Shown in pieces: positions 1 through 64,000 of a DNA stretch of 64,000 nt (the first letter of the stretch is position 1; the number at the start of each line of letters is the position of its first letter). The notes beneath the pieces are model-generated. The model saw only the letters and a program-made list of their open reading frames with translations. It was not told where the DNA came from and did not search any database. Source of the DNA: an uncultured Rhodobiaceae bacterium (GTDB lineage Bacteria > Pseudomonadota > Alphaproteobacteria > Rhizobiales > TMED25); the NCBI GenBank assembly GCA_913045225.1, contig CAJWPC010000002.1, positions 62,001 to 126,000 of the forward strand. The letters are read 5' to 3'. A program made the translations under genes and the position numbers.

Positions 1-826
1 TGTGAGCAAACTTATGCAAATCTCCAGTGCTTGAGAGATTAATTGTATTGACGTGGTTATTATTATTTTTTTCTCCAAATGTGATAAAATATTCATCTGT
101 ATTGGGTTTTTTTACATTAATTCTAACTCTTGCCTTTGGTGAATAGTGTTTCTCAAGTTGACCCGGGGATAAAATTTTATGGCCATCATAAGCATCCAAC
201 TCTAATTTTGTAATTTTAAATATTTGATCTTTTGTAATAGCCCCTTCTCGAAGAATTTGAATATTCTCTGATCTAACATCAACTATAGTCGACTCTATTC
301 CGTGCGCACATTTATCACCATCAAGTATCATTTCAATATTGTCACCAAAGTCATCAAAAACGTGGCTTGCATTTGTAGCACTAACTGTGCCAGACAAATT
401 TGCACTTGGAGCTGCAATTGGTTTCTTGTATTTTTTTAAGATTTTTAGCGCAACTGGATGTGAAGGCACTCTTAGTGCCACAGTTTGTAAATTTGAGGTG
501 GCAATTGAGGATATTTGGCTTCCAATTGATTTATTTACAAGTAAAGTGAGGGGTCCGGGCCAGAATTTCTGGGCAAGTTTTTCCGAGTGATAATTAAAAA
601 TCCCATAATTTTTTGCTTGTTCTAGACTTGCGACATGAATAATCAGTGGATTATGAAAAGGCCTTTTCTTTATTTCATAAATTTTAGATACTGCTTCGTC
701 ACTGATTGCAGACGCACCAAGGCCGTACACGGTCTCTGTTGGAAATGCAACTAGGCCATTTTTCTCTAATATTTTTGCAGCTTTCTCAATATTTTTGCTG
801 CTGGGCATATAAATGGTTTTTTTCAT
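1..826 (-). CDS. Threonylcarbamoyl-AMP synthase (Sua5/YrdC/YwlC family), 3' end outside window
   Basis: Manual reverse translation from ATG at 826: MKKTIYMPSSKNIEKAAKILEKNGLVAFPTETVYGLGASA...; downstream LSPGQLEKHYSPKARV is Sua5-like. No in-frame stop was found in the stretch I checked to position 2. Absent from ORF track because it is truncated. Confidence 0.9.
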   Translation of the reverse strand, partial: MKKTIYMPSSKNIEKAAKILEKNGLVAFPTETVYGLGASAISDEAVSKIYEIKKRPFHNPLIIHVASLEQAKNYGIFNYHSEKLAQKFWPGPLTLLVNKSIGSQISSIATSNLQTVALRVPSHPVALKILKKYKKPIAAPSANLSGTVSATNASHVFDDFGDNIEMILDGDKCAHGIESTIVDVRSENIQILREGAITKDQIFKITKLELDAYDGHKILSPGQLEKHYSPKARVRINVKKPNTDEYFITFGEKNNNNHVNTINLSSTGDLHKFAH

Positions 827-920
827 TTTTTTATTAACTCAAACAAAATATTTATATATAATTTCATACTATTAAGTCAAAGTCATTCAGCAATATTACA
901 TCAAAGGCACTTAGGAGATT

Positions 921-1190
921 ATGAGTAAAAAAATAGACTACCATAAGATAAAAGATTTAGATTTTGAGGAGGCTATGGACCAGTTAAACGAGATAATTCA
1001 AGGTCTTGAGAGTGGCGAAGTAAAGCTATCAGAGTCTGTAGATAAATTCGAATTAGGGTCAGAGCTCGCAAAGCATTGTAAAAAATTATTAGATGATGCG
1101 GAGACAAGAATAAATGCGATAAAGATTGATGGTGCAGGGGATATTATTTCAGAGCAAAAGATAGATAATTCTGATGAAAGTGACATTTAA
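921..1190 (+). CDS. xseB: Exodeoxyribonuclease VII small subunit
   Basis: Short protein with [32 protein letters not shown]; overlaps dxs start as in many alphaproteobacteria. Confidence 0.93.
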
Positions 1191-3076
1191 TGACATCCTA
1201 CGCTCTTTTAGATGAAATAAATGTTCCTTCTGATTTAAGAAATTTGAAAGAAAATGATCTTCCTCTTTTAGCAAGAGAACTTCGGGAAGAGTTAATAAAT
1301 ATTGTATCAGAGACTGGTGGTCATCTCGGCGCCGGACTTGGAGTTATTGAACTTACAATCGCATTACATTATATTTTTGAAACCCCAGATGACCGTATTA
1401 TATGGGATGTAGGGCACCAATCATATCCGCATAAAATTTTAACTGGACGTAGAAAACTTATGAAGACGCTCAGGAAGGGTGGAGGTATATCTGGATTTAC
1501 AAAAAGATCTGAAAGTATTTACGATCCATTTGGGGCAGCGCACTCGTCTACCTCGATATCATCAGGTCTGGGTATGAGTGTAGCAAGGGATATTGAAAGA
1601 AAAGATTATAATATCATTTCAGTAATTGGTGATGGAGCAATGAGTGCTGGTATGGCCTACGAGGCAATGAATAATGCTGGTGTTATGAAGAATAAGCTCA
1701 TTGTTATACTAAATGATAATGATATGTCTATTGCGCCACCAGTCGGTGCCATGAGCGCATATTTAGCTAAGCTAATTTCAGGGGGTATTTATCGTGGCTT
1801 TCGTAATTTTGTAAAAAAAATCATGAGATATTTACCGCCGCCAGTTCGTCGTGGTTTGGTTCGTTTTGAAGAGTATGGGAGGGGTTTTTTTACAGGCGGA
1901 ACATTATTTGAAGAAATGGGTTTTTATTATGTCGGTCCCATTGATGGTCATAATTTTAATCATTTATTACCAATATTGAAAAATGTTAAATCAAACAATG
2001 ATGGACCAACTTTAATTCATGTAGTGACAAAAAAGGGTAAGGGCTATGCGCCTGCGGAGACATCAGAAGATAAATTTCATGGAGTATCAAAGTTTAATAT
2101 AAATACAGGAAAACAGGAGCCAAAAAGTACGAACCTACCAGCATATACAAAGGTATTCTCTGATCAATTAATCGAAGAAGCAAAAAGTGATGAGAAAATT
2201 ATTGCCATTACCGCTGCAATGCCTTCAGGTACAGGACTCGATGCCTTCCAGAAACAATACCCCGATAGATATTTTGATGTTGGTATAGCAGAACAGCACG
2301 CGGTGACTTTTGCTGCCGGACTTGCGGTAGATGATTTTAAGCCATTTTGTGCAATTTATTCCACCTTTCTTCAAAGGGCCTATGATCAAGTAATACATGA
2401 TGTTGGAATTCAAAATCTTCCTGTTAGGTTTGCGATTGATAGGGCTGGATTAGTCGGGGATGACGGTGCAACCCATGCTGGTTCGTTTGATATAATGTAT
2501 TTATCAGCAATTCCAAACTTTACTGTAATGGCACCATCAGATGAACTCGAGTTAGCCCGAATGGTAAAAACATCTGCAAATCACAATTCTGGACCAATTG
2601 CATTCAGATACCCAAGGGGTAGTGTTACTGGAATTGATTTTCCCAATATAATTAAGCCAATTGAATTGGGCAAAGCGCGTTTAATATCCAAGGGCGAAGA
2701 TGTCTTAATAATTTCATATGGAACAATTCTGAAAGAGTGTTTGATTGCAAGAGAGTTACTTCAAACTGACAATATAATCCCGACTCTTATTGACGCGCGT
2801 TTTGCTAAACCACTTGATAGGGAAATGCTCACAAATCAAATTCTATCTCATAAATATGTTTTAACAGTAGAAGAAGGGTCCGTTGGTGGATTCTCTGCTC
2901 AGGTAACCAAAATGATCCAAGATGAGGGTCTCTTAAGAAATATATTAGATTATAAAAATATACTCTTACCAGATATTTTCATTGATCATGACTCACAGGC
3001 TAATCAAATTATTGCGTCAGGTCTTGATGCAAAAAATATACATAAAACAATAATTGAAATGCTTAATGTCCAATAG
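1190..3076 (+). CDS. dxs: 1-deoxy-D-xylulose-5-phosphate synthase
   Basis: Full length 628 aa; [55 protein letters not shown] motifs. Confidence 0.97.
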
Positions 3077-3809
3077 CCAAAATTACAAAAGACTTGATGT
3101 CTGGCTGGTTGATAATAAATATTTTAGCTCAAGAAATGTTGCGTCGAACGCAATTTCTCTTGGTTCAGTCTCAGTTAATGGAGAAGCTGTCCAAAAAAGT
3201 AGTACCAAGATAACACAATTTGATGTAGTTACAATCGATATCAGCGAAAAGCATTATGTTTCGAGAGCTGCGAATAAATTAAAATATTTGGTAACGAAAA
3301 CTAAAATTGATGTTGAAAGAAAAACTTGTATTGACCTAGGTGCATCAACGGGGGGCTTTACGCAAATACTTCTCGAATTCGGTGCCTCAAAAATCTATGC
3401 AATTGATGTTGGTTACGAGCAAATGGCTAATCAGCTCAGAAAAGATCAACGAGTGATCAATATGGATAGAACCGATGCAAGAGACATAGGCAGAGATATT
3501 ATTCAGCAATCAAGCATAATTACAGCTGACCTAAGTTTCATTAGTCTTCGCAAAGTTCTTGGCCAGATCGTTAATTTATCTAATATTGGTACGACTTTTT
3601 GCGTATTATTCAAACCACAATTTGAAGTCGGACAGAAGGAAATTACTAAAAACGGAATTGTAAAAAATACAGAAATAGTATGGAGCACGCTCCAAAGTTT
3701 TAAACATTGGCTTGAGAACATGAATATTGGAAATATAAAAATATTCAAGTCACCAATTTTGGGGAAAGAGGGAAATCAGGAGTGGTTAGTGTATGGTGAG
3801 AGGATATAA
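3066..3809 (+). CDS. tlyA: TlyA family RNA methyltransferase (S4 + FtsJ-like)
   Basis: S4-like N-terminus ([22 protein letters not shown]), [23 protein letters not shown] motif; ATG at 3066 preferred over TTG at 3054. Confidence 0.9.
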
Positions 3810-3814
3810 AAAGA

Positions 3815-4897
3815 TTATCCAATTTGACCTCTATTTCTTATAAAGTTATCAGCAAGTGTCAAAGCGAGCATAGCCTCACCAATAGGTACAGCCCTTATCC
3901 CAACACATGGATCATGCCTGCCTCGAGTTGAAATTTCAGTCTCTTTTTCGTTAATGTCTATCGTTTTTACCGGTTTTAAAATTGACGATGTTGGCTTGAC
4001 GGCAAATCTTACAATTATATCTTGTCCGGTCGAAATTCCACCCAAAATTCCACCGGCGTTATTAGATAAAAATTCAACATTACCTTCATTAATCACAATT
4101 TGGTCGGCATTTTGACTGCCTGTCATGCTTGCAGTTTTAAAGCCTGCTCCAATCTCTACTGCCTTTACCGCATTTATCGACATCATTCCTGAGGCTATTT
4201 CTTGGTCAAGCTTTCCGTAGATTGGCTCTCCGAGACCACTCGGTACATTTTCTGCGATAACTTCGATGATAGCACCGGTCGAGTCACCATCTTTTCTGAT
4301 TTTTTGAAGGTACTTCTCCCAAGTATCAATAATTTCAGGATCAGGGGAAAAAAATGGATTTTTGTTAACCAAGTCCCAATCCCAATTATTTCTATCTATT
4401 TGATGAGGTCCCATCTGTACTAAAGCTGCCCTTATTTTTATGTCTGGAATTATCTTACGTGCAATAGCTCCACCCGCAACACGCATTGCCGTTTCTCGAG
4501 CTGAAGATCTTCCCCCACCTCTGTAATCTCTTAGTCCATATTTTTTTATATATGTAAAATCTGCATGCCCCGGTCTGAATTTATCATTAATCTCACCGTA
4601 ATCACGAGATCTTTGGTCTTTATTTTTTATCAGAAGAGATATTGGGGTTCCGGTTGTGAGATGGTTTCCAGAGTTACTTTTGATTGTGCCTGATAAGATT
4701 TCAATTTTATCATCCTCTTTTCTTTGGGTAGTATATTTTGATTGACCAGGTTTTCTTTTATCAAGGTAGGATTGTATTTCATCTATTGATAGTTCTATAT
4801 TTGGCGGACAACCATCTAATACGCATCCAATGGCATCGCCGTGGCTTTCGCCCCATGTTGTTAACCTAAGCATTTTACCGAAAGTATTATGAGACAT
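3815..4897 (-). CDS. aroC: Chorismate synthase
   Basis: [57 protein letters not shown]. Confidence 0.97.
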
Positions 4898-4905
4898 ATT
4901 TCATC

Positions 4906-5724
4906 CTATTCTACAGTGATATCGGGTGCGTCTTCATTTTTCATTCCAACTATATTATAACCAGAATCAACGTGAAGGATTTCTCCCGTGACTGATTTAC
5001 TTAGATCCGAAAGTAAATAAATTGCTGCATTGCCAACATCATCAATATCAACAGTACGCCTAAGAGGGGAATTATATTCATTCCATTTGAGTATGTAACG
5101 AAAATCTCCAATACCAGAGGCAGCTAGGGTCTTAATTGGTCCAGCAGATATTGCGTTAACTCTAGTCCCGTTGATCCCCAGATCAACACTCAAGTATTTC
5201 ACAGAAGCTTCCAACGCAGCTTTTGCAACACCCATAACGTTATAGTGGGGCATTACTCTCTCTGCACCAGAGTATGTCAAGGTTAAAAGAGATGATTGAT
5301 CTTTAAGTATTTTTTGTGCGTGTTTCACAACAGATGTGAATGAGTAGCAAGATATATGCATTGTTTGTAAAAAATTATCTTTTGAGGTTTCGATATATTT
5401 GCCCGTTAACTCGTTTTTATCTGAGTAGGCGATTGCATGTACTATAAAATCAATCTGACCCCAAACTTTTTCTATCTCATTAATAAGATTGATGATAGAT
5501 GCTTCGTCTGATACATCACATTCTATTGTTATATTAGAGTTTAGCTCTCTAGCAAGTGGTATAATTCTTTTTTCAATTGCCTCACCTTGATAACTAAAAG
5601 CGAGCTCTGCCCCAGCATCGCTTAGCGCTTTCGCAATCCCCCAAGCAATTGATCTGTTATTGGCAACACCCATAACAAGACCCTTTTTTCCATGCATGAA
5701 TTTTTGATAAACTTTATTATTCAT
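4906..5724 (-). CDS. fabI: Enoyl-[acyl-carrier-protein] reductase (NADH)
   Basis: KGLVMGVANNRSIAWGIAKALSDAGAELAFSYQGE; YSGAERVMPHYNVMGVAKAALEASVKYLSVDLG. Confidence 0.96.
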   Translation of the reverse strand: MNNKVYQKFMHGKKGLVMGVANNRSIAWGIAKALSDAGAELAFSYQGEAIEKRIIPLARELNSNITIECDVSDEASIINLINEIEKVWGQIDFIVHAIAYSDKNELTGKYIETSKDNFLQTMHISCYSFTSVVKHAQKILKDQSSLLTLTYSGAERVMPHYNVMGVAKAALEASVKYLSVDLGINGTRVNAISAGPIKTLAASGIGDFRYILKWNEYNSPLRRTVDIDDVGNAAIYLLSDLSKSVTGEILHVDSGYNIVGMKNEDAPDITVE

Positions 5725-5805
5725 CTTTTGATTTAGTACCTAAATAGTATTAAAATATAATATTATATTAAAACTATCATTACAACCACATGATGAGATT
5801 ACATT

Positions 5806-6417
5806 ATGAATAATTACCAAGGATTTAATAAAATAGAATTAAGCGCTTCAGATCCAATCGATTTATTCTGTAATTGGTTTGAAGAAGCAAAATTAAAGGA
5901 GATTAATGATCCAGATGCGATGGCACTCGCAACTGTAGATCGGAATAACGCCCCAAACATTCGCATGGTTCTTGTAAAAAAAATTGATCATGGGCTTGTT
6001 TTTTTTACAAATAAAGATAGCCAAAAAGGATCAGAAATAGCACTTAATAAAAATGCTGCCTTATGCTTTCACTGGAAAAGTATAAGGAAACAAGTTCGGT
6101 TTAGAGGGCCTGTAAGCATGATAAAAGCTGAGGAGTCAGATGAGTATTTTCATACCCGTCCACGTGGAAGCAGGATTGGTGCAATTGTGAGCAAGCAGTC
6201 ATCTACATTAAAAAGCCAGCAACAATTTGCAGATGAATATAAAAGTTTTGAAGAGTCTATGCAGGGAAAGGAAATAATAAGACCAGACTATTGGGTTGGC
6301 TATAGACTAGAGCCTGTAGAGGTTGAATTTTGGTTGAATTCGGAGTTTCGCCTTCATCAAAGGATGAGATTTTCTAAAATAAATAAAAACTGGGAGAGGG
6401 AATTTTTATACCCTTGA
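5806..6417 (+). CDS. pdxH: Pyridoxamine 5'-phosphate oxidase
   Basis: DPDAMALATVDRNNAPNIRMVLVKKID...FFTNKDSQKGSE; RPDYWVGYRLEPVEVEFW...RLHQRMRF. Confidence 0.95.
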   Translation: MNNYQGFNKIELSASDPIDLFCNWFEEAKLKEINDPDAMALATVDRNNAPNIRMVLVKKIDHGLVFFTNKDSQKGSEIALNKNAALCFHWKSIRKQVRFRGPVSMIKAEESDEYFHTRPRGSRIGAIVSKQSSTLKSQQQFADEYKSFEESMQGKEIIRPDYWVGYRLEPVEVEFWLNSEFRLHQRMRFSKINKNWEREFLYP

Positions 6418-6422
6418 TATCT

Positions 6423-7238
6423 CTAGGTGGTATTTAATGAATATTTATCGACTTTTCGGGATGTAATTTTCTTTACGATGCCCTCCGCTTGAAGTTCTTC
6501 AAGGCTAGACTCTACCGTACAAAGTGCATAATTTCTCAAATTAGAGCTAAGCTTTGAATAAATTATTGCCGTGATCTGTCTTGCGTCCATATCATTCGAC
6601 TCAAGTAGTTTTAATATTTCACTAGTTCGTTTATTTCTATGCTCAATGAGAGTTAAGCATCTTTTTCGACCATCAATTATTGCGTTTCCATGTCCCGGTA
6701 ATAACTTCTCCTGGCAAATATCTTTTATTTTTTTCAAGCTTTCGATATATTGACCCATATTTCCATCAGGCAACCTAATCATTGTCGTTGACCAACCCAT
6801 AATGTGATCGCCTGAGAATAGAGCAATTCCTGGGATACGATAGCAATAATGATCTGATGCGTGACCTGGTGTAAATATTGAGTCAATTTCAAACTCAGAT
6901 GATACTATTGGCCCATCAAATACAACAAGCCGATCCTTTGATATTGTGAGGGCATCTTGCATTTTACTTCTTTGCATTTTGCCAACATATATTGGGGCAT
7001 TCTCAGAAGCTGCGAGTTCATCCATAATACCTATATGATCTCTATGATGATGAGTTGCAATTAAGCATTTGACTTTTCGTCCATCAATATAATCAATAAC
7101 ATTGGAAAGATGTTTCTTCGAATTTGGCCCTGGATCAATAACAATAAGTTCATTCTCGCCAAGAATGTATGTATTTGTTCCCTTATAGGTCGAGGGCCCC
7201 TTGTTATCAGCTGTTATTGTTTTTATATATGTTAACAT
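6423..7238 (-). CDS. MBL-fold metallo-hydrolase (LACTB2/RNase-like)
   Basis: THHHRDHIGIMDEL, IFTPGHASDHYCY, LPGHGN metal-binding motifs; internal ATG at 7238 gives the likely start. Confidence 0.85.
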   Translation of the reverse strand: MLTYIKTITADNKGPSTYKGTNTYILGENELIVIDPGPNSKKHLSNVIDYIDGRKVKCLIATHHHRDHIGIMDELAASENAPIYVGKMQRSKMQDALTISKDRLVVFDGPIVSSEFEIDSIFTPGHASDHYCYRIPGIALFSGDHIMGWSTTMIRLPDGNMGQYIESLKKIKDICQEKLLPGHGNAIIDGRKRCLTLIEHRNKRTSEILKLLESNDMDARQITAIIYSKLSSNLRNYALCTVESSLEELQAEGIVKKITSRKVDKYSLNTT

Positions 7239-7341
7239 GTGTTTTTTTAATTTATTTTTTAGATAGTATATTATACTAATGTATTTTACATTCACATTAT
7301 TCGATCAAATATATATGTTATTGTTTGAATAGAAAAAGTAT

Positions 7342-7415
7342 TGGGGCGTAGCCAAGCGGTAAGGCATCGGGTTTTGATCCCGTGATCGCAGGTTCGAATC
7401 CTGCCGCCCCAGCCA
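7342..7415 (+). tRNA. tRNA-Gln (anticodon TTG)
   Basis: TGGGGCG/CGCCCCA acceptor stem, GGTTCGAATCC T-arm, loop TTTTGAT giving anticodon TTG, encoded CCA; one apparent U-U mismatch at the base of the anticodon stem. Confidence 0.95.
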
Positions 7416-7521
7416 CATTACAAGATTATAAGCTGTACATTAGCCAAATATATAAAAAGAATAAATATAAAATTTAAAATTATGTATTTCTATAATACTG
7501 ATTAACTATAGTAATAAGTTT

Positions 7522-9015
7522 ATGAAACTCTTTTTGATACTCGGTAACCAATTATTTCCAAAAAATTATATCGAAGAATATAAAAATACACATACATTCT
7601 TCATGGCTGAAGATTATAGTCTGTGCAAACACATGAAGCCTTCGAAGAGTAAAATACTCTTATTTCTATCTGCTATGAGATCTTACGCAGATGATCTCAA
7701 AAGGAATGATTTTCAGGTCGACTATAGAGATGCTGAACATCCACAATTTAAAGATGATTATGTAACTAAATTAGATGCAAGTCTAAATGATAGGCAAGTC
7801 ACTTGTGTAACAATGTTTGAGATAGAAGATAAATTTTTTGAGGAAATAATTGTAGATTTTTTACAGAAAAAAAATATCGAATATCATTTTTTAAAGTCAC
7901 CCATGTTTATAAATTCAAGAGAGGAATTTAGTGAATTCCTGAGAAACAGTAAACCTCAGATGGCCACGTTTTATCGAAAAACTAGATTAGCGCAAGACAT
8001 ATTAATCGAGGGTAATGGTAAGCCTGTTGGTGGAAAATGGAGTTTTGATGCAGAGAATAGAAAAAAGATTCCAAATGAAATACAAATACCTCAATATCCA
8101 ACTTTTTCAATAACAAGCCACACTGCTAAAGTCATGGAGATTATTGAGAGGGAGTTTTCGGATCATCATGGTATGATGGATAAGTTTAATTTTGCAACAA
8201 ATCATGATCAGGTCTCAGACCTCCTTGATTTTTTTTTGGAGTCAAAATTACATAATTTTGGTGATTATGAAGATGCAGTAACACAAAGAGATAATATATT
8301 ATTCCATAGTACCCTGAGTCCCTATCTCAATCTGGGTTTGATTACACCTCATCAAATTATCGAGCGAACAATTAATCATTGCAAAGAAAATGATGTCAAA
8401 CTCAATTCGCTTGAGGGTTTTATCAGACAGGTAATTGGGTGGAGAGAATTTATGCGAGGCATATATCAAAACTTCAGTGAGAGGATGGATAAATCAAATT
8501 TTTTTAATCATAAAAGAAATATGAATGATAGCTGGTACACGGGTGAAACAGGCTTACCGCCACTTGATCATGCAATCAATAATGCTCTAAATTATGGATG
8601 GTCACATCATATTGAAAGACTCATGATACTCTCTAATTTAATGAATCTATGTGAGATAAAACCCAGCGATGTGTATCGATGGTTTATGGAAATGTTTGTA
8701 GACTCTTCAGATTGGGTAATGACTCCAAATGTATATGGTATGGGTTTATTTAGTGACGGTGGCATATTTGCCACAAAGCCATATTTGTGTGGTTCGAATT
8801 ATATTCTAAAAATGATGGATTTTAAACGGGGTGAGTGGTGTGAAGTTATGGATGGTTTATACTGGAGATTCATAAACAAGAATAGAGATTTTTTTCTGAC
8901 AAATCCGAGACTTTCTCTCATGGTTTCTTCCTTTGATAAGATGGATTCAATCAGAAAAGAGAGGATAGTGGGAATGGCAGAAAATTTCATTTTTGAGCAT
9001 ACCCATGAAGACTGA
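7522..9015 (+). CDS. Cryptochrome/photolyase-related protein (DPRP / prokaryotic (6-4) photolyase clade)
   Basis: MKLFLILGNQLFP N-terminus; GFIRQVIGWREFMRGIY; NVYGMGLFSDGGIFATKPYLCGSNYILKM...DGLYWRFI...NPRL. Confidence 0.9.
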   Translation: MKLFLILGNQLFPKNYIEEYKNTHTFFMAEDYSLCKHMKPSKSKILLFLSAMRSYADDLKRNDFQVDYRDAEHPQFKDDYVTKLDASLNDRQVTCVTMFEIEDKFFEEIIVDFLQKKNIEYHFLKSPMFINSREEFSEFLRNSKPQMATFYRKTRLAQDILIEGNGKPVGGKWSFDAENRKKIPNEIQIPQYPTFSITSHTAKVMEIIEREFSDHHGMMDKFNFATNHDQVSDLLDFFLESKLHNFGDYEDAVTQRDNILFHSTLSPYLNLGLITPHQIIERTINHCKENDVKLNSLEGFIRQVIGWREFMRGIYQNFSERMDKSNFFNHKRNMNDSWYTGETGLPPLDHAINNALNYGWSHHIERLMILSNLMNLCEIKPSDVYRWFMEMFVDSSDWVMTPNVYGMGLFSDGGIFATKPYLCGSNYILKMMDFKRGEWCEVMDGLYWRFINKNRDFFLTNPRLSLMVSSFDKMDSIRKERIVGMAENFIFEHTHED

Positions 9016-9433
9016 TAAATATTTAACATTTTTGGGCATAATACCCTTTCTTTTACTGCTAATACTATCGTTTTATCATTTTGAAACAATAGGTAATATA
9101 TCAGAACTTTTTTATGCATACTCCGCAGTCATCATTTCGTTTATTGCGGGAACCCATTGGGGCATTTGTTTGCACTCGAAAGATGGAAATAAAAGAATTC
9201 TCTTGGAGAGCAATCTGATTACACTTGTTGCTTGGTTCAGTCTATTCTATCTAGGTTTGATAACTGAATTAATTCTGATTGGGTGCTTTTTGTACTTGCT
9301 GCACGTGGAGCACAGACTAAAAAGGAATGGCATTGTTGGTACGGTGTATTTTAGTCAGCGACTGCAGGCAACTTTTGCCGTCATCCTCATTCAAATACTC
9401 TTTTACATAAATCGAAATTTTATTTTCATTTAA
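8993..9433 (+). CDS. DUF3429-like small membrane protein
   Basis: Hydrophobic protein with SAVIISFIAGTHWGICL; overlaps photolyase end and stops on amidase stop. Confidence 0.6.
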   Translation: MSIPMKTDKYLTFLGIIPFLLLLILSFYHFETIGNISELFYAYSAVIISFIAGTHWGICLHSKDGNKRILLESNLITLVAWFSLFYLGLITELILIGCFLYLLHVEHRLKRNGIVGTVYFSQRLQATFAVILIQILFYINRNFIFI

Positions 9434-10869
9434 TCATGATTTAGGGCAGAACAGTCCCATGGATGGTATTTTTCAATTTGAGCTGCTAGGCTTATTAGCG
9501 TTGACTCGTCTCCAATTTTTGCAGCAAAATGCATTCCTAGAGGCATTCCGTCATCAAAAACTTGCATGGGAATTGACATCGCTGGACCTCCAGTTTGATT
9601 GAATATTGCTGTATGAGGAGCGATTTCACGAAATAATAGATTAAGGTGTCGGTCTACATCTGTATGATCTGTATGTACGGTGCCCAATGGAAGCTCTTTA
9701 ATATTTACTGTTGGAGAGAGTATCAAATCATACTTTTCAAAGTAATCTGCCATAATACGTCCTATTTTGTGCATATTATTAATTGCTCTCAAATAATCGA
9801 CCGCTGTATATTTTCGGCCTTCATTCATCCATGCCCAATTTAGCGGCTCGAGGTCACTTTCTTTGAGATTAATACCAAGCATCTTTGCTCTATTTTCAAG
9901 ATTATTTAAAAGATTTATGGCAGGTATAATTTTCCAAGCCTCGAGTATCGATTGAGCGGATAAATCAATATTAATTTCTTCAACATGATGACCAAGAGTC
10001 TCACATAGCTGCGCTGAATTTTTTGTTAATTGAATTATATCTGAGTTTAGTCTATTTCCTTCAAAATCGTGGGTCATGAATCCTATTTTCAAATTTTTCG
10101 GCTCAATATGAATAGAATCAAGAAATTTTCCATTTTGTTTTGGGCTTACGTATGGTTCGCCAGGCATCAACTCACTGGATATATCAAGTAGGGCTGCACT
10201 ATCTCGTACAGACTTAGATAGACAGTGACTAATTGCCATGCCACCAAGAGCCTCGCCAAGATCTGGTCCACTTGATACTCTTCCACGCGATGGCTTTAAT
10301 CCAAAAAGACCGCAAAGGGCAGCAGGGACTCTGATACTCCCACCTCCATCTGTGGCATGGGCGATAGGAACGTATCCTTGACGAATTGAGGCTGCAGAAC
10401 CCCCCGATGAACCACCAGGAGAGTTTGATTTTTTTAGAGGATTCTTTGTAGGGCCAAAAATTTTCGGCTCTGTAGTCAGTGAAAGTGCCAACTCTGGGGT
10501 TTTTGTAAGACCTAGTATAATCAATCCTGCTTTTTTATAGAGTTTGATTAAGTAACTATCATTTTTTGCAATATTATTTTCAAATAGTTTGCTTGATAAT
10601 GTTGTTGGTAAGCCCTCACATGACACATTTAAGTCTTTTAACAAGAATGGTACACCGTGAAAAATATTTTCTGGCTGAGATTTTTCTATTGCTCTAATTG
10701 CATGATCATATGCTTTTGTTGTAATTGCGGATATATCCTCATCGTAAGTTTCAATGATACTTACTGCAGTATCTAAAACCTCTCTCACGTTAACCTCTTT
10801 TTCTCTTATGAGTTTGGCGATGCCAAGTCCGTCATAGGATGAGTATTCAGATTTTTTCATGTGTTTCAC
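9430..10869 (-). CDS. Amidase (amidase signature family)
   Basis: GVPFLLKDLNV, NSPGGSSGGSAASIRQGYVPIAHATDGGGSIRVPAALCGLFGLKPSRGR. Confidence 0.93.
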   Translation of the reverse strand: MKHMKKSEYSSYDGLGIAKLIREKEVNVREVLDTAVSIIETYDEDISAITTKAYDHAIRAIEKSQPENIFHGVPFLLKDLNVSCEGLPTTLSSKLFENNIAKNDSYLIKLYKKAGLIILGLTKTPELALSLTTEPKIFGPTKNPLKKSNSPGGSSGGSAASIRQGYVPIAHATDGGGSIRVPAALCGLFGLKPSRGRVSSGPDLGEALGGMAISHCLSKSVRDSAALLDISSELMPGEPYVSPKQNGKFLDSIHIEPKNLKIGFMTHDFEGNRLNSDIIQLTKNSAQLCETLGHHVEEINIDLSAQSILEAWKIIPAINLLNNLENRAKMLGINLKESDLEPLNWAWMNEGRKYTAVDYLRAINNMHKIGRIMADYFEKYDLILSPTVNIKELPLGTVHTDHTDVDRHLNLLFREIAPHTAIFNQTGGPAMSIPMQVFDDGMPLGMHFAAKIGDESTLISLAAQIEKYHPWDCSALNHD

Positions 10870-12456
10870 CTATTCTAGGGTAAACCCTTCATAAGAATTA
10901 TTCACTATCTTTTCGCATTTTTCGATATATACCGGTAATCCACCAACAAACGGATAGAAAACTCTTTTTTTACCAGTGACATTTGAGCCTAGATACCACG
11001 AGTCACAATAATAACGAAGTGTATCACGAGCGCATTTATCGTTATATTTCCCCCATTCAATTTCAGCATCTCTATTTGCTTCGATGGAATGATAAGACTT
11101 TTTCTTAATATATCTTATACAATCTGCTATCCAGTCAACATGTTGCTCTATTGTGGGAATCATATTTGTCAGGACCGATGGACTGCCAGGACCGGTGATA
11201 GTAAAGAAGTTTGGGAAACCGTTCGTTGCAAGACCAAGATATGTTTCCGGCCCATTTATCCATTTATCTTTCAAGGCTATATTATTTTTGCCGATTATAT
11301 CGATATTATTCAAAGCGCCAGTCATTGCATCAAATCCGGTTGCTAATATTATCATATCTAAGTCTACCTCTCCTATGCCCTCGATATCAATACCCTGTCT
11401 ACGGATCAAATTAATTGGGTTTTTTTTTAAATTAATAAGCTCGACATTTCCTCGATTAAATGTATCGAAGTAATTTGACTCAATAACAAGTCTCTTACAT
11501 CCTACGATTGATCTTGGTTTGAGTGCCTCAGATATTTTTTTATTTTTAACAATTTCATCTATTTTATCCTCAATATATTGTGTGGCTGTTTTATTTGCAT
11601 CGAGATTATGTGTTATGTCACTAAATGCTGCCAAGAATGCTAGCCCTCCAGCAGCCCACCTTCTATCATATTCTTCTTTCAGCTCTTTTTTTGTGACTTC
11701 CAATGCAGATTTTTTATTGTAGGTAGTCAGAAAACCACTGACGAGCTTCTTCGCGTCAGCCCTATTCTTCTTATAGTTTTTCTTAAACTCTTGTACAAAA
11801 TCTGGGTCTAGACTTTTATTGTGTGCTGGAACAGAATAATTCGGCGTTCTCTGTAAAACATATAATTTTTCCGCAGATTTTGCGACTTCGGGTATTAGTT
11901 GCATACCAGACGAACCCGTACCTATTACCGCGATAGTTTTTTTTGTAAAATCTATTTTTTTTTCAGGCCAAAGTGAGCTTTGATAGCACTCGCCCTCAAA
12001 ATCCTCGATACCTGGGATTTTGGCATTCAGAGGTTGGCTAAGGCAGCCAGTTGCCATTATACAAAAGTTCGCATGAAATTTTTCTTCATTTTTACCGGAA
12101 ATTTCCCATAATGAATTCTTATATATAATATTTTTTACATCAAAATTTAATTTGATATGCGCGTGCAACTGAAAGCGATCTGCTACATGATTTAAGTAAT
12201 TTAATATTTCAGGTTGTCGTGCATACTTTTCTGTCCACTCCCACTCTTGTTGCAGTTCTTCGGAGAACTGATATGAGTACTGTAGACTTTCGGTATCACA
12301 TCTTGCTCCAGGATATTTATTCCAAAACCATGTGCCTCCAATGGAAGGAGCTCTTTCAAGGATAAGTGCAGTATAGCCATAGCTGCGCAACTTATGAAGC
12401 ATGTAAAGTCCTGCAAAACCCGCACCAATTACAATAACATCATGAGTTGCATGCAT
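10870..12456 (-). CDS. Baeyer-Villiger-type flavin monooxygenase (cyclohexanone/phenylacetone monooxygenase family)
   Basis: GAGFAGLYMLHKL; GGTWFWNKYPGARCD; variant fingerprint FEGECYQSSLWP; ATGFDAMTG. Confidence 0.88.
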   Translation of the reverse strand: MHATHDVIVIGAGFAGLYMLHKLRSYGYTALILERAPSIGGTWFWNKYPGARCDTESLQYSYQFSEELQQEWEWTEKYARQPEILNYLNHVADRFQLHAHIKLNFDVKNIIYKNSLWEISGKNEEKFHANFCIMATGCLSQPLNAKIPGIEDFEGECYQSSLWPEKKIDFTKKTIAVIGTGSSGMQLIPEVAKSAEKLYVLQRTPNYSVPAHNKSLDPDFVQEFKKNYKKNRADAKKLVSGFLTTYNKKSALEVTKKELKEEYDRRWAAGGLAFLAAFSDITHNLDANKTATQYIEDKIDEIVKNKKISEALKPRSIVGCKRLVIESNYFDTFNRGNVELINLKKNPINLIRRQGIDIEGIGEVDLDMIILATGFDAMTGALNNIDIIGKNNIALKDKWINGPETYLGLATNGFPNFFTITGPGSPSVLTNMIPTIEQHVDWIADCIRYIKKKSYHSIEANRDAEIEWGKYNDKCARDTLRYYCDSWYLGSNVTGKKRVFYPFVGGLPVYIEKCEKIVNNSYEGFTLE

Positions 12457-12467
12457 ACTATGTTCTT

Positions 12468-13667
12468 TTACATTTTTTTATACTTAGCCGCTTCTTCGGA
12501 CCCACTTGTAGCACTACCCTTACTGTAAGAGTGAGCGCCTGTGCCCGCCAGGTTACCATCTTTAACTATTGTGTATTCCTCTCTGATTGGTTTTCCTTCG
12601 AAGAAGCACTCCAGTATTTCTCTGACCCCTGCCGCGTAGCGAGCTTGGGCTGATAGAGAGGTTCCTGATGTATGGGGCGTCATGCCGTGATGAGGCATAG
12701 TTCTCCAGATATGATCATTCGGCGCTGGTTGCGGGAACCAAACGTCTCCTGCGTATCCGCTCAACTGACCAGACTCGAGGGCCTTCGCAATTGCTTCACG
12801 ATCACAGATTTTTCCTCTTGCGGTATTGACGATATAAGCACCTTTCTTCATTTTATTAATAAGTACCTCGTCGAAAAGATTTTCAGTTTCAGGATGGAGT
12901 GGACAATTTATTGTGACGACATCACAAACTGCAACGAGCGACTCAACTGACTCATGAAACGTAAGATTTAATTCTTTTTCCACGCTATCTGGAAGTCTGT
13001 GTCTATCAAAATAATGAAGGTGAACATCAAAAGGTTTCATTTTTCTCAGAGCATCTAGACCAATTCTACCAGCAGCAACAGTTCCAATATGCATCCCTTC
13101 AACGTCGTATGAGCGTTGCACGGCGTCTGCAATATTCCAACCGCCCTCATTAACAATTCTATGCTGGTTATGATAGTCTCTGACAAGCGATAGGATCATC
13201 ATAACAATGTGCTCCGCAACCGATCTAGAGTTACAATATGTGACTTCCACTACATCAATTCCATTATCCATTGCAGCTTGTAAGTCAACGTGATCTGAAC
13301 CGATTCCAGCTGTAACCGCCATCTTAAGATTTTTTGCATTGGCGATTCTTTCTTTTGTTAGGTAGAAAGGCCAAAATGGCTGTGAAATTACAACATCTGC
13401 ATCAACCAGTTCTTTATCTGCTGTGCAATTTTCCCCATCTTTATCAGATGTTACAACTAATTCATGGCCATTTGACTCCAAAAATTTTCTTAATCCTAAT
13501 TCCCCTGACACGCAACCTAATAACTCGCCCGGAGTATAATCAATATTTTTTGGTGTTGGTAGTGCTTGACCGTCAGGATATTTATCTAACTTCGGCAGTT
13601 CTGATAAAGGGTAGTTTTTTGGCATCCCGCCTTTTGGATCATCGTACAATATACATAAGACTTTCAT
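12468..13667 (-). CDS. fdh: NAD-dependent formate dehydrogenase (D-2-hydroxyacid dehydrogenase type)
   Basis: KVLCILYDDPKGGMPKNYP, GQALPTPKNIDYTPGELLGCVSGELGLRKFLESNGH, GYAGDVWFPQPAPNDHIWRTMPHHGMTPHTSGT, closely like Pseudomonas/Candida-type FDH. Confidence 0.96.
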   Translation of the reverse strand: MKVLCILYDDPKGGMPKNYPLSELPKLDKYPDGQALPTPKNIDYTPGELLGCVSGELGLRKFLESNGHELVVTSDKDGENCTADKELVDADVVISQPFWPFYLTKERIANAKNLKMAVTAGIGSDHVDLQAAMDNGIDVVEVTYCNSRSVAEHIVMMILSLVRDYHNQHRIVNEGGWNIADAVQRSYDVEGMHIGTVAAGRIGLDALRKMKPFDVHLHYFDRHRLPDSVEKELNLTFHESVESLVAVCDVVTINCPLHPETENLFDEVLINKMKKGAYIVNTARGKICDREAIAKALESGQLSGYAGDVWFPQPAPNDHIWRTMPHHGMTPHTSGTSLSAQARYAAGVREILECFFEGKPIREEYTIVKDGNLAGTGAHSYSKGSATSGSEEAAKYKKM

Positions 13668-13742
13668 TTTCTAATTCCGCTGTTTCAATTTAAAAATATA
13701 CTTAATATCATCTTTGGATAGAACCATCAAATACAAAGTTCT

Positions 13743-14222
13743 CTAAAATAATTTAAAGTCTCTTTTTAAGATCACATTATTTATTAGATAAGCCTGCAAA
13801 ATAATTACAATACAACCGCTTATTAACGGAGATAATAAAAAATCAAAAGAATAGCCACCGAGTATTATCAGTATAGGATTGCCACCTGCCGGTGGGTGTG
13901 TTGAATTAAGTAAGATCATGAAAAAGATACCCAGCCCTACAGCTATTGGAATAACAAATGTGATGCTAAATGATAAATGACTTACAAGAATCGAGTAGCA
14001 CATTAGTCCTGCAATTGATGTGATTATGTGACCAAAAAATACGTTCCGACCTTTTGCAAATGGACTTTCAGGGTAACCCAAGATTAAAACCATTGAGGAT
14101 CCGAATGAGGCAACAAGAAATAGGCCATATTCCGTTTCATAGGACAAATAAGTTAAAGTACCAATTATGAAAATAGAAAAAAAGCCAGCGATTGCCGATT
14201 TTTTTAGAGTGTCCATATGCAT
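13743..14222 (-). CDS. HPP family membrane protein
   Basis: FMILLNSTHPPAGGNPILIILGGYSFDFLLSPLISG with HPP motif; ~4 TM. Confidence 0.85.
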   Translation of the reverse strand: MHMDTLKKSAIAGFFSIFIIGTLTYLSYETEYGLFLVASFGSSMVLILGYPESPFAKGRNVFFGHIITSIAGLMCYSILVSHLSFSITFVIPIAVGLGIFFMILLNSTHPPAGGNPILIILGGYSFDFLLSPLISGCIVIILQAYLINNVILKRDFKLF

Positions 14223-14319
14223 TAAATTAGTGCCATAATAATTTTTTTTTGTTATAAGTCATATTAGTTGCATTTATAATTTATTAAAAGATTAAAAAAA
14301 TCGTTTCAGGGGGTGCAAG

Positions 14320-14634
14320 ATGATATTTGATCACAGAACGTATACGATACAACCCGGTAAAACCAATGAATATGTTAAAATATTTGAAGAATTTGCCTAT
14401 CCAGTTGCAATGAAACATGGACTAAACCTTGTGGCATACTTCGTGAGTAAAGTTGGAACATTAAATCAGGTTGTTCACATCTGGAGTTACAACGACATGA
14501 TGGAGTTTGAGACCCTAAGAGAACAACGCGATGCTGACCCAGAATGGACACGCTACAGGCAGAAAATAGCTGGGATGATTGTTGCCCAAGAAGATAAGAT
14601 AATGGTTGGGTCAAATTTTTCACCAATTAAGTAA
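14320..14634 (+). CDS. NIPSNAP family protein
   Basis: MIFDHRTYTIQPGKTNEYVKIFEEFAYPVAMKHGLNLVAYFVSKVGTLNQVVHIWSYNDMMEFETLREQRDADPEW. Confidence 0.88.
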   Translation: MIFDHRTYTIQPGKTNEYVKIFEEFAYPVAMKHGLNLVAYFVSKVGTLNQVVHIWSYNDMMEFETLREQRDADPEWTRYRQKIAGMIVAQEDKIMVGSNFSPIK

Positions 14635-14666
14635 AAGAGCTGAGATTGGGATTTAAGGGAACGGCT

Positions 14667-16394
14667 ATGGTTACATCTACTGAAGATATTCTAAAGAAGC
14701 GAACTCAAAATGAAGGCATGATTTCGGGTGGGCATCTTGTCGCCAAAGCGTTAAAAAATGAAGGCGTCGACGCAATTTTTACCCTGTGTGGCGGGCACAT
14801 AATTGATATATATGATGGCTGTATTGAAGAGGGTATAAGAATATTTGATTTTAGGCACGAGCAAACGGCTGCTCACGCTGCTGATGGATATGCCAGACAA
14901 ACAGGGAAGCTGGGCTGTCTTGTGACAACTGCTGGACCTGGATTTACCAATGCAATTACAGGTATCGCAACCGCCTTTAGATCTGAAAGTCCTGTACTCC
15001 ATATTGGGGGGCAGAGTGCTTTATCACAATGGAAAATGGGAGGACTTCAAGAACTACCACATATGGAAATACTAAAACCAATCACGAAGTTTGCATCTAC
15101 AGTTATGTCAACCGAACGAGTTGCGGATATGGTTGCAATGGCCGCAAGGGAATGCTTCAATGGAGCATGTGGACCCTCTTATCTTGAAATACCAAGGGAT
15201 GTTCTAGATAGAGAGGTACCCGTGGAAACAGTAAAACTTCCGATAAAAGATAGATACAGAGCGTCAATAAAATCACAAGCAGACCCCTCAGCAGTAAAAG
15301 GGGTGGTTGAGATTTTAAAAAAATCAGAGAGACCAGCTATCCTTTTTGGGCAACAGGTTTGGCAATCAAGAAGTCATATTGAAGCAAATCAATTTATAGA
15401 GAAATTAAAAATACCAGCTTACACAAATGGTGCAAGCCGAGGAATGATCGGTAAAGGTTGTAAGTACTCATTTGATAGAACGAGGGGAGACGCATTCAAG
15501 CAGGCAGATACCATAATCATTGTTGGTACTCCTTTTGACTTTAGAATGGGCTACGGATCAAGAATATCATCAGATATCAAGATAATTCAAATAGATCAGG
15601 ATTATTCAAATGTGGGAAAAAATAGAGATATTGACATTGGACTTGTTGGTCATCCTGGCTCTGTTCTGTCACAAATTATAGATTTAATGCCAAAATCTTA
15701 CGACGCAAAGATTGAAAAAAGTAGGGATAAATGGATAGAATTATTATCCAGTAAAGAAGATGAAAAGTATGAGAAACTCCTACCAACATTCAAATCAGAT
15801 AGTATGCCAATCCATCCATATAGAGTCGCATATGAAATAAATGAGTTTCTTGATGATAATACAATTTTTATTGGTGATGGTGGTGATGTCGTTACAATAT
15901 CAGCGCAAGCAGTGAGACCAAAAAACCCTGGTCAATGGATGGACCCGGGAGCACTCGGCAGTCTTGGAGTTGGAACAGGTTTCGCGTTTGCGGCAAAACT
16001 TGCTAATCCTGATAAGGAGGTTCTATGCTACTATGGTGATGGTTCTTTTGGAATGACGGCCTTTGATATTGAAACAGCTGATAGGTTTGGAATGCCATTT
16101 ATTGCGGTGATTGGAAATAATTCAGCAATGAATCAAATTAGATATGGACAGCTTGCGAAGTATGGTCAGCAAAAAGGTGATATTGCCAATAAACTTGGTG
16201 ATATGAAGTTCTCAGATTTTCCAAAAATGTGGGGTGCGCATGGAATTGAAGTTCATGAGCCAAATGAGATTAGTTCTGCTCTGAATGAAGCAAGAAAGCT
16301 TATAAATAAAACTAAGAAATCAGTCGTGGTCAATATATGGGTTGATCCCAACGAGTATGCACCTGGCACCAAAGCCCAGACAATGTATAAGTAG
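14667..16394 (+). CDS. Thiamine-pyrophosphate enzyme, ALS/oxalyl-CoA decarboxylase/2-hydroxyacyl-CoA lyase superfamily
   Basis: [47 protein letters not shown] (catalytic Glu), [33 protein letters not shown] motif; ATG 14667 preferred over TTG 14646. Confidence 0.9.
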
Positions 16395-16404
16395 GAAATA
16401 TCAA

Positions 16405-17655
16405 ATGGAAGCATTAAAAGGTATAACAATACTTGATTTTACACATGTTCAATCAGGTCCAACATGCACCCAACTCTTGGCTTGGTTTGGTGCAAACGTT
16501 ATTAAAATTGAACGACCAGGCGGTGGTGATATCACCCGCTCGCAACTACGTGATAAAGATGGTGTGGACTCATTATATTTTACAATGCTAAACCATAACA
16601 AGAAATCTATTACTTTAAATGTTAAAGATGACAAAGGTAAAAAAATATTAGATGATTTGATATTGAAATGTGACGTATTTGTTGAAAATTTCGCTCCCGG
16701 AACGCTGGATAGGATGGGTTACGGTTGGGAACACATACATAAATTAAATCCAAGAATTATTCTAGCCTCAGTAAAAGGTTTTGGGCCTGGGCCATATGAA
16801 GATTGTAAGGTCTATGAAAATATTGCCCAATGCGCTGGGGGTGCTGCCTCGACCACAGGCTTTCTTGATGGTCCACCCCTTGTCACAGGAGCGCAAATAG
16901 GGGACTCGGGTACTGGCCTGCACCTCGCATTGGGAATTGTAACAGCTCTGTTCCATCGAGAGAAATCAGGTCTTGGACAGAAGGTTGACGTCGCGATGCA
17001 AGATGGGGTCGTGAATTTATGTCGAGTAAAATTAAGAGATTATCAGAGGTTATCCAGCGGACCACTATCTGAATATAGTCAATTTGGTCAGGGGATTCCA
17101 TTCACAGATACAACTCCCCGCGCAGGAAATGATTCTGGTGGAGGGCAGCCTGGTTGGATTCTTAAATGCAAGGGCTGGGAGGATGATGCTGACTCTTATG
17201 TCTACTTTATTACACAAGCGCCTGTATGGGATAAAATTTGTAATGTTATTGGTAGAGATGATTGGATCAGTGATCCCGAATACTCAACTCCTAAAGCAAG
17301 ATTAGATAAATTATCACATATATTTGAGACAATAGAAAAATGGACAATGACTAAGACAAAATTTGAAGTCGTATCAATATGTGACCCACTTGGTATTCCT
17401 TGTGGGCCAATATTATCAATGAAAGAGATAGCTCATGATGAGTCCTTGAGGCGAACTGGAACCGTTGTTGAAGTTGACCATCCTGAAAGAGGTAAATATA
17501 TCACTGTCGGTTGTCCAATTAAATTATCAAACTCGGAAGCGGATGTCCAAAGGTCGCCTTTATTAGGGGAGCATAACGAAGAAATTTTAAAAGATTTTCT
17601 TAATTACAGCGACGAGGAGCTGGTTGAAATCAATAAAACAGATGCGATGAAGTAG
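16405..17655 (+). CDS. frc: Formyl-CoA:oxalate CoA-transferase (class III CoA-transferase)
   Basis: [76 protein letters not shown] closely resemble Oxalobacter Frc from memory; ATG at 16405 just after preceding stop. Confidence 0.92.
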
Positions 17656-17664
17656 AGTTTAATA

Positions 17665-18582
17665 ATGCGAATTGTAGTACACGGGCAGCAGGCATTCGGA
17701 AGTGCAGTATTGGAGAGACTTTTATCAAATAATGAGGATATTGTATCGGTTTGTGCCGCTCCCAATAAAAAAAATGGAAATCTTGATCCGTTAGTTGAAG
17801 CTGCAAATGCAAATAATATTCCAGTTCATCAACCAACTAGCTGGAAAACAGACGAAGCATATGAATTAATGGAATCTTTTGATGCAGATTTATGCGTTAT
17901 GGCATACGTGACACTGATTGTACCCAGTGCAATTCTAAACTTACCTCGGAAGGGGTCTATTCAATATCACCCATCATTGCTACCCATGCACCGAGGTCCC
18001 TCGTCAATAAATTGGCCTATATCAATAGGATCAAAAAAAACAGGGATAACTATATTTTGGCCTGATGATGGCCTCGATACTGGACCTATACTATTACAAA
18101 AAGAATGCACCATTGATGAAAATGAAACTCTTGGCGCTCTGTATTTTAATAAATTATTTCCCATGGGTGTTGATTCAATTGAGGAGTCAATTCAATTAAT
18201 TAAGAGTGGTAATGCACCAAAGATTGATCAAAATCTTGATGAAGGCTCATATGAAAGTTGGTTTGGCAGAGAGCAATCAAAAATTGACTGGACAAAGCAC
18301 GCAAATGAAATTCACGCACTCATTCGGGCGAGTGACCCTCAGCCGGGTGCATGGACTCTACATAATGGTAATGAAATTATGTTATATGATGTAAAAATAA
18401 TTAATGACCATCAGAACATACCCGGTTATATCTGTAATATTGATGAAGAAGTTGGCATACAAATAAGTACAGGGCATGGTACAATATCCATTCAAAAATT
18501 TCGACATAATGGAAAAAAAATGAGTGCAATGGAATACGCAGAAATAAGTAATATGAAGTCTGGTGATATTCTAGGAAATTAA
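17665..18582 (+). CDS. Stand-alone formyltransferase/10-formyl-THF hydrolase-like protein (ALDH1L1 N-terminal domain type)
   Basis: IVVHGQQAFGSAVLERLL, GSIQYHPSLLPMHRGPSSINWPI, IFWPDDGLDTGPILLQKECTI, SKIDWTKHANEIHALIRASDPQPGAWT. Confidence 0.87.
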   Translation: MRIVVHGQQAFGSAVLERLLSNNEDIVSVCAAPNKKNGNLDPLVEAANANNIPVHQPTSWKTDEAYELMESFDADLCVMAYVTLIVPSAILNLPRKGSIQYHPSLLPMHRGPSSINWPISIGSKKTGITIFWPDDGLDTGPILLQKECTIDENETLGALYFNKLFPMGVDSIEESIQLIKSGNAPKIDQNLDEGSYESWFGREQSKIDWTKHANEIHALIRASDPQPGAWTLHNGNEIMLYDVKIINDHQNIPGYICNIDEEVGIQISTGHGTISIQKFRHNGKKMSAMEYAEISNMKSGDILGN

Positions 18583-18615
18583 AAATAACTATAAATATAA
18601 AAAGAGAATACAATA

Positions 18616-20292
18616 ATGACAACGGATATAGAAATTGCTAGGGCCGCCAAACCGCAAAATATTAATAAAATAGCAGAAAAGCTTGGATTAGGTGAAAATG
18701 ATATTGAAACATATGGTGGGCTAAAGGCAAAAGTCTCATTTGACTACATTAATAATATAAAAAGTAAGAAAAACGGGAAACTGATACTAGTAACTGCTAT
18801 CACGCCAACACCTGCTGGAGAAGGAAAAACAACAACAACAGTTGGGTTGGGTGATGGTCTCAATAAGCTTGGAAAAAAAGCAACAATTTGTATTCGTGAA
18901 CCATCACTTGGGCCATGCTTTGGAATGAAAGGCGGCGCAGCAGGAGGTGGCTATTCACAAGTTATCCCTATGGAAGATATAAACCTTCACTTTACAGGAG
19001 ACTTTCACGCCATTGGAATTGCGCATAATCTGCTATGCGCAATGGTCGATAATCATATCTATTGGGGTAACGCACTCAACATCGATACTCGAAGAATAGC
19101 AATCCGTAGAGCGCTTGATATGAATGAGAGGTCGCTCAGAGAAATAGTTACCTCGCTTGGTGGTATCTCTAATGGCTACCCGAGATCTGATGGATTTGAT
19201 ATTACAGTTGCGTCCGAGGTAATGGCAATATTTTGTCTTTCAAGTAGCTTAGAAGAGCTCACAGAAAGGCTCGGTAAGATTGTTGTTGCATACACAAGAG
19301 ACAAGGAACCGATAACAGCAGAGCAAATTGGTGCAAATAAAGCAATGGCTGTATTATTGAAAGATGCTCTAAAGCCTAACCTTGTGCAGACTCTGGAAAA
19401 CAATCCAGCATTTGTACATGGAGGGCCTTTTGCAAATATAGCGCATGGGTGTAATTCAATCATATCGACAAACTTAGCTTTAAAATTGTCTGATTTTGTG
19501 ATTACGGAAGCCGGTTTTGGTGCAGACTTAGGTGCTGAAAAGTTTTTTGATATTAAGTGTCGCTATCTTGATGAAAAACCGTCCGTTGCAGTTGTAGTTG
19601 CGACAGTGAGAGCCCTTAAAATGCATGGGGGTGTTAAGATCGATCAATTGAAAGAAGAGAATAATGACGCAGTAAATGCAGGTTCTGCGAACTTGATAAG
19701 ACATTTGGAAAATATATCAAAATTTGGTGTACCGACCGTCGTATGCATAAATAGATTTATTAATGATACTGACAGTGAGATAAGCACTCTAATTGAGGCA
19801 ATAGATAAAAGTGGCATTAAGAGTAAAGTGATTTTATCGAATCATTGGGCTGAGGGCGGAAGTGGAATTACTGACCTTGCAAAAGAAGTAATAGATTTGT
19901 GTGGAAATGCTGATCAAGATTTTAAACATTTGTATGAGCTCGAGGAAGAAATTGAGTATAAAATAACTAAAATTGCAAAGGAAATCTATCGTGCTAAGGA
20001 CGTTATTTTAAGTAAAAAAGTTAAAACTCAAATTAGTGATTTGGAAAAGAATGGTTTTAGTAAACTACCAATCTGCATGGCGAAGACGCAATATTCATTT
20101 TCAACAGATCCAACTTTGAAAAATGCGCCTGTAGATCATGATATTGAAATAAGAGAGCTCAGGTTATCAGCCGGAGCAGGGTTTATCGTTGCGATATCTG
20201 GTGATATCATGACAATGCCCGGATTGCCGCGAAAGCCAGCTGCAGAGAATATTTATTTAGATAGGGGCGGTAATATTGAAGGCCTGTTCTAG
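18616..20292 (+). CDS. fhs: Formate--tetrahydrofolate ligase
   Basis: [72 protein letters not shown]. Confidence 0.98.
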
Positions 20293-20309
20293 ATGGTAGG
20301 ATAAAAAAT

Positions 20310-21344
20310 ATGAAAAAAATATGTGTATTAGGTGGAGGGGCTATTGGCTCTTGTGTTTCGGCGTCGCTTACTGATGCTGGATTAGATGTTATATTAGTTG
20401 ATCAATGGGCAGATCATATTAATAAAATTAGACGAGATGGCCTCAGTGTAACTACCAAAGAGGGGGAAAAAAATACAAAGGTCTCTGCATATCATATGAG
20501 TGATTTAGCAAAGTTACAGCCCCAATTTGATCTTATATTAATGGCTGTTAAGGCCTATGACACTCAATGGGTGTCAAAATTTGCTTCAGTATATTTAAAA
20601 GATAAAGGTGTTTTTGTTGGCTTACAAAATGCATATAACGACGATTTAAATGCGGAGATGGTCGGTAGAGAAAATGTGATTGGTGCTGTCGTTGAGTTAA
20701 GTTGTGAAATATTCAACCCTGGATTTGTGCAGAGAAATACAGTTCCATCTGGGACTTGGTTTGCTGTTGGAGAATTAAACGGTGAGATTACTTCAAGGCT
20801 AAAAGAGGTTCAGAAGATCATGTTAAATGTTGGAAAATGTGATTTAACTGACAATATTTATGGGGCTAAATGGACAAAGTTAATTGCGAATTCAATGACA
20901 TGCCCATTTTCATCCTTGAATTTGAAAAATTGGGAAGCGGTAAAGTTGCCTGGTATGTTTGATTTTTCTGTTGGGGTTGGAAGAGAGTCCTTCAAAGTTG
21001 GAAAAGCTCTGGGTTATATGATTGAACCACTTTTTGGTCTGACAAACGAGGATATTGGGAATGCTGGTGAAGATGCAGCTGAATTAGTTATGAAAAAAAT
21101 GGTTAAGGATGTTGGCCCTAATGCAAGGACACACGCAGCTCAAGATCATATCAAGGGACGGCGAAGTGAGATTGAGTTTATCAACGGTAGAGTTTCAAAA
21201 GAGGGGCGCAAACTTGGGATTTCAACACCATATAATGATGCTGTTGTGGAAATAGCGAAAATGACACACAGTGGTAAGATAGATTTGGATCCATCAAACA
21301 TAAATATTTTGTTCAAAAAATTAGAAGAACTTATTAGAGACTAG
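20310..21344 (+). CDS. PanE/ketopantoate reductase family protein
   Basis: KKICVLGGGAIGSCVSASLTDAGLDVILVDQWADHINKIRRDGL; GAKWTKLIANSMTCPFSSL; RTHAAQDHIKGRRSEIEFINGRV. Confidence 0.9.
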   Translation: MKKICVLGGGAIGSCVSASLTDAGLDVILVDQWADHINKIRRDGLSVTTKEGEKNTKVSAYHMSDLAKLQPQFDLILMAVKAYDTQWVSKFASVYLKDKGVFVGLQNAYNDDLNAEMVGRENVIGAVVELSCEIFNPGFVQRNTVPSGTWFAVGELNGEITSRLKEVQKIMLNVGKCDLTDNIYGAKWTKLIANSMTCPFSSLNLKNWEAVKLPGMFDFSVGVGRESFKVGKALGYMIEPLFGLTNEDIGNAGEDAAELVMKKMVKDVGPNARTHAAQDHIKGRRSEIEFINGRVSKEGRKLGISTPYNDAVVEIAKMTHSGKIDLDPSNINILFKKLEELIRD

Positions 21345-22586
21345 CTATCTCTCAAAATCTGATTTCTCATCAAATGGTAAATTAGCAAAATATCTTCTCA
21401 CACAGTCCAAAGCCATTTCTACACTGCCGAGTGTAATTCTATGCTCGTCACCGATAAATTTACCTACTCTAGATTTCGTATCATTCTCTGAAGACATTGT
21501 TATGTATGTATCAGCTTCCTTCTCCTCTTGGTAATTTATCATAACAGAGAGGGAGAGGTCAGTCATATAAAGCTCTCTAACTTTTGTTGTAATCTCCTCA
21601 TTGAGTCCAATTGATAGCACATCTTTTGATAGCTTCAATTTATCCGCGAGAGCGTCCAAATTATTTGAGCTAACAGAAAATTTTAGATGATCACCCTTCT
21701 TATCAATTGTTGAAATTCTCTTACTTATATTACCCCATGTAAGATATTCACAGATGGACATTGTTTTATTATTTTTTTTTAGTAATTCAAAGATTGATCC
21801 CTCAAGAGTATTTTTGTCCTCTGCAAATATGTAATTACCAAGAGTCTCTCTTACTTTATCTTCAACAGGTTTGAGGTTTTTCTCTATTTCACTCAACGAG
21901 TTTGCCCTGATTGATAGCTTTGTTTCAAGCTGCGGGAAATGCGCTTGAAAACCTAGTTTTACAATCTTGTCAGGTGATAAATCAACGACATTTTTCAAAA
22001 GCGTATCTGCTCTCGACTCTCCAATTCCGTATGAATGGAATGTTTTGAGCTTCGTTACTATATTTTCACCCGATAATTCCAATAACCTTGGAATAATCTC
22101 ATCTTGTAGCATCAGGAAAAGCTCTCTTGGAACTCCTGGGGTGAAGAAAAAACGGGCCTTTTTAATATTTACCGCAAAGCCACATGCAGTACCAATTGGG
22201 TTATTAATTAATTCAGAAGTTTTAGGCAGCATTGCTTGTTTTTTATTATTTTCAGTCATTACTCGACCTCTTTTTATGAAAAACTTTTCCATAATTTCCA
22301 GCCATTCTTGTCTAAGCTCAAGCTCATTTCCGGATGCGATAGCTGCAACTTCTTGCGATAGGTCGTCAACGGTTGGTCCTAGACCTCCATTAACGATAAC
22401 AGCATCGGCTCTTTCTGATGCTAGGTGAAAGGACTTTAGCAGGTCTTCCTTGTTATCTCCAACAGTAGTTCCCCATATGACATTGAGTCCCGCCTCTTCT
22501 AGCTTTCCACTCATGTGTGCAAAATTAGAATTAATTATTTTACCACTAAGTACCTCATCACCAGTACATATGATTTCTACTTTCAT
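21345..22586 (-). CDS. CinA-like / molybdopterin-binding domain protein
   Basis: MKVEIICTGDEVLSGKIINSNFAHMSGKLEEAGLNVIWGTTVGDN, VIVNGGLGPTVDDLSQEV, FFFTPGVPREL; start at 22586 preferred. Confidence 0.88.
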   Translation of the reverse strand: MKVEIICTGDEVLSGKIINSNFAHMSGKLEEAGLNVIWGTTVGDNKEDLLKSFHLASERADAVIVNGGLGPTVDDLSQEVAAIASGNELELRQEWLEIMEKFFIKRGRVMTENNKKQAMLPKTSELINNPIGTACGFAVNIKKARFFFTPGVPRELFLMLQDEIIPRLLELSGENIVTKLKTFHSYGIGESRADTLLKNVVDLSPDKIVKLGFQAHFPQLETKLSIRANSLSEIEKNLKPVEDKVRETLGNYIFAEDKNTLEGSIFELLKKNNKTMSICEYLTWGNISKRISTIDKKGDHLKFSVSSNNLDALADKLKLSKDVLSIGLNEEITTKVRELYMTDLSLSVMINYQEEKEADTYITMSSENDTKSRVGKFIGDEHRITLGSVEMALDCVRRYFANLPFDEKSDFER

Positions 22587-22590
22587 AATT

Positions 22591-23817
22591 TTACGTCCTT
22601 CCATTATCTAATTTTAGGTACCTGAGACCACTGAAATACCAAAATAATACCATAATTTGTATAGCTAATATTATCATAAAACTTACGTTATATGCCATTG
22701 GGTTATATGTTATTCCATCAATAAGTGGGAATAAATCTATTACAACGCCTACAAGCCATTGAATAAAAAAAGCGATTACAAAAGTACCTAGGTTGACAAT
22801 GGTATTTGCACGGGATGACAAAGACATTCCAAATTTCGCTGTTACCCATGGATAAGATAAAATACCTCCTTGACCAGTCATAGCAAATATAATCCAAAAA
22901 TAGACGCCTATATTTGGAGAAAAAAAGATAATAGGTATTAGAGAAAATATATGAATAATTAAAATTATAGTAAGAATTTTTAGAATTCCAATATGAAATC
23001 GATTGAGGATTTTGGCAGTTAAACCGCTCAAGAAAATACCAGATATCGCAGCTATTGCGTTTATGGTTAAACCAGTTGCAACATCATCTCGACTGTATGA
23101 TGCCACATTACTAAACCATGGACCCGCCCATAATGTTAACAGGGCAATATGTGAACCACCTGTAATCCAAACAAGTGGGCCTAATCGCCATATTGATGGA
23201 TCGCGCAAAACTATTTTTAGATCTCTCAACCTATCAATTACGGGTTTTGAGTTATCTGTATATCCCTGCTTTGGAATTAGGATGTATGTCAAAAAAACAA
23301 CAATAAAAATTAGAATAATGAACACTCCATAGGTTCCTCTCCACGTAAAGAAATTAAGTAAGTATTCAGTGGGCCAGCTTGTGACGAGTAATCCTACTTG
23401 TCCTGCGCTCATGATTATTCCATTTCCAAGTGCTGCATTCTCTGGTTTTAAATACATGCTAACGGCACGGAAGCCACTCATTAAAGCCCCAGAAAATCCA
23501 ACTCCGATCATTAATCTGGCGAATGTCATTACATAAATATTTGAGCTCAATGCAAAAATAACACAACCAACCGCGGCAAGCAGGAGAAGGGTTATTTGGA
23601 CTTTTTTTGGTCCATGACTATCTAAATAAACGCCAAGGGGTATCTGTGCGAGTGCATGCGCTATTAACAATGTTGATGTCAGAAAACCTAATGAGGAAGC
23701 TGTGAGATTTATGTCAGCAATTAAATTTGGAGCAAGTATCCCATTAATTGACCGAAATATTATAGCAAGTAGATATCCAAGTATGAATATTGTAATTATT
23801 AGAACAGATTGTTTCAT
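22591..23817 (-). CDS. MFS transporter
   Basis: 12-TM pattern, LLIAHALAQIPLGVYLDSHGPKKV, FARLMIGVGFSGALMSGFRA. Confidence 0.85.
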   Translation of the reverse strand: MKQSVLIITIFILGYLLAIIFRSINGILAPNLIADINLTASSLGFLTSTLLIAHALAQIPLGVYLDSHGPKKVQITLLLLAAVGCVIFALSSNIYVMTFARLMIGVGFSGALMSGFRAVSMYLKPENAALGNGIIMSAGQVGLLVTSWPTEYLLNFFTWRGTYGVFIILIFIVVFLTYILIPKQGYTDNSKPVIDRLRDLKIVLRDPSIWRLGPLVWITGGSHIALLTLWAGPWFSNVASYSRDDVATGLTINAIAAISGIFLSGLTAKILNRFHIGILKILTIILIIHIFSLIPIIFFSPNIGVYFWIIFAMTGQGGILSYPWVTAKFGMSLSSRANTIVNLGTFVIAFFIQWLVGVVIDLFPLIDGITYNPMAYNVSFMIILAIQIMVLFWYFSGLRYLKLDNGRT

Positions 23818-23864
23818 GAAGCATTGATGATTAGTTATCTAACATGATCAAGCTATCTTATATT

Positions 23865-24902
23865 CTATGGCTCATCAATAGGATTTATAATTGAGGCCAT
23901 TACGTCATTCAAATATACTGTACCAATATACTTATTCTTTGAATTTAAGACATCAACTTCATTAATATTATTTGAAATCATGACTCGCACAGCTTCTTCA
24001 AGCTTTGTTTCTTTTGTAATGGTCACATTTGAAAACGTATCTTTCGAGAGCTTTTTCATAACTTTTTCGCATTCGATTACTTTACCTCTATTCACTTGGG
24101 CTGTAAAATTTGATATATAAGAGTCATAAGGATTTAAAATAATGTCCTGACCGGTACCTGATTGTATTATCTTTCCATCTCTTAATATTGCAATATTATC
24201 TCCTAACTTTAGCGCTTCATCTAAATCATGTGTTATAAAGATGATGGTTTTCTTGAGTTCTTTTTGAAGTGTAATAAGCATATCTTGCATTTCAATTCTG
24301 ATAAGAGGGTCTAGCGCTGAAAATGGTTCATCCATCAATAATATAGGTGCATCGTTTGCCAATGCACGTGCAATACCAACTCGTTGCTGCATACCCCCTG
24401 AAAGTTGATTTGGGTGATAATTTTCAAACCCATCAAGCCCAACTTTATCAATCCAATATTTTGCAGTATTTTCTAATTCTGGGCTCTTTACACCTCTAAT
24501 TTGAAGACCAAAATATGTATTCGATAGAACAGTTCGATGAGGTAAAAGTGCAAACTTCTGAAAGACCATTGCAAAATTCTCACGCCTGAAATTGATTAAA
24601 TCTTTTTTATTCAATTCAGTAACATTAACATTATTTACAACTATCTCTCCCGATGTCGGTCTTATTAGTTGGTTGAGGTGCCTGATCAAAGTGGATTTTC
24701 CAGATCCAGAGAGACCCATAAAGACTTGGATTTTATTTTTAGGGATATCTATATTTATATTCTGTAAGCCAATAACATGATTATAATCATTTTGAAGTTC
24801 AACTTTATCAATATTATTCTGAACTAAATCTATGACTGTATCCGGGTTTTGTCCAAATACCTTAGAGACATTCTTAAGTTTAATATATGGCTTACTTATC
24901 AT
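23865..24902 (-). CDS. proV: Glycine betaine/proline-type ABC transporter ATP-binding protein
   Basis: FMGLSGSGKSTLIRHLNQLIRPTSGEI, LSGGMQQRVGIARALANDAPILLMDEPFSALDP; partial CBS tail. Confidence 0.92.
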   Translation of the reverse strand: MISKPYIKLKNVSKVFGQNPDTVIDLVQNNIDKVELQNDYNHVIGLQNINIDIPKNKIQVFMGLSGSGKSTLIRHLNQLIRPTSGEIVVNNVNVTELNKKDLINFRRENFAMVFQKFALLPHRTVLSNTYFGLQIRGVKSPELENTAKYWIDKVGLDGFENYHPNQLSGGMQQRVGIARALANDAPILLMDEPFSALDPLIRIEMQDMLITLQKELKKTIIFITHDLDEALKLGDNIAILRDGKIIQSGTGQDIILNPYDSYISNFTAQVNRGKVIECEKVMKKLSKDTFSNVTITKETKLEEAVRVMISNNINEVDVLNSKNKYIGTVYLNDVMASIINPIDEP

Positions 24903-25782
24903 TTATAGTGCCATGGCTTTCTTGTATCCTTTTACCATATGCTTGACTGACTCTATCAAAAACGATCGCAATGCCAACAATTGCAAATCCATTAAATATG
25001 CCAAGTGTGAAGTATTGATTCTGGATCGCTGTTAGAACTGGTTGACCAAGACCGGTAACCCCTATCATTGAAGCGATTACGACCATCGATAATGCGAGCA
25101 TGATTGTTTGATTTATTCCAGCCATTATGGTAGGCAGTGCGAGAGGTATTTGGATGTAGATTAGTTTTTGGGTATTTGAAGCACCATAGGAGTCAGCGGC
25201 TTCAATGACAGCCTGATTTACTAACCGGATACCAAGATTTGTGAGCCTGATCATTGGTGGAATTGAGTAGATAACAACGGCAATGAGCCCTGGGATTTTT
25301 CCTATACCTAATAGCATTACAACTGGTATCAAATAAACAAAACTTGGCATAGTTTGCATTACATCCAAAACTGGATTCATTACTCTTTGGAAGAAATTGG
25401 ATTTTGCCATTAGTATTCCAATTGGAATTCCAAAAACAATAGCCAGTAGTGCAGCAACAAAAGTTATGGATATTGTTTTCATGGTATTTTCCCACATATC
25501 AAAGTAACCAATAAGAAGAAGTATCATAACAACAGAAACGACAATTTTAATATTTTTGGAACCCGCCCATGCGATAATTGCAATTATTGCCATAATTATT
25601 GGCCAAGGGGTATTTATGAGAAACTGTTCTGACTCAATTAAAAGAAATCTTACTGGTTCAAAGAATGACTCAATACTATCTCCATAATTGCGTGAAAAAT
25701 TTTTAAACCCGGCATCAATAGATTTTTTAAGTGATCGAAGGGTCTCTGTGTCTATTGATGGAAATTCAGTAAGTATTGACAT
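24892..25782 (-). CDS. proW: Glycine betaine/proline-type ABC transporter permease
   Basis: PVLDVMQTMPSFVYLIPVVMLLGIGKIPGLIAVVIYSIPPMIRLTNLGIR. Confidence 0.92.
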   Translation of the reverse strand: MSILTEFPSIDTETLRSLKKSIDAGFKNFSRNYGDSIESFFEPVRFLLIESEQFLINTPWPIIMAIIAIIAWAGSKNIKIVVSVVMILLLIGYFDMWENTMKTISITFVAALLAIVFGIPIGILMAKSNFFQRVMNPVLDVMQTMPSFVYLIPVVMLLGIGKIPGLIAVVIYSIPPMIRLTNLGIRLVNQAVIEAADSYGASNTQKLIYIQIPLALPTIMAGINQTIMLALSMVVIASMIGVTGLGQPVLTAIQNQYFTLGIFNGFAIVGIAIVFDRVSQAYGKRIQESHGTINDK

Positions 25783-25796
25783 GCGTTTGAAATCTA

Positions 25797-25828
25797 TACC
25801 CTAGGAGAGATGTTGCTCTCCTAGGGTA
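25797..25828 (-). other. Intercistronic stem-loop between proX and proW
   Basis: TACCCTAGGAGAG-ATGTTG-CTCTCCTAGGGTA: 13-bp perfect stem, 6-nt loop, no U-tract on the proX-to-proW strand. Confidence 0.85.
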
Positions 25829-25838
25829 GATAATGAAA

Positions 25839-26858
25839 TTATAGGGCTTCGAGTACCCTATCCTTAACAGCTTCGGAAACCCAATCAGACCAATCATCTT
25901 GGTTATTCTTAAGATAATAGATTGCTCCTTCTTCACCTGTTGCTTGGTTGTCTGCCATCCAGGCCAATAGACTGTTCATTGTTGCACTATCAAAGTCTCT
26001 TGTTGAAATGTAGTCCATTGCAACGGAAGCTTCATTAGAAAAGTTTTCTGTTACAACAGTTTCAACATATGAAAATCCCCACGCATTTGGTTTCGGATCC
26101 GCACAGTCTGCAACAGATGTACAGCTAGCCCATTCTTCACTATCATGTGTTGCATTGGGCTCAAGCATGTACATTGGTAGCTTTCCAAGTATAGCTGTTG
26201 GTGCCCAATAATACGTTACTATGTTTGTCCCGTCGTTTATGGCTTTACTAATAAGCGCATCTAATCCAGCTGATGAGCCCGGATCAATCAGATCCCAGCC
26301 TTTTGCTTCCATATCATAAGCTTTATATAGGTTCTGGTTTATATATTGGCACGCCCACCCTGCAGGACAGCCAATTAATGCACCTCTTTCAGGGTTCTCA
26401 GGATTTGGGAATAAATCAGGTCTTGCGATAACGTCTTCCCAAGTTTTTAATTCTGGATTTGCAGCTAGTGTTGCTTCTGGTATGAACCAGCCCTCTTCAC
26501 CGCCTTGTGCGAATACATTTCCAGTTGAAATTAATCTTCCCTCTTCTTTCGCGGCATCAAGTGGAGCTCTTAGTGAGTTCGACCATAGCTCTGGAGCAAC
26601 ATCTGGCTCACCTTTTTCATTCATTGATGTGAATGTTGGTACAGTATCTCCTGGAACTAGCTCCACGTCACATTCATATCCATGTGTTAGAATTATTTTA
26701 TCAATTTCGGCAATCGCTTGCGCTGATGACCAATTCATATTCGCTATAGTAACAGATCCACAGTCTGCGAGTTTTGTATCCTCTTTGAGTGCATTATTGA
26801 GGATAATCCCGCCTGCAATTAATACTACTACGACGATTGGTAATATATATTTATTCAT
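25839..26858 (-). CDS. proX: Glycine betaine/proline-type ABC transporter substrate-binding protein
   Basis: Signal peptide, VTIANMNWSSAQAIAEIDKIILTHGYECDVELVPGDTVPTFTSM; ATG at 26858 preferred. Confidence 0.9.
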   Translation of the reverse strand: MNKYILPIVVVVLIAGGIILNNALKEDTKLADCGSVTIANMNWSSAQAIAEIDKIILTHGYECDVELVPGDTVPTFTSMNEKGEPDVAPELWSNSLRAPLDAAKEEGRLISTGNVFAQGGEEGWFIPEATLAANPELKTWEDVIARPDLFPNPENPERGALIGCPAGWACQYINQNLYKAYDMEAKGWDLIDPGSSAGLDALISKAINDGTNIVTYYWAPTAILGKLPMYMLEPNATHDSEEWASCTSVADCADPKPNAWGFSYVETVVTENFSNEASVAMDYISTRDFDSATMNSLLAWMADNQATGEEGAIYYLKNNQDDWSDWVSEAVKDRVLEAL

Positions 26859-27001
26859 AAATCTTCCTATTTTTTCTTTTTTTAAGAGGTGATACCTTAA
26901 CATACTTTTTTAGTAATTATAACCGTGAGGCCATTTTTTCTGTGGGTTTCCTTCATAACGCATTGTATTTTATGAGTTATTTTTTTTCCTAAAAAAACAA
27001 A

Positions 27002-27032
27002 AACCCCCTATTTATTAAAAAAATAGGGGGTT
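27002..27032 (-). terminator. Rho-independent terminator downstream of sodB
   Basis: AACCCCCTATTT-ATTAAAA-AAATAGGGGGTT: 12-bp perfect stem, followed on the minus strand by TTGTTTTTTT. Confidence 0.88.
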
Positions 27033-27056
27033 CATAAAAAAAATTTATGGTGTGAG

Positions 27057-27653
27057 TTAGCTTGCTGCCTCAAAGAGACTATTCACGTATTCCCAATTTA
27101 TCAAATTATCAAACCATGCTTCTAAATATTTTGGTCGAGCATTTCTGTAGTCAATATAGTATGAGTGTTCCCAAACATCACAACCAAGTAATGGGGTCGC
27201 TCCATTAACCAGAGGATTTTCACCATTTGGGGTTTTAGAGATATTTAACTTCCCATCTTTCAATTCAAGCCAGCACCATCCAGATCCAAATTGAGTGACA
27301 CCTGCGTTTATAAAATCAGATCTCAATTTCTCAATACCGCCGAGGTCTTCATCTATTTTCTTCTCAAGATTTGATGGTATCTTGCCTGATGCATTTGGAG
27401 CCATCATATTCCAAAAGTGAAGGTGATTGTAGTGTTGTGCTGCATTATTAAATAAGCCTGGATTTGTACCATGTGACTTTATAACAATATTTTCTAGTGA
27501 CTCATCCGCTAAATCAGACTCTGCCAAAAGATTATTACCGTTTGTTACATATGCTAAATGGTGTTTATCGTGGTGAAATTCTAATGTTTCAGCCGACATA
27601 AATGGCGCTAACGCGTCATGTGAATAAGGTAAATCAGGTAGCTCAAATGCCAT
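27057..27653 (-). CDS. sodB: Superoxide dismutase (Fe/Mn)
   Basis: MAFELPDLPYSHDALAPFMSAETLEFHHDKHHLAYV; GCDVWEHSYYIDYRNARPKYLEAWF. Confidence 0.97.
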   Translation of the reverse strand: MAFELPDLPYSHDALAPFMSAETLEFHHDKHHLAYVTNGNNLLAESDLADESLENIVIKSHGTNPGLFNNAAQHYNHLHFWNMMAPNASGKIPSNLEKKIDEDLGGIEKLRSDFINAGVTQFGSGWCWLELKDGKLNISKTPNGENPLVNGATPLLGCDVWEHSYYIDYRNARPKYLEAWFDNLINWEYVNSLFEAAS

Positions 27654-27745
27654 TTTTTTCTCCGTTTGTAAATTAAATTTATAGAAATGTTATCACCTAA
27701 ATATAATAATTTAAATCAAAATATCAAATTATGAATAAACGGATT

Positions 27746-28942
27746 TTAATAAAAAGCTTGAATTCCCGTTTGAGATCTACCGAGAATGAGCGAGTGTATA
27801 TTTGATGTACCTTCATAGGTATTGACAGTTTCTAAATTAAGTAGGTGTCGAATTACATGATAATCTTCAGATATTCCATTTCCGCCTAATATATCTCGAG
27901 ATTTACGAGCAATATCTAGTGCCATTAAGCAATTATTTCGTTTAAGTAGAGAAATTGCAGCGGGATTGATTTTTCTCTTATCAAGTTCCCTTCCAAGTTT
28001 CAGGGCCGCAAGTTTAGCTAGTGTGACTTGCGTTTGGCAATCCACTAGATCTTTTTGAATAAGCTGATTACTAGCAATAGGTTTGTTGAATTGTTTCCTG
28101 TCGAGGGCGTATTCACGTGCAGCATGCCAGCAAAATTCTGCTGCACCAACTGTTCCCCAAGAAATTCCAAATCTTGCCTTATTCAAGCATGAAAAAGGCC
28201 CCTTCAGTCCACTCACACCGGGTAGCCGACAATCATCGTCAACGTGTGTCTCATCCATATGAATCTGCCCTGTAGAAGAGGCCCTCAGTGAGAGTTTTCC
28301 ATCTATCTTTTCAGTTCGAAATTTGTGTTTATTTTTATCGAGTATAAAACCTTGAATATCATAATCATCAGTTTTTGCCCAAACGATTGCCACATCTGCA
28401 ATCGGTGCATTAGTAATCCAAGTTTTTGAACCGTTTAAAACCCATCCATTATCAGCTTTCTTTGCCGTGGTTTGCATGCTTGAGGGGTCGGACCCATGAT
28501 CTGGTTCTGTCAATCCAAAGCAGCCAATTAGTTTCCCCTTAATAAGTTCTGGAATATATTTTTTTTTCTGTTCATCGCTCCCAAATTCAAAAATTGGATG
28601 AATAACAAGGGAACTTTGGACACTCATTGCCGATCTATATCCAGAGTCAACCTTTTCAATCTCATAAGCTATGAGGCCATAGCAAACATGATTTAATTCT
28701 GCCCCTTTATATTTTGCTGGTATTGTCGGTGCAATGAGGCCAAGTTTACCTAGCTCTTGTAAGATACTTTTATCAAATATTTCTTTTTTAAAAGCTTCTT
28801 TAACTCTTGGAAATAATTCTTTAGATGAATATTCACATGCAGTCTTTTGAACAAGTTTTTCTTCATCTGAAAATTCGTCACTAATTCCAAGAATATCGTC
28901 CCAATCTTGATCAGGTAGTGCTTGCTCAAAATTATTTGCCAT
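27746..28942 (-). CDS. gcdH: Acyl-CoA dehydrogenase, glutaryl-CoA dehydrogenase type
   Basis: [13 protein letters not shown]-type motif ([16 protein letters not shown]), [64 protein letters not shown] at 28942 preferred. Confidence 0.9.
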
Positions 28943-29321
28943 TAAGTATATCTTTCTTCTCAAAGCTCATTGCATTTCCATTTATGCAGTATCTAAGACC
29001 AGTTGGCTTTGGTCCGTCATTAAAAAGATGTCCTAGATGGGCATCACAATTTGCACATTTGACTTCTGTTCGGATCATGAAATGACTATTATCTCTGTGC
29101 TCAGAAATATTCATTTTATATTCTGTATCGTAGAAACTTGGCCATCCAGACCCTGAATCATACTTATGGGTTGAAGCAAATAATGGTGTACTACAACAAA
29201 TGCATCTGAAAGTACCATCTGATTTCTCATTTAGATGAGGTCCTGTAAATGGACGTTCTGTTCCAGACTCCCTTGTCACATAATACTGTAATTCAGTTAG
29301 ATTTTCATTTCGTTTATTCAT
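28932..29321 (-). CDS. msrB: Peptide-methionine (R)-S-oxide reductase
   Basis: [62 protein letters not shown]. Confidence 0.95.
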
Positions 29322-29339
29322 TATTTTATTCTATCACAT

Positions 29340-31016
29340 TTACGCAAATAGATAAAATAGCAGAAATAAACCAAGTAGAATTGCTGTCCAAAGAGCCATA
29401 CTTCCGGTGGACCAAGAGCGCCCAAGCATCCCAGAAGGACCATTATACTTGTGCAAACTTCGAATTGTTTGAGTTCCTAAATTATCTATAGATTGAATAA
29501 GAGTTTGTGTCTTCTTGAGTAGGTAAGTATCAAATAAATTGACTACTAATACACCAAATTTTCTCCAGAACCAGTCGAAATCAAGAGTAATTGTAAGCGT
29601 TCGTTTTAAATACTTCAATAGAATGAAAAATGCTAAACCAGAGAACATTAGAAGTTGCAATTGTGATGATACATGATCCAATGTATATGGTATGTATTTG
29701 ACGTCATATGGCAGAATTGAATAAAGTGCACCAGGAAAAACACCAATTAATATACACAGCGCTGACAAAAGTATCATTGCTAACCTCATATTTTTTGGGG
29801 GGTCCTCAGCTTTAATTTTCGCATCTTTTTGAAAAAATACAAACCACGGAAACTTTATGCCAGCATGCAGAAAAACCCCAGCAGATGCCATTGTCAAGAG
29901 AAGCCACAATATCTTGAGTTCTTCATATACGGTAGCCTGTACAGTTAGAGACTTGGATATAAAACCTGAGGTTAGAGGAAATGCAGATATTGATAGTGCA
30001 CCAATGATACCACAAATCATCGTAAGAGGCATGGTCTTATACAAACCACCCAGATCAGTGCATTTTGTGCGACCTGTAATGTAAAATACTGAACCAGCAC
30101 TCATCAGCAGTAGGGCCTTGTATATAATGTGTGTAAAGGCATGTGAGGATGCACCATTTATCGCTATTTCAGTTCCAATACCAACTGCTACAATCATAAA
30201 GCCAACCTGATTCACGATAGAGTAAGACAGGATACGTCTCATATCATTTTCAAGAATTGCAAAAATAATTCCATAAAATATCATAAATATGCCAACATAT
30301 ATTAGAAATTGGTAACCCGCGTAGCCAACAATTAAAACGTACACTGCTGTTTTTGTAGTGAATGCAGACAAAAATACTGTTCCTGACCATGATGCACTTG
30401 GGTATGCATCAGGTATCCAGCTAGAAAATGGCGGAGCTCCAGCATTTATTAAGAAGCCGGCTAGGACAAAATACGAGAATATATTATCAGGACTCATCAG
30501 TCCAAAAGTAAGGGTTCCTGTGGTATTTGCGTAGCCAATTATTCCAATCAATAATATGGAACCACCGAGTAGATGCACAGCGAGGTACCTTATACCAGGA
30601 TAATAGGACTGCTTAGATCCGCTCCATATGACAATTGTTGATGTTATTGCCATAATTTCCCAGAATATGAATAAAGTTATCAAATCACCAGATAAAACAA
30701 CTGATATTGATGAACCAACATACACAAACGCTGACGATATCTCAGATTTATTATCTTGGTTTATGCTAAATATTGCAGTGGCAAATAATATCAGCAGGAA
30801 TATATATGAGAATAGCCGGCTTAATTTATCAATACTTAATAATATTAACTCATAATTTCCGTAATCAAGCTTGATTATAGTCCCATTATCTAATGAAAAT
30901 AAAATAATAAAACTCGCTATTGGAAATAAAAGTACAATCAATCGGTTCTTGATCAATGGTATGAATAACCCAAATAGTATGAGTATTATTCCGGGATGTA
31001 ATAAGCTACTCGTCAT
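29340..31016 (-). CDS. Mrp-type cation/proton antiporter subunit D-like (NuoL/M/N family) with C-terminal extension
   Basis: Polytopic NuoL/M/N-like; LAVHLLGGSILLIG, SHAFTHIIYKALLLMSAGSVFYITG, FPLTSGFISKSL. Confidence 0.85.
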   Translation of the reverse strand: MTSSLLHPGIILILFGLFIPLIKNRLIVLLFPIASFIILFSLDNGTIIKLDYGNYELILLSIDKLSRLFSYIFLLILFATAIFSINQDNKSEISSAFVYVGSSISVVLSGDLITLFIFWEIMAITSTIVIWSGSKQSYYPGIRYLAVHLLGGSILLIGIIGYANTTGTLTFGLMSPDNIFSYFVLAGFLINAGAPPFSSWIPDAYPSASWSGTVFLSAFTTKTAVYVLIVGYAGYQFLIYVGIFMIFYGIIFAILENDMRRILSYSIVNQVGFMIVAVGIGTEIAINGASSHAFTHIIYKALLLMSAGSVFYITGRTKCTDLGGLYKTMPLTMICGIIGALSISAFPLTSGFISKSLTVQATVYEELKILWLLLTMASAGVFLHAGIKFPWFVFFQKDAKIKAEDPPKNMRLAMILLSALCILIGVFPGALYSILPYDVKYIPYTLDHVSSQLQLLMFSGLAFFILLKYLKRTLTITLDFDWFWRKFGVLVVNLFDTYLLKKTQTLIQSIDNLGTQTIRSLHKYNGPSGMLGRSWSTGSMALWTAILLGLFLLFYLFA

Positions 31017-31227
31017 AGTAATCCTCAGGTCTTTTTAAAAAAATTCCAATAGCTTTGGAGACGAATACTAAAAATATGCAAGATAAGAACCCATAAATGG
31101 ATGGAAATGCAAAAAAACCATCCACACCAAAATAATCATGTCGGTGAATTACAAGGTCACTAAAAAATAAAATTGCAAGTATGAATAAAAAACTTATCCA
31201 TAATTTTTTGATCGTGCTATTTAACAT
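31006..31227 (-). CDS. Small membrane protein of Mrp operon
   Basis: 73 aa, two predicted TM, overlaps both neighbours in the operon. Confidence 0.7.
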   Translation of the reverse strand: MLNSTIKKLWISFLFILAILFFSDLVIHRHDYFGVDGFFAFPSIYGFLSCIFLVFVSKAIGIFLKRPEDYYDE

Positions 31228-32677
31228 TACTTATTACCTCCATGACCAAGTTTGGTTGCAAGAATAGAATTACCATTAGCGCACAACAAATGATTATAGA
31301 TAAGTTAATATCCTGCGGTAGTGTCTTAAATGAAACTTCTTTCAACTCATTTTTAAAGAAAAACTTATATATAATTGGCGTGAAATAACCAATATTTAAT
31401 AGAGTAGAAATTGTAATAATGAGTAAGATAAACCATTGACCAACTTCCACAGATGACTGCACAATATACCATTTACTTGTAAAACCAACTAATAACGGAA
31501 TTCCCACTAGCGACATCGCTCCCAAAGTGAATGCAATGCTTACGACCTTAAGATTTTTTCCTATGCCATCCATTTCACTTATTTTTGTGTATCCTGTGGA
31601 TGAATAAATTGCACCTGCTGCAAAAAATAATGTTATTTTACTAACGGCGTGTGCGACAAGATGCATGGATGCAGCAATTATTGCCGAAGGGGTTAATATT
31701 AAAATAGCAATGACGACATAAGACAATTGACTGATTGTCGAGTAAGCTAGTAATTTTTTTAAATTATCTTGCTTTAATGCAATTACTGAGGTTGTTATTA
31801 TTGTAAATCCGCAAATATAAATCATAAAATCAACACTGAATAGGCCAAGCAAGATATCAAGGCCGAAAATATAAACCAATACTTTAATAATTGAAAATAC
31901 ACCAACTTTTACGACGGCAACGGCGTGTAATAAAGCTGATACGGGCGTCGGTGCAACCATAGCAGCAGGTAGCCATGAATGAAAAGGCATGACCGCTGCT
32001 TTTGAGATACCAAATATAAATAGAACTAATAATATCGAGATTGCGATATTGTTTACCTCCATACCAGATAGAGTTGTGGTCAGAAGACCACCTGATACAA
32101 AATCAAGATTGCCACTGACGTAATATACATATCCCATTGCGGGGAGGAAAAAGCATAAGGAAGTACCCAGTAATATAAGAAGATATTTTCTGCCTGATTG
32201 CTTTGATTGTTCGTCGCCTTTATGCGTCACGAGGGGATATGTAGATACGGTTAATAATTCATAAAATATGAATAATGTTAGCAGGTTACTTGAGAGGGCT
32301 GCACCGTTGGCACAACCAATAGCTATGGCAAAAAAAGAAAAGAAATTTCCAAGTCTTTTTTCATTATTGGTTCGCATATACCCATATGAATACAAGGTGG
32401 CGACCAACCATAGAGAATTGACCATGATTATGAACACAAAACTTATGGGCTCAAGACCTAATGAGATACCAATATTCGGGAAAATATCAAAAATATTGAT
32501 GCTAGAACTCATAAAATCAGAATTTTGTTGTATTTTATATACACTCCATAATGCCAGAATAGGTCCCGACAACAGGATTGGGTAACGCAAATTTTGAATT
32601 TCCCACGTGATTTTGATTAAAATCGACAAAAATATTGGTATAAGTACCGGTAATAAGTATATGATTTGTTGGCTCAT
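31217..32677 (-). CDS. Mrp-type antiporter subunit D-like (NuoM/N family)
   Basis: FHSWLPAAMVAPTPVSALLHAVAVVKVGVFSI, HLVAHAVSKITLFFAAGAIY, IPLLVGFTSKWY. Confidence 0.88.
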   Translation of the reverse strand: MSQQIIYLLPVLIPIFLSILIKITWEIQNLRYPILLSGPILALWSVYKIQQNSDFMSSSINIFDIFPNIGISLGLEPISFVFIIMVNSLWLVATLYSYGYMRTNNEKRLGNFFSFFAIAIGCANGAALSSNLLTLFIFYELLTVSTYPLVTHKGDEQSKQSGRKYLLILLGTSLCFFLPAMGYVYYVSGNLDFVSGGLLTTTLSGMEVNNIAISILLVLFIFGISKAAVMPFHSWLPAAMVAPTPVSALLHAVAVVKVGVFSIIKVLVYIFGLDILLGLFSVDFMIYICGFTIITTSVIALKQDNLKKLLAYSTISQLSYVVIAILILTPSAIIAASMHLVAHAVSKITLFFAAGAIYSSTGYTKISEMDGIGKNLKVVSIAFTLGAMSLVGIPLLVGFTSKWYIVQSSVEVGQWFILLIITISTLLNIGYFTPIIYKFFFKNELKEVSFKTLPQDINLSIIICCALMVILFLQPNLVMEVISNVK

Positions 32678-34182
32678 AATTGTTCACCTAGTAACACATT
32701 TTCAACTGCAATTTTTGCAAGATCACCTGTGAGCCTTGTATCAATCCCAAAATATATTGTAGCTATTGTCATCACGACTGTAACGGCTATCATTTCAAAA
32801 GGAATTTTATTCTGACTAACCATGCCACCAACGGGCGCATGAAACCAGATCAATTCAATAATCCTACCAACATAGATAAGTGCCAGAATAGAGCTCACAG
32901 CGAGTGCAAACACAACAACCCACAAGCCCTGTTCTAGCGATCCTAAAACAAGATACCATTTTGATATAAAACCAACGGTGCCCGGAACGCCGATTAAACT
33001 TAATGATGATACTGTGATACAAACAGCCACCATTGGCATTCTCTTACCAAGACCCGCGAGTTGATCTATATTTACTATTTTGGAGCTAAAAACCAAACAA
33101 CCTATGGCTAAAAATATTGCCGCTTTGATTATTGAATGATTGATTATGTGCACTGTGGAGCCAATGAGCCCATTATAATTTGCAATACCAATACCAAGAG
33201 TTATATATCCAATTTGCGCAACCGAGGAATACGCAAATAGTTTTTTAAGATTACTCTGGAATATTGCAATCATGGACGCTCCAAACATCGCGATAATGGA
33301 TAGCGAAAGTACGACAAAAATAAAAATTTGATTAGAATATACGAGGTCAAATCCATAAACGAGATATAGATACTTAATTAAGAGATAAATAGCAACTTTT
33401 GTTGCTGTTGAGGCGAGGAATGCGGTTCCAACGGACGGCGCAAACGCGTATGCGTTAGGTAGCCAAGCATGCAAAGGGAATAATGCTATTTTTAGCGCTA
33501 TACCAACTGTAATGAAGGCTAATGATGCTAGCAACGGACGGTAAAGCTCAATATCTCCGAGTTTTACAGAAATGTCATAGAGATTAAGGCTACCAGTTAT
33601 AATAAAAATTAATCCTACTCCAATTACATAGAGAGTCGCGCCAATAGTTCCAATTATCAAATACTGATATGCAGCGAGGAGACCTCTTCGATCGTTGCCC
33701 ATTGAAATTATCACATAGGTTGCCAAGGATGATATTTCCAAGAAAACAAAAGCATTAAATGCATCTCCCGTGGAGAGTATCCCGATTAATCCTCCCAAAC
33801 AGAGCAGATACATGGAGTAGAAAGTTGAGATTTTATTTTTCTTTAATTCAATATTTAAACTGGATTTGGCATAAACCAGTATTAGAAAAGACACAGTAGC
33901 AATTAGTGCAATTAATAGTGAATTAAATTCATCGATCCGGTATTCAATGCCAACAGGGGGTTCCCAACCGCCCATCGCATAGGATATTGTCCCGACAGAT
34001 CGCGCATTGAGATATAATATAATTGAATAATATATTGTACTAATGCCTGAGAGCAGTGCAATCCCCCAGTTAAGGTTATTATGCCTAATTAACATAATTA
34101 ATACAGCACCAATAATTGGGAGCATAACTACTAAGGCAGGGGCGTGTTCATTCATTATTGGGCTCATTGTCGAATAGTTCAT
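32674..34182 (-). CDS. mrpD: Na+/H+ antiporter subunit MrpD
   Basis: LHAWLPNAYAFAPSVGTAFLASTATKVAIYLLIKY, HIINHSIIKAAIFLAIGCLVF, GFISKWYLVLG. Confidence 0.9.
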   Translation of the reverse strand: MNYSTMSPIMNEHAPALVVMLPIIGAVLIMLIRHNNLNWGIALLSGISTIYYSIILYLNARSVGTISYAMGGWEPPVGIEYRIDEFNSLLIALIATVSFLILVYAKSSLNIELKKNKISTFYSMYLLCLGGLIGILSTGDAFNAFVFLEISSLATYVIISMGNDRRGLLAAYQYLIIGTIGATLYVIGVGLIFIITGSLNLYDISVKLGDIELYRPLLASLAFITVGIALKIALFPLHAWLPNAYAFAPSVGTAFLASTATKVAIYLLIKYLYLVYGFDLVYSNQIFIFVVLSLSIIAMFGASMIAIFQSNLKKLFAYSSVAQIGYITLGIGIANYNGLIGSTVHIINHSIIKAAIFLAIGCLVFSSKIVNIDQLAGLGKRMPMVAVCITVSSLSLIGVPGTVGFISKWYLVLGSLEQGLWVVVFALAVSSILALIYVGRIIELIWFHAPVGGMVSQNKIPFEMIAVTVVMTIATIYFGIDTRLTGDLAKIAVENVLLGEQL

Positions 34183-34519
34183 CTTCTTCTATTGTTCCAA
34201 ATTCTTCATTTACTCTGATCACCAGAGATAATCCCAATGCTAGTGTTGCAATTCCCACTACGATAGCTGTCAGGATCAATACATGAGGAAAGGGACTTGA
34301 ATAAATACTATATACATCGTCTAGGATTGGGGCAGTCCCGTTTAGAATTTTTCCAGGTGATATGTATAGTATATAGACAGACGTTTGAAAAAGCGCCAAA
34401 CCTACAAGTTTTTTTACCATGTTGCCTCTTGATACGACAATAAATAAGCCGCTTATCATTAAAAAAATAATGACGTAGTAATTGTATGAGGAAATAAAAT
34501 TATAAATTGTAGAACTCAT
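34148..34519 (-). CDS. mrpC: Na+/H+ antiporter subunit MrpC (NuoK-like)
   Basis: FPHVLILTAIVVGIATLALGLSLVIRVNEEFGT. Confidence 0.9.
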   Translation of the reverse strand: MSSTIYNFISSYNYYVIIFLMISGLFIVVSRGNMVKKLVGLALFQTSVYILYISPGKILNGTAPILDDVYSIYSSPFPHVLILTAIVVGIATLALGLSLVIRVNEEFGTIEEDELFDNEPNNE

Positions 34520-34935
34520 TTTTTACCTCGTGCAACAAATGCATAAAATATTGAGACCATGGACCCAATTACAGTGACAAAAACACCCAATTCAATTGCA
34601 ATTATTCCAATATGCTGACCATGTTTTGGATAGTGCGCAAGCGCGTCATAATCAAGGAAATTGAAGCCTTTAGATAAACTTATCAAACCCGTAACTGTGA
34701 AGATCAGAACACCGAGTGGAACCATGTAATTAAATATCGTCTCAGGAAAGTCCTTCTGGGCCTTTTTTATTCCAAAAATTATTGTGTAGAGTATGATACC
34801 GGCTGCAAAAATTACACCTGCTTGAAAGCCGCCCCCAGGCCCAAAATCACCATGGAATTGAACATAAAATGCAAACAAGATAATAAAAGGAAGAAAAATC
34901 TTTGAAGATATTCTAAGTAGTAAGTCCAATCTCAT
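34516..34935 (-). CDS. mrpB: Na+/H+ antiporter subunit MrpB
   Basis: FYVQFHGDFGPGGGFQAGVIFAAGIILY. Confidence 0.9.
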   Translation of the reverse strand: MRLDLLLRISSKIFLPFIILFAFYVQFHGDFGPGGGFQAGVIFAAGIILYTIIFGIKKAQKDFPETIFNYMVPLGVLIFTVTGLISLSKGFNFLDYDALAHYPKHGQHIGIIAIELGVFVTVIGSMVSIFYAFVARGKK

Positions 34936-34944
34936 AATATCACC

Positions 34945-35451
34945 CTATATTTTATCACGCTTGAGAATTGACAGAACGCCAATCGCTGCTGTAAATACAA
35001 CTATAACCTCACCAAGAGTATCAAAGCCCCTATAACTTGCCAGGACAGATGTAACAACATTCGGAACACCAGTCTCACTCATAGACCTCTCAAGGTATTG
35101 AACGGAGATATGTGTGTGAATTGGCGTATCGGAAGCGCCAAAAGGTGGCAGACCATAGGTTCCATAAATCAATAAACCACCGATAGTTAAGCAAATTATT
35201 AGAGGAAGAATTGATTTGAATTTGGGCTTTTCTTCGTTCACTTTAGTATAATACAAAACAGTAAGCATAAGCACAGTTGATATTCCAGCTCCGACTGCCG
35301 CTTCTGTCAGTGCGACATCTACAGCGTCAAAGATGAGTAATAATGTTGCCATTAAAAAACTATATATTGTACTTAAAATAACAACACTGAATAGATTTCT
35401 CAGTCTTATAATACCGAGTGTTGTTAGTGCCATCAGGGTAAGTATAATCAT
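34945..35451 (-). CDS. DUF4040/MbhDE-like subunit (MrpA C-terminal-like)
   Basis: FDAVDVALTEAAVGAGISTVLMLTVLYY; YRGFDTLGEVIVVFTAAIGVLSIL. Confidence 0.85.
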   Translation of the reverse strand: MIILTLMALTTLGIIRLRNLFSVVILSTIYSFLMATLLLIFDAVDVALTEAAVGAGISTVLMLTVLYYTKVNEEKPKFKSILPLIICLTIGGLLIYGTYGLPPFGASDTPIHTHISVQYLERSMSETGVPNVVTSVLASYRGFDTLGEVIVVFTAAIGVLSILKRDKI

Positions 35452-35465
35452 GTTTAGATAAATTT

Positions 35466-35786
35466 CTATTGATCAGACTCCTTATTTGTTGCATTCGGTT
35501 TTAAGTTGTCGTGGATACACGCCCTTGCCAGTGCGTGTGTTGCCACTGAGGATATGTAGAATATGGCAAGCATTATAACAATTAGTTTTAACGACACGAC
35601 TGTGAAACCTGTGTTTATTATGAGCCCGATAATAATTAGGCTTGCACCTGCTGTCTCCATAATTGACGCTGCATGCATTCTTGTGAAAACATCTGGCATT
35701 CTAATTAAGCCAATTGCACCAATTAAAAGAAACAGTGAACCGACAATTAGCATAAGATTTGAAAGGTATGATGATACTATATCCAT
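35466..35786 (-). CDS. mrpG: Na+/H+ antiporter subunit MrpG
   Basis: LLIGAIGLIRMPDVFTRMHAASIMETAGASLIIIGLI. Confidence 0.9.
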   Translation of the reverse strand: MDIVSSYLSNLMLIVGSLFLLIGAIGLIRMPDVFTRMHAASIMETAGASLIIIGLIINTGFTVVSLKLIVIMLAIFYISSVATHALARACIHDNLKPNATNKESDQ

Positions 35787-35792
35787 TGCCGT

Positions 35793-36062
35793 TTAATCCT
35801 CTTCTCCATGACTTAATGAGCCGTATCTGAAGTATTTTAAAACTGCAAATGTTCCTATAAGATTTAATAAAATATAAGCTATTGCTATATCTAAGAAATC
35901 CGTTCTACCAGTGAGATATCCATACATCACCAAAAATAACACTGTGGTTGTGCCAATAATATTTGCGGCGAGCAATCTGTCAAATAATGTTGGACCAATT
36001 AAAGCTCTATATAGAGAAATTGCAAGTGTAATTGTGATAATGATGATAAGGAAACTAAACAT
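35793..36062 (-). CDS. mrpF: Na+/H+ antiporter subunit MrpF
   Basis: LYRALIGPTLFDRLLAANIIGTTTVLFL...DFLDIAIAYILLNLIGTFAVLKY. Confidence 0.9.
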   Translation of the reverse strand: MFSFLIIIITITLAISLYRALIGPTLFDRLLAANIIGTTTVLFLVMYGYLTGRTDFLDIAIAYILLNLIGTFAVLKYFRYGSLSHGEED

Positions 36063-36552
36063 CTTTATCGCCCATAAGTTTTTTTATTTTTTCATCCATC
36101 ACTCCACTTTCAAGTCCCGATTTTGTCTCTTCGGAAATCGCATGTATCTGGATTTCTTTTTCTGCATTGCTTGTTACAACAGAGATTGTTCCAGGGGTCA
36201 TCGTAATTGAGTTTGCATATATATTGAAGCCCATTGCTGTCTTTTGATTAGATTTAATTTTAAAATATTTTGGAGAGACGTTCAGTGGAAATTTCAGAAT
36301 TAATTTTGAGACAAATATGCTCGATAATAAGATTTCTTTATAAAGCCATATCCAATATATTATTGCACGAGGAAGTATTGCAATTGGCAGTGACTCATCA
36401 TCTAGAATTTTTAATTTTTGCTGATAGGTCGTGATTAGCATTGAGATGATTACACCAAGTAATAGCAATAAAACAATATTCTTGCCTGATAGCAAATACC
36501 AAAATAGAAACAATATAAAAAACTGAGCAAGGAAAAGGATATATTTATTCAT
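36055..36552 (-). CDS. mrpE: Na+/H+ antiporter subunit MrpE
   Basis: FLFWYLLSGKN...; ANSITMTPGTISVVTS...IQIHAISEE. Confidence 0.9.
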   Translation of the reverse strand: MNKYILFLAQFFILFLFWYLLSGKNIVLLLLLGVIISMLITTYQQKLKILDDESLPIAILPRAIIYWIWLYKEILLSSIFVSKLILKFPLNVSPKYFKIKSNQKTAMGFNIYANSITMTPGTISVVTSNAEKEIQIHAISEETKSGLESGVMDEKIKKLMGDKDV

Positions 36553-36565
36553 TATAAAAACTCAA

Positions 36566-36985
36566 TTACACTTCTCGCATTGCATCACTTTTAATCCGTT
36601 CAATCATAGATAATAAACCATTTGAACGCTGAGGGGATAAGTGACTTTCAAGACCAAACCTTGCAAATATATTTTCATGTTTAATATCCAAAATTTCATC
36701 TGGTTTCTTATCAGAATACAGTGCAATTAATATTGCTATGAGACCTTTTACAATGAAAGCATCGCTATCCCCAACAAATTTGATATATTTTTCATTTGTT
36801 GTGCTATCTGTAACTGTAGAATGAAGCCAGACTTGACTAACACAGCCATTGACTTTTGTTTGTGCGTTCTTAAGATCATCAGGCAGAATATCAAGACCCT
36901 GCCCAAGCTCGATGATATATTTGTACTTATCTTCCCAATTATCTAGGAACTCCATATTTTCAAGTATTTCGTCGATTTTTTCCAT
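36566..36985 (-). CDS. sufE: SufE family Fe-S cluster sulfur acceptor
   Basis: NWEDKYKYIIELGQGLDILPDDLKNAQTKVNGCVSQVWL. Confidence 0.92.
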   Translation of the reverse strand: MEKIDEILENMEFLDNWEDKYKYIIELGQGLDILPDDLKNAQTKVNGCVSQVWLHSTVTDSTTNEKYIKFVGDSDAFIVKGLIAILIALYSDKKPDEILDIKHENIFARFGLESHLSPQRSNGLLSMIERIKSDAMREV

Positions 36986-37094
36986 AGGTCATGAATAATA
37001 TTTATATTTGAATTAGTATATATATATTTATAAAGTTATATTATACGAATTTTATTTTATTTTAACGATCAACGTCAGTTATTAATATTAAATT

Positions 37095-37541
37095 ATGTTT
37101 TGGAAAGAGAAACGCTTAGGTGAAATGTCTGGTGAAGAGTGGGAGTCGCTCTGTGACAGGTGTGGTAAATGTTGCACTATCAAATTGCAAGATGAATTAA
37201 GCGGTCAGCTCTACGATACATCTTTGGTTTGCAAACTATTTGATAAAAATAATTGTCAATGTAAAAGCTATGCACAAAGACATAAATACGTAAAAGACTG
37301 TATTAAGTTATCTGTTGATAATATCCATGAGCTTAATTGGTTGCCTGATACATGTGCATATAAATTAGTTGCTGAGGGAAAAGATTTATATAGTTGGCAT
37401 CATTTAATATCTGGAAATTACAAAACAATACATGAGACAAGAAATACTGTTGTTACAGATGGAACAAAAAGCGAGACAGATGTAGAAAAAGTAGATTATG
37501 AAGACTATATAACAAGAGAAATAGTTGATTATGACAAATAA
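37095..37541 (+). CDS. YcgN/UPF0260 family cysteine-cluster protein
   Basis: EWESLCDRCGKCCTIKLQDE...CKLFDKNNCQCKSYAQRHKYVKDC. Confidence 0.88.
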   Translation: MFWKEKRLGEMSGEEWESLCDRCGKCCTIKLQDELSGQLYDTSLVCKLFDKNNCQCKSYAQRHKYVKDCIKLSVDNIHELNWLPDTCAYKLVAEGKDLYSWHHLISGNYKTIHETRNTVVTDGTKSETDVEKVDYEDYITREIVDYDK

Positions 37542-37938
37542 AGCAAAAAGATTATATTTCTACACAACCGCGACTCTACTTTCTGCCTTTGCTGTTGCAC
37601 TCGTCCTAATAGCACTTGATGAAAATATCATATACTTCTATTCACCCAGTGAAGTCAATCAATCAGAGGCAGCTACCTTACTTCGTGTTGGCGGTCTTGT
37701 TAAAGATGGATCGCTAAAAATAGATAACGATCTGGGAATAAAATTTATTATTGAGGATAATATAGCTGAAGTGTCTGTTATCTATAATGGTATATTACCA
37801 GATTTATTCAGAGAAGGGCAAGGCGTTATTGCTGAAGGGAAATTTATTGATAACTTTTTTATTGCGAATGAGATAGTTGCGAAACATGACGAAAATTATA
37901 TGCCAAAGGAAGTATATGAGAGTCTTAAAAACAAATAA
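37525..37938 (+). CDS. ccmE: Cytochrome c maturation heme chaperone CcmE
   Basis: RVGGLVKDGSLK..., GILPDLFREGQGVIAEGKF, IVAKHDENYMPKEV. Confidence 0.95.
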   Translation: MIMTNKAKRLYFYTTATLLSAFAVALVLIALDENIIYFYSPSEVNQSEAATLLRVGGLVKDGSLKIDNDLGIKFIIEDNIAEVSVIYNGILPDLFREGQGVIAEGKFIDNFFIANEIVAKHDENYMPKEVYESLKNK

Positions 37939-37975
37939 ATCTGACTGCGATCAAATAAGAAATTCTGGCATTTAA

Positions 37976-39913
37976 ATGATTGCGCTCACCGGAAACTTAC
38001 TACTCTCATTTGCTTTACTATCATCAATTGCAACATTAATTTTTGCAAAGATTCCAGCAATCAATGCGCATAAAAAATATAAGTTTGCATGTCTCTTTGG
38101 TATATTTCAGTTTCTGTTCATATTATTTTCCTACTTTCTTTTAACCTACGGCTTTGTGGTCTCGGATTTCTCTTTAGTGACAGTATGGCAAAATTCTGAA
38201 ATACAAAAACCTCTGATTTATAAAATTACGGGTGTATGGGGTAATCATGAAGGATCGATGCTGCTCTGGCTATTAATTTTGAGCATCTGTTTGTTTTTTA
38301 TTATAAAATATGATGGAAAAATTCCCAAACGCGTGCAACTCAATACAATAGCAATTCAAACATCTATCATATTTGCCTTTTTATTATTTATATTATTTAC
38401 CTCCAATCCGTTTGCCCTACAATTACCTATCCCAATTGATGGCGTAGGACTGAATACGCTTTTACAAGACCCAGGTCTGATAATTCATCCACCATTACTT
38501 TATATAGGATACGTTGGATATTCAGTGCTATTCTCATACTCAGTAGCTATTATGTTAGAAAATAAATTAACAGATAATTGGGCGAGATGGATCGAAAAAT
38601 GGGCTTATATTTCATGGACAGCTCTTACACTTGGAATTTGTATTGGTTCATGGTGGGCGTATTATGAGTTGGGATGGGGTGGTTGGTGGTTTTGGGATCC
38701 AGTCGAAAATGCATCACTTTTGCCATGGATTACAGGAACTGCTCTAATACATTCACTTCTAAATTACAAATCTACAGGCCAGCATAGAGATTGGACATTA
38801 TTATTATCAATTTTAACATTCTCTTTCAGTCTCATTGGAACTTTTCTTGTAAGATCAGGTATATTAACATCCGTACATTCATTCGCATCAGATCCACAGA
38901 GAGGCCTATGGATTTTAATCATCCTGTCATTTTTTATCTTTTTTTCACTTTTTATTTTTTTACGTAATCTGCAAAAAGAGAGTGAAAAAAAGGACTTTGT
39001 TTTTCTAAGAAGAGGGACGTTTATTCTAATAAATAATTACTTATTAATGGTATCAGTAGTTGTCATTTTTTTTGGAATGATGTACCCGCTTTTACTTGAG
39101 GCAATAACCGGAGATCGCATTACCGTCGGTCCAAAATATTTTAATATTGTAATAGCACCATTAGTAATTTTGATCGCAATCCTAATGCCAATAGGGCCAA
39201 ATCTCTCGTGGAAAGATAATTGGACACAGTTTGCTGTAAAGAGATTAATGATATCCTTTGTAATTACAATATTTCTGATTATAGCGATGCAATTAGTAAT
39301 CTATGAAAATGCTGATGCGTTTCATTTATTGCTAATATCCCTAGCTGTATGGATTTTTATTGCTTCAATTGTAGATTTATTACCAAGAAATCTGTCAGAA
39401 TTTAGAATAGAATTTTCTGGATTAAAGAGAAAAAATTTACCAATAACTGGTTCAAGGATCACGCATATGGCATTTGGTATTATGCTATTTGGTATCATAT
39501 ATGCCTCAGCTTATAGTGAAAATAAAGATTTAAAAATGAATTTAGGTGATAAAATTCAAATTGATAAATTTGAGTTGCAATATGATGGTTTTGGAACACA
39601 TATTGGCGAAAACTATGATGACCTTCAAATAAATTTTTCATTGATAAAGGATGATAAAAAAATAGCTAATATGACTCCCGCAAAGCGGTTCTTTAGAAAA
39701 AGTGGAGATATCACAACTGAGGCAAGCATTCAGAAATATTATTTTGATCATATGTATATAACCGTTGGGGAAGTGCAAGAACAATTCATATATGCATCGG
39801 TGTCTTATAAACCTTTCGTAAGATTTATTTGGCTGGGTGGTTTTCTGATGGCTTTTGGCGTATTATTTAAAACTCTTTTTCGATCAAAAATATTTGGTAC
39901 TACAAATGCATAA
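37976..39913 (+). CDS. ccmF: Heme lyase CcmF
   Basis: WGNHEGSMLLWLL; WWAYYELGWGGWWFWDPVENASLLPWITGTALIHS; TFSFSLIGTFLVRSGILTSVHSFASDPQRG. Confidence 0.97.
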   Translation: MIALTGNLLLSFALLSSIATLIFAKIPAINAHKKYKFACLFGIFQFLFILFSYFLLTYGFVVSDFSLVTVWQNSEIQKPLIYKITGVWGNHEGSMLLWLLILSICLFFIIKYDGKIPKRVQLNTIAIQTSIIFAFLLFILFTSNPFALQLPIPIDGVGLNTLLQDPGLIIHPPLLYIGYVGYSVLFSYSVAIMLENKLTDNWARWIEKWAYISWTALTLGICIGSWWAYYELGWGGWWFWDPVENASLLPWITGTALIHSLLNYKSTGQHRDWTLLLSILTFSFSLIGTFLVRSGILTSVHSFASDPQRGLWILIILSFFIFFSLFIFLRNLQKESEKKDFVFLRRGTFILINNYLLMVSVVVIFFGMMYPLLLEAITGDRITVGPKYFNIVIAPLVILIAILMPIGPNLSWKDNWTQFAVKRLMISFVITIFLIIAMQLVIYENADAFHLLLISLAVWIFIASIVDLLPRNLSEFRIEFSGLKRKNLPITGSRITHMAFGIMLFGIIYASAYSENKDLKMNLGDKIQIDKFELQYDGFGTHIGENYDDLQINFSLIKDDKKIANMTPAKRFFRKSGDITTEASIQKYYFDHMYITVGEVQEQFIYASVSYKPFVRFIWLGGFLMAFGVLFKTLFRSKIFGTTNA

Positions 39914-40301
39914 AAAAAATAATTTCATTAAAATATTCTTCTTCATTTCATTTTTTTTATTTCTTTCTGCGCCGTTGGGGTACTCGGTTTCAGAAAATAA
40001 TGATGGGAGTTTATCAAAGAGTATTATGGAAATTGCAATTGAGCTGAAATGCCTTGAATGCGAAGGGCAAAATGTTTATGAGTCAAATTCAAATTTTTCT
40101 CAATCAATAAAGGCATATATTCGTAAGGAGCTAACAAGAGGAACGGACTCAAGAGATATTATAAATGACCTACATCAAAAATATGGTGATGAGATACTTA
40201 TGACGCCACCAGTTCAAACAAACACTTATGCTTTATGGATGTTGCCATTCTTTCTATTATCCCTTGGATTTTTTATCTTTTTCTATAAATTAAAAAAATG
40301 A
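39906..40301 (+). CDS. ccmH: Cytochrome c-type biogenesis protein CcmH/CcmL
   Basis: LKCLECEGQNVYESNSNFSQSIKAYIRKELTRG; membrane anchor; overlaps ccmF end; ATG 39906. Confidence 0.88.
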   Translation: MHKKNNFIKIFFFISFFLFLSAPLGYSVSENNDGSLSKSIMEIAIELKCLECEGQNVYESNSNFSQSIKAYIRKELTRGTDSRDIINDLHQKYGDEILMTPPVQTNTYALWMLPFFLLSLGFFIFFYKLKK

Positions 40302-40316
40302 TACCCAAACAAATTA

Positions 40317-42167
40317 TTATGCAGTTTTTCGAGTTTTTGGGGCGCTTTCATGGGATATGAGGGGTACTGATATTGTGACACATGTTCCCTTACCCGGCGT
40401 ACTCTTTATGTCTATGTTACCATCATGAATTTGAATAAGAGTGTTTGCAATTGGTAATCCAAGTCTTGATCCTTCTTGATTTATAATATTACTTCTTCTT
40501 GATTTATTGAATGGTTTAAAAATTATATCTATTTCTTCATTCGTCATTCCATGACCGTTATCGGCTATCTCCAAGTTTAGCCATCCATTTTGTTCATTAT
40601 TATTAATACTGATGGTACCACCATCCTTGTTATATTTGATCGCATTAGATATGATATTTGTGATTATTTGCCTTATAGCTGTCTCATTACAAAATATATT
40701 TTCTCTAAAGTCGAAGTGATTTTTAACAATGATGTTTTTTTCGATTATATCAGCACGAAAGTCTGCTAATACCTCATCGACAACAGCATTTATTTTTTGG
40801 CTTTTCTTATTTATTTTTACATCTTCTTTTTCAAGATGTGTCATTGATTCTATATTGCTAATAATACCAAGTAATTCATTTCCACTCTCATATATATCTT
40901 GGGCATACTCTCTGATCTTATCTGGATCATCAATGACCTGGTTTTTTAGGAAATCAGAAAAGCCAATTATCGCATTCAGAGGAGTCCTCAGTTCATGACT
41001 CATGTTTAGTAAGAATTTTGACTTATTGTTCTCAAGTTCTTCAATATTATCTCTCTCTGAGCTATATCTTTCCGTAAGTTCGATTAGCTGTTTTGACTGT
41101 ATATCTTGTTTACGCCTAAGATTATCGAGTTCTTCAACTTTATTAATAAGCTCATTCTCATTATTTAAGAGATCTTGCTGACTGATTTTCTGATTACTGA
41201 TGTCAAGGGCCATTGATGCAATATATCCTGCGCCGGTTTTAATTTCAGTTTTCAATATCCATCTCTTGTCTCTTAATTGAATTTCTTGTTGACTTATTAA
41301 GCCCGGCAGTTGGTTATTTGGATCTTTTTGAACGTCAATTTCAACCATGGATTTCATTGAAAGCTGAGTAATTTCAGATTTTGAAGTACCAGGCTTCGTT
41401 ACGCTTGGAGGTAGGGAATAGAAATCTCTATACTTAGAGTTACACATGACGAGTTGATTTTTGCTATTCCATAAGACAAAAGATAGGGGAAGTGAGTCTA
41501 TAACTTCACTAAGTGTTTTTTGTAAGCGCTGGGTATTAATCTCTTGACTCCTATCGCGTGTAATATCAAATAACAATCCAGAAATATATGGGTTTCCATG
41601 AGAATTATTCAGAAGAGAACCCTTGAGTTTGAACCATTTATTTGTAATATTTGTTTGGTATCTGAAGCTTACTTCGATTTGATCAATTTTCCCTTGGATT
41701 GCACTATTTGCCAATTGATAAAAATTGATATCTTTTGCATGAACACGACTGATAAACTCTTCAAAAGAGATTGAGCTCATTGATTTTATTTTCGAAAGAG
41801 AAAAACACTTATTTGACATATAAATTTTCTTGTTCTTTACGTCCCATGTAAAATATCTTGTGTCTTTGTTATTCAATAAAAGTTTCTGATGGTGCTCGAG
41901 GGTAGAGTAGCTATTTAGTATCAAATTTTTCTCATTTTTCTGGCTCCGGGAGAGAAGAAAAATTAACAAAATGAGGAGTGTATTAGAGCCAACAACAACA
42001 AAAAATAAGCGATTATTATTTAAATCTATAAAATCAACAGGAGTCACATACTGGCTGTATGCCATAAAGATTGTGGTGATAAGTAATATAGTTAATGCTA
42101 CAGATAGGCAAATTTCTTTAATTTGGCTCTGTAGATTAACAGCTGGTCTTTTTCCGCCCAACTGCAT
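40317..42167 (-). CDS. Membrane PAS-domain sensor histidine kinase
   Basis: Two N-terminal TM; KFLLNMSHELRTPLNAIIGFSDFL HisKA; NIISNAIKYNKDGG, IADNGHGMTNEEI, GSRLGLPIANTLIQIHDGNIDIKSTPGKGT. Confidence 0.92.
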   Translation of the reverse strand: MQLGGKRPAVNLQSQIKEICLSVALTILLITTIFMAYSQYVTPVDFIDLNNNRLFFVVVGSNTLLILLIFLLSRSQKNEKNLILNSYSTLEHHQKLLLNNKDTRYFTWDVKNKKIYMSNKCFSLSKIKSMSSISFEEFISRVHAKDINFYQLANSAIQGKIDQIEVSFRYQTNITNKWFKLKGSLLNNSHGNPYISGLLFDITRDRSQEINTQRLQKTLSEVIDSLPLSFVLWNSKNQLVMCNSKYRDFYSLPPSVTKPGTSKSEITQLSMKSMVEIDVQKDPNNQLPGLISQQEIQLRDKRWILKTEIKTGAGYIASMALDISNQKISQQDLLNNENELINKVEELDNLRRKQDIQSKQLIELTERYSSERDNIEELENNKSKFLLNMSHELRTPLNAIIGFSDFLKNQVIDDPDKIREYAQDIYESGNELLGIISNIESMTHLEKEDVKINKKSQKINAVVDEVLADFRADIIEKNIIVKNHFDFRENIFCNETAIRQIITNIISNAIKYNKDGGTISINNNEQNGWLNLEIADNGHGMTNEEIDIIFKPFNKSRRSNIINQEGSRLGLPIANTLIQIHDGNIDIKSTPGKGTCVTISVPLISHESAPKTRKTA

Positions 42168-42428
42168 TGTTTCCTCCTCGTGATCCGTTTCCGCAATATC
42201 GAATCACTTACTATTGATTCGTAATTAGGAGAAAATGTAAAGTAAAAAATGACAAAAAATATTATTTTTTTTTATAAAATAATGAAAATATTTATATAAA
42301 CTACTGATTTTATTAATAAAAAAAAATTAATAGAAAATTAAGTTTTTTTTCAAATTCTGCTGTATTTTTTTAGATTAAATTACTATTCTTCTATTATTGA
42401 TTGTATAAATTATTCTAAAGAGATTACA

Positions 42429-43025
42429 TTGAGTCCGATAAAGAAAATAGACCAACTCACAGAGCGAGATGGCTTGCCGAAAGAGTTATGTGAGCTTTTG
42501 AACAAGTACCCCAGAGATACTTGGACCAAAGATACATTAAACGGTAATTGGGTTGGTTTTTGGCTTGGAAGACATTCTGTTTTTAGAGAAATTTGTAATT
42601 CACTAAAACATATTATTAATCAATTACTGGATGGTAGTATCTCTCATCAAAATTTCATGAAACAATACATCCACTTAATGAATATGATGCTTCACAATTT
42701 GGACTCTCACCACGCTGTAGAGGACAACTATATATTCCCAAAATTTCATCAAAAAAGTGAAAAATTTAGATACGGATTAGAATTACTAGAGAATGATCAT
42801 CATTTAATTCACCAATCAATAGATACACTTACATCCGAGGGTAATAAAATAATTAGAACTTTTAACGAGAAAAAAGATATTGACCATAAGTTATTGATTG
42901 GTAGTTATAGTAAAGTGAATGATGACTTTGATAAGTTACTCATAGCACACCTTCATGACGAAGAAGATCTTCTGATACCTCTTGTCTCAGAATATGGCGA
43001 AGAATATTTTGGCTTGGGGCACTAA
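42429..43025 (+). CDS. Hemerythrin HHE domain-containing protein
   Basis: MMLHNLDSHHAVEDNYIFPKF, ENDHHLIHQSIDTL, LIAHLHDEEDLLIPLV. Confidence 0.82.
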   Translation: MSPIKKIDQLTERDGLPKELCELLNKYPRDTWTKDTLNGNWVGFWLGRHSVFREICNSLKHIINQLLDGSISHQNFMKQYIHLMNMMLHNLDSHHAVEDNYIFPKFHQKSEKFRYGLELLENDHHLIHQSIDTLTSEGNKIIRTFNEKKDIDHKLLIGSYSKVNDDFDKLLIAHLHDEEDLLIPLVSEYGEEYFGLGH

Positions 43026-44012
43026 ATGAAAATTCACTCCCATAAATTTTGTGTTGCTCCAATGATGGACTATACAGATACTCACTTTCGATATTTTCTG
43101 AGGCAGCTTTCCTCAAATATTTTTTTATATACAGAAATGGTCTCATGTGATGCCATTATTTTTGGAAACAGGGATGGGCTTTTAAAATATAATCCAGGAG
43201 AGCATCCTGTTGGTCTGCAGATTGGCGGCTCATCAATTGAAAAGATGACGGAGGCTGCTATTATTGGTGAAGCATTTGGCTATGACGAAATAAACCTCAA
43301 TATTGGATGTCCATCGCCAAGAGTCCAGAAAGGAAACTTTGGAGCATGCTTGATGTCTAATGCTAATCTCGTTAGTGAAATTATTTTAGCTATTAAAAAA
43401 AGAGTTAAAATCCCAGTGACTGTAAAATGTCGTTTAGGTATTGATGACCAAGATATTGAAAAAGAACTACCTATATTCATGAATTCAATAATTGAAGCTG
43501 GTGTCGATCTTGTTATAGTTCACGCACGTAAGGCGATATTGAGTGGTATTACCCCAAAAGAAAACAGGACAATACCCGAGCTTAATTATAATGCTGTTTA
43601 TGCGATCAAAGAGTACATATCAGATAAGGAAATTATTATTAACGGTGGGATCAACTCAATCGGTGAAATTTATGAGCATTTAAAATATACAGACGGGGTT
43701 ATGCTTGGAAGGAAAATTATGAATGATCCAATATTTGTCCTCGAAGTCGATGAAAAATTGTTTTCATCAAAAGGAAACAAAAATCTTAAGCGAATAATTG
43801 AAAATTATAGTGATTATGCTGATCGACAAACTAGTATTGGGACTTCACGGTCGCAAATAATAAAGCCAATAATGAGTTTGTTTAATAATAGGCCAAATGC
43901 AAAAAAATGGCGAAGAGGATTAGATCAATACAGAAATAGTAATTATTCAGCTTTAGATTACATCACAGAATTACATGCTAATTTTATTGATGGAGTGGAG
44001 TTCAAGTATTGA
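43026..44012 (+). CDS. dusA: tRNA-dihydrouridine synthase DusA type
   Basis: HKFCVAPMMDYTDTHFRYFLRQLSSNIFLYTEMVSCDAI, HPVGLQIGGSS, GYDEINLNIGCPSPRVQKGNFGACLM. Confidence 0.92.
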   Translation: MKIHSHKFCVAPMMDYTDTHFRYFLRQLSSNIFLYTEMVSCDAIIFGNRDGLLKYNPGEHPVGLQIGGSSIEKMTEAAIIGEAFGYDEINLNIGCPSPRVQKGNFGACLMSNANLVSEIILAIKKRVKIPVTVKCRLGIDDQDIEKELPIFMNSIIEAGVDLVIVHARKAILSGITPKENRTIPELNYNAVYAIKEYISDKEIIINGGINSIGEIYEHLKYTDGVMLGRKIMNDPIFVLEVDEKLFSSKGNKNLKRIIENYSDYADRQTSIGTSRSQIIKPIMSLFNNRPNAKKWRRGLDQYRNSNYSALDYITELHANFIDGVEFKY

Positions 44013-44025
44013 TGCTTTGAATTGA

Positions 44026-44823
44026 TCAAATTACAACGCAAATTGACAAATAAATCATAATTTCTGAAAATTGTTGTGACGAACCGCAGACATCTCCGGT
44101 TTGCCCTTTGATTGCCCTCCAAGCTAAATATGAGACTAGTAATGTTGAAAATACAGCTGCAAAAATAGATACAAAATATATCTTATACCCAATAAATATA
44201 CAAATTGTTAGAAATGTAATTAATGCAGAAACACCAAACGCAATATATGTACTTGAAATATTTTTCTGATGGGCGGCACTGCCGAGGCCAGTTTTTTTTG
44301 CCGGAGGTAATGTTGTTAATACATATAGCATGGATGTTCGCGATAATATTGCAACAGAAACAATAATGAGAAGGACATCTATTGTTCCTAATATGCTAAA
44401 TAGATAATAAATGGAGATAAACCGTGTCAAAAGAGATAAATTTACAGATATAACCCCATAAGCTCCAATACTGCTATCACCCATAATTTCTAGTTTTCTT
44501 TTTTTGGTATTTCCACCGTATGAGTCACAGAAATCTGCAAGCCCATCTTCATGTAAGCAGCCCGTAATAAGTGAAGACATTATAATAATTATTATCGAGT
44601 TAATTATATCTATATCTCTAAAGAGCGAGATAAGAAAAACAGGAAAAGTAATTATAGAACCAAGTATGAGACCTATGAATGGGATGGTATAGACTATTTG
44701 AGATAAGTCTTTTGATCCATTTTTTACGGGCAGCAGTGAAAAGAAAATTAGTCCGCTAAGTGTATCAGGAATTATATTTTTAAAAAAAATATTTATATCT
44801 TTAAGATTAAAATGTTTTATCAT
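44026..44823 (-). CDS. cobS: Adenosylcobinamide-GDP ribazoletransferase
   Basis: ITGCLHEDGLADFCDSYGGNTKKRKLEIMGDSSIGAYGVI. Confidence 0.92.
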   Translation of the reverse strand: MIKHFNLKDINIFFKNIIPDTLSGLIFFSLLPVKNGSKDLSQIVYTIPFIGLILGSIITFPVFLISLFRDIDIINSIIIIIMSSLITGCLHEDGLADFCDSYGGNTKKRKLEIMGDSSIGAYGVISVNLSLLTRFISIYYLFSILGTIDVLLIIVSVAILSRTSMLYVLTTLPPAKKTGLGSAAHQKNISSTYIAFGVSALITFLTICIFIGYKIYFVSIFAAVFSTLLVSYLAWRAIKGQTGDVCGSSQQFSEIMIYLSICVVI

Positions 44824-44856
44824 ATATCTTTTATGTAGAGAGATTCAAAACTAATT

Positions 44857-45885
44857 ATGGTTGATATTAAATCAAATTCAGTTCCAACATTCAATGAATT
44901 AGTTGAGTTTATATCTCAAATGCCATCAATAGATGCAAAAGCCGTTAGTTTAGTAAGACAAAGAAATGAAAAGCTGTTAAAACCATCAGGTTCTCTAGGG
45001 ATAGTTGAAGACATTGTTGAGTGGGTAGCGGGGTGGCAGGGTTCCTACCCTCCAAAGGTAAATAATATTACCTTATCTATTTTCGTATCAAATCATGGTA
45101 CCGCTGATACACATAAAATCTCTCCATATCCAACTACTGTAACTGAAGCATTGGTCAAAAGTTTTAGATCCGATCATGCTGTGATAAACCAGATATGTAA
45201 AACTCATAACGTTGGTTTACAAGTTTTTGATCTTGCGTTAGAAATGCCAACAAAAAATATCACTGAAAATGCTGCAATGACCGAAAATGATTGTATTACA
45301 ACGATTTTGTATGGAAGAGAGGCTCTTGACACTAGCCCAGATATAATATGCTTAGGTGAGGCTGGCATCGGAAATACAACGATTGCTTCTAGTATCTGCG
45401 CCGCGCTATACGGCGGAAATACATCTGATTGGGTAGGAATTGGAACTGGAGCTGATAAAGAAATGATAAAAACTAAAATTGAAGTAATTGAAAAAAGCTT
45501 GAAGCTACATGAAAGCCGTGAGCCAATGAAAATACTTCAATGTTTTGGTGGCAGGGAATTTGCAGCAATCTTTGGTGCAATTTTAGCTGCACGCTTTGAA
45601 CGAATCCCAGTGATATTGGATGGTTTTCCTGTATGTGCAGCAGCAGCTTTATTGCATGCTATATCATCTGATGCCCTTGATCACTGCTATGTAAGCCATT
45701 TATCGAGTGAGCCTGGCCATGAAAGACTACTGGAGCGCATCAACAAAAAACCCCTAGTTGATTTTAAAATGCGCCTAGGTGAGGGTAGCGGGGCCGCTAT
45801 GGTTACGCCAATATTTCAATCATCGGTAAATATACACAATAATACATCTACTTTTGAAGAGTCCTCCGTACCAAACAAGAGTTAG
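44857..45885 (+). CDS. cobT: Nicotinate-nucleotide--dimethylbenzimidazole phosphoribosyltransferase
   Basis: KPSGSLGIVEDIVEWVAGWQG, FVSNHGTADTHKISPYPTTVTEALVKSF, LGEAGIGNTTIASSICAALYGG. Confidence 0.95.
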   Translation: MVDIKSNSVPTFNELVEFISQMPSIDAKAVSLVRQRNEKLLKPSGSLGIVEDIVEWVAGWQGSYPPKVNNITLSIFVSNHGTADTHKISPYPTTVTEALVKSFRSDHAVINQICKTHNVGLQVFDLALEMPTKNITENAAMTENDCITTILYGREALDTSPDIICLGEAGIGNTTIASSICAALYGGNTSDWVGIGTGADKEMIKTKIEVIEKSLKLHESREPMKILQCFGGREFAAIFGAILAARFERIPVILDGFPVCAAAALLHAISSDALDHCYVSHLSSEPGHERLLERINKKPLVDFKMRLGEGSGAAMVTPIFQSSVNIHNNTSTFEESSVPNKS

Positions 45886-46937
45886 TGATGATCACAAATT
45901 CCGACCAAATAACACATAATAAAGTTGATATATTTTTGGATGATAAGCACGGTGGAGATTTATCGTATGCAGTCAGGGTTAATAGAAAAATAAAAAAGTG
46001 GATCGATTTATCAACTGGAATAAATCCCAATGCATATAATGACTTTAATATTGATAAAACAGTTTACTCGCATTTACCGAGCGGTAACCAATTGGCGGAG
46101 TTGATGTCAATCGCCAGAGGGTACTACAATTTAAATCAAGAAATAAAAATTTGTGCTTATCAGGGAGCTCAGGGAGTCATAAATATCCTACCCAATATAG
46201 TTAACAAAAATATTCATGATACAATACAAATTTTGACGCCAACCTATACTGAACATTACAGAGTGTGGAATGACCACGGATTTAAAATACGATTAGTTAC
46301 GAATATCGAAAATGAATTAGATCCATCAATCCCCTTTGTTTTGGTTAATCCAAATAATCCAGATGGAAAATTATTTCAACCAAAATACCTCGAAGAACTG
46401 TGGGAAAGAATAAGAAAAGCAGGTGGATTTTTAATCCTTGACGAGTCATTTATGGATGGGACACCAGATATGTCATTAAGATTTGATAACTGTAGAGATA
46501 ACGTAATCGTCATAAGATCATTTGGAAAGTTTTTTGGTCTTCCAGGTCTTAGACTTGGCTTTGTATATGGTGATAATCATTACATCAATAAAATATCTAG
46601 CTTAGTTGGACCTTGGCCCATCTCATCATCATCGTTGCTAATTGCACGTAAAGCGATGTTAGATACAGTATGGATAAGCGCTACAATTACAGATTTGAAA
46701 ATGAAATCAACTGCGTTATCAAATTTTTTGCATGATCAAAAACTGAAGACAGTTGGTGATTGTTATTTTTTTAAGACAATTGAACTTGATAGAGCATCAC
46801 AGATGCACGAGGCGCTCGCAAATCATGGTATTTGGACACGAATATTTAATTACAATCAAAAATGGTTAAGAATGGGGCTTACAAAAAATAAATTTGAATT
46901 TGAATATTTAGCCAATACAATAATGGATATATTATAA
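45885..46937 (+). CDS. cobC: Threonine-phosphate decarboxylase-like aminotransferase
   Basis: HGGDLSYAVRVNRKIKKWIDLSTGINPNAY, LVNPNNPDGKLF, IVIRSFGKFFGLPGLRLGFV. Confidence 0.92.
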   Translation: MMITNSDQITHNKVDIFLDDKHGGDLSYAVRVNRKIKKWIDLSTGINPNAYNDFNIDKTVYSHLPSGNQLAELMSIARGYYNLNQEIKICAYQGAQGVINILPNIVNKNIHDTIQILTPTYTEHYRVWNDHGFKIRLVTNIENELDPSIPFVLVNPNNPDGKLFQPKYLEELWERIRKAGGFLILDESFMDGTPDMSLRFDNCRDNVIVIRSFGKFFGLPGLRLGFVYGDNHYINKISSLVGPWPISSSSLLIARKAMLDTVWISATITDLKMKSTALSNFLHDQKLKTVGDCYFFKTIELDRASQMHEALANHGIWTRIFNYNQKWLRMGLTKNKFEFEYLANTIMDIL

Positions 46938-46947
46938 GAGTTTAAAA

Positions 46948-47916
46948 ATGGATTTATTAATAGTTATATTTATCGCTGTCATAGTTGACGCTATATGGGG
47001 AGATGATCACTGGATCTGGAAGAAGTTCAAGCATCCGGTTGCTCTTGTTGGTCGATTTATTAATTTCCTTGATGTTGAGTTTAACCGGAATGAGTTCTCC
47101 GAGTCATCTCGTACATTTAATGGTTTTATTGTAATTATAATGTCCATAATCATTATCTGGTTTTTATCTTCAATTATAGAAGGGTTATTATTCGGAAATA
47201 TTATCGGGAATTTAATTTTAGGATTGATAATTTCAATCTTGCTAGCAGGGAAGTCATTATTTGTTCACGTAAAGAATATATATGATGATTTTATGAGGGA
47301 TGATCTAGATAATGCCAAAATAAACTTATCGAAAATTGTCTCTCGAAAAGTTGATGAATATGACGAAAGTGCAATAACAAGAGGGGCAATTGAGAGCTTG
47401 TCAGAGAATTTTAGCGATGGATATGTTGCTCCATTATTTTGGTTACTTATTGCGGGCTTACCGGGAATTTTCATATATAAGTTTATAAATACAGCGGATA
47501 GTATGATTGCCTATAAGAATGATAAATATCATAATTTCGGTAAATGCACTGCTTACCTAGATGATATCTTGAATTTTATACCCGCGCGTTTGTCCTCTTT
47601 ACTTCTTGTTTTTGCAAGCTTTGTACTCAAAGAAAACTGGCAGCAGGCATTATTGTGCATAAAACAGGATGCGAGCAAGAGCCCATCTCCAAATTCAGGT
47701 TGGCCAGAGTCTGCAATGGCGGGAGCATTGGATATTTCACTAGGTGGGGATAATTTTTATGATGGTGAACTAATTAAATCGGATTGGATAAACGGGAGTG
47801 GTGAAAAAATTATTAGTTTTGATTTTATAACAAGAGCGCTTTGGATTTATTCTACATCTATTGTAATTTATCTTGTTTTTGTAACTATTTTTTTATTGCT
47901 TCGTATTATTTTTTGA
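46948..47916 (+). CDS. cobD: Adenosylcobinamide-phosphate synthase (CbiB/CobD)
   Basis: IVDAIWGDDHWIWKKFKHPVALVGRFI, ESLSENFSDGYVAPLFW, PSPNSGWPESAMAGALDISLGG. Confidence 0.94.
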   Translation: MDLLIVIFIAVIVDAIWGDDHWIWKKFKHPVALVGRFINFLDVEFNRNEFSESSRTFNGFIVIIMSIIIIWFLSSIIEGLLFGNIIGNLILGLIISILLAGKSLFVHVKNIYDDFMRDDLDNAKINLSKIVSRKVDEYDESAITRGAIESLSENFSDGYVAPLFWLLIAGLPGIFIYKFINTADSMIAYKNDKYHNFGKCTAYLDDILNFIPARLSSLLLVFASFVLKENWQQALLCIKQDASKSPSPNSGWPESAMAGALDISLGGDNFYDGELIKSDWINGSGEKIISFDFITRALWIYSTSIVIYLVFVTIFLLLRIIF

Positions 47917-49365
47917 TAAATCCAATATCGACTTCCAAGAAATATGTTTCTCCAGATGATCAGCTAAATCATTTAATGCTTGATCAAGTATTGTCTCATA
48001 ATCATCTATTTCACTACTATCAATTGATTTATTCGTAATACTAAATAACCACTCAATAAGATGTCTATTGTGGAAAATTCCATGCACATAGGTACCAAAG
48101 ACTCTCCCATTAGCTGATTGAGCGCCATCATGCTTATTATCAATTAAAAACAGGGGTCTTTCACAGTCTTTTCCATAGGTTCTACCAATATGAATTTCAT
48201 AACCAACCATTTTCTTGTTCGATTCTATATGTTTTCCATTGATTTTTGTTACGATTTTACTATTTATCATCTCGGTTTCGACATCTAAAAGTTCTAGACC
48301 CCTTGTGGCTCTTACGCTACTTTCTATTTTCTCATTGTCATTAATGAATTTGCCAAGCATTTGGTATCCGCCACATAGACCGATGACAACCCCATTGTTA
48401 TCATGATGCATCCTTATTTCTCTATCCCAGTTATTTTCTCGTAGCTCTCTCAAATCGCTAATTGTTGATTTTGAACCTAATAATAAAATAATATCAGTTT
48501 TTTGCGGTATATTATCTCCGGGTCTTACATAATTTATATTGATATTTTTTTGGTTTCTTAGCGGGTCAAGGTCATCAAAGTTTGATATTTTACTTAGAAT
48601 TGGAACTGATATCGTAAGCTTTGCATCTGATTTTTTGTTATTTATAAAAATTTTTTCAAGATCATGAGAGTCTTCGGCAGGCAATTTATGAATATTTTCA
48701 TAATATGGAACTAAGCCTAAGAATTTCCATTGAGTTCTTTTTTCTATTTCTAAAATGCCATTTTTAAATAATTTAGGATCGCCACGAAATCTGTTGATTA
48801 TGAATCCAATTAGACTTTTATTATCTTCTGAGTCCAAAACAGCTTTTGTTCCAACTAAGCTCGCAATGACACCACCACGGTCAATATCTCCTATAATTAT
48901 AGTTGGTACTGATAATTTTGTTGCAAATCCCATATTTGCAATATCTCCATCACGCAGATTAATTTCTGCGGGACTTCCTGCACCCTCAACTAAGATGAGG
49001 TCATGCTTTGCTGATAAATTCATAAACGCCTTCTCAACATGCGGCATGAGTGAGCCTTTAATTTTTTGATATTCAAATCCACTCACTGATCTCTCAAATT
49101 TACCATTAATTATAAGTTGTGAACCCCGCTCGCTTTGGGGTTTTAGAAGTATTGGGTTATGTAAAATACTGGGCTCTAGCCCAGAAGCAATTGCCTGTAG
49201 TGCTTGCGCTCTACCAATCTCACCACCATCTAAAGTTGCAGCTGCGTTGTTTGACATATTTTGTGGTTTGAATGGTGCTACAGATATTCCATTTCTTCTG
49301 AATAGCCTGCACAGCCCAGCAACAATTATTGATTTGCCTACGCTTGAGCCAGTTCCTTGAAACAT
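47893..49365 (-). CDS. cobQ: Cobyric acid synthase
   Basis: MFQGTGSSVGKSIIVAGLCRLFRRNGISVAPFKPQNMSNNA; GEIGRAQALQAIASGLEPSILHNPILLKPQSERGSQ. Confidence 0.96.
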   Translation of the reverse strand: MFQGTGSSVGKSIIVAGLCRLFRRNGISVAPFKPQNMSNNAAATLDGGEIGRAQALQAIASGLEPSILHNPILLKPQSERGSQLIINGKFERSVSGFEYQKIKGSLMPHVEKAFMNLSAKHDLILVEGAGSPAEINLRDGDIANMGFATKLSVPTIIIGDIDRGGVIASLVGTKAVLDSEDNKSLIGFIINRFRGDPKLFKNGILEIEKRTQWKFLGLVPYYENIHKLPAEDSHDLEKIFINNKKSDAKLTISVPILSKISNFDDLDPLRNQKNININYVRPGDNIPQKTDIILLLGSKSTISDLRELRENNWDREIRMHHDNNGVVIGLCGGYQMLGKFINDNEKIESSVRATRGLELLDVETEMINSKIVTKINGKHIESNKKMVGYEIHIGRTYGKDCERPLFLIDNKHDGAQSANGRVFGTYVHGIFHNRHLIEWLFSITNKSIDSSEIDDYETILDQALNDLADHLEKHISWKSILDLSKNNTKQ

Positions 49366-49398
49366 AATTGCTGGTGTTTTTCCTATTGGCTTAACCTC

Positions 49399-50025
49399 CT
49401 AAAATTCTATTCCAAGTTGTGCTTTTACACCCCTTCTAAAGGGGTGCTTTATTAAGTCCATATTTGTGACAAGATCAGCAATTTCGAGAAGTTCTTCTTT
49501 TGCGTTACGCCCAGTAATTATAACATGAGTTTTTTCAGGTTTATTTTTTAAAGTCTCCAAAACCTCATCTAAAGACAAGTAGTCATAGCGTAGAACAATA
49601 TTCAATTCATCGAGGAGCACAATTTGGTTTTTCTCATCAAAGATTAACTCTTTACTTTTTTCCCATGCATTTTTTGCAGCTTCGATATCTCTCATTCTAT
49701 CCTGCGTTTCCCATGTAAAGCCCTCACCCATTTTATAGATCTCTACCTGATCTTGAAATTTTTCAAGAGCTGCTCTTTCACCTGAAAGCCATTGCCCCTT
49801 TACAAATTGAACTACAGCAACATTCATTTTATTTCCTAAGGCCCGAAATATCATTCCAAAAGCTGCTGTTGTTTTACCCTTACCTTTGCCGGTGTTAACA
49901 ATAATAAGACCTTTTTCAATTGTTTTTGTTGCCAGTATTTTCTTTCTCGCTTCTTTTTTCTTATACATTTTCTCTGCATGTCTTTTATTGAGTTCTTGTT
50001 CTGTCAGATGTTTTTTTTCAGGCAT
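49399..50025 (-). CDS. cobO: Corrinoid adenosyltransferase CobO/CobA type
   Basis: GLIIVNTGKGKGKTTAAFGMIFRALGNKMNVAVVQFVKGQWLSGERAALE; HPFRRGVKAQLGIEF. Confidence 0.96.
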   Translation of the reverse strand: MPEKKHLTEQELNKRHAEKMYKKKEARKKILATKTIEKGLIIVNTGKGKGKTTAAFGMIFRALGNKMNVAVVQFVKGQWLSGERAALEKFQDQVEIYKMGEGFTWETQDRMRDIEAAKNAWEKSKELIFDEKNQIVLLDELNIVLRYDYLSLDEVLETLKNKPEKTHVIITGRNAKEELLEIADLVTNMDLIKHPFRRGVKAQLGIEF

Positions 50026-50029
50026 TTAA

Positions 50030-53000
50030 TTATTCCCTCTCAATTTCAAGCAGTGACTTTGTATCATTTCGTCTAGGGTGCCACAATTTTCTTTCTATGG
50101 CATCTATGAATTTTATCTTTATGTCATTTAGTGCATCTGGATTGTAGTATTTAATAAACTCATAGACATTTTCATCAGCAATATATGACTCAAATAATAA
50201 ATCAAAATGATGATTTTTGACTAATCCAGTTGTTGCCTGATAGGCATATAAGTAATCTAGGGTCGCAAGTAACTCGAAAGCACCCTTGTAGCCATGTTTC
50301 ATTATACTTTTTATCCATTTTGGATTTGTAGCTCTACCTCTAACTATTTTCCCAATTTCTTGATCTAATGTGCCTATCTTTAAATTATTTGGATTTGAGT
50401 GATCGTTATGGTAATAAATTGGTTTATTTCCAGATAAACTCTCTACGGCCGCACCCATTCCTCCATGAAATTGGTAATAATCGTCCGAGTCCAGAATATC
50501 GTGTTCTCGATTATCTTGATTTTGAACAACAGCTTGTAACCTCTCGAGCCTCATTGTGAGTATTTTTTTATTTTCATAGCCATAGTTATCCGTTCCGTAG
50601 GCGTATGATCCCCAGTTTATGTAATTCTCTGCGAGATCACTTGTGGATTTCCAGACTCCTTCATCAATCATAGATTGAAGTCCTGCCCCATAGGAACCTG
50701 GCATCGATGAAAATATTCGATACGTGGCTAGCCGATCAATCTCTGGGCTCTTTAGCTTCTCCTTTTTAAAAAATTCTCGATCTTTATTGAATGCAAATTT
50801 TATCGGGTTTAGACTATCATCTTCATCGAGTAAAGCAATCTCTCGAATTGCTTGATCAAATAGATCAATTAGGTTAGGAAATGCATCCCTGAAAAATCCA
50901 GATATTCTTAATGTAACATCTATGCGGGGCCTTTTTAGTATGTTCACAGGTACGATTTCATATCCGCAAACTCTTCCTGATGTATTATCCCATTTTGGTT
51001 TTGCTCCAATTAATGCAAGAGCTTGCGATATGTCATCTCCACCTGTTCTCATATTAGATGTCCCCCATGCTGATAAGCCAAAGTGAGTTGGGTAATACCC
51101 CTTTTTTTTGTGAAAATCTGATATCATTAATTCGGCTGAGCGTTTGCCAATATTCCAAGCCATGCGTGTTGGCAGTGATCGCATATCAATAGAGTAGAAG
51201 TTTTTACCAGTTGGAAATACCTCAATTTTACCCCTGGTGGGTGCTCCTGAAGGACCTGGGTGTAGAAATTTTCCATCCAGGAGTGTAACTATACCGGCAT
51301 GCTCCTTCTTGCCAGAGATTTTTATCGACGGCACAATTTCAGTTTTAATATTTTCGAGAACATCCATGGTGTTGGTCCAGCTTTGTGGTATGATTGCTTT
51401 TTCAAGCAGTATATCTTCAGAGAGTATTCTCAACCTCTCAATTGTATCAGCATTTGTTCGCCACGCCCCATCAATCACATTTTGAAGTTGATTATTTTTA
51501 TCTCCAGTATATGTGTCACTTAATTTACATTCATTTATACTTAATTTTATGCCTATATCATCAGCTATGGCCTGAGTGATGGCTTTATTTTCTCCAAGAC
51601 CATTTTTCCTTGAAGTTTTTGATATACTCATAACTAAATTTATTAATTCCTGCCCCTTTGGTGATTTTCCAAAAATATGTAATCCATCTCTAATTTGTAG
51701 TTCTTTCAGTTCGCATAAGTATGTATCTATTTTATTAAGTTTTGTCTCAGTTGTGTCATTATCGTCAATTAGTGTATCAGAATATAGCCCAGTCGATTGT
51801 GTTAGCTCAATTATTTCATGCTCAATATTATGCGCTCTGATTGGATCTGTTTGAAAGCATTCGTAATATTCATCTAATAAAAGTTCAATTTGAATTAGCT
51901 CATCATAAGTATCTGCATTCGTGAGAGGCGGTGTGAGATGATCAACAATAACAGCAGCATTTCGTCTCTTTGCTTGAGTACCCTCGCCCGGGTCATTTAC
52001 GATAAATGGATAAATTAGTGGGGTTGGACCCAAAATAAGGTCTGGATAACAATTTTGACTCAGTGATAATGATTTTCCAGGAAGCCATTCAAGATTGCCA
52101 TGTTTACCAAATTGAATAATTGCATGGGCTTTAAACTTATATTTTACCCAAAAGTAAAATGCAAAATATGAGTGTGGGGGTACCAAGTCTGGACTATGAT
52201 ATGAGTTCTTTGGGTCTATATTATATCCTCGAGACGGTTGAATTCCTAGCGATAAGTTTCCAAATTTTTGTATAGGTAAAATGATATTTTTCCCGCGTGT
52301 AAATGGATCTTTTTCTATTGAGCCCCACTTCTTATTTATTGCGCTTTGAATATTTTTCGGCAAATCCTCAAAATAATTCTTATAGTCATCCAGTGATAAA
52401 TATTTATTAGTTTTTAATTTGATTTTCTCATGTGAGTTGGTTTGACCAGAAATTAACTTTTTCATCAATTCATCTGAATTACTCGGAAAATTGTGGATTT
52501 TATAATTAAGTTTCTTTAATTTTTTAATCAGATGAACAATACTACTTGGTGTGTCGAGCCCAACTCCATTTGCAATTCGAGAGTCCTTATTTGGATAGTT
52601 TGCAAGGGTAATAAATATATTTTTCTTTTCATTTGAAGTAACGGATAGTTTGCTCCAGTTTTTTACTAAATTACATATATAATTAATTCCAAAATCATGT
52701 GGAATATATTCTAAGAGCTTTGTTTGGGTTATTTTATCGAAACTAATCTCCTCTTTGAAGGCAATTGTTTTTGTTATAATTCTGCCATCAATTTCAGGCA
52801 ATGAAATACTCATAATGATGTCTCGATTATTTAATCCTTTGCTTGAGTGTTGCCATTCATGTTCAGACATACTGGATAGAATTACCTGAAACACAGGCCT
52901 ACGAGCATCATCAAAAATGGTTTTGGATGATGATATTCCGCTTAGAGAGAACCCTGTAAGATTTATAACTGAAATTGGGTTATACTTTTTTAATAGGAAA

Positions 53001-53749
53001 CGTGTAACGTCTCGGTTTTTTTTATCTTTGAAACTTTTTGAGTGTATTGGTATACAATTATAGTCTTTTTCAAGTGCTGTAATAAGTGCGTCAATTACCT
53101 CTGTTTGCCCGCTTTGAAGGAGGGCGCTATAGAATGTGATGGCAATCACTGGTCTCTTTTTGATACGCCATTTTGTTTGGAGAGTTTCTGCATTTATTTC
53201 ATTAAAATCTGGCCAATAGATACCAACTGAGCTAATTTTTTTTGCAGCTGGGGGTTTTCTTATACCGCTGTTGAGATATAAAATATACTTAAGTAAATTG
53301 ACACCATTCTCAGGTCCACCTTCAATAAAATACGACCATATATTTCTGTAATCATTCCCCTTTATCGACGACATTGCAAATAATTGCTCATCAAATTTAT
53401 CATCACCTGGTAAAAAGATAATCCTGTATTCCTTCTTCATTTGGTCTGCAAGAATTTGATCGACACCATAGCTCCAGTAGTTTCTGCCACCCAAAATTCT
53501 TACAATCACAATCTTCGCCTTTGATAAAGTTTCTTTAATGTAACTGTCAACAGCACTATTATCATTGAGATTGAGAATATTTTGTAATCTTACAGACGGT
53601 CGCCCTTTTATTTTTTTAAGAGATTTTGATAGCAGCGTGATTTCAGTATCCGCTGAGGTTAGAAATATTATGTCAGCGGGCGATTGTTTATTTTCATGTC
53701 CATGAGGTCCATTATTTGTGATAAATGATTTATTGTTTATCAAATGCAT
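50030..53749 (-). CDS. cobN: Cobaltochelatase subunit CobN
   Basis: 1239 aa; AIIQFGKHGNLEWLPGKSLSLSQNCYPDLILGPTPLIYPFIVNDPGEGTQAKRRNAAVIVDHLTPPLT. Confidence 0.97.
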   Translation of the reverse strand: MHLINNKSFITNNGPHGHENKQSPADIIFLTSADTEITLLSKSLKKIKGRPSVRLQNILNLNDNSAVDSYIKETLSKAKIVIVRILGGRNYWSYGVDQILADQMKKEYRIIFLPGDDKFDEQLFAMSSIKGNDYRNIWSYFIEGGPENGVNLLKYILYLNSGIRKPPAAKKISSVGIYWPDFNEINAETLQTKWRIKKRPVIAITFYSALLQSGQTEVIDALITALEKDYNCIPIHSKSFKDKKNRDVTRFLLKKYNPISVINLTGFSLSGISSSKTIFDDARRPVFQVILSSMSEHEWQHSSKGLNNRDIIMSISLPEIDGRIITKTIAFKEEISFDKITQTKLLEYIPHDFGINYICNLVKNWSKLSVTSNEKKNIFITLANYPNKDSRIANGVGLDTPSSIVHLIKKLKKLNYKIHNFPSNSDELMKKLISGQTNSHEKIKLKTNKYLSLDDYKNYFEDLPKNIQSAINKKWGSIEKDPFTRGKNIILPIQKFGNLSLGIQPSRGYNIDPKNSYHSPDLVPPHSYFAFYFWVKYKFKAHAIIQFGKHGNLEWLPGKSLSLSQNCYPDLILGPTPLIYPFIVNDPGEGTQAKRRNAAVIVDHLTPPLTNADTYDELIQIELLLDEYYECFQTDPIRAHNIEHEIIELTQSTGLYSDTLIDDNDTTETKLNKIDTYLCELKELQIRDGLHIFGKSPKGQELINLVMSISKTSRKNGLGENKAITQAIADDIGIKLSINECKLSDTYTGDKNNQLQNVIDGAWRTNADTIERLRILSEDILLEKAIIPQSWTNTMDVLENIKTEIVPSIKISGKKEHAGIVTLLDGKFLHPGPSGAPTRGKIEVFPTGKNFYSIDMRSLPTRMAWNIGKRSAELMISDFHKKKGYYPTHFGLSAWGTSNMRTGGDDISQALALIGAKPKWDNTSGRVCGYEIVPVNILKRPRIDVTLRISGFFRDAFPNLIDLFDQAIREIALLDEDDSLNPIKFAFNKDREFFKKEKLKSPEIDRLATYRIFSSMPGSYGAGLQSMIDEGVWKSTSDLAENYINWGSYAYGTDNYGYENKKILTMRLERLQAVVQNQDNREHDILDSDDYYQFHGGMGAAVESLSGNKPIYYHNDHSNPNNLKIGTLDQEIGKIVRGRATNPKWIKSIMKHGYKGAFELLATLDYLYAYQATTGLVKNHHFDLLFESYIADENVYEFIKYYNPDALNDIKIKFIDAIERKLWHPRRNDTKSLLEIERE

Positions 53750-54295
53750 TTATTTGATCCTGATACCTATTCCAGCTGTCACCTTATAGACACTATCACA
53801 AATTTTTGCTGTGTCTTGGTTAAGCTTACCGTTGTGTTTTTGGAATTCTCGCGTTTCTTTATTCGCAGATATCACGCTTTCACCAAGATCATTTGTAACT
53901 AGAATGATGGTGGCATCAGTATTGGTTGCAAGAAAATTTATCAGTTTTTCTGTGTTGTAATCAAGGTCAGCTTTATGGAAAATTAAGTTTGATAACCAAG
54001 TTGTAAGACATTCAATTAAAACTATTATATTAGTTTCTTCAATCTCCATAATGCGAGAGACAATGTCAATTTGCTCTTCAATTGTTGTCCAGTCTTTGGG
54101 TCGTCTGTCTTGATGTATTTTTATTTTTTCATACATCTCATCATCGGTTATTGGCGCTGTTGCAAGATAATAAATTTTTGAATTCTTACTAACTTTACAT
54201 ACGTCTTTTACTATTTGCTCGGCAAAAGAAGATTTACCTGAGCTAATTCCGCCAATGACTAGATAGTTGGGCATAATAATAACGTTAATACTCAA
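53750..54295 (-). CDS. cobU: Adenosylcobinamide kinase / guanylyltransferase
   Basis: YLVIGGISSGKSSFAEQIV, YLATAPITDDEMYEKIKIHQDRRPKDWTTIEEQ, ECLTTWLSNLIF. Confidence 0.94.
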   Translation of the reverse strand: MSINVIIMPNYLVIGGISSGKSSFAEQIVKDVCKVSKNSKIYYLATAPITDDEMYEKIKIHQDRRPKDWTTIEEQIDIVSRIMEIEETNIIVLIECLTTWLSNLIFHKADLDYNTEKLINFLATNTDATIILVTNDLGESVISANKETREFQKHNGKLNQDTAKICDSVYKVTAGIGIRIK

Positions 54296-54363
54296 TAAAA
54301 AATTTATGTTTTATACTTTATTAAGTTTATATTTTATTTAAAATTGAATAAACAACAAACTAG

Positions 54364-55755
54364 GTGGATATGATGTTTAATATTGCAAAAGTCTTGGCAG
54401 ATATAGAAGCAGATAGTGATCAAAATATTGACTTACTGGTAGACCTACTAAAAATAAAATCTATATCAACGATACCTGATTATGCAGATGAATGCTATCA
54501 AGCCGCAGGTTGGCTCAAAGCATTCTTGGATAGTTTTGGAATGGACGCAATAATCTATGAATCTGAGGGACATCCAATAGTCTTTTCGGACTATCAAACC
54601 TCACGACCAGAAGCTAAAACAATTTTGTTCTATGGGCATTATGATGTTCAGCCAGTTGATCCTGTTAGCTTATGGGACTCTGACCCCTTTGATCCCGTTT
54701 TATCTTCAATTGATAATGAGCCTTGCATCATAGCCAGAGGGGCCAGCGATGATAAAGGTCAGTTATTAACTTTTCTAATTGCACTGAAATATATCAAGAA
54801 TGAAGTTGGAGAGCTTCCCTTCTCCTTGAAAATCATTCTAGAAGGAGAGGAAGAGTGTGGATCCAAAACGCTGCCAATTTTCCTAGAGGATTATAAGGAT
54901 AAGTTATCAGCGGATATTGCATATGTTTGTGATACAGGAATGTGGGACAAAGATACTCCCGCAATCACAAGAAGCCTCCGAGGCCTTCTGTCTGAGGAAT
55001 TTAAAATAATAGGACCTGATCGTGATCTTCACTCTGGAGAATTTGGAGGAGTGGCATGGAATCCAATCAGAATAATCACTAAGATTTTATCGGATGTTTA
55101 TGATGACGAAGGAAAAGTAACTATACCCAATTTCTATGATGGCGTTAATGAAGTAAACGAGAATATTATCAACAGCTGGAAAAAATTGACTTTTAATGAA
55201 ACTGAATATTTGAATAAAATTGGTCAAAAATCTTCGTCTGGAGAAACTGGAAGATCAATTTTTGAAAAGACATGGTCCAGACCAACCTTTGAGATAAATG
55301 GTATATTTGGTGGTTACACAGATGAAGGTACGAAAACTGTAATTCCATCGGAAGCAAATGCAAAACTTACTTGCAGACTAGTCGGTAATCAGGACCCTGA
55401 AAAGATCTTAGAGAATATTCATAAATACATTAAATGCAGTTTACCTGATGGCGTGCAGGTAATTTTCGGTGGGGCTGACCATTGCCGGGCTATCGAGTTC
55501 GACACAGATAGTTATTATTTTCAATCTGCTTCAGATGCCATTGAAGAGGAGTGGGGAGTGAGTCCTGTTTTTACCGGAGGTGGTGGTTCAATCCCCGTGG
55601 TTGAAGCATTCAAGACTTTACTCAATATGGACACAGTCTTGATCGGGTTTGCTCTGGATGATGATCGTATTCATAGCCCCAATGAAAAATATAATATCTC
55701 TTCATATGTGAAGGGGATTAAAACTTGGGCAAGAGTTATTGCAAAATATCAATAG
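54364..55755 (+). CDS. M20 family metallopeptidase (dipeptidase)
   Basis: ILFYGHYDVQPVDPVSLWDSDPFDP, ARGASDDKGQLLTFLIALK, LEGEEECGSKTL. Confidence 0.93.
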   Translation: MDMMFNIAKVLADIEADSDQNIDLLVDLLKIKSISTIPDYADECYQAAGWLKAFLDSFGMDAIIYESEGHPIVFSDYQTSRPEAKTILFYGHYDVQPVDPVSLWDSDPFDPVLSSIDNEPCIIARGASDDKGQLLTFLIALKYIKNEVGELPFSLKIILEGEEECGSKTLPIFLEDYKDKLSADIAYVCDTGMWDKDTPAITRSLRGLLSEEFKIIGPDRDLHSGEFGGVAWNPIRIITKILSDVYDDEGKVTIPNFYDGVNEVNENIINSWKKLTFNETEYLNKIGQKSSSGETGRSIFEKTWSRPTFEINGIFGGYTDEGTKTVIPSEANAKLTCRLVGNQDPEKILENIHKYIKCSLPDGVQVIFGGADHCRAIEFDTDSYYFQSASDAIEEEWGVSPVFTGGGGSIPVVEAFKTLLNMDTVLIGFALDDDRIHSPNEKYNISSYVKGIKTWARVIAKYQ

Positions 55756-56429
55756 TATTTCCCTTCAATAATATTACGTACATCACTTAAATCTGATATC
55801 CAATAATCAGGATCTACACCCTCTATTTTTTCGTCAAAGTAACCAAAGTCTACACATGCGCATCGGACATTGCAGTTTTTTGCAGTTAAAATATCAGTTG
55901 TTGTATCACCAACCATTAGAGTATCATTGGGCTTGATGTTAAATTTACTCATAAGACTCAAGAGGGGTAATGGATTGGGTTTGCTCTGTGAAAGTGTATC
56001 TCCACCAATTATTTCATCAAAGTAATCACTAATTCTAAGTTTACTGAGTACTAATTTTGCCAATTCTTCAGGCTTGTTGGTACAAATACTAACAATAAAG
56101 TCATTCTCTTGTAACCATGATAATAATTTGTTAGCACCCGGATAGGGCCGGCTTTTTTTGGATATATTTTTCTTATAAATTTTTAAAAATTGTGAAATTA
56201 AGTTATCCAATTCGTCTTTCGGCAGTTCTATTTTGTTATATTCCAGATGTTTCTTTATGAAGTACTCTCCACCCTTTCCAATAAACTTTCGAGATGTTTC
56301 ATAGTCTAATTTCACTTCAATAATTTCTTTTATCACTTGCCAGGCGGACTCTATTAGATCTGGAGCGGTGTCAATTAATGTTCCATCAAGGTCAAAAACA
56401 ACCATTTTTTGCCGTACGCGCTTAATCAT
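55749..56429 (-). CDS. gph: Phosphoglycolate phosphatase-like HAD hydrolase
   Basis: VFDLDGTLIDTAPDLIES, SICTNKPEELAKLVLSKL, MVGDTTTDILTAKN. Confidence 0.88.
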   Translation of the reverse strand: MIKRVRQKMVVFDLDGTLIDTAPDLIESAWQVIKEIIEVKLDYETSRKFIGKGGEYFIKKHLEYNKIELPKDELDNLISQFLKIYKKNISKKSRPYPGANKLLSWLQENDFIVSICTNKPEELAKLVLSKLRISDYFDEIIGGDTLSQSKPNPLPLLSLMSKFNIKPNDTLMVGDTTTDILTAKNCNVRCACVDFGYFDEKIEGVDPDYWISDLSDVRNIIEGKYY

Positions 56430-56504
56430 TTTAAATTACTTTTCTTTTTATATATGTTAAAAATATTAATATATAAATGTATCATTTGGTCCAATTAATT
56501 TCTA

Positions 56505-57203
56505 ATGACTACACAACAAAAAAAAATTAATGCAGCGAAAATGGCCCTGAAAAGAATCAGGCCTGGAATGTGTGTTGGACTAGGTACGGGATCAACCGCA
56601 AATGAGTTCATAAATTTACTTGGTCAGGAAAAGCAATTATTAAAAACACTAAGATACGCGAGTTCATCCATCCAAACTGAGATGTTCGCAAAGAATTACT
56701 CAATTATTTGTGAAGACATTGACCAATTTGATCAACTAGATCTTACAGTTGACGGCGCAGATGAAGTTAGCAGACATGGTGATATGATAAAGGGTGGCGG
56801 TGGAGCGTTGCTGAGAGAGAAAATGCTTGCATCTATTTCGAAAGACTATCTTATAATTGTTGATGACACAAAAATGGTTGAGTATCTGGGTAAATTTCCG
56901 CTGCCTGTGGAGATAATAAATTTTTCGCCCAATACGACAATTAATCTATTAAAAAGAGCATTCAAAACATGCAACTTAGACCCAGAAATAGTAATTAGGG
57001 TAAATGGCGATGGTTCTAATGCAATTACAGATGGTGGTAATATAATCCTTGATTGCCATTGCGGAGAGATTTCAGATCCAAATTTATTAAAGAAAAAAAT
57101 TGAGGAGATTCCAAATGTCATTACAAGTGGGTTTTTCTTAAATATGTTAAATTCTGTTTTTGTTGGTGATGAGAAAGGCTCTACCGAGGTTTTTTTTGAA
57201 TGA
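56505..57203 (+). CDS. rpiA: Ribose-5-phosphate isomerase A
   Basis: CVGLGTGSTANEFI, LDLTVDGADEVSRHGDMIKGGGGALLREKMLAS. Confidence 0.96.
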   Translation: MTTQQKKINAAKMALKRIRPGMCVGLGTGSTANEFINLLGQEKQLLKTLRYASSSIQTEMFAKNYSIICEDIDQFDQLDLTVDGADEVSRHGDMIKGGGGALLREKMLASISKDYLIIVDDTKMVEYLGKFPLPVEIINFSPNTTINLLKRAFKTCNLDPEIVIRVNGDGSNAITDGGNIILDCHCGEISDPNLLKKKIEEIPNVITSGFFLNMLNSVFVGDEKGSTEVFFE

Positions 57204-57700
57204 GCGAACTTCAATTGCAAAGAGTGAAGTTATTGAGATTATTTCTATTGATAGTGTTCATATTTCTTACTATTAATTCACCGCTACACTCGGAAGAATT
57301 CGAAAAAAAAGTGAGGGAGCATGTTATTAAATACTATGTAAATGATATATTTTTTGACGTTCAGGAACAAATTAAACAAAAAATTAAATATGACTTTAAA
57401 AATCAGGAAATAAATATAAAGTCTGAAGATCTTGATAAAATTGCGAATATAATCTCATATAATATTGCTGAGACTTTAGAAGAGTTTGTACCCGACGTAG
57501 CAACAAAAATTATGATGAAATATTATACTGAAAATGAAATTGGTATTCTGAACGACCTATACGCAACTAAGACTGATGATGATTTAAGTTTTGCAAAAAA
57601 AAATTACTACTTTCAAAGAGAGCTTAATGCAACCATAATGACATACCTATATAATAACATTGAAAGTATGATTGAGAGTGAGTTAACATATACTGAATAG
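57200..57700 (+). CDS. DUF2059-like secreted protein
   Basis: N-terminal signal-like segment; ATKIMMKYYTENEIGILNDLYAT resembles the DUF2059 core. Confidence 0.6.
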   Translation: MSELQLQRVKLLRLFLLIVFIFLTINSPLHSEEFEKKVREHVIKYYVNDIFFDVQEQIKQKIKYDFKNQEINIKSEDLDKIANIISYNIAETLEEFVPDVATKIMMKYYTENEIGILNDLYATKTDDDLSFAKKNYYFQRELNATIMTYLYNNIESMIESELTYTE

Positions 57701-57716
57701 CGGTAAACACACAACA

Positions 57717-59084
57717 ATGAAAAATACAAACACAGATTTTGATTTATTTGTCATCGGAGCTGGGTCCGGCGGCGTAAGAGCTGCCAGACTTGCATCACAG
57801 TCAGGTGCAAAGGTCTGTATTGCTGAAAAGGATAGAATAGGCGGTACGTGTGTTATTAGAGGGTGTGTACCAAAGAAATTTTTTAGCTATAGTAGTAAGT
57901 TTTCCAAGCATAATGCTGTAGCTAAAAGCTATGGATGGTATCATGAAGAAACAACATTCTCCTGGGATAAATTAATGGAGAATAAAAATAAACAAATTGA
58001 GAAGTTAAGTAATATATATCGCTCCAATTTAGAAAAGGCTGGCGTAAAGATTTTTGAGTCGGAGGCAAGCATTATTGGATCAAATATCGTTAGACTCTCC
58101 AACGGAGATGAATATCATGCAAAAAAAATATTAATTGCAACAGGTGCAAAACCAAATTTCCCTGATATTAAAGGTGCGAAATACGGCATATCATCAGATG
58201 ATTTTTTCGAGTTAGAGACACTTCCGCAAAAGATAATAGTTGTTGGTGGCGGTTATATTGCACTTGAATTTTCGTCGATTATTTCAGGTTTAGGTAGTAA
58301 GTGTGATTTGCTCTATCGCGGTGAAAAATTATTAAAGGGTTTTGATCAAGATATTAGTAGAATTATTACACAAGAATTGCAGTCCGAAAAATGTAATGTG
58401 AAATTAAATACAGATGTTATTGAAATAACTAAGAATAAAAATCAGTTTGAGGTATTAACAAATGATGGTGAACGTCTTAAGGCTGACTTGGTATTATTTG
58501 CAACAGGAAGAGTCGCGAACGTTGATTGCATAAATAAAGATTTAAAAATTAAAATTAATCCGAATAATAGCGTGTGTGTAAATAAGAAATATCAAACAAC
58601 AATACCAAGTATATTTGCGGTTGGCGATGTTTCAAATAGTGATCATTTGACGCCAGTTGCAATAAGAGAAGCTATGATTTTTGCGAGAAATGAATTTGAA
58701 AAAGACAATGGTAACTATGTTATCGAAAATATCCCAACAGCAGTATTTTCGAGTCCAGAAATTGGGACTGTTGGGCTTAACGAGGATCAGGCTTTAAAAA
58801 AATACAAAAAAATAGATATATATACATCATCATTTAGACCCCTTTATTACACACTATCAGATATCAATATTAGAACTTACATTAAATTGATTATAGATAA
58901 TAAGTCTCAAAGATTGGTCGGCTTTCATATGGTTGGGGATGACGCTGCAGAGATTACACAAATAATCTCCACACTAATTAATAAAAAAATCAATAAAAGT
59001 GATTTAGATAACACAATCCCTCTTCACCCATCAACGTCAGAAGAAATTATGACGATGAGAGATATGGTAACGAAGGAAATATAA
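57717..59084 (+). CDS. gor: Glutathione-disulfide reductase
   Basis: DLFVIGAGSGGVRAARLASQSGAKVCIAEKDRIGGTCVIRGCVPKKFFSYSS; PLHPSTSEEIMTM. Confidence 0.95.
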   Translation: MKNTNTDFDLFVIGAGSGGVRAARLASQSGAKVCIAEKDRIGGTCVIRGCVPKKFFSYSSKFSKHNAVAKSYGWYHEETTFSWDKLMENKNKQIEKLSNIYRSNLEKAGVKIFESEASIIGSNIVRLSNGDEYHAKKILIATGAKPNFPDIKGAKYGISSDDFFELETLPQKIIVVGGGYIALEFSSIISGLGSKCDLLYRGEKLLKGFDQDISRIITQELQSEKCNVKLNTDVIEITKNKNQFEVLTNDGERLKADLVLFATGRVANVDCINKDLKIKINPNNSVCVNKKYQTTIPSIFAVGDVSNSDHLTPVAIREAMIFARNEFEKDNGNYVIENIPTAVFSSPEIGTVGLNEDQALKKYKKIDIYTSSFRPLYYTLSDINIRTYIKLIIDNKSQRLVGFHMVGDDAAEITQIISTLINKKINKSDLDNTIPLHPSTSEEIMTMRDMVTKEI

Positions 59085-59159
59085 AAAATATATTATTTAC
59101 GAATATTAATAGCTTGTTATCACAAGTAGCATTATATATATATTAAACGGAATTTATTT

Positions 59160-60518
59160 ATGGAGAAATCTATGCAAAATTGGTCACCTTCAAGTTGGAG
59201 AGAGAAACCTATCAGGCATGTGCCAGTCTATGGGCATGAGGTACACCTTCATGAAGTTGAAAAAACTATTGCAACTTATCCACCACTTGTTTTTGCTGGG
59301 GAAGCAAGAGATCTAAAAGAAAAGCTTGCTTTAGCGAGCCAAGGAAAAGCGTTTTTGCTCCAGGGTGGTGACTGTGCTGAGTCCTTTGCAGAACATAATC
59401 CAGATAACATTAGGGATATTTTTAGATTATTCCTACAAATGTCAGCTGTTTTAATATTTGCGACGTCACTACCTGTAATAAAAGTTGGTAGAATTGCAGG
59501 ACAATTTGCAAAGCCAAGATCCTCTGACACAGAAGAAGCAAATGGTGAAGAGCTTATAAGCTACAGAGGTGATATTATTAATGGTATTGAATTTGACAAA
59601 GCTGCTCGTAACCCCGATCCTGAAAGACTCTTGAAGTCATATAGGCAATCGGCAGCAACTGTAAATCTACTAAGGGCATTTTCTCAAGGCGGATATGCTG
59701 ATTTGGAGAGAGTTCATAGTTGGACGCTTGATTTTCTTGAAAATTCTCCAATTGGGGAAAAATACTCTGATTTAGCAGAGCAAATCTCAAAATCATTGGG
59801 GTTCATGAGGGCCTGTGGTATCACTCCTGAGTCAGTCCCCCAATTAAGAACAACAGATTTGTATACAAGTCATGAGGCTTTATTGCTTGGCTATGAAGAA
59901 TCAATGACAAGAGTCGATTCAATAACCGATGATTGGTATGCAACATCAGGTCACATGGTTTGGATTGGTGATCGAACAAGAGATCCAAAGGAAGCTCATG
60001 TTGAGTATTGTAGGGGGATCAATAATCCCCTTGGAATAAAATGTGGACCATCCCTTGATCCTGAAACCTTAATTACTTTGTTAGATATTCTTAATCCAAC
60101 TAATGAGCCAGGAAGGATAACCCTCATTGCCAGATTTGGGCATGAAAATGTAGAAAAACATTTACCAGGATTTATAGATATAGTTAAAAAAGAAGATAGA
60201 AGCGTTTTATGGTCTTGTGATCCAATGCATGGCAATACAATTAAATCTGAGTCAGGGTTCAAGACTCGCCCATTTGAACTTATAATGAATGAAGTCAGGA
60301 ATTATATGAAAATTCATAAGGATAAAGGCTCTTTTCCTGGCGGAATACACATTGAAATGACTGGTAAAAATGTTACGGAGTGTGTAGGCGGAGCTGTTCC
60401 AATCAGAGATGAAGATTTATCAAGTAGATATCACACGCACTGTGATCCAAGATTAAATGCAGATCAGGCCTTAGAATTGGCATTCTTAGTCGCTGATGAA
60501 TTGAGCTCGACATTGTAA
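59160..60518 (+). CDS. 3-deoxy-7-phosphoheptulonate synthase class II
   Basis: [68 protein letters not shown]. Confidence 0.96.
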
Positions 60519-60529
60519 AAATATTGCTC

Positions 60530-62203
60530 ATGGTAGATGAAATAAAAAATAAAGTTAATATAGCTTTAGCTCAGTGTAATCCAACTGTTGGAAATGTATC
60601 CGGAAACTTTGACCTCGTGCTGAAGGCAAGAGATTGTGCAGTAAATGAAAAAGCCGATCTAGTCGTTTTCTCAGAACTTTTCTTATCTGGTTATCCACCT
60701 GAGGATTTGGTCCTGAGGAATTCATTTCTTGAGGAAATTACATACTATTTTGAGAAATTGGTAAAAAAAACAGAGGATGGTGGACCAGCAATCCTTATTG
60801 GCTTACCAACAATTCAAAAGGACAAGATTTTTAATTCTGCTGCTTTAATTGATAACGGTGAAATAATTGCCATGCAAAATAAAGTTCATTTACCCAATTA
60901 CGATGTATTTGATGAAGAGAGAATTTTTAGTCAAGGAGAAATGCCCGGTCCTATGAATTTTCGTGGGTTAAAGATTGGTGTCGCGATATGTGAGGATATT
61001 TGGTTTGATGATGTTACCGAATGTCTCATGGAGACTGGCTCAGAGTTGCTGGTGATACTAAACGGTTCCCCATATAATCGAAATAAAGAAGAAAAGAGGA
61101 TGAATGTTGTACTAGAAAGAGTAGTGGAAACCAAACTACCTCTAATTTATGTAAATCAAGTGGGGGGTCAAGACGAACTTGTCTTTGATGGAGGATCTTT
61201 TGTAGTAAATCCAGATTATAGCATTGTCACAAAATTATCAAATTTTGTTTCTGAAATTAAGACTACTGAATGGAGAAAAGAAGACGAAAAATGGTTTTGT
61301 AGCAGTAATATCCAAGGTCCGAAAACCAATGAATTGATAGATAATTATTCTGCCTGTGTTGTTGGCTTAAGAGATTATATAAAGAAAAATAAATTCTCAG
61401 AAGTAATTATTGGATTATCAGGCGGTATTGACTCTGCATTGGTTTCCTGTATTGCCGTTGATGCGCTTGGCCATCAAAATGTTCAATGCGTAATGCTACC
61501 ATCTAAATATACTAGCGATGAAAGTTTAGACGATGCTATTCAATGTGCAAAAAATCTTAAAATAAGCCCAGATGAGATTGCAATAAATAAAATTGTCGAG
61601 ACAGCTGAAATGCAGCTTAACCCATTTTTTAAAGATACAGAAAAAGACATAACAGAAGAAAATATACAATCAAGAATAAGGGCTGTATTATTGATGGCAT
61701 TATCTAATAAGTTCAATCGATTATTGCTGACAACCGGAAATAAATCTGAAATGGCTGTTGGTTACGCCACATTATATGGTGATATGTCAGGTGCTTTTAA
61801 TCCTATAAAAGATCTCTATAAAACAGAAGTTTATAAGATAGCCGAAATGAGAAATAAAATAAGACCATCAGGATGCCTTGGTCCAGAGGGAGAAGTCATA
61901 CCGAAAAATATCATTACCAAAGCGCCAACAGCGGAGCTAAGGGAAAATCAGACGGACCAAGACTCATTGCCCGACTACGATATTCTTGATGATATTTTAT
62001 TTAAATTAATTGAAGAAGAAATGTCTGTTGAAGATATAATTGACTCTGGGCATGATAGTAATTGGGTATCTAAAATACAAAATCTACTTTACATATCTGA
62101 GTACAAAAGAAGACAAGCTCCACCAGGTGTAAAAATATCTAACAAAAATTTTGGTAAAGATAGACGTTATCCAATAACTAATAACTTTAGAGATAAAAGT
62201 TAG
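60530..62203 (+). CDS. nadE: NAD+ synthase, glutamine-hydrolysing
   Basis: Nitrilase domain LVVFSELFLSGYPPEDLVLR plus IIGLSGGIDSALVSCIAVDALG synthetase domain; ATG 60530. Confidence 0.96.
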   Translation: MVDEIKNKVNIALAQCNPTVGNVSGNFDLVLKARDCAVNEKADLVVFSELFLSGYPPEDLVLRNSFLEEITYYFEKLVKKTEDGGPAILIGLPTIQKDKIFNSAALIDNGEIIAMQNKVHLPNYDVFDEERIFSQGEMPGPMNFRGLKIGVAICEDIWFDDVTECLMETGSELLVILNGSPYNRNKEEKRMNVVLERVVETKLPLIYVNQVGGQDELVFDGGSFVVNPDYSIVTKLSNFVSEIKTTEWRKEDEKWFCSSNIQGPKTNELIDNYSACVVGLRDYIKKNKFSEVIIGLSGGIDSALVSCIAVDALGHQNVQCVMLPSKYTSDESLDDAIQCAKNLKISPDEIAINKIVETAEMQLNPFFKDTEKDITEENIQSRIRAVLLMALSNKFNRLLLTTGNKSEMAVGYATLYGDMSGAFNPIKDLYKTEVYKIAEMRNKIRPSGCLGPEGEVIPKNIITKAPTAELRENQTDQDSLPDYDILDDILFKLIEEEMSVEDIIDSGHDSNWVSKIQNLLYISEYKRRQAPPGVKISNKNFGKDRRYPITNNFRDKS

Positions 62204-62208
62204 AATTT

Positions 62209-63561
62209 ATGGCAGATAATAAGCTCAGATTTGCTCCAAGCCCTACTGGTGACCTCCACATCGGTAACGCCAGAACATTGATTCTCAACTATGTTTATTC
62301 TAAATCAATCTTAGGAGATTTAATCCTGAGAATTGATGATACGGATCAAGAAAGATCTGAGGAAAAATACTACCGCTCCATAATTAAAGATATTGAATGG
62401 TTAAAAATTTCACCCTCTGCAATTGAGAGACAATCATCAAAAACTGAAAAATATACAGAAATCAGAGATTACCTAATCAAAGAGGGCCATTTATATCCTT
62501 GTTATGAGACAGATGAAGAGTTGAATAGATTAAGAAAAGTCAGCTTATCCAGTGGTCTGCCTCCGATCTATGATAGAGCTTCATTAAAATTAACAAAGGA
62601 CGAAATAAAAGACTATGAAGCAAATGGTATAAAGCCGTATTGGAGGTTTAAATTAGACAGAAAAAATATAACTTGGAATGACCTTATAAGAGGAGAGCAG
62701 AGCATTGCATGCGACTCATTTTCAGATCCTGTCCTGATAAGGGCCGATGGGACATTTTTATACACATTGCCAAGTGTAGTTGATGATATTGATATGGGCA
62801 TCACACATGTATTAAGAGGTGAAGATCATGTGTCAAACACTGCTACCCAAATTCAATTATTTAAAATTTTGGGTTCAAATATACCAAATTTTGGTCACCA
62901 TAGCTTGATGGTTCAAAAGGATGGGTCACGCATGTCTAAAAGGATTGGTTCAATGTCATTAAAAGATATTAGAGATCGTGGAATTGAGCCAATGACACTA
63001 ATTAATTATTGCGCTCGAATTGGCACCTCAGATGCGATAGAAGCGTTTCAATCGATCGGTGAATTAGTTGATGATTACAGCCTAACAAAAATATCGCGTT
63101 CACCAGCAAGATTTAGCTTTGATGAACTCATGGGATTAAATAAGAAAATTATACAGAATATTTCATTCCAAGCACAAGAGTCACGGCTCGCTGATTTGGG
63201 CATAGATGGAAATGATGCAGAGATGTTCTGGGATACAGTTAAGACAAATATAAATACCGTAAATGAAGCACAAAAATGGTGGAATTTAATAAGTAATGAT
63301 AAAATAAATATAAACGTCGGAGAAATTAATCGTGATTTTTTAAAAATTGCTCAAGAATCTCTTCCAAATATACCATGGGACAACAAAACATGGTCGATTT
63401 GGACAGAGGAAATATCACAAAAAACGGGGCTTAAAGGAAGGGAATTATTTCTACCATTGAGGATTGCGCTAACTGGTGAAAATTCAGGCCCTGAACTTGC
63501 AACATTTATATTACTCCTTGGAAGAGAATTAGTCTTAAAGAGGTTAAGTATTTTAGAGTAA
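62209..63561 (+). CDS. gltX: Glutamyl-tRNA synthetase family protein
   Basis: LRFAPSPTGDLHIGNARTLILNYV, LRIDDTDQERSE, HHSLMVQKDGSRMSKRIGS. Confidence 0.93.
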   Translation: MADNKLRFAPSPTGDLHIGNARTLILNYVYSKSILGDLILRIDDTDQERSEEKYYRSIIKDIEWLKISPSAIERQSSKTEKYTEIRDYLIKEGHLYPCYETDEELNRLRKVSLSSGLPPIYDRASLKLTKDEIKDYEANGIKPYWRFKLDRKNITWNDLIRGEQSIACDSFSDPVLIRADGTFLYTLPSVVDDIDMGITHVLRGEDHVSNTATQIQLFKILGSNIPNFGHHSLMVQKDGSRMSKRIGSMSLKDIRDRGIEPMTLINYCARIGTSDAIEAFQSIGELVDDYSLTKISRSPARFSFDELMGLNKKIIQNISFQAQESRLADLGIDGNDAEMFWDTVKTNINTVNEAQKWWNLISNDKININVGEINRDFLKIAQESLPNIPWDNKTWSIWTEEISQKTGLKGRELFLPLRIALTGENSGPELATFILLLGRELVLKRLSILE

Positions 63562-63568
63562 AAAAAAA

Positions 63569-63609
63569 TTGATTTTTATTTACAGTGGTGTATAATCGAA
63601 CGATCGTTC
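63569..63609 (+). promoter_or_regulatory. Sigma70-like promoter with overlapping palindromic operator
   Basis: TTGATT (63569-63574), 16-nt spacer, TATAAT (63591-63596), perfect 12-bp palindrome GAACGATCGTTC (63598-63609) just before a TetR gene. Confidence 0.72.
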
Positions 63610-63622
63610 TATTGGTGGCACC

Positions 63623-64000
63623 ATGGTTAAAATCGTATCATATAAAGATTTAGTTGATAAGCTTACAGATATATTCTGTGAATATGGCTATGACGGCACA
63701 AGTTTGACAATTTTATCCCAAAATACAGGGTTAGGGCGTGCAAGTTTGTATTATCACTTTCCCGGGGGAAAAGAAGAGATGGCCAACGCGGTATACGAGA
63801 AAATATCTCGCGATTTTACAAAATTAGTTTTATCACCTCTCGCGAGCGATCACAATTTTCCAACAAAGATTAAAAATATGTTAGAGGGTATTAATTTATT
63901 TTACAATAATGGTCAAAGATCATGCCTTTTGGACGTATTTGCTATTGGTTCAACTAAGGATATTTTCAATTCACAAATAAAGAATGCGGCGCTCTATTGG
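63623..64000 (+). CDS. TetR/AcrR family transcriptional regulator, 3' end outside window
   Basis: Manual translation MVKIVSYKDLVDKLTDIFCEYGYDGTSLTILSQNTGLGRASLYYHFPGGKEEMANAVYE; HTH and SLYYHF motif. Confidence 0.88.
   Translation, partial: MVKIVSYKDLVDKLTDIFCEYGYDGTSLTILSQNTGLGRASLYYHFPGGKEEMANAVYEKISRDFTKLVLSPLASDHNFPTKIKNMLEGINLFYNNGQRSCLLDVFAIGSTKDIFNSQIKNAALYW

Follow-up and report, generated by a model that had tools for sequence, protein, structure and literature searches.

A PanE-family protein closing a Rhodobiaceae oxalate operon groups with NADH-type dehydrogenases, outside the PanE2/ApbA2 oxalyl-CoA reductases

PanE2 of Methylobacterium extorquens is a member of the PanE family that acts in oxalate metabolism, and the primary paper on it is reportedly that of Schneider in 2012. 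PanE2 has been characterised and was used in a coupled assay as an oxalyl-CoA reductase (PMC8411744). Its counterpart in C. necator, ApbA2, is 51% identical to PanE2 and is encoded close to frc-oxc, and deletion of apbA2 impairs growth of C. necator on oxalate (PMC7486775). The first-pass annotation of the locus studied here, which named PanE2 as an oxalyl-CoA reductase, was correct on this point (PMC8411744, PMC7486775). A different activity in the PanE family is that of the E. faecium D-mandelate dehydrogenase, which runs with NADH (PMC12350541).

The window analysed here is a stretch of 64,000 nucleotides from an uncultured Rhodobiaceae bacterium, whose genome (1.34 Mb, 99% complete) was covered by targeted searches and sequence stretches. 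It holds an operon that resembles the canonical oxc-frc operon and the oxc-frc-fmt-fhs operon of Paracoccaceae bacterium La 6, in that frc, a formyltransferase-like gene and fhs follow each other in the same order. In contrast to these systems, however, a different thiamine diphosphate (ThDP) family stands in place of oxc, and the operon ends in a PanE-like gene.

The operon and its last gene

The run at 14320-21344 is opened by a NIPSNAP-domain protein (14320-14634, + strand; PF07978), which is followed by a ThDP enzyme (14646-16394, +), frc, encoding formyl-CoA:oxalate CoA-transferase (16408-17655, +), a formyltransferase-like gene (17665-18582, +), fhs, encoding formate--tetrahydrofolate ligase (18616-20292, +; NF010030, 892 bits against a cut-off of 652), and finally the PanE-like gene (20310-21344, +). 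Intergenic gaps are 11, 13, 9, 33 and 17 bp in that order, the last of these separating fhs from the start of the PanE-like gene. With 694 bits on TIGR03253 (cut-off 504), the encoded Frc is by its profile score bona fide, and the run is an oxalate or formyl-CoA operon. The linkage to frc that had been pointed out for the PanE-like gene is genuine, and PanE-family genes are linked to frc or oxc elsewhere too.

An NAD-dependent formate dehydrogenase (12468-13667, - strand; NF005750, 676 bits, cut-off 329) is the divergent neighbour of the operon, with an HPP-family membrane protein between the two (13743-14222, -; PF04982). It is part of a tight run on the same strand (9430-13667) with genes for a Baeyer-Villiger-type flavin monooxygenase and an amidase.

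The formyltransferase-like protein, whose kind recurs beside frc, is nearest to the hydrolase domain of 10-formyl-tetrahydrofolate (THF) dehydrogenase (205 bits for PDB 4qpd, while no methionyl-tRNA formyltransferase scores above 150), and thus represents a stand-alone relative of that domain inside a formyl-CoA operon. In ALDH1L1, the hydrolase domain passes the formyl group to a phosphopantetheine arm, and a role as formyl-CoA:THF formyltransferase is therefore conceivable for the protein at 17665-18582.

The open reading frame at 20310-21344 starts with ATG, encodes 344 residues and is a real gene that ends the oxalate operon. In agreement with its earlier assignment to the ketopantoate-reductase family, the protein contains the Pfam domains ApbA (83.7 bits, cut-off 22.2) and ApbA_C (60.3 bits, cut-off 22.7), and its AlphaFold2 model has the PanE fold (pLDDT 89.6). 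Residues K190, E287, N107 and N194, which correspond to the catalytic Lys176, Glu256, Asn98 and Asn180 of PanE, are kept in 13/13 orthologues of the window type, and the enzyme is predicted to be a catalytically competent PanE-fold oxidoreductase.

Conservation was assessed in 14 genomes of the bacterial family, the window's own included. An orthologue of the window type (77-99% identity) was present in 13 of them, the sole exception being a genome (G007) that is 75% complete. In all five operons examined, those of the window and of four relatives from two genera, the panE-like gene lay inside the oxalate operon and was always last; its conservation (77-82%) equalled that of frc and of the ThDP enzyme and was no lower than that of fhs. 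The occurrence of orthologues in 13/14 genomes, together with the operon shared by the window and four relatives, shows that its presence there is more than chance. Formate dehydrogenase genes are inserted ahead of panE in some relatives, and panE nevertheless stays in the operon. In the sister genus (L052, 9877-14299; L053, 10372-14794) two such genes, for an alpha subunit (over cut-off) and a NuoF-like subunit, lie between fhs and panE; the genus of the window has the divergent NAD-dependent formate dehydrogenase in place of this pair.

Cofactor signature, branch and probable activity

Following strand beta-2, the window orthologues carry the motif D31-Q32-W33 (13/13). Asp or Glu occupies this cofactor site in 38 of the 39 other members of the branch, most of the branch carries D-Q-W, and D-x-W is also seen in the solved structures 3wfi, 8wl1 and 2ew2. 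A Foldseek search with the model returned the D-mandelate dehydrogenase 3wfi as the top structural match, followed closely by the NADH-bound structures 5x20 and 3wfj, and PDB entries 8wl4 and 2ew2, both D-x-W carriers, grouped with the window protein at an SH-aLRT value of 99. By sequence, the protein is a member of the PanE-family branch that uses NADH and contains D-mandelate dehydrogenase.

While the D-x-W motif, the nearest structure and the grouping at 99 are common to the window branch and the PanE-family D-2-hydroxyacid dehydrogenases (D-mandelate dehydrogenase of E. faecium, 3wfi; L. brevis, 8wl1), the latter are only ~22-23% identical to the window protein. The window clade further differs from them in its own C198, H275 and N207 and in an additional stretch within the C-terminal domain. 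Its substrate-site residues, C198, A272, H275 and N207, are fixed, which suggests a specialised substrate.

Our preferred reading, to which we give a tentative probability of about 0.45, is that the protein is an NAD(H)-dependent small 2-hydroxyacid dehydrogenase; the gene product was scored as a PanE-family NAD(H)-type reductase/dehydrogenase from its reading frame, Pfam domains, family scores, tree, AlphaFold2 model and residues. In this bacterial family, a D-mandelate-dehydrogenase-like PanE enzyme would have been added as the last member of the oxalate operon, where it would most likely interconvert a small 2-oxo acid and the 2-hydroxy acid with NAD(H). The sequence itself shows the fold, the catalytic Lys/Glu/Asn, the NADH signature, the clade and the conserved operon; cofactor use, substrate and direction we infer. 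Glyoxylate and glycolate would be the likeliest substrate pair in an oxalate setting, a guess from the neighbourhood that is weakened by the failure to find glyoxylate sinks (see below). The distinct substrate-site residues mean that the activity may be a different one, and the use of NADH is read from a single motif. Furthermore, 3hwr, an Arg-type PanE, was the best match by sequence and the second by structure.

Oxalyl-CoA reduction and other alternatives

The first-pass annotation had proposed the protein as a candidate oxalyl-CoA reductase. This was addressed with a reference set of 94 PanE2/ApbA2-type proteins, in which PanE2 is represented by Methylobacterium orthologues from oxlT-panE-acyl-CoA-ligase clusters, M. 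extorquens itself not being in the set. Many of the 94 adjoin oxlT, an acyl-CoA ligase, oxc/frc or a ThDP-frc pair. These reductases (oxalyl-CoA reductase, CoA-acylating glyoxylate dehydrogenase) share with the window protein the PanE fold, the catalytic Lys/Glu/Asn and the oxalate-gene neighbourhood. In contrast, pairwise identity to three of them was 25-26%, and on NF005089, the model that holds ApbA2, the window protein scored 117 bits against a cut-off of 223, compared with 534 and 474 bits for the ApbA2 proteins of C. metallidurans and Phyllobacterium.

Phylogenetic analysis, the check proposed with the original claim, placed 33 PanE2/ApbA2 rows in one clade (support 99) and the window protein in the other branch (98). 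Forcing it together with the reductases gave AU p = 0.083 in the first tree, where the E. coli PanE outgroup formed a long branch, and p = 0.006 in a rerun from which E. coli PanE and a paralogue (L050) were left out and to which three PDB chains were added. The position of E. coli R31, at the NADPH 2'-phosphate site, is Arg in 93/94 PanE2/ApbA2-type proteins, whereas the window orthologues have Gln following Asp at this site (13/13) and no Arg. After Asn98 (E. coli numbering) the window protein has a segment of 12 residues, compared with 33-37 in PanE2/ApbA2, and thus lacks their typical insertion of 21-25 residues. The substrate residues His241, Ser244 and Asn184, each present in 94/94 of the reference proteins, are Ala, His and Cys in the window protein. 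Outside the clade and without its features, the protein leaves the linkage to frc to carry the reductase claim: the linkage stands, the analogy to PanE2 by homology is not supported, and the call is weak.

Given its position outside the PanE2/ApbA2 clade, the window protein could only have gained such a role independently. In this case a member of another PanE branch would have acquired NADH-linked reduction of oxalyl-CoA to glyoxylate, or the reverse, an acylating oxidation of glyoxylate that feeds the operon. We consider this doubtful but possible. The constant place of the gene at the end of the oxalate operon, its conservation alongside frc and the ThDP enzyme and the fixed substrate site would all be consistent with it, and the slot is otherwise empty, no ApbA2-type protein having been found in any of the 14 family genomes. 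In addition, one gammaproteobacterial metagenome-assembled genome (MAG) has a ThDP-frc-formyltransferase operon in which this position is held by a true ApbA2. Against it count the position outside the clade, the score under the family cut-off, the missing insertion and H/S/N residues and the failure to find the usual glyoxylate sinks; moreover, among the genomes examined outside the family, none had a window-type PanE beside a ThDP-frc pair.

The gammaproteobacterial locus (L216, 1161-6918), in which GntR, ThDP, frc, formyltransferase-like and ApbA2 genes stand in a row, is, among operons with a true ApbA2, the one most like that of the window. A ThDP-frc-formyltransferase run with sucCD-like genes and a reductase of true ApbA2 type nearby also occurs in a different alphaproteobacterial family, in three genomes of 1.4 Mb each (L117, L118 and L119).

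It appears unlikely that the enzyme supplies the operon with the product of some other reaction, the reduction or oxidation of, say, a semialdehyde or a bulkier 2-oxo acid. Members of the branch do occur in varied catabolic clusters, with maleylacetate reductase and dioxygenase, mandelate-racemase-type or amidohydrolase genes, and the branch is multi-copy in several genomes. However, those clusters show no linkage to oxalate genes, and nothing seen in the present operon points directly to such a substrate.

An ordinary ketopantoate reductase, present in the operon by happenstance, is in our view improbable. In its favour, E. coli PanE shares its fold, domains and catalytic residues with the window protein, and the genome has a panB-panC pair, on a different contig (G000:C4:168218), with no panE next to it. 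No pantothenate genes were found near 20310-21344, as stated previously, and the protein is not linked to panB-panC. Three further full-length PanE-like proteins occur in the genome (43-45% identity for two of them, 27% for the third), and hence the window protein is not its only PanE, so that the ground on which the original claim was to be refuted does not apply. On TIGR00745 (cut-off 141.35) it scored 128.4 bits, while two of these paralogues pass (142.1 and 142.8). Its cofactor signature also differs from that of E. coli PanE, whose substrate residues Asn184, Asn241 and Ser244 are replaced by Cys, Ala and His in the window clade.

Finally, despite the shared superfamily and type of neighbourhood, orthology to M. 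extorquens PanE2 or C. necator ApbA2 is hardly credible on the identity, clade, family score, insertion and residues given above; both the family score and the tree lacking E. coli PanE reject it.

The ThDP enzyme and the fate of oxalate carbon

The ThDP enzyme at 14646-16394 scored 237 bits on TIGR03254 (cut-off 739.4), and the residues Tyr134 and Glu135 of oxalyl-CoA decarboxylase (OXC) are Leu and Gln; this score and the missing residues rule out a canonical OXC. Its best solved match was 7pt3, a 2-hydroxyacyl-CoA lyase. Relatives at 55-69% identity had frc adjacent in 8/8 plasmid records that carry such a relative, and in 15 other alphaproteobacterial genomes frc was directly adjacent in 14 and ~5 kb away in one; some clusters additionally carry a transporter gene (oxlT or OFA), genes resembling succinyl-CoA ligase and an ADP-forming CoA ligase. 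No OXC over the cut-off was found in the 20 genomes bearing this unnamed family (0/20), and in C. metallidurans a member lies beside frc where C. campinensis has a true oxc. Because the family adjoins frc almost everywhere, in genomes devoid of OXC, the profile scores, neighbourhoods and residues together suggest that the enzyme is probably an alternative oxalyl-CoA decarboxylase. The linkage to oxlT and frc and the absence of a canonical OXC place a lyase role second. A term-based literature search found no paper describing this frc-linked family.

In the proposed pathway, Frc would convert oxalate to oxalyl-CoA, and decarboxylation by the ThDP enzyme would give formyl-CoA, the source of formate and 10-formyl-THF through Frc and the folate enzymes. 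Formate dehydrogenase would oxidise the remaining formate. The first-pass annotation had envisaged a division of oxalyl-CoA between oxidation and assimilation through glyoxylate. The searches for glyoxylate sinks do not favour this: malate synthase was not found in the genome by targeted search, no scanned ThDP protein was over the cut-off for glyoxylate carboligase (Gcl), and a search for class-V aminotransferases found no serine/alanine-glyoxylate enzyme, the strong class-V hits being only cysteine desulfurases. With formate dehydrogenase and fhs present and these sinks not found, the gene set agrees better with carbon dividing at formyl-CoA/formate, one part going to formate dehydrogenase and the other to fhs, which is more likely than a division at oxalyl-CoA.

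Taken further, the operon could be a compact route from oxalate to C1 units assembled from non-canonical components, combining a second, non-orthologous ThDP oxalyl-CoA decarboxylase, a formyltransferase that may pass the formyl group of formyl-CoA directly to tetrahydrofolate, and an NADH-type PanE enzyme in which oxalyl-CoA reduction, or acylating oxidation of glyoxylate, had evolved independently; as a whole we hold this to be quite unlikely. A PanE-family gene close to frc readily attracts the label oxalyl-CoA reductase; the family score, Arg versus Asp at the cofactor site, the insertion and the substrate residues distinguish genuine PanE2/ApbA2 proteins from such look-alikes. Should the window enzyme act on oxalyl-CoA after all, it would represent a case of convergence, an oxalyl-CoA reductase linked to NADH. 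The unnamed ThDP family, for its part, would explain how oxalate could be degraded by many bacteria that bear frc and have no oxc.
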